Made by a program: the position numbers and the translations under genes. Source: Acidobacteriota bacterium (GTDB lineage Bacteria > Acidobacteriota > Terriglobia > Acidiferrales > UBA7541). From it: 12,099 nt of DNA. Position 1 is the first letter of the stretch. Each line of letters starts with the position of its first letter. Below the pieces are notes generated by a model. That model was not told the DNA's origin, made no database searches, and saw only the letters and a list, made by a program, of their open reading frames with translations. The stretch is taken from contig PKUY01000326.1 in assembly GCA_003131705.1 (NCBI GenBank), positions 1 through 12,099 on the forward strand, written 5' to 3'. Positions 1 to 12,099 of the stretch are shown here, one piece after another.

Positions 1-493
1 CCCCATTTTAGAAGGGTTTTCCAACTTCAACGACGAGTTCTCGGACACCGAGTCCTGTATACAATTGAATCTATTCGAGTTTTAATGGGACAGCACTGAT
101 AGGAGCCGACTAGACTAAACGCAGTGACAGATATATCACAATGCAACGATTTGATGGCAGGGATCGACGTTTCGAATCCCGAGGCTAGGTCGCCTATCCA
201 AAGTGAATGAATCCTCAATGGAAATGATTAATGTGATCGGCTCCGGCGGCGGGCTAGGTCCCAAAAGTCGGGTAACTGAACACTCTTCGATGGCAAGCAA
301 CCGTTGGTTTTTGGTTTGTCGTTCCCGCCAGCATCCTCCTGTTGGTTGACCGATCTCGCCATTCGGGGCGACTATCTTCATGTGAACGAAGCGGCCAAGG
401 ACGAAATCTGGAGAATGCGGATCACCAACTGAGACGCTGCCAAATCTGCCGCAGCGTGCTCCGCAGGTGGATTGCAGCGACTCGGGTGCGATT
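1..493. other. leading region with no supported gene
   Basis: I see no convincing gene here. Open frames on both strands are short, mostly overlap the HD-domain gene that follows, and their translations (rich in Arg, Ser and Pro) resemble no family I know. There is no clear terminator and no complete tRNA. A TTGACC at 346-351 could be a -35 box for the following gene, but no good -10 lies 16-18 bp downstream. The stretch may be an intergenic region or decayed sequence. Confidence 0.5.
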
Positions 494-505
494 AGGAAGG
501 TGGCC

Positions 506-1372
506 ATGGAAATCGATCGAAAGGCTTTTCTCGAAAGTTTGGGAGACGCAGACGCCATCAAGAAAATGGATTCCGAGGCCCGCGCTGATGCTCTGGAGCA
601 CCGTATGCTTGCGGAATTGAACACAGCCATTGCCAGTAGGCAAAACGGCGGGCTTCAAGAGTCCAACAAAGCCGAGTCGAGCCAATTCGAGTCTGGCAAG
701 TATCCGACGGCTGCGGAAGTCGAAGCGCAGATCGAAACGCGAACGTATCGGTCGGACGCGGGTTTCCTGATGGTGCTATGCACGGGTGCAAACGCGAAGC
801 GGCTTGCGCCGATGCCCGCTAATCCGACGCTGCTTGATTTTTTCAAGCTCCGATTCATGGACACCGCAAACCACGTGCTTCAAAGCGCCAATCTGGCCAT
901 GAAAAACGGAATGTCGGAAGAAATCATTCTCGCGTGTCTGCTTCATGACGTTGTGCAGGAACTCATTCGCACGGACCACGGATGGTGGGGAGCGCAACTA
1001 TTCGAGCCGTACGTCCCGAAGAAAGTCACATTCGCAATTTGTTACCATCAAGCCCTGCGCTATTACGCCGATCCGTCCGTGGGATACGAATACCCTGATC
1101 TTTACCGGCAATTATTCGGGGTCGATTACGTGCCACCTGCTTACATCGAAGAAACCTACCGGATGGTTCGCAAGCATCGTTGGTACATGGAGCCGCGCAT
1201 GGTGGCGGTGAACGATCTGTACGCGTTCGATCCGAGCGTGGTGGTAACGATCGACCCTTTCCTCGATATCATTGGCCGGCACTGCAAGCAGCCAAAAGAA
1301 GGATTGGGTAACGATGGCAGCCCAGTCGCCCACATGTGGCGCACGATCATACGACCCGATCAGCCGTTGTAG
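506..1372 (+). CDS. HD-domain protein of unknown substrate
   Basis: A 288-residue protein with an HD-type metal-binding signature: H123 (A-N-H-V), H147-D148 (L-L-H-D-V), H158 (T-D-H-G-W), H181 (Y-H-Q-A) and D237 (V-N-D-L-Y). HD proteins are usually metal-dependent phosphohydrolases, and some (MIOX and PhnZ types) are di-iron oxygenases. The spaced extra histidines would fit a binuclear centre, but the reaction cannot be read from sequence. Residues 1-45 are charged and probably helical, and residues 46-85 look like a linker before the HD core. No signal peptide or membrane segment is seen, so it is probably cytoplasmic. The ATG at 506 is preferred over an in-frame upstream start at 467 because AGGAAGG (494-500) sits 5 nt before it. 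It lies 112 bp upstream of the SDR gene on the same strand, and both converge on the selenoprotein gene. Confidence 0.75.
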   Translation: MEIDRKAFLESLGDADAIKKMDSEARADALEHRMLAELNTAIASRQNGGLQESNKAESSQFESGKYPTAAEVEAQIETRTYRSDAGFLMVLCTGANAKRLAPMPANPTLLDFFKLRFMDTANHVLQSANLAMKNGMSEEIILACLLHDVVQELIRTDHGWWGAQLFEPYVPKKVTFAICYHQALRYYADPSVGYEYPDLYRQLFGVDYVPPAYIEETYRMVRKHRWYMEPRMVAVNDLYAFDPSVVVTIDPFLDIIGRHCKQPKEGLGNDGSPVAHMWRTIIRPDQPL

Positions 1373-1484
1373 GGAGATCGGTGCCCGCGCTCTCATCCCT
1401 TGAAGGCGATACTGATGGTTCAGTGCCGATCGAAATTTCTAGTCAAGCACAATCGTGTGCCGACTATATCCCCTTGGAGGCAAG

Positions 1485-2189
1485 ATGAACCTGCGAAACG
1501 CAGTGGCTTTGATCACGGGTGGAACCAGTGGCATCGGACGTGCCATAGCTGAGTCTCTCGCGGCAACCGGAGCACACGTAGCAATCACCGGGCGCGACGA
1601 ACGCCGTCTCGCGGAGACGGCAAGTACCTTGGGAGTCCACCCCATTCGTGCGGACGTAACCAAGGAAGCCGACGTGGAACGCACCTATAGAGAAGTTTTG
1701 GCGAAGTTCGGTGATCTCGATATTCTCGTCAACAACGCAGGCTTCGGCGTTTTCAAGAACCTTGTCGACTTCGACCTGGCCAGTTTCGAAGCCGTTTTCG
1801 CTACAAACGTTACAGGAGCGATGCTCATGGCCCGCGCTGCGGCAAAGCAGTTCATCGCAAGGCAACGCGGCAATATTGTCAACATCTCATCGACGGCAGG
1901 ATTGACCGGAGCCGCAAACGGGACAGCCTACTATGCGAGCAAGTTCGCGCTTCGTGGAATGACGGAATGCTGGCGCGCGGAACTTCGAAAGCACAACGTT
2001 CGCGTGTTTTTGGTCAATCCGAGCGAAGTCCTTACGAACTTCTCCGTAATTGCCGGCTTCGAGCAAAAAGAGAATCCCACCAAGCTGCGCGCCGAAGACA
2101 TTGCTCACATGGTGAAGGCGATACTCGAAATGGACGACCGTGGGTTCACGCCGGAATTGTCCGTCTTTGCCACGAATCCCCGGAATTGA
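1485..2189 (+). CDS. short-chain dehydrogenase/reductase (SDR, classical type)
   Basis: A 234-residue classical SDR, an NAD(P)-dependent oxidoreductase with a Rossmann fold. Visible motifs are the nucleotide-binding T-G-G-T-S-G-I-G (11-18), N-N-A-G (83-86), the structural/catalytic Asn108, and a catalytic triad of Ser136, Tyr149 and Lys153 (Y-x-x-x-K). Arg37 after the second beta strand (T-G-R-D) suggests NADP(H) rather than NAD(H). The length is slightly short for the family (about 250), with a reduced C-terminal substrate-binding part, so the substrate cannot be assigned. It is probably cytoplasmic. The ATG at 1485 is chosen because TTGGAGG (1474-1480) lies 4 nt upstream; an in-frame start at 1455 would include the ribosome-binding site. 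It follows the HD gene on the same strand and ends 113 bp before the 3' end of the convergent selenoprotein gene. Confidence 0.92.
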   Translation: MNLRNAVALITGGTSGIGRAIAESLAATGAHVAITGRDERRLAETASTLGVHPIRADVTKEADVERTYREVLAKFGDLDILVNNAGFGVFKNLVDFDLASFEAVFATNVTGAMLMARAAAKQFIARQRGNIVNISSTAGLTGAANGTAYYASKFALRGMTECWRAELRKHNVRVFLVNPSEVLTNFSVIAGFEQKENPTKLRAEDIAHMVKAILEMDDRGFTPELSVFATNPRN

Positions 2190-2256
2190 AGACCCCGCGC
2201 AGCCACACGACGAATACTGAATCGCCGTTTCGCGCACTCCGCTGCAGGTGAATGTT

Positions 2257-2269
2257 GTGCTCGCAGCAC
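2257..2269. terminator. weak hairpin between convergent genes
   Basis: A perfect 5-bp inverted repeat, GTGCT-CGC-AGCAC, lies in the 113-bp gap between the convergent SDR and selenoprotein genes. Its position would suit a bidirectional terminator, but only three T residues follow on the + side and no T-run is present on the other, so termination is a guess. I see nothing else in this gap. Confidence 0.25.
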
Positions 2270-2302
2270 TTTAGCGCCGACGTTGATCAACCGTTGTCCG
2301 AT

Positions 2303-4096
2303 CTAACGCCACTTATCGACGGAGGCGCTCGCTGTGTAGCTGAAGTCTCCTGCCGACCAATAGGTGTTGGTTTCGCCGCCTAACACGATGATCTCGATCG
2401 ACGAAGTTGGCTTTGCGTCGGCGGGCGCTCCCGGCCGGGGTCGCCGCCAGAAACGCGATACCGGTATTTCCGCGTCTCCCATCTTCAAATAAGACGCGTA
2501 GGGCTCAACTCCGGCTTGCGCCTGTTTTAGTTCGTTCTGGCGCGTCTGCCAGTACAGCCAGCCCGGCGTCTTGGAATTTGTGGCGAGCCACTCGCTGTAC
2601 GCTTCCTTCGAGTCAAAACCGTGCGCCTTGATGTCATTGGCGACGACTGGATCGAGCAAGAGCGTAGCCGCTCCCACACTGGTCGAGAAGAAGTGCGTCA
2701 GCCATCCCTTAATCACTTCGTGCAGCGGAAGGGGACAAAACCACGCAATGTCATTCATGCTCCATCCGGTGAAGATGCTCACGACGCTCTCGTCCGCCTT
2801 GAATCCTTTTTGCACATGCAAAGGAATCCAGCCAGCGGGCAGCTTATCTTCCGTTTCCGGAAAGCAGATATTGTTGTAATTGAATCCGTTTCCCTGGGTT
2901 CCCATGTAAGTCTGTCCGGGCATTCCGGACGCAGCCAAATTCTTGGACAGTAGCGTCCATGCCCTTCCGATCGTTGCATTCGCATCGTTGAAAGGACCCA
3001 TTGCGCCGATTCCCGAATTCATTTTGATTTGATCGCGAATGGGGCCGTTTACAACGACCATGCGGGCGAAAGAAGATGTGGAACTGAAAAGGGAAGTCAC
3101 TCCGGTCGCCGCTATGGCCAGGATTACGGGAAAGAATTCCGGCTGCGCTCCTGCCATCACAGCGTTGACGGCCACCTGCTTGACGGTGAACGACCAGTCC
3201 GGAAAAGCTCCAGGCGCCGCACTCATTTTTCCGACCACTTCATCCGGGTGATGACTCGTGCCTTTCAGCATCGCATCCACTTTTTCCTGCATGGGCAGGA
3301 TGATGGGCATGTAGTCCGTCATTCCATTGTCGGCGTAATACCGCTGCAAGTTGTCCGCCGTGTCGGTGTACGTCGGAGGGCCGATGGTGGGAGTGATCGT
3401 TCCCGTCTTTTTCTCTTCGGCCGCCAGCGGTTTGGTAAGAGCTTCGACGACTTCCTTCATCAGTGGTTTTCCGCTGACAGGATCATTCCCGTCGAGACAT
3501 GCGTACATCTGCTCGTCCGTTTTGTTCGTCAGAGGATGCGGTGTGAAGCAGATACGCTCGAGTGGCATGCCGCGTCCGGCGGCGTTGGAAAGCGCGAGCT
3601 CCTTGAACGCAATCGTGACCATCGGAGCTGTCGGGAAACCCATCTTTTCAACTGTTACGCAGTGACCCACGGTCGCTGGTGTGCACGTGCTTCAATGGCC
3701 GATCGCCATGATCATGGCGTTGCCCTTGGCTTTAATCTCTGCCCATAACTTGGGGTCGTCGTCGGCGAGCCCTCCGGCCTTTAATCGATACACGGTGTTC
3801 ACGCTGGGCATGTTCTTGGTGAACCAAATTCTGATCTGTTCCAGAAAGCGATCCGCGCCGGCGAATCCGTCGGATACGAGATAGACGGTCTTGCCATCGA
3901 GGCTATCCAGCCGGGGCGCCATGGGTATCAGCTGTATAGCCGGCGGCGAGCCTTTGGGATTCAGCGTCTCGAGTTTGACCCCGACAGCGGACGCCGAAAC
4001 CTTCTTCTTTGTCTGATCGCCGAGCAAAGGAGAACCAGTCAACAGCGCTGGTGAAATGCCCAGTATCGACAATAGCTTTCGCCGGTTAATTTTCAT
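2303..4096 (-). CDS. UGSC-family selenoprotein, in-frame TGA read as selenocysteine, Tat-like signal
   Basis: Read through the TGA at 3694-3692 this is one 597-residue protein with Sec135. The motif G-H-U-S-T-C (133-138) fits the redox motif of the UGSC family, in which Sec or Cys is followed two residues later by Cys, and G-F-P-T-A-P (153-158) follows as expected after such a motif. Residues 4-10 (N-R-R-K-L-L-S) plus a short hydrophobic stretch look like a Tat signal, so export is likely. Residues 68-165 form an alpha/beta domain holding the motif. Residues 310-385 form a second conserved block (V-V-N-G-P-I-R, then N-A-T-I-G-R-A). The C-terminus has I-I-V-L-G-G-E-T-N-T. The molecular function is unknown. 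The ATG at 4096 is preferred over 4159 because the signal starts there and GGGAG lies about 10 nt upstream. The downstream half has no ribosome-binding site of its own. It lies 243 bp after the PQQ dehydrogenase gene and may be co-transcribed. The alternative is a nonsense mutation, which I think less likely. Confidence 0.83.
3659..3691 (-). promoter_or_regulatory. candidate bacterial SECIS hairpin
   Basis: Directly after the TGA the mRNA can fold as three short stems separated by bulges: GCA (3690-3688) with UGC (3661-3659), GUG (3686-3684) with CAC (3664-3662), and ACC (3680-3678) with GGU (3667-3665). The 10-nt apical loop is AGCGACCGUG. Its second base is G, 16 nt after the UGA. Known bacterial SECIS elements have an apical loop roughly 16-37 nt after the UGA, with a G among its first two bases. 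An alternative inner pairing, CAC (3683-3681) with GUG (3670-3668), is also possible. The stems are short, so the call rests mainly on position. Confidence 0.45.
3692..3694 (-). other. in-frame UGA, predicted selenocysteine codon (Sec135)
   Basis: The only in-frame stop in 597 codons is a TGA, the one stop codon used for selenocysteine, and it falls exactly at the first position of a U-x-x-C redox motif, three codons before TGC (Cys138). The frame is kept on both sides without insertion or deletion. Decoding would require selA, selB, selC and selD elsewhere in the genome; none is in this window. Confidence 0.8.
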
Positions 4097-4160
4097 GGTG
4101 TACTTGCTCCCTTTGCGTCCCCAAGTTCCCAACCCACACTGCGGTGCGCATCTTAACATC

Positions 4161-4195
4161 CGCGCGACGACTCGCGACGAGATCGATTTCGCGCG
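4161..4195. repeat. nested inverted repeat upstream of the selenoprotein gene
   Basis: Seven-base arms CGCGCGA (4161-4167) and TCGCGCG (4189-4195) enclose a second perfect hairpin, CTCG-CGA-CGAG (4171-4181). It lies between the PQQ dehydrogenase stop and the selenoprotein start, 65 to 99 nt before the latter. It could be a leader RNA structure, a protein-binding site or a terminator for the upstream gene, although no T-run follows. The rest of the 243-bp gap shows no gene I can support. Confidence 0.4.
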
Positions 4196-4339
4196 AAGCC
4201 CCCTGGGGCGGCCATTGGACTGATGCGAATTCCCGCCAATCGTAATCCAGAAACTTCCCGGATGCTATCTCAGGCGCTCTCTACTCTGGAAGCTCCGCCG
4301 CAAAATCCAGTTACTGCGAAGATCGCGATGCTGCCCATA

Positions 4340-6070
4340 TCAGGGCAACGAGAACACGTAGATCGCATTTTGTCCCGTTGGAGTCTTCAGCTCAGGAACT
4401 TCTGCGCTCAGTTCCGGTACTTTCAGGTTGTTACCCGTCATCACGCAGACGTACTGCTTTCCGTTGACCGCGTAGGTGATCGTGCTAACGGAAATATTGC
4501 CCCCGAGGATCGATTCCCAAAGCTTCTTTCCGGTATCGAGGTCGAAAGCGCGGAACCTTCGAGACATGTCTCCGTGAAAAAGCAGGCCTCCGGCTGTCGT
4601 CAGCATAGCGCCGTTTCCGGGAGCACGCCCCACATCGAAGTGCATGGTCTCGCCGGTCGATAGATTTACCTTCGCCAGTCCTGTAAGCGCATTCGGATCC
4701 GATCCGGGCCGAGGGATAACTTTCCATCCTCCGCGCCCAGCGGGCCCAGCCAAAATCATATCGCGGCAATTATCGATGTAAGGGATATACAGAGAATTGT
4801 TCTCGGCGTGGTAGGCGGTGGGCCAATAGCTTCTAGTATTCCAGTAACAAACGATATGGCGTTCCCCGGGGTGCTTATATACCAAATCCCAATTGAGGGT
4901 GGTTTGCCCGGTCTTCACGTCTATGTTGGACAGTACATAATTCGGATCGTCATACGGAAATGGCGTAGCCCATAGAAACTTGCCGTTGTGGCGGTCGAGG
5001 ACGAATATAGTGCCGCCTTCGGCAACCATCGCTGCGATGTCATGCTTCGATCCGGCGGGAACGTCGGGATTGATCCACTTGATGAATTTGGGATTCGGAT
5101 TGAAAGCCACGTTCGCAAGCGTGCGCTCGTGCGTGTGGTCCGTGTCCCAATCATCGCCCGGCAGATGCTGGTAATACCAGATGAGTTTGCCGGTTGCGGG
5201 ATCGAGTGCGAGAGTGCTGTTGCTATAGAGGTCGGCCGGCGTGGAACGCGATGTGCCGTCGGGATCGCCATTGTGTCGCGCTGACCGCTGGTCCGGCATG
5301 GGATTTGCGACGCCCCAATAAATCACGTTGCGAACAGGGTCGAAGCTCCCCGGCAATCCCCATGTGGACGCCATGTCTTCGGAGTTATCTGCGCCGCCCC
5401 AAGATGCGTACCCCGGATCGTCGGGATGCGCCACGGTGAAAAATCTCCAGACTTTCTCGCCGGTCTTCGCATCGTCCGCTTCGATGAAGCAGGTCTCGCG
5501 TCCCTTGCCGCATGTGCCGCCCGAGATCACTTTACCGTCGATCACGAGAGCGCCAGAAGTGTTTTGCGTTTCGGTCTTGAATGTTTCCCAGCGCACCTTG
5601 CCCGTACGTGCATCGAGCGCTACCACGTAGCCGTCAGGCGCGGTGAAGTACACCATGTCTTCAAACATCGCCAGAGACTTCGTCCTTTCCACGGATCCCA
5701 CTTGTGGCGTTTTGTACTCGCGCTTGTACTCCCAGATCAGATCTCCATTTGTGGCGTCGAGGGCGTCGACGTTTCCGCCCGGCACGATCACGTACATCAC
5801 GCCATCGTGGACGATGGGAATGGTTTCCGTGACGCCGTCGGCAAGGCCACGCACCCACGTCATCCGAAGCTGATTGACGTTCTTCTTGTTGATCTGCTTC
5901 AGCGGGCTGTCCCGCTGCGCGTCATACGTGCGGCTGTACATGAGCCAGTCATCCGGACTAGGGTTCAAAAGCATCTCTTGCGTCACCGGCTTATAATCTT
6001 GAGCCCGTGCGAGCATCAGCGGAAGCGCTGCAAAAAGAAGGGCTATTACGAGAGTCGAAATTCTAATCAT
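4340..6070 (-). CDS. periplasmic PQQ-dependent dehydrogenase (methanol/ethanol type)
   Basis: A 576-residue quinoprotein of the eight-bladed beta-propeller type that oxidises an alcohol or similar substrate with PQQ and a metal, passing electrons to a periplasmic cytochrome. Residues 1-23 are a Sec signal peptide ending in A-R-A. Propeller 'tryptophan-docking' repeats are visible, such as A-L-D-A-R-T-G-K-V-R-W (151-161), A-L-D-P-A-T-G-K-L-I-W (288-298) and A-F-D-L-D-T-G-K-K-L-W (508-518). Candidate active-site residues are Asn256 (V-A-N-P) and Asp309 with Asp311 (D-D-W-D-T-D). The adjacent Cys-Cys disulfide of MxaF is not seen; Cys187 and Cys194 might pair instead. There is no CxxCH motif, so no fused cytochrome domain. 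AGGAG lies 5 nt before the ATG at 6070. It is divergent from the act operon and upstream of the selenoprotein gene. The substrate is unknown. Confidence 0.9.
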   Translation of the reverse strand: MIRISTLVIALLFAALPLMLARAQDYKPVTQEMLLNPSPDDWLMYSRTYDAQRDSPLKQINKKNVNQLRMTWVRGLADGVTETIPIVHDGVMYVIVPGGNVDALDATNGDLIWEYKREYKTPQVGSVERTKSLAMFEDMVYFTAPDGYVVALDARTGKVRWETFKTETQNTSGALVIDGKVISGGTCGKGRETCFIEADDAKTGEKVWRFFTVAHPDDPGYASWGGADNSEDMASTWGLPGSFDPVRNVIYWGVANPMPDQRSARHNGDPDGTSRSTPADLYSNSTLALDPATGKLIWYYQHLPGDDWDTDHTHERTLANVAFNPNPKFIKWINPDVPAGSKHDIAAMVAEGGTIFVLDRHNGKFLWATPFPYDDPNYVLSNIDVKTGQTTLNWDLVYKHPGERHIVCYWNTRSYWPTAYHAENNSLYIPYIDNCRDMILAGPAGRGGWKVIPRPGSDPNALTGLAKVNLSTGETMHFDVGRAPGNGAMLTTAGGLLFHGDMSRRFRAFDLDTGKKLWESILGGNISVSTITYAVNGKQYVCVMTGNNLKVPELSAEVPELKTPTGQNAIYVFSLP

Positions 6071-6204
6071 GCGTTCTCCTGACCTGCAACTGTCATCGCG
6101 CCGGAAAGTGTATAGCCTCCAGACGGCCCAAATGTCATAAACGTTTCACAATTGCTCGCTCGTAACGTCCCGGCACGAATCAATATAAGTCACTCTTAGA
6201 TCAA

Positions 6205-6222
6205 CACCCGGTGAGTATCACC
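6205..6222. promoter_or_regulatory. candidate operator dyad
   Basis: GGTGA-GTA-TCACC (6210-6222) is a perfect 5-bp inverted repeat, and CACC-C-GGTG (6205-6213) overlaps it. It lies centrally between the divergent genes, where a shared regulator could bind. No regulator gene is present in the window, and dyads of this size occur by chance. Confidence 0.25.
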
Positions 6223-6393
6223 TTTATCGCGCTCACGCGGCTCAAGTATGTGATCGCTTGACAGTTGTGGCGAGGTCGCGAACAGTTGAGCGAGCGATCT
6301 TGCCTGCAGTTCGCGGAATCAAAAAGTGGAAATCCTCGTTTACAGAGTTGGAGCGAGCATGTAGTATGTGCCTTCGCACTCAAGCCCCGTTCT

Positions 6394-6400
6394 GAAGAGG
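6394..6400 (+). promoter_or_regulatory. ribosome-binding site that decides the actA start
   Basis: GAAGAGG lies 5 nt before TTG at 6406. It favours this TTG over the farther upstream in-frame TTG at 6265 (no good Shine-Dalgarno sequence) and over ATG at 6463, which would cut off most of the membrane signal. Confidence 0.5.
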
Positions 6401-6405
6401 GTGAT

Positions 6406-7032
6406 TTGTCGCGGTCTAATCTCGGCCTGAAACGTTGTCTTCGCGTTACAGTATTTCTCGGCATGATTATCTTGGTGTTGTCGCTGCTCGATCGAACATC
6501 GCCCGCCCAGGATACGGCCCCGCCACCTCAGACGATGACGCAGAGTTCTCCGATCTTCACTCCTGCGCACCGCACTGTTATGGACGCCGTTCGTGAGTTC
6601 TTTGGTTCGCGTCAGAAACCCGTCCAGCCGATCGCGTACACTCACAAGGTGCATCTGGCCAATGGTATGCAATGTACGGACTGCCACGTGGGCGTCGATC
6701 GAGGCCCGGACGCCAGAATCCCGAGCGTCAATTTTTGTATGACTTGCCATCAAGTGATTGCCACTGACAAGCCAGAAATCAAGAAGCTCGCGGCCTATCG
6801 CGCGCGCGGCGAAGACATCCCGTGGCAACGAGTGTACGGATTTCTTCCGTCCGCGCATGTGAAGTTCAATCACGCGCCCCACATTCGGGCAGGAGTGGAC
6901 TGCGCTCAATGCCACGGCGATATGACCAAGCAAACCGTGGCCGTGCGCATGGTGGACCACACCATGGGATTCTGCGTGCAGTGTCATCGTGAAAAGAATG
7001 TGTCGGTTGATTGCGTGGCGTGTCATTACTAG
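6406..7032 (+). CDS. actA: pentaheme cytochrome c subunit of alternative complex III
   Basis: A 208-residue multiheme cytochrome with five CxxCH motifs: C90-H94 (CTDCH), C111-H115 (CMTCH), C166-H170 (CAQCH), C190-H194 (CVQCH) and C203-H207 (CVACH), the last right at the C-terminus. Residues 9-27 form one hydrophobic segment after basic residues, serving as an uncleaved anchor or signal, so the hemes face the periplasm. Five hemes at the head of a Mo-like/Fe-S/NrfD/DUF3341 operon match ActA of alternative complex III, a quinol:cytochrome c (or oxidase) oxidoreductase. QrcA of the Qrc complex is similar, but Qrc lacks a DUF3341 subunit. The start is uncertain: TTG 6406 is preferred from the ribosome-binding site, and TTG 6265 is an in-frame alternative. 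It is first in the operon, 54 bp before actB1. Confidence 0.87.
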   Translation: MSRSNLGLKRCLRVTVFLGMIILVLSLLDRTSPAQDTAPPPQTMTQSSPIFTPAHRTVMDAVREFFGSRQKPVQPIAYTHKVHLANGMQCTDCHVGVDRGPDARIPSVNFCMTCHQVIATDKPEIKKLAAYRARGEDIPWQRVYGFLPSAHVKFNHAPHIRAGVDCAQCHGDMTKQTVAVRMVDHTMGFCVQCHREKNVSVDCVACHY

Positions 7033-7055
7033 GGCTCTTTTGTTGATCTGTCGCC

Positions 7056-7070
7056 GCGGCCAGAGGCCGC
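7056..7070 (+). promoter_or_regulatory. GC-rich hairpin between actA and actB1
   Basis: GCGGCC-AGA-GGCCGC is a perfect 6-bp stem with a 3-nt loop in the 54-bp gap after actA. It is followed by CGCTAAAAAG rather than a T-run, so it is not a standard terminator. It ends 16 nt before the actB1 ATG, just upstream of its ribosome-binding site (AAAGGA), and could affect processing or set the ratio of the two subunits. Confidence 0.4.
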
Positions 7071-7086
7071 CGCTAAAAAGGAATTC

Positions 7087-9369
7087 ATGGAACGTCGCGA
7101 TTTCCTGAAGATCTCGGCTGCTACCGGTGCCGTCGCGGCCCTGGAAGGCTGCGGCAATCCCGATCACCAGCTCATCCGGTTTGTGCCGGAAGAGGATATG
7201 CTGCCGGGGCTCGCCACATGGAAGCCGAGCATCTGCACGCTTTGCCCGGCCGGCTGCGGCATGCTGGTGCGCGTGATGCAGGGGGAAGCAGAAGTTGTGC
7301 GCAATGGCCAATTGGGCATTCTGAAAATGGGCCTGCCGAAGAAACTCGAAGGAAATCCCGCACACCCCATTAGCCATGGTCGATTGTGCCCACGGGGTCA
7401 GGCGGGCTTGCAGGTTACCTATCACCCGGACCGCATCAAGACACCGCTCGCGCGGTCGGGTCCGCGAGGCTCCGGCCAGTTTCAGGAAATCACGTGGGAT
7501 GAAGCGATGAAGCAGCTTCTGTCTCATCTCACTGCGCTGCAAACAAGCAATGAGCAAGGCAAGATCGGCTTTCTAACATCGCCACTTCGTGGACAACGAA
7601 AAACAATCGTTCATGGTTTCGCCGCTGCCCTTAAGGCCGCACCACCCATCGAGTTTGCGTTTTTGGCGAGCCGCACGATCCAGGAAGCGAATGCGTGGAG
7701 CTTCGGTTCGGACGCGCTGCCGACCGTGGATCTAAGCCACTCGAATTACTTGATCTCTTTCGGAGCCGATTTCCTCGGCACTTGGAATTCACCCGTCGCG
7801 CAGTCCGTCGGGTACGGCCACATGCGCAATGGGCGCACGGGCCAGCCCGGCAAGTTCGTTCAAGTTGAATCGCGCATATCGCAGACGGGTGCAAGCGCGG
7901 ATGAATGGATTCCATCGCAGCCCGGCATGGACGGAGTGTTCGCGCTGAGTCTCGCCCACGTAATCCTCAGCGAGAAGCTGGGAACTGCCGGCGCAGCGGG
8001 CCACGCCGGCGCTTTGATCGCCGGATGGTCGGAAGGCTTGCCCGATTACGCACCTGCAGCTGTCGAAAAGCAGATTGGTGTTCCCGCTGCCACGATTTCA
8101 AGAATTGCTCGCGAAGCTGCGGCCAACGCTCCGGCAGTTGCGTTGATCGGTGACGGCCCGGCCGCGCATACCAACGGATTCTTCAACGCGCTAGCGGTAA
8201 ATGCTTTGAACGCCGTGCTCGGCAGCGTAGGAAAGCCCGGCGGAATCGTGTTCAGCCCGGTTTGGACTTCGCAATCCGGCAAACCCGGCGCCGCGGAAGG
8301 GAAGAAGGACGGGGAAAGCTCCGTCCGAACTCTCGCGGAGCAGATACATGCCACTCCGGACTCCGTGAAAGTTCTGCTCGTTGACGGTGCCAATCCCGTT
8401 TTTGCGACGCCGATGGCGTGGCGCGTGCGCGAAGCTTTCGAGAAAGTTCCTTTCATCGCGAGTTTCGGAAGTTTCATCGACGAAACCACCGTCCTCGCAG
8501 ATTTGATTTTACCGGATCACTCGCCGCTGGAGTCCTGGCTCGACGATTCGCCGGAATCCGGCTCGACAAAAACGGTAGCCAGTCTTGCACCGCCCGCTAT
8601 GCAACCGCTTCACAATACGCGCTCGATGCCCGATGTACTGCTCGACTTGGCTCATCAACTGGGCGGTCCGGTCGCCGCGGCTTTGCCGTGGAAGACGTAC
8701 GATGACGCGCTGAAGATAGCCTTCAGCAGCCTCCAGAAACAGAAGGGATCCGTGAGCGCTACCGATGCCGACGATTTCTGGACGAAAGTGAAGGACCAGG
8801 GCGGCTGGTGGAGCGCTGAAGACAAATCGGTTTCCCTCGCCGCTGGGAAAATACCTGCCGCCGCCGTGAAAAATACGGCGCCTCAATTTGATGGCAGCCC
8901 CGATCAGTTTCCCTTTCACTTCTTGCCGTTCGCTTCGCAGCTATGCTATGACGGTTCGCTCGCTCATTTACCCTGGATGCAGGAATCGCCAGACCCGCTT
9001 TCGACCGTGATGTGGGGGACATGGGTCGAGATGAACCCCCGAACTGCCGAGAAATTGGCTATCAAGCAGGGGGACACAATCGAAGTTGCGTCTCAGCACG
9101 GTTCGCTGAGGGCGCCGGCGTTGATCGCGCCAGGAATTGCGCCGGACGTGATCGCAATGCCGATTGGCCAGGGCCACACGAATTTCACCCGCTACGCAAG
9201 CGGTCGCGGAGCAAATCCAATCTCGATTTTGGCGCCGATGGTTGAGTCCGGTACGGGTTCACTTGCCTGGGCAGCTACGCGGGTCAAAATTTCGCACATC
9301 AGTGAAGGTAAGATCGTTATGTTCGGCGCCAGTCTGACCGACGCTTCGCCCGAGCTAAAGCATCGGTAA
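7087..9369 (+). CDS. actB1: molybdopterin oxidoreductase-like subunit of alternative complex III
   Basis: A 760-residue member of the molybdopterin oxidoreductase superfamily. The N-terminus has a Tat signal (R3-R-D-F-L-K) and a possible lipoprotein cysteine, Cys22 (L-E-G-C), which suggests export and anchoring at the outer face of the membrane. Cys50, Cys53, Cys57 and Cys101 form the usual N-terminal [4Fe-4S] motif (CxxCxxxC, then L-C-P-R-G). The block around 196-236, with F-G-A-D-F-L-G-T-W-N-S-P-V, is typical of ActB-like proteins; no Cys is present where the Mo ligand would sit, in keeping with ActB being a cofactor-poor relative. The C-terminal third carries the nucleotide-cofactor fold (M-N-P-R-T-A-E-K-L at 653-661). 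In many bacteria ActB is one fused protein, but here the Mo-like and Fe-S parts are separate genes. AAAGGA precedes the ATG by 4 nt. Confidence 0.87.
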   Translation: MERRDFLKISAATGAVAALEGCGNPDHQLIRFVPEEDMLPGLATWKPSICTLCPAGCGMLVRVMQGEAEVVRNGQLGILKMGLPKKLEGNPAHPISHGRLCPRGQAGLQVTYHPDRIKTPLARSGPRGSGQFQEITWDEAMKQLLSHLTALQTSNEQGKIGFLTSPLRGQRKTIVHGFAAALKAAPPIEFAFLASRTIQEANAWSFGSDALPTVDLSHSNYLISFGADFLGTWNSPVAQSVGYGHMRNGRTGQPGKFVQVESRISQTGASADEWIPSQPGMDGVFALSLAHVILSEKLGTAGAAGHAGALIAGWSEGLPDYAPAAVEKQIGVPAATISRIAREAAANAPAVALIGDGPAAHTNGFFNALAVNALNAVLGSVGKPGGIVFSPVWTSQSGKPGAAEGKKDGESSVRTLAEQIHATPDSVKVLLVDGANPVFATPMAWRVREAFEKVPFIASFGSFIDETTVLADLILPDHSPLESWLDDSPESGSTKTVASLAPPAMQPLHNTRSMPDVLLDLAHQLGGPVAAALPWKTYDDALKIAFSSLQKQKGSVSATDADDFWTKVKDQGGWWSAEDKSVSLAAGKIPAAAVKNTAPQFDGSPDQFPFHFLPFASQLCYDGSLAHLPWMQESPDPLSTVMWGTWVEMNPRTAEKLAIKQGDTIEVASQHGSLRAPALIAPGIAPDVIAMPIGQGHTNFTRYASGRGANPISILAPMVESGTGSLAWAATRVKISHISEGKIVMFGASLTDASPELKHR

Positions 9370-9386
9370 GGAAGGACTCAAGGCCA

Positions 9387-10094
9387 ATGGCACATCAGTG
9401 GGGTATGGTAATCGATCTCGACCGGTGCACGGGCTGCGCTGCCTGTGTGGTGGCGTGCCATGCCGAAAATAACATTTCGACGGTGGGCGAAGATCAGGCT
9501 GCACGCGGACGCGCAAAACATTGGATTCGCGTCGAGCGATATTACGAGGGTGAGTTTCCCGACGTCCGCGTAAAGTTCATGCCCGTGCTTTGCCAGCAAT
9601 GCGACGCAGCTCCATGTGAGCCGGTGTGCCCCACTTTTGCGAGCTATCACACGATCGAGGGCCTCAACGGCCAGGTCTACAATCGCTGCATCGGCACTCG
9701 CTATTGCGCGAACGCCTGCCCTTATAACGTGCGCTTTTTCAATTTCTACAATCCTGAATGGGACAAGCCGCTCAACCTGCAGCTGAATCCCGATGTTTCG
9801 GTGCGTTCAGTCGGAATCATGGAGAAGTGCACGTTCTGCGTGCAGCGCATTAAAGCTTCTGAAATTCAAGCGGAGGCCGAGAAGCGCGCGGTGAAGGACG
9901 GCGAGATTCAACCGGCGTGCGTGCAGTCGTGCTCCCCTCACGCGATGGTATTTGGAGATCTCAGCGATCCCCAAAGTGAGGTTTCGCGTCTGGCGCGCTC
10001 AAGCCGAGGCACAAAGCTTCTCGGCGAATTGGGAACACAACCGAAGGTAACCTACCTTCAACGGGAATCATGGCATGGCGCAGAAAACGCCTGA
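9387..10094 (+). CDS. actB2: ferredoxin-like four-cluster Fe-S subunit of alternative complex III
   Basis: A 235-residue Fe-S electron-transfer subunit of the PsrB/DmsB type with four cluster sites: C14-x2-C17-x2-C20-x3-C24; C69-x2-C72-x4-C77-x3-C81; C101, C107, C111, with Thr104 in place of the fourth Cys; and C148-x2-C151 with C178 and C182. The Thr substitution (C-I-G-T-R-Y-C) is typical of ActB proteins and predicts one [3Fe-4S] beside three [4Fe-4S] clusters. It has no signal peptide of its own, so it is probably co-exported with the Tat-bearing actB1 product. It starts 17 bp after actB1, with AAGG just upstream, and its 3' end overlaps actC by 20 nt, consistent with translational coupling. 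It equals the C-terminal half of fused ActB proteins. Confidence 0.9.
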   Translation: MAHQWGMVIDLDRCTGCAACVVACHAENNISTVGEDQAARGRAKHWIRVERYYEGEFPDVRVKFMPVLCQQCDAAPCEPVCPTFASYHTIEGLNGQVYNRCIGTRYCANACPYNVRFFNFYNPEWDKPLNLQLNPDVSVRSVGIMEKCTFCVQRIKASEIQAEAEKRAVKDGEIQPACVQSCSPHAMVFGDLSDPQSEVSRLARSSRGTKLLGELGTQPKVTYLQRESWHGAENA

Positions 10095-11436
10095 GCAAAT
10101 AAACGAAGATCTGCTGCGCCCTCTCTCTGGAACCTCAGGGCGCTACCTGATTGTGCTCGCCTTTTTGGCGGGCATAGTCATCGCCGCGCTCTGTTCGTTC
10201 TTCTGGCAGGTGTACGCCGGCCTTGGTGTGTCGGGGCTTCGCTCTCCCGTTTTCTGGGGCTTTTACATCACGAATTTCGTTTTCTGGATCGGACTGAGCC
10301 ATGCCGGCACGCTGATATCCGCCATCCTGCGTCTTGCGAACGCCACCTGGCGGCGTCCGGTAACGCGGTGCGCCGAGGTGATCACCGTCTTTGCGCTTTC
10401 CATCGGCGCGACGTTCCCGGTGATTCACCTGGGCCGTCCTTGGCTGGCTTTCTGGCTTTTTCCCTATCCAAGCGAGCGCGGCATCTGGCCCAACATCCGT
10501 TCGCCGCTTCTTTGGGATTTTTTCGCAATCAACACTTATTTGATTAGCAGCGTTACGTTCCTGCTGCTGCCGATGCTGCCGGACTTGGCGCTCGTTCGCG
10601 ATCGAGCCGCGGGCTGGAAGAAAAAAGTCTATTCCGTGCTTGCGCTGGGTTGGACCGGGACGCCCAAGCAGTGGAACCGCCTCGAGCGCGCCATGCATAT
10701 CATGGCCATCGCCGTGATTCCCGTAGCTGTGTCCGTGCACAGCATCGTCTCCTGGGATTTCGCCATGGCTCCTGTTCCCATGTGGCATTCCACAATCTTC
10801 GCTCCCTATTTCGTAGCGGGCGCGATCTTCAGCGGAATCGCCGCACTCATTCTCGCCATGGCGTGCTTGCGAAAGTTTCTGCACCTCGAAGAATATTTGC
10901 TCCCGATTCACTTCGAGAACCTGGGCAAGCTCCTGCTGGTGATGAGCCTTCTCTGGTTTTATTTTGTGTTCGCGGAGCGCTTGACGGCTTGGTATGGCAA
11001 CGACCCTTCCGAAATGACCGTATTCTGGGTTACCCAGACGGGGTCGTTCTCGCCGCTTTTCTGGCTTATGGTCCTTTGCAACTTCGTGATTCCGTTTCCG
11101 CTGCTCGCGATCAAAAAAACGCGAACGATCCTCGGGACGTCGATCGCTTCCGTCACCGTTGTGATCGGCATGTGGCTCGAGCGTTATCTGATCATCGTCC
11201 CTTCGCTCTCCCATAAGTATTTGCCTTACAGTTGGGGCACGTACAGGCCAACCTGGGTTGAGCTCACCATCACTGCGGGTACTTTTGCCGCAATGGTTAT
11301 GCTCTACATGATTTTCTCAAAGCTTGTCCCGATCATATCGATATGGGAATTAAAGGTGGGATTGCGTGAAGAGGCTCATCCGGCTCCCGCGTTAGCACCG
11401 TCGCACACGCAGCCGAACGAAGTAGGGGCAGACTAA
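10075..11436 (+). CDS. actC: NrfD-like integral membrane quinol-binding subunit
   Basis: A 453-residue polytopic membrane protein of the NrfD/PsrC family with about ten predicted helices, for example around 23-44, 59-84, 100-120, 147-169, 206-226, 242-265, 285-301, 324-345, 355-375 and 396-418. Conserved segments match ActC: S-H-A-G-T-L-I-S-A-I-L (75-85), W-H-S-T-I-F-A-P-Y-F (237-246) and E-R-L-T-A-W-Y-G (301-308). The family oxidises quinol at the outer side of the membrane and passes electrons to the Fe-S subunit; in alternative complex III it may also contribute to proton movement. The ATG at 10075 lies inside the end of actB2 (20-nt overlap), and the stop is one base from the actD start. 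A second NrfD-like subunit (ActF) is expected in canonical complexes but is not in the window. Confidence 0.92.
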   Translation: MAQKTPEQINEDLLRPLSGTSGRYLIVLAFLAGIVIAALCSFFWQVYAGLGVSGLRSPVFWGFYITNFVFWIGLSHAGTLISAILRLANATWRRPVTRCAEVITVFALSIGATFPVIHLGRPWLAFWLFPYPSERGIWPNIRSPLLWDFFAINTYLISSVTFLLLPMLPDLALVRDRAAGWKKKVYSVLALGWTGTPKQWNRLERAMHIMAIAVIPVAVSVHSIVSWDFAMAPVPMWHSTIFAPYFVAGAIFSGIAALILAMACLRKFLHLEEYLLPIHFENLGKLLLVMSLLWFYFVFAERLTAWYGNDPSEMTVFWVTQTGSFSPLFWLMVLCNFVIPFPLLAIKKTRTILGTSIASVTVVIGMWLERYLIIVPSLSHKYLPYSWGTYRPTWVELTITAGTFAAMVMLYMIFSKLVPIISIWELKVGLREEAHPAPALAPSHTQPNEVGAD

Positions 11437-11437
11437 C

Positions 11438-11968
11438 GTGTCAACCTTATCCACAATTTACGGGCTTTTTCCTGATCCCAATTCCGCCGAGCGAGGAATG
11501 AATGCGCTGCGAAGCGCGGGAGTCAATCGCGACAATATCGTCGTGATGTCGGACGAGCCTTTTGAGGAATATTCTTTCGGACACGCCGAGCCTTCGGTGG
11601 CCATGCCTTGGCTGGCCGTTTTGGGAGGCTTGGTCGGCGGCACGGGCGGTTTTCTCCTCGCGCGATTGACGCAGGTGGCTTACCCCATCGTCACTGGCGG
11701 AATGCCGATCGTCGCCCCATTTCCTACCGCGATCGTCACCTATGAACTCACCATGCTGGGCGCTGTCTTGACGACCATAGTCACTCTTCTCATCACCGCG
11801 AAGATTCCGAAGTGGAAGCAAGAGCTGTACGACCCTGAAGTAACCCGAGGCAAAATCCTCATCGCAGTAATTGATCCCGCGGATGACGCACGCGCCGATC
11901 TCGAAGACCGGTTGCGGAACGCCGGCGCTGACGAAATAAAATCTACCGGCCGCTTCAGCGCGATCTAG
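11438..11968 (+). CDS. actD: DUF3341 membrane subunit of alternative complex III
   Basis: A 176-residue protein with the DUF3341 layout. A soluble N-terminal part resembles a small ferredoxin-like fold (Y-G-L-F-P-D-P-N-S-A-E-R-G at 8-20), two transmembrane helices lie at about 56-77 and 103-124, and a soluble C-terminal tail contains G-K-I-L-I-A-V (137-143). ActD has no cofactor and packs against the membrane subunits ActC and ActF. The start is GTG at 11438, one base after the actC stop, with AGGGG (11424-11428) upstream inside actC. It is the last operon gene in the window: 111 bp follow before a tRNA, and no actE or actF is present. Length is near the family norm. Confidence 0.88.
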   Translation: MSTLSTIYGLFPDPNSAERGMNALRSAGVNRDNIVVMSDEPFEEYSFGHAEPSVAMPWLAVLGGLVGGTGGFLLARLTQVAYPIVTGGMPIVAPFPTAIVTYELTMLGAVLTTIVTLLITAKIPKWKQELYDPEVTRGKILIAVIDPADDARADLEDRLRNAGADEIKSTGRFSAI

Positions 11969-12064
11969 TTCCAGATTCCACTTCCAGCTATCGACGCAAA
12001 GTGACCGCGTGTGTGTTCGTGCGGCGTAAAATCTTCCGTTACCCCGATCCAAATCAGTTCGCGG

Positions 12065-12070
12065 TAGAAT
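12065..12070 (+). promoter_or_regulatory. candidate -10 box for the tRNA gene
   Basis: TAGAAT matches the -10 consensus at five of six bases and lies 10 nt before the predicted 5' end of the tRNA. No strong -35 box is seen (the nearest is TTACCC at 12039-12044, at a long spacing). I see no other gene or clear terminator in 11969-12079. Confidence 0.4.
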
Positions 12071-12079
12071 ACCCACGAC

Positions 12080-12099
12080 GCGCCCGTAGCTCAGCTGGA
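12080..12099 (+). tRNA. partial tRNA gene, 5' end only (isotype not determinable)
   Basis: The last 20 bases read as a tRNA 5' end: a 7-nt acceptor strand GCGCCCG, then TA at positions 8-9, the D-stem GCTC and D-loop AGCTGGA. The window ends before the anticodon. Many bacterial tRNA-Arg genes start this way, so arginine is a reasonable guess, but the anticodon is not visible. Confidence 0.78.

What the first reader, a model, noticed from the sequence alone, without database searches (positions are those of the whole stretch)
2303..4096. A selenoprotein hidden as two open reading frames split by TGA
Seen: two minus-strand frames lie in the same phase and are separated by one TGA at 3694-3692. 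The joined protein has G-H-U-S-T-C at 133-138, a Sec-x-x-Cys redox motif. The second part has no ribosome-binding site or natural start. Known: the UGSC family takes its name from a U/C-G-S-C motif in which Sec can replace Cys. Inference: the TGA codes selenocysteine. Automatic annotation would split the gene or call it a pseudogene. The C-terminal ~450 residues form an uncharacterised extension with strongly conserved-looking blocks.
Basis: partly seen in the sequence, partly recalled or inferred. Interest (0 to 1): 0.85.

Follow-up and report, generated by a model that had tools for sequence, protein, structure and literature searches.

The report
Expanded selenoprotein family in Acidobacteriota
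A bacterial gene that looks cut in two by a stop codon very probably makes one selenium-containing enzyme, and its genome holds about a dozen more copies that nearly all carry the same in-frame stop; what the enzymes do is still unknown.

Summary
One TGA (3694-3692) interrupts a 597-codon frame. The same codon is TGA in 79 of 95 gene copies in loci found by patterns lying downstream of it, and Cys in 11. selA is present in 14 of 14 genomes with a TGA copy and 0 of 7 whose fetched copies are all Cys. The window's own MAG has tRNA-Sec (anticodon UCA), selD, selA and the start of selB side by side. A SECIS-like stem downstream of TGA shows synonymous covariation in 21 family members. The protein is a long form of the known, uncharacterised UGSC family (PF24696), with motif USTC. 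The copies are older than the species, often have twin-arginine-like N-termini, and cluster with quinoprotein genes. The Sec domain is modelled as Rossmann-like and is probably related to GrdB/PrdB (hhalign 87%). The substrate is unknown. I think it is a Sec-dependent oxidoreductase family, exported in this genus (whole scheme about 0.35).

The parts
2303..4096 (-). selenoprotein gene, long form of the UGSC family: 597 codons with Sec at codon 135, stop TAG at 2305-2303
   Evidence: PF24696 84.7 bits; relatives
3692..3694 (-). TGA codon 135, read as selenocysteine (motif G-H-U-S-T-C)
3660..3678 (-). candidate SECIS hairpin CAG-c-GACC-(GUG)-GGUC-a-CUG, starting 13 bases after the TGA
   Evidence: read; in 31 members with the same protein motif 27 keep all seven pairs, 4 lose the top pair, no compensating change; covarying stem at nearly the same place in 21 other members; Rfam found nothing
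4019..4096 (-). N-terminal stretch MKINRRKLLSILGISPALLTGSPLLG, twin-arginine-like export signal (inferred)
   Evidence: low pLDDT 1-36; no Pfam or NCBIfam TAT-signal hit at E 0.001
3397..3919 (-). Sec domain, modelled as Rossmann/flavodoxin-like; Sec sits between strand 127-133 and helix 138-151
   Evidence: AlphaFold2 model, VIA-align for model residues 63-233, GrdB/PrdB profile match
2306..3421 (-). C-terminal domain of about 370 residues without a clear match among solved folds
   Evidence: model pLDDT 91.4, pTM 0.90; Foldseek and VIA-align
4340..6070 (-). quinoprotein-like beta-propeller (PF01011) upstream on the same strand; a similar 576-residue gene stands in the same place next to the orthologue in congener G001 (L168)
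   Evidence: synteny; enrichment around family copies

Best explanation
The gene encodes one selenoprotein. SelB delivers Sec-tRNA to the TGA at codon 135, guided by an RNA hairpin just downstream, using the selC-selD-selA-selB cluster of the same genome. The protein has an N-terminal Rossmann-like domain whose Sec-x-x-Cys lies between a strand and a helix, probably as in the Sec domain of the glycine/proline reductase subunits GrdB/PrdB, joined to a ~370-residue domain of unknown fold that I take to be the substrate-binding part. Inferred mechanism: the selenolate attacks the substrate or a disulfide, the neighbouring Cys resolves it as a selenenylsulfide, and a redox partner resets it. In many relatives of other phyla the partner may be a thioredoxin-reductase-like flavoprotein encoded next door. 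In this genus the proteins are probably exported and paired with quinoproteins. The window gene is one of at least 14 Sec-coding copies in its MAG, which diverged before the species did and so probably serve different substrates. Shown: family, conserved TGA, machinery, covariation in relatives, copies, gene neighbours. Inferred: Sec in the protein, export, chemistry, partners, substrates. The figure below is for recoding, family and copies; the chemistry and partners I put at about 0.35.
For: TGA at the homologous codon in 79 of 95 copies, Cys codons in 11. selA in 14 of 14 genomes with TGA copies, 0 of 7 whose fetched copies are all Cys, among 23 genomes tested. Own assembly, contig C228 of 3,038 bases: tRNA-Sec (52.4 bits, gathering score 47; ARAGORN tRNA-SeC, anticodon tca), selD 367 bits, selA 460 bits, first 96 residues of selB running off the contig end. 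Of 171 wobble-position pairs tested downstream of the TGA, the three best covarying (codons 5-8, 6-7, 4-9) form one nested stem. G000 has TGA at 14 of 15 readable copies; congener G001 (30 contigs, 1% contamination) 10 of 10. Copies of a genome do not pair with each other: 15 rows need 15 changes, 10 need 10. Quinoprotein genes within 3 kb of 14 of 25 UGSC clusters in three genomes, 1.3 expected. A flavoprotein ORF of one cluster with a CxxC in 15 of 80 loci, 9 within 300 bases on the same strand; PF07992 in 3 of 3 tested. GrdB/PrdB profile match 87.3%, E 3.8e-6, Sec on Sec; two reversed and 11 column-shuffled controls at most 0.5%.
Against: No expression, mass-spectrometry or selenium-labelling data. 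Rfam finds no SECIS. The minimum-energy fold of the window's own 45 bases is not the proposed hairpin, and in its clade the stem never covaries; 4 of 31 members lose a pair. Downstream folding is only mildly stronger than shuffles in Sec copies (mean z -0.76, n 111; Cys copies +0.95, n 12). The assembly is a fragmented MAG (81% complete, 441 contigs) and selB is cut by a contig end and below its cut-off. The tRNA-Sec model alone is not specific: it also passes at a tRNA-Ser of this MAG and in 5 of 14 control genomes. With the UxxC columns masked the GrdB match falls to 35-38% (same register), and with the whole-length alignment it is 42%. No TAT-signal model fires. A subfamily has Leu or Met at the Sec site, so Sec/Cys chemistry is not essential to every member. 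11 of 25 UGSC clusters have no quinoprotein within 3 kb.
Confidence: 0.9

Rival explanations
1. The TGA is a true stop. The gene is broken (pseudogene), or the two halves are separate genes with the second starting at GTG 3670 or ATG 3643.
For: Start codons exist after the TGA, and 84 of the 120 listed database hits are pieces starting at query residue 143 or later.
Against: Same TGA in 79 of 95 copies across several phyla; uninterrupted Cys versions in genomes of which 0 of 7 have selA; both halves equally conserved.
Confidence: 0.02
2. TGA is read as another amino acid by a reassigned code or general readthrough.
For: A frame open under TGA=residue is not by itself evidence for Sec.
Against: The alternatives at the codon are mainly Cys codons (11 of the 16 non-TGA rows); co-occurrence with selA; tRNA-Sec in the genome; covarying downstream stem in relatives. 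The use of TGA as an ordinary stop elsewhere in this genome was not counted.
Confidence: 0.01
3. The Sec protein is a GrdB-like reductase that cleaves C-N or C-halogen bonds of small substrates, the copies having different substrates, rather than a general thiol-disulfide enzyme.
For: Profile match to GrdB/PrdB with aligned Sec, Cys and E-x-x-G-x-P-T; GrdB-related proteins are proposed to bind monofluoroacetate in its defluorination (PMC10838667 abstract); copies retained as orthologous sets; neighbours in the genus include AMP-binding enzymes and hydantoinase A/B genes.
Against: No PF07355 match for the window protein at E 0.001; grdA/C/D/E or pyruvoyl partners were not looked for; the similarity is limited to about 65 columns and leans on the UxxC motif.
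Confidence: 0.25
4. Exported antioxidant or disulfide-handling protein (peroxidase- or isomerase-like) that protects periplasmic quinoproteins and cytochromes.
For: UxxC motif; clustering with quinoproteins, and a cytochrome c gene in one cluster; CxxC flavoprotein neighbour elsewhere.
Against: The large conserved C-domain and the many old copies suggest substrate specificity; the Sec domain model is Rossmann-like, not evidently thioredoxin-like.
Confidence: 0.2

Closest known systems
UGSC-containing selenoprotein family (PF24696; GOS survey 2008, PMC2398784; review 2026, PMC13188914)
   Same: Pfam hit over cut-off; UxxC motif with Sec/Cys exchange; function described as uncharacterised
   Different: USTC instead of UGSC, ~370-residue C-domain, below the NF041046 equivalog cut-off, twin-Arg-like N-terminus, many copies per genome
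GrdB/PrdB (PF07355), Sec subunits of glycine and proline reductases
   Same: Sec-x-x-Cys and a following E-x-x-G-x-P-T aligned in one register in the profile comparison
   Different: No PF07355 hit for the window protein; Sec domain is N-terminal; different C-domain; none of the window genes that were scanned matched a grd family
Thioredoxin-fold Sec oxidoreductases
   Same: UxxC redox motif; the 2008 paper supposed a Trx-like fold
   Different: Predicted alternating strand-helix order of Rossmann/flavodoxin type; Trx folds are not among the rows shown, which does not exclude them
Largest known bacterial selenoproteomes (Olavius Delta1, at least 57; a Methylomirabilota MAG, 63)
   Same: Heavy use of Sec in one genome (numbers from PMC13188914)
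   Different: Here at least 14 Sec genes are of one family; the total selenoproteome was not counted

Membership tests
UGSC family (Pfam PF24696) | score over the Pfam gathering cut-off | tested here: met
   84.7 bits vs 25
UGSC family (NCBIfam equivalog NF041046) | score over the curated cut-off | tested here: not met
   65.4 bits vs 125; not filed under this equivalog
UGSC family | literal U/C-G-S-C motif | tested here: not met
   USTC here; UGSC, UGTC and UGAC occur in more distant relatives
Selenoprotein | in-frame TGA conserved and replaced by Cys in homologues | tested here: met
   79 TGA, 11 Cys of 95
Selenoprotein | selA, selB, selC, selD in the genome | tested here: met
   selA, selD and tRNA-Sec over cut-offs; selB only as an N-terminal piece cut by the contig end, 133.9 bits, below its cut-off of 242.25
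Selenoprotein | SECIS element downstream of TGA | tested here: inconclusive
   covarying stem in 21 members; in the window's clade only a conserved candidate; no Rfam hit
Selenoprotein | Sec present in the protein | not testable with these tools
   needs mass spectrometry or 75Se
GrdB/PrdB (PF07355) | Pfam match | tested here: not met
   no hit at E 0.001 for P0001; none listed at E 10 for 8 relatives, though HMMER's filters drop most weak matches
GrdB/PrdB (PF07355) | profile-level homology of the Sec domain | tested here: inconclusive
   87.3% prob., 42% with the whole-length alignment, 35-38% with the motif masked, controls at most 0.5%
Thioredoxin fold | Trx-like structure | tested here: inconclusive
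   model Rossmann-like; Trx folds not among the rows shown
Tat substrate | twin-arginine signal and Tat translocase | tested here: inconclusive
   RR pattern in 9 of 14 G000 and 8 of 10 G001 rows; TatC pieces over cut-off; no TAT_signal model hit

The most novel reading that the evidence does not exclude
In this acidobacterial genus a GrdB-related Sec enzyme has been exported to the periplasm and has radiated into ten or more old, orthologously retained copies per genome, each serving a different substrate and many wired to a quinoprotein/cytochrome c chain: a Sec-based periplasmic oxidoreductase repertoire unlike any characterised one.
Probability: 0.35. Interest if true: 0.8.

Novelty: new variant of a known kind. 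Interest (0 to 1): 0.6.

Why it matters
UGSC proteins were among the major selenoprotein families of the GOS aquatic metagenomes in 2008 (PMC2398784), yet a 2026 review still counts them with families of largely uncharacterised function (PMC13188914). This work gives a clean test set: Sec versus Cys copies whose distribution follows selA, two recurrent neighbours (a CxxC flavoprotein; quinoproteins) and a likely link to GrdB/PrdB. It also shows an acidobacterial genus in which single genomes carry ten or more Sec genes of one family. Database listings often hold only the piece after the TGA (84 of 120), so the redox capacity of these bacteria is probably under-annotated.

Tried and rejected

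Papers: PMC2398784 passages and section 9; PMC13188914 passages; PMC9312934 passages; PMC12013277 passages; PMC10838667 abstract and outline. PMC1976440 is not held. All other papers were seen in search listings only. That no report on a UGSC expansion in Acidobacteriota was met rests on those seven searches and on PMC13188914 having no 'acidobacteri'; preprints and most subscription papers are not covered.

Full report
What is there. On the minus strand 4096..2303 is a 597-codon frame with one TGA at codon 135. The database form of this gene is a 446-residue piece starting after the TGA (P0002), and 84 of the 120 listed hits begin at query residue 143 or later. The protein matches Pfam UGSC (84.7 bits, cut-off 25) but stays under the NCBIfam equivalog cut-off (65.4 vs 125).

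Is the TGA selenocysteine? Relatives were found with two peptide patterns in the C-domain, so the sample was not chosen by the Sec site. At the homologous codon 79 of 95 copies have TGA, 9 TGC, 2 TGT, and 5 something else: CTG, TTA, ATG, and TCA and GCC in two distant copies of L049. By record title and the tree's origins the hosts include Acidobacteriota, Pseudomonadota, Chloroflexota, Actinomycetota, Bacillota and Spirochaetota. I then asked for selA in the 23 genomes behind 26 of the 80 loci, chosen to hold Cys, Leu/Met and a set of Sec cases: 14 of 14 genomes with a TGA copy have it over the cut-off, 0 of 7 genomes whose fetched copies are all Cys have it, and both genomes with neither (L030, L049) have it (by hand, Fisher about 9e-6, not corrected for relatedness). 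L046 (TGC) lies in the same genome as L061 (TGA), which has selA. Completeness of these genomes is not told, so an absence can be a gap.

Machinery in the window's own assembly. Contig C228 (3,038 bases) carries tRNA-Sec (52.4 bits, gathering 47; ARAGORN reads tRNA-SeC with anticodon tca), selD, selA and the first 96 residues of selB, cut by the contig end. The Rfam model alone would not do: it also passes at a tRNA-Ser of this MAG and in 5 of 14 control genomes. selA is over cut-off in 36 of 41 relatives.

SECIS. In 21 distinct members with the sequence U-x-x-C-x-P-x-V-V (one of them another copy of this MAG), third codon positions 5 and 8 form Watson-Crick pairs in 21 of 21, with three pair types. 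Of 171 wobble-wobble pairs tested, the three best (5-8, 6-7, 4-9) are one nested stem. Such synonymous covariation is expected of an RNA element and not of the protein. The shuffles do not correct for relatedness. The window's clade has a hairpin a few bases further on: in 31 members with its motif P-A-T-V, 27 keep all seven pairs and 4 lose the top pair, without any compensating change, so it is conserved but untested there. Sec copies fold slightly better than dinucleotide shuffles (mean z -0.76, n 111), Cys copies worse (+0.95, n 12), and the minimum-energy fold of the window's own 45 bases is another one. Rfam gives no match.

More than one gene. The family profile finds 22 matches in the window's own MAG. 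At the Sec codon 14 of 15 readable copies, the window's included, have TGA and one TGC; one further copy has Ns there and the remaining matches are pieces without the site. Among 20 genomes of the genus, 12 have 5-22 matches, one has 2 and 7 have none; outside it 1 of 21. Congener G001, in 30 contigs with 1% contamination, has 10 copies, 10 of 10 with TGA. On a FastTree tree of 136 rows copies of one genome do not pair with each other (G000 without the window 15 rows, 15 changes; G001 10 rows, 10 changes) while several pair with a copy of the other genome: the copies diverged before the species. The window copy pairs with L168 of G001, which has a similar quinoprotein neighbour. Two congeners match public records titled Candidatus Acidiferrales: a contig of G009 has the length and gene set of the L022 record, and a protein of G013 begins like that of L023. 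The host is thus probably of that order; this is inference.

Neighbours. In the 80 loci, 15 hold a flavoprotein ORF of one sequence cluster (one of them, L083, a chimaeric overlapping ORF); all 15 hold a CxxC and 9 lie within 300 bases of a UGSC gene on the same strand. Three of three tested are pyridine nucleotide-disulphide oxidoreductases (PF07992); 'TrxR-like' is my reading of size and motif. In the genus, quinoprotein genes (PF01011) lie within 3 kb of 4 of 8, 5 of 6 and 5 of 11 UGSC clusters in G001, G008 and G017 against 0.45, 0.25 and 0.62 expected; a cytochrome c gene stands beside one cluster. Of the N-termini, 9 of 14 rows in G000 and 8 of 10 in G001 carry a twin-arginine pattern, typically NRRKxLSLLGxSPALLAG. 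TatC is present in two pieces. No TAT model fires on the window protein, so export is inference.

How it works. Shown: a conserved Sec/Cys site, the machinery, many copies, recurrent neighbours. Inferred: the selenolate is the nucleophile, the Cys three residues on resolves it, and a flavoprotein (other phyla) or a quinoprotein/cytochrome system (this genus) closes the cycle; the C-domain chooses the substrate. I put about 0.35 on this whole scheme, 0.97 on Sec insertion.

Novelty. The Sec family is known, the long form was perhaps glimpsed in 2008, and its function is described as uncharacterised. New here, as far as the seven searches and the passages read show: the many-copy expansion in one acidobacterial genus, its link to quinoproteins, the Sec/selA co-distribution for this family, the synonymous covariation of its SECIS and the GrdB/PrdB similarity.

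Noticed in passing
6265-11968: Plus-strand operon of multihaem cytochrome, molybdopterin-like subunit with TAT signal, Fe-S subunit, NrfD and ActD (PF11821): an alternative complex III-like set; NCBIfam's best matches are Qrc/Dsr subunits below cut-off.
   Followed up: partly
L029 5913, L030 7283, L049 7280: A UGSC subfamily with Leu or Met at the Sec site (GQLDTCAPSV, GHMDTLGP) but the rest conserved; the three genomes have selA. Possibly a non-redox or inactive form.
   Followed up: no
L147, L148, L150, L152, L153, L155: PrdB/GrdB-like proteins in Acidobacteriota with TGA at the Sec site and about 160 residues more after it than in L149 or L151.
   Followed up: no
L177 8466-12667: Hydantoinase A and B genes among four or more UGSC copies in congener G013.
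   Followed up: no
L022 / L176: Three tandem UGSC copies, two with Cys and one with Sec, on one contig.
   Followed up: no
L060: Public MAG record titled Klebsiella pneumoniae holds a Sec UGSC gene that groups with copies from other Pseudomonadota MAGs such as Rhodospirillales; the title is probably wrong.
   Followed up: no
467-1372: 301-residue plus-strand ORF with only weak, sub-cut-off similarity to HD-domain phosphonate oxygenases and no Pfam hit.
   Followed up: no
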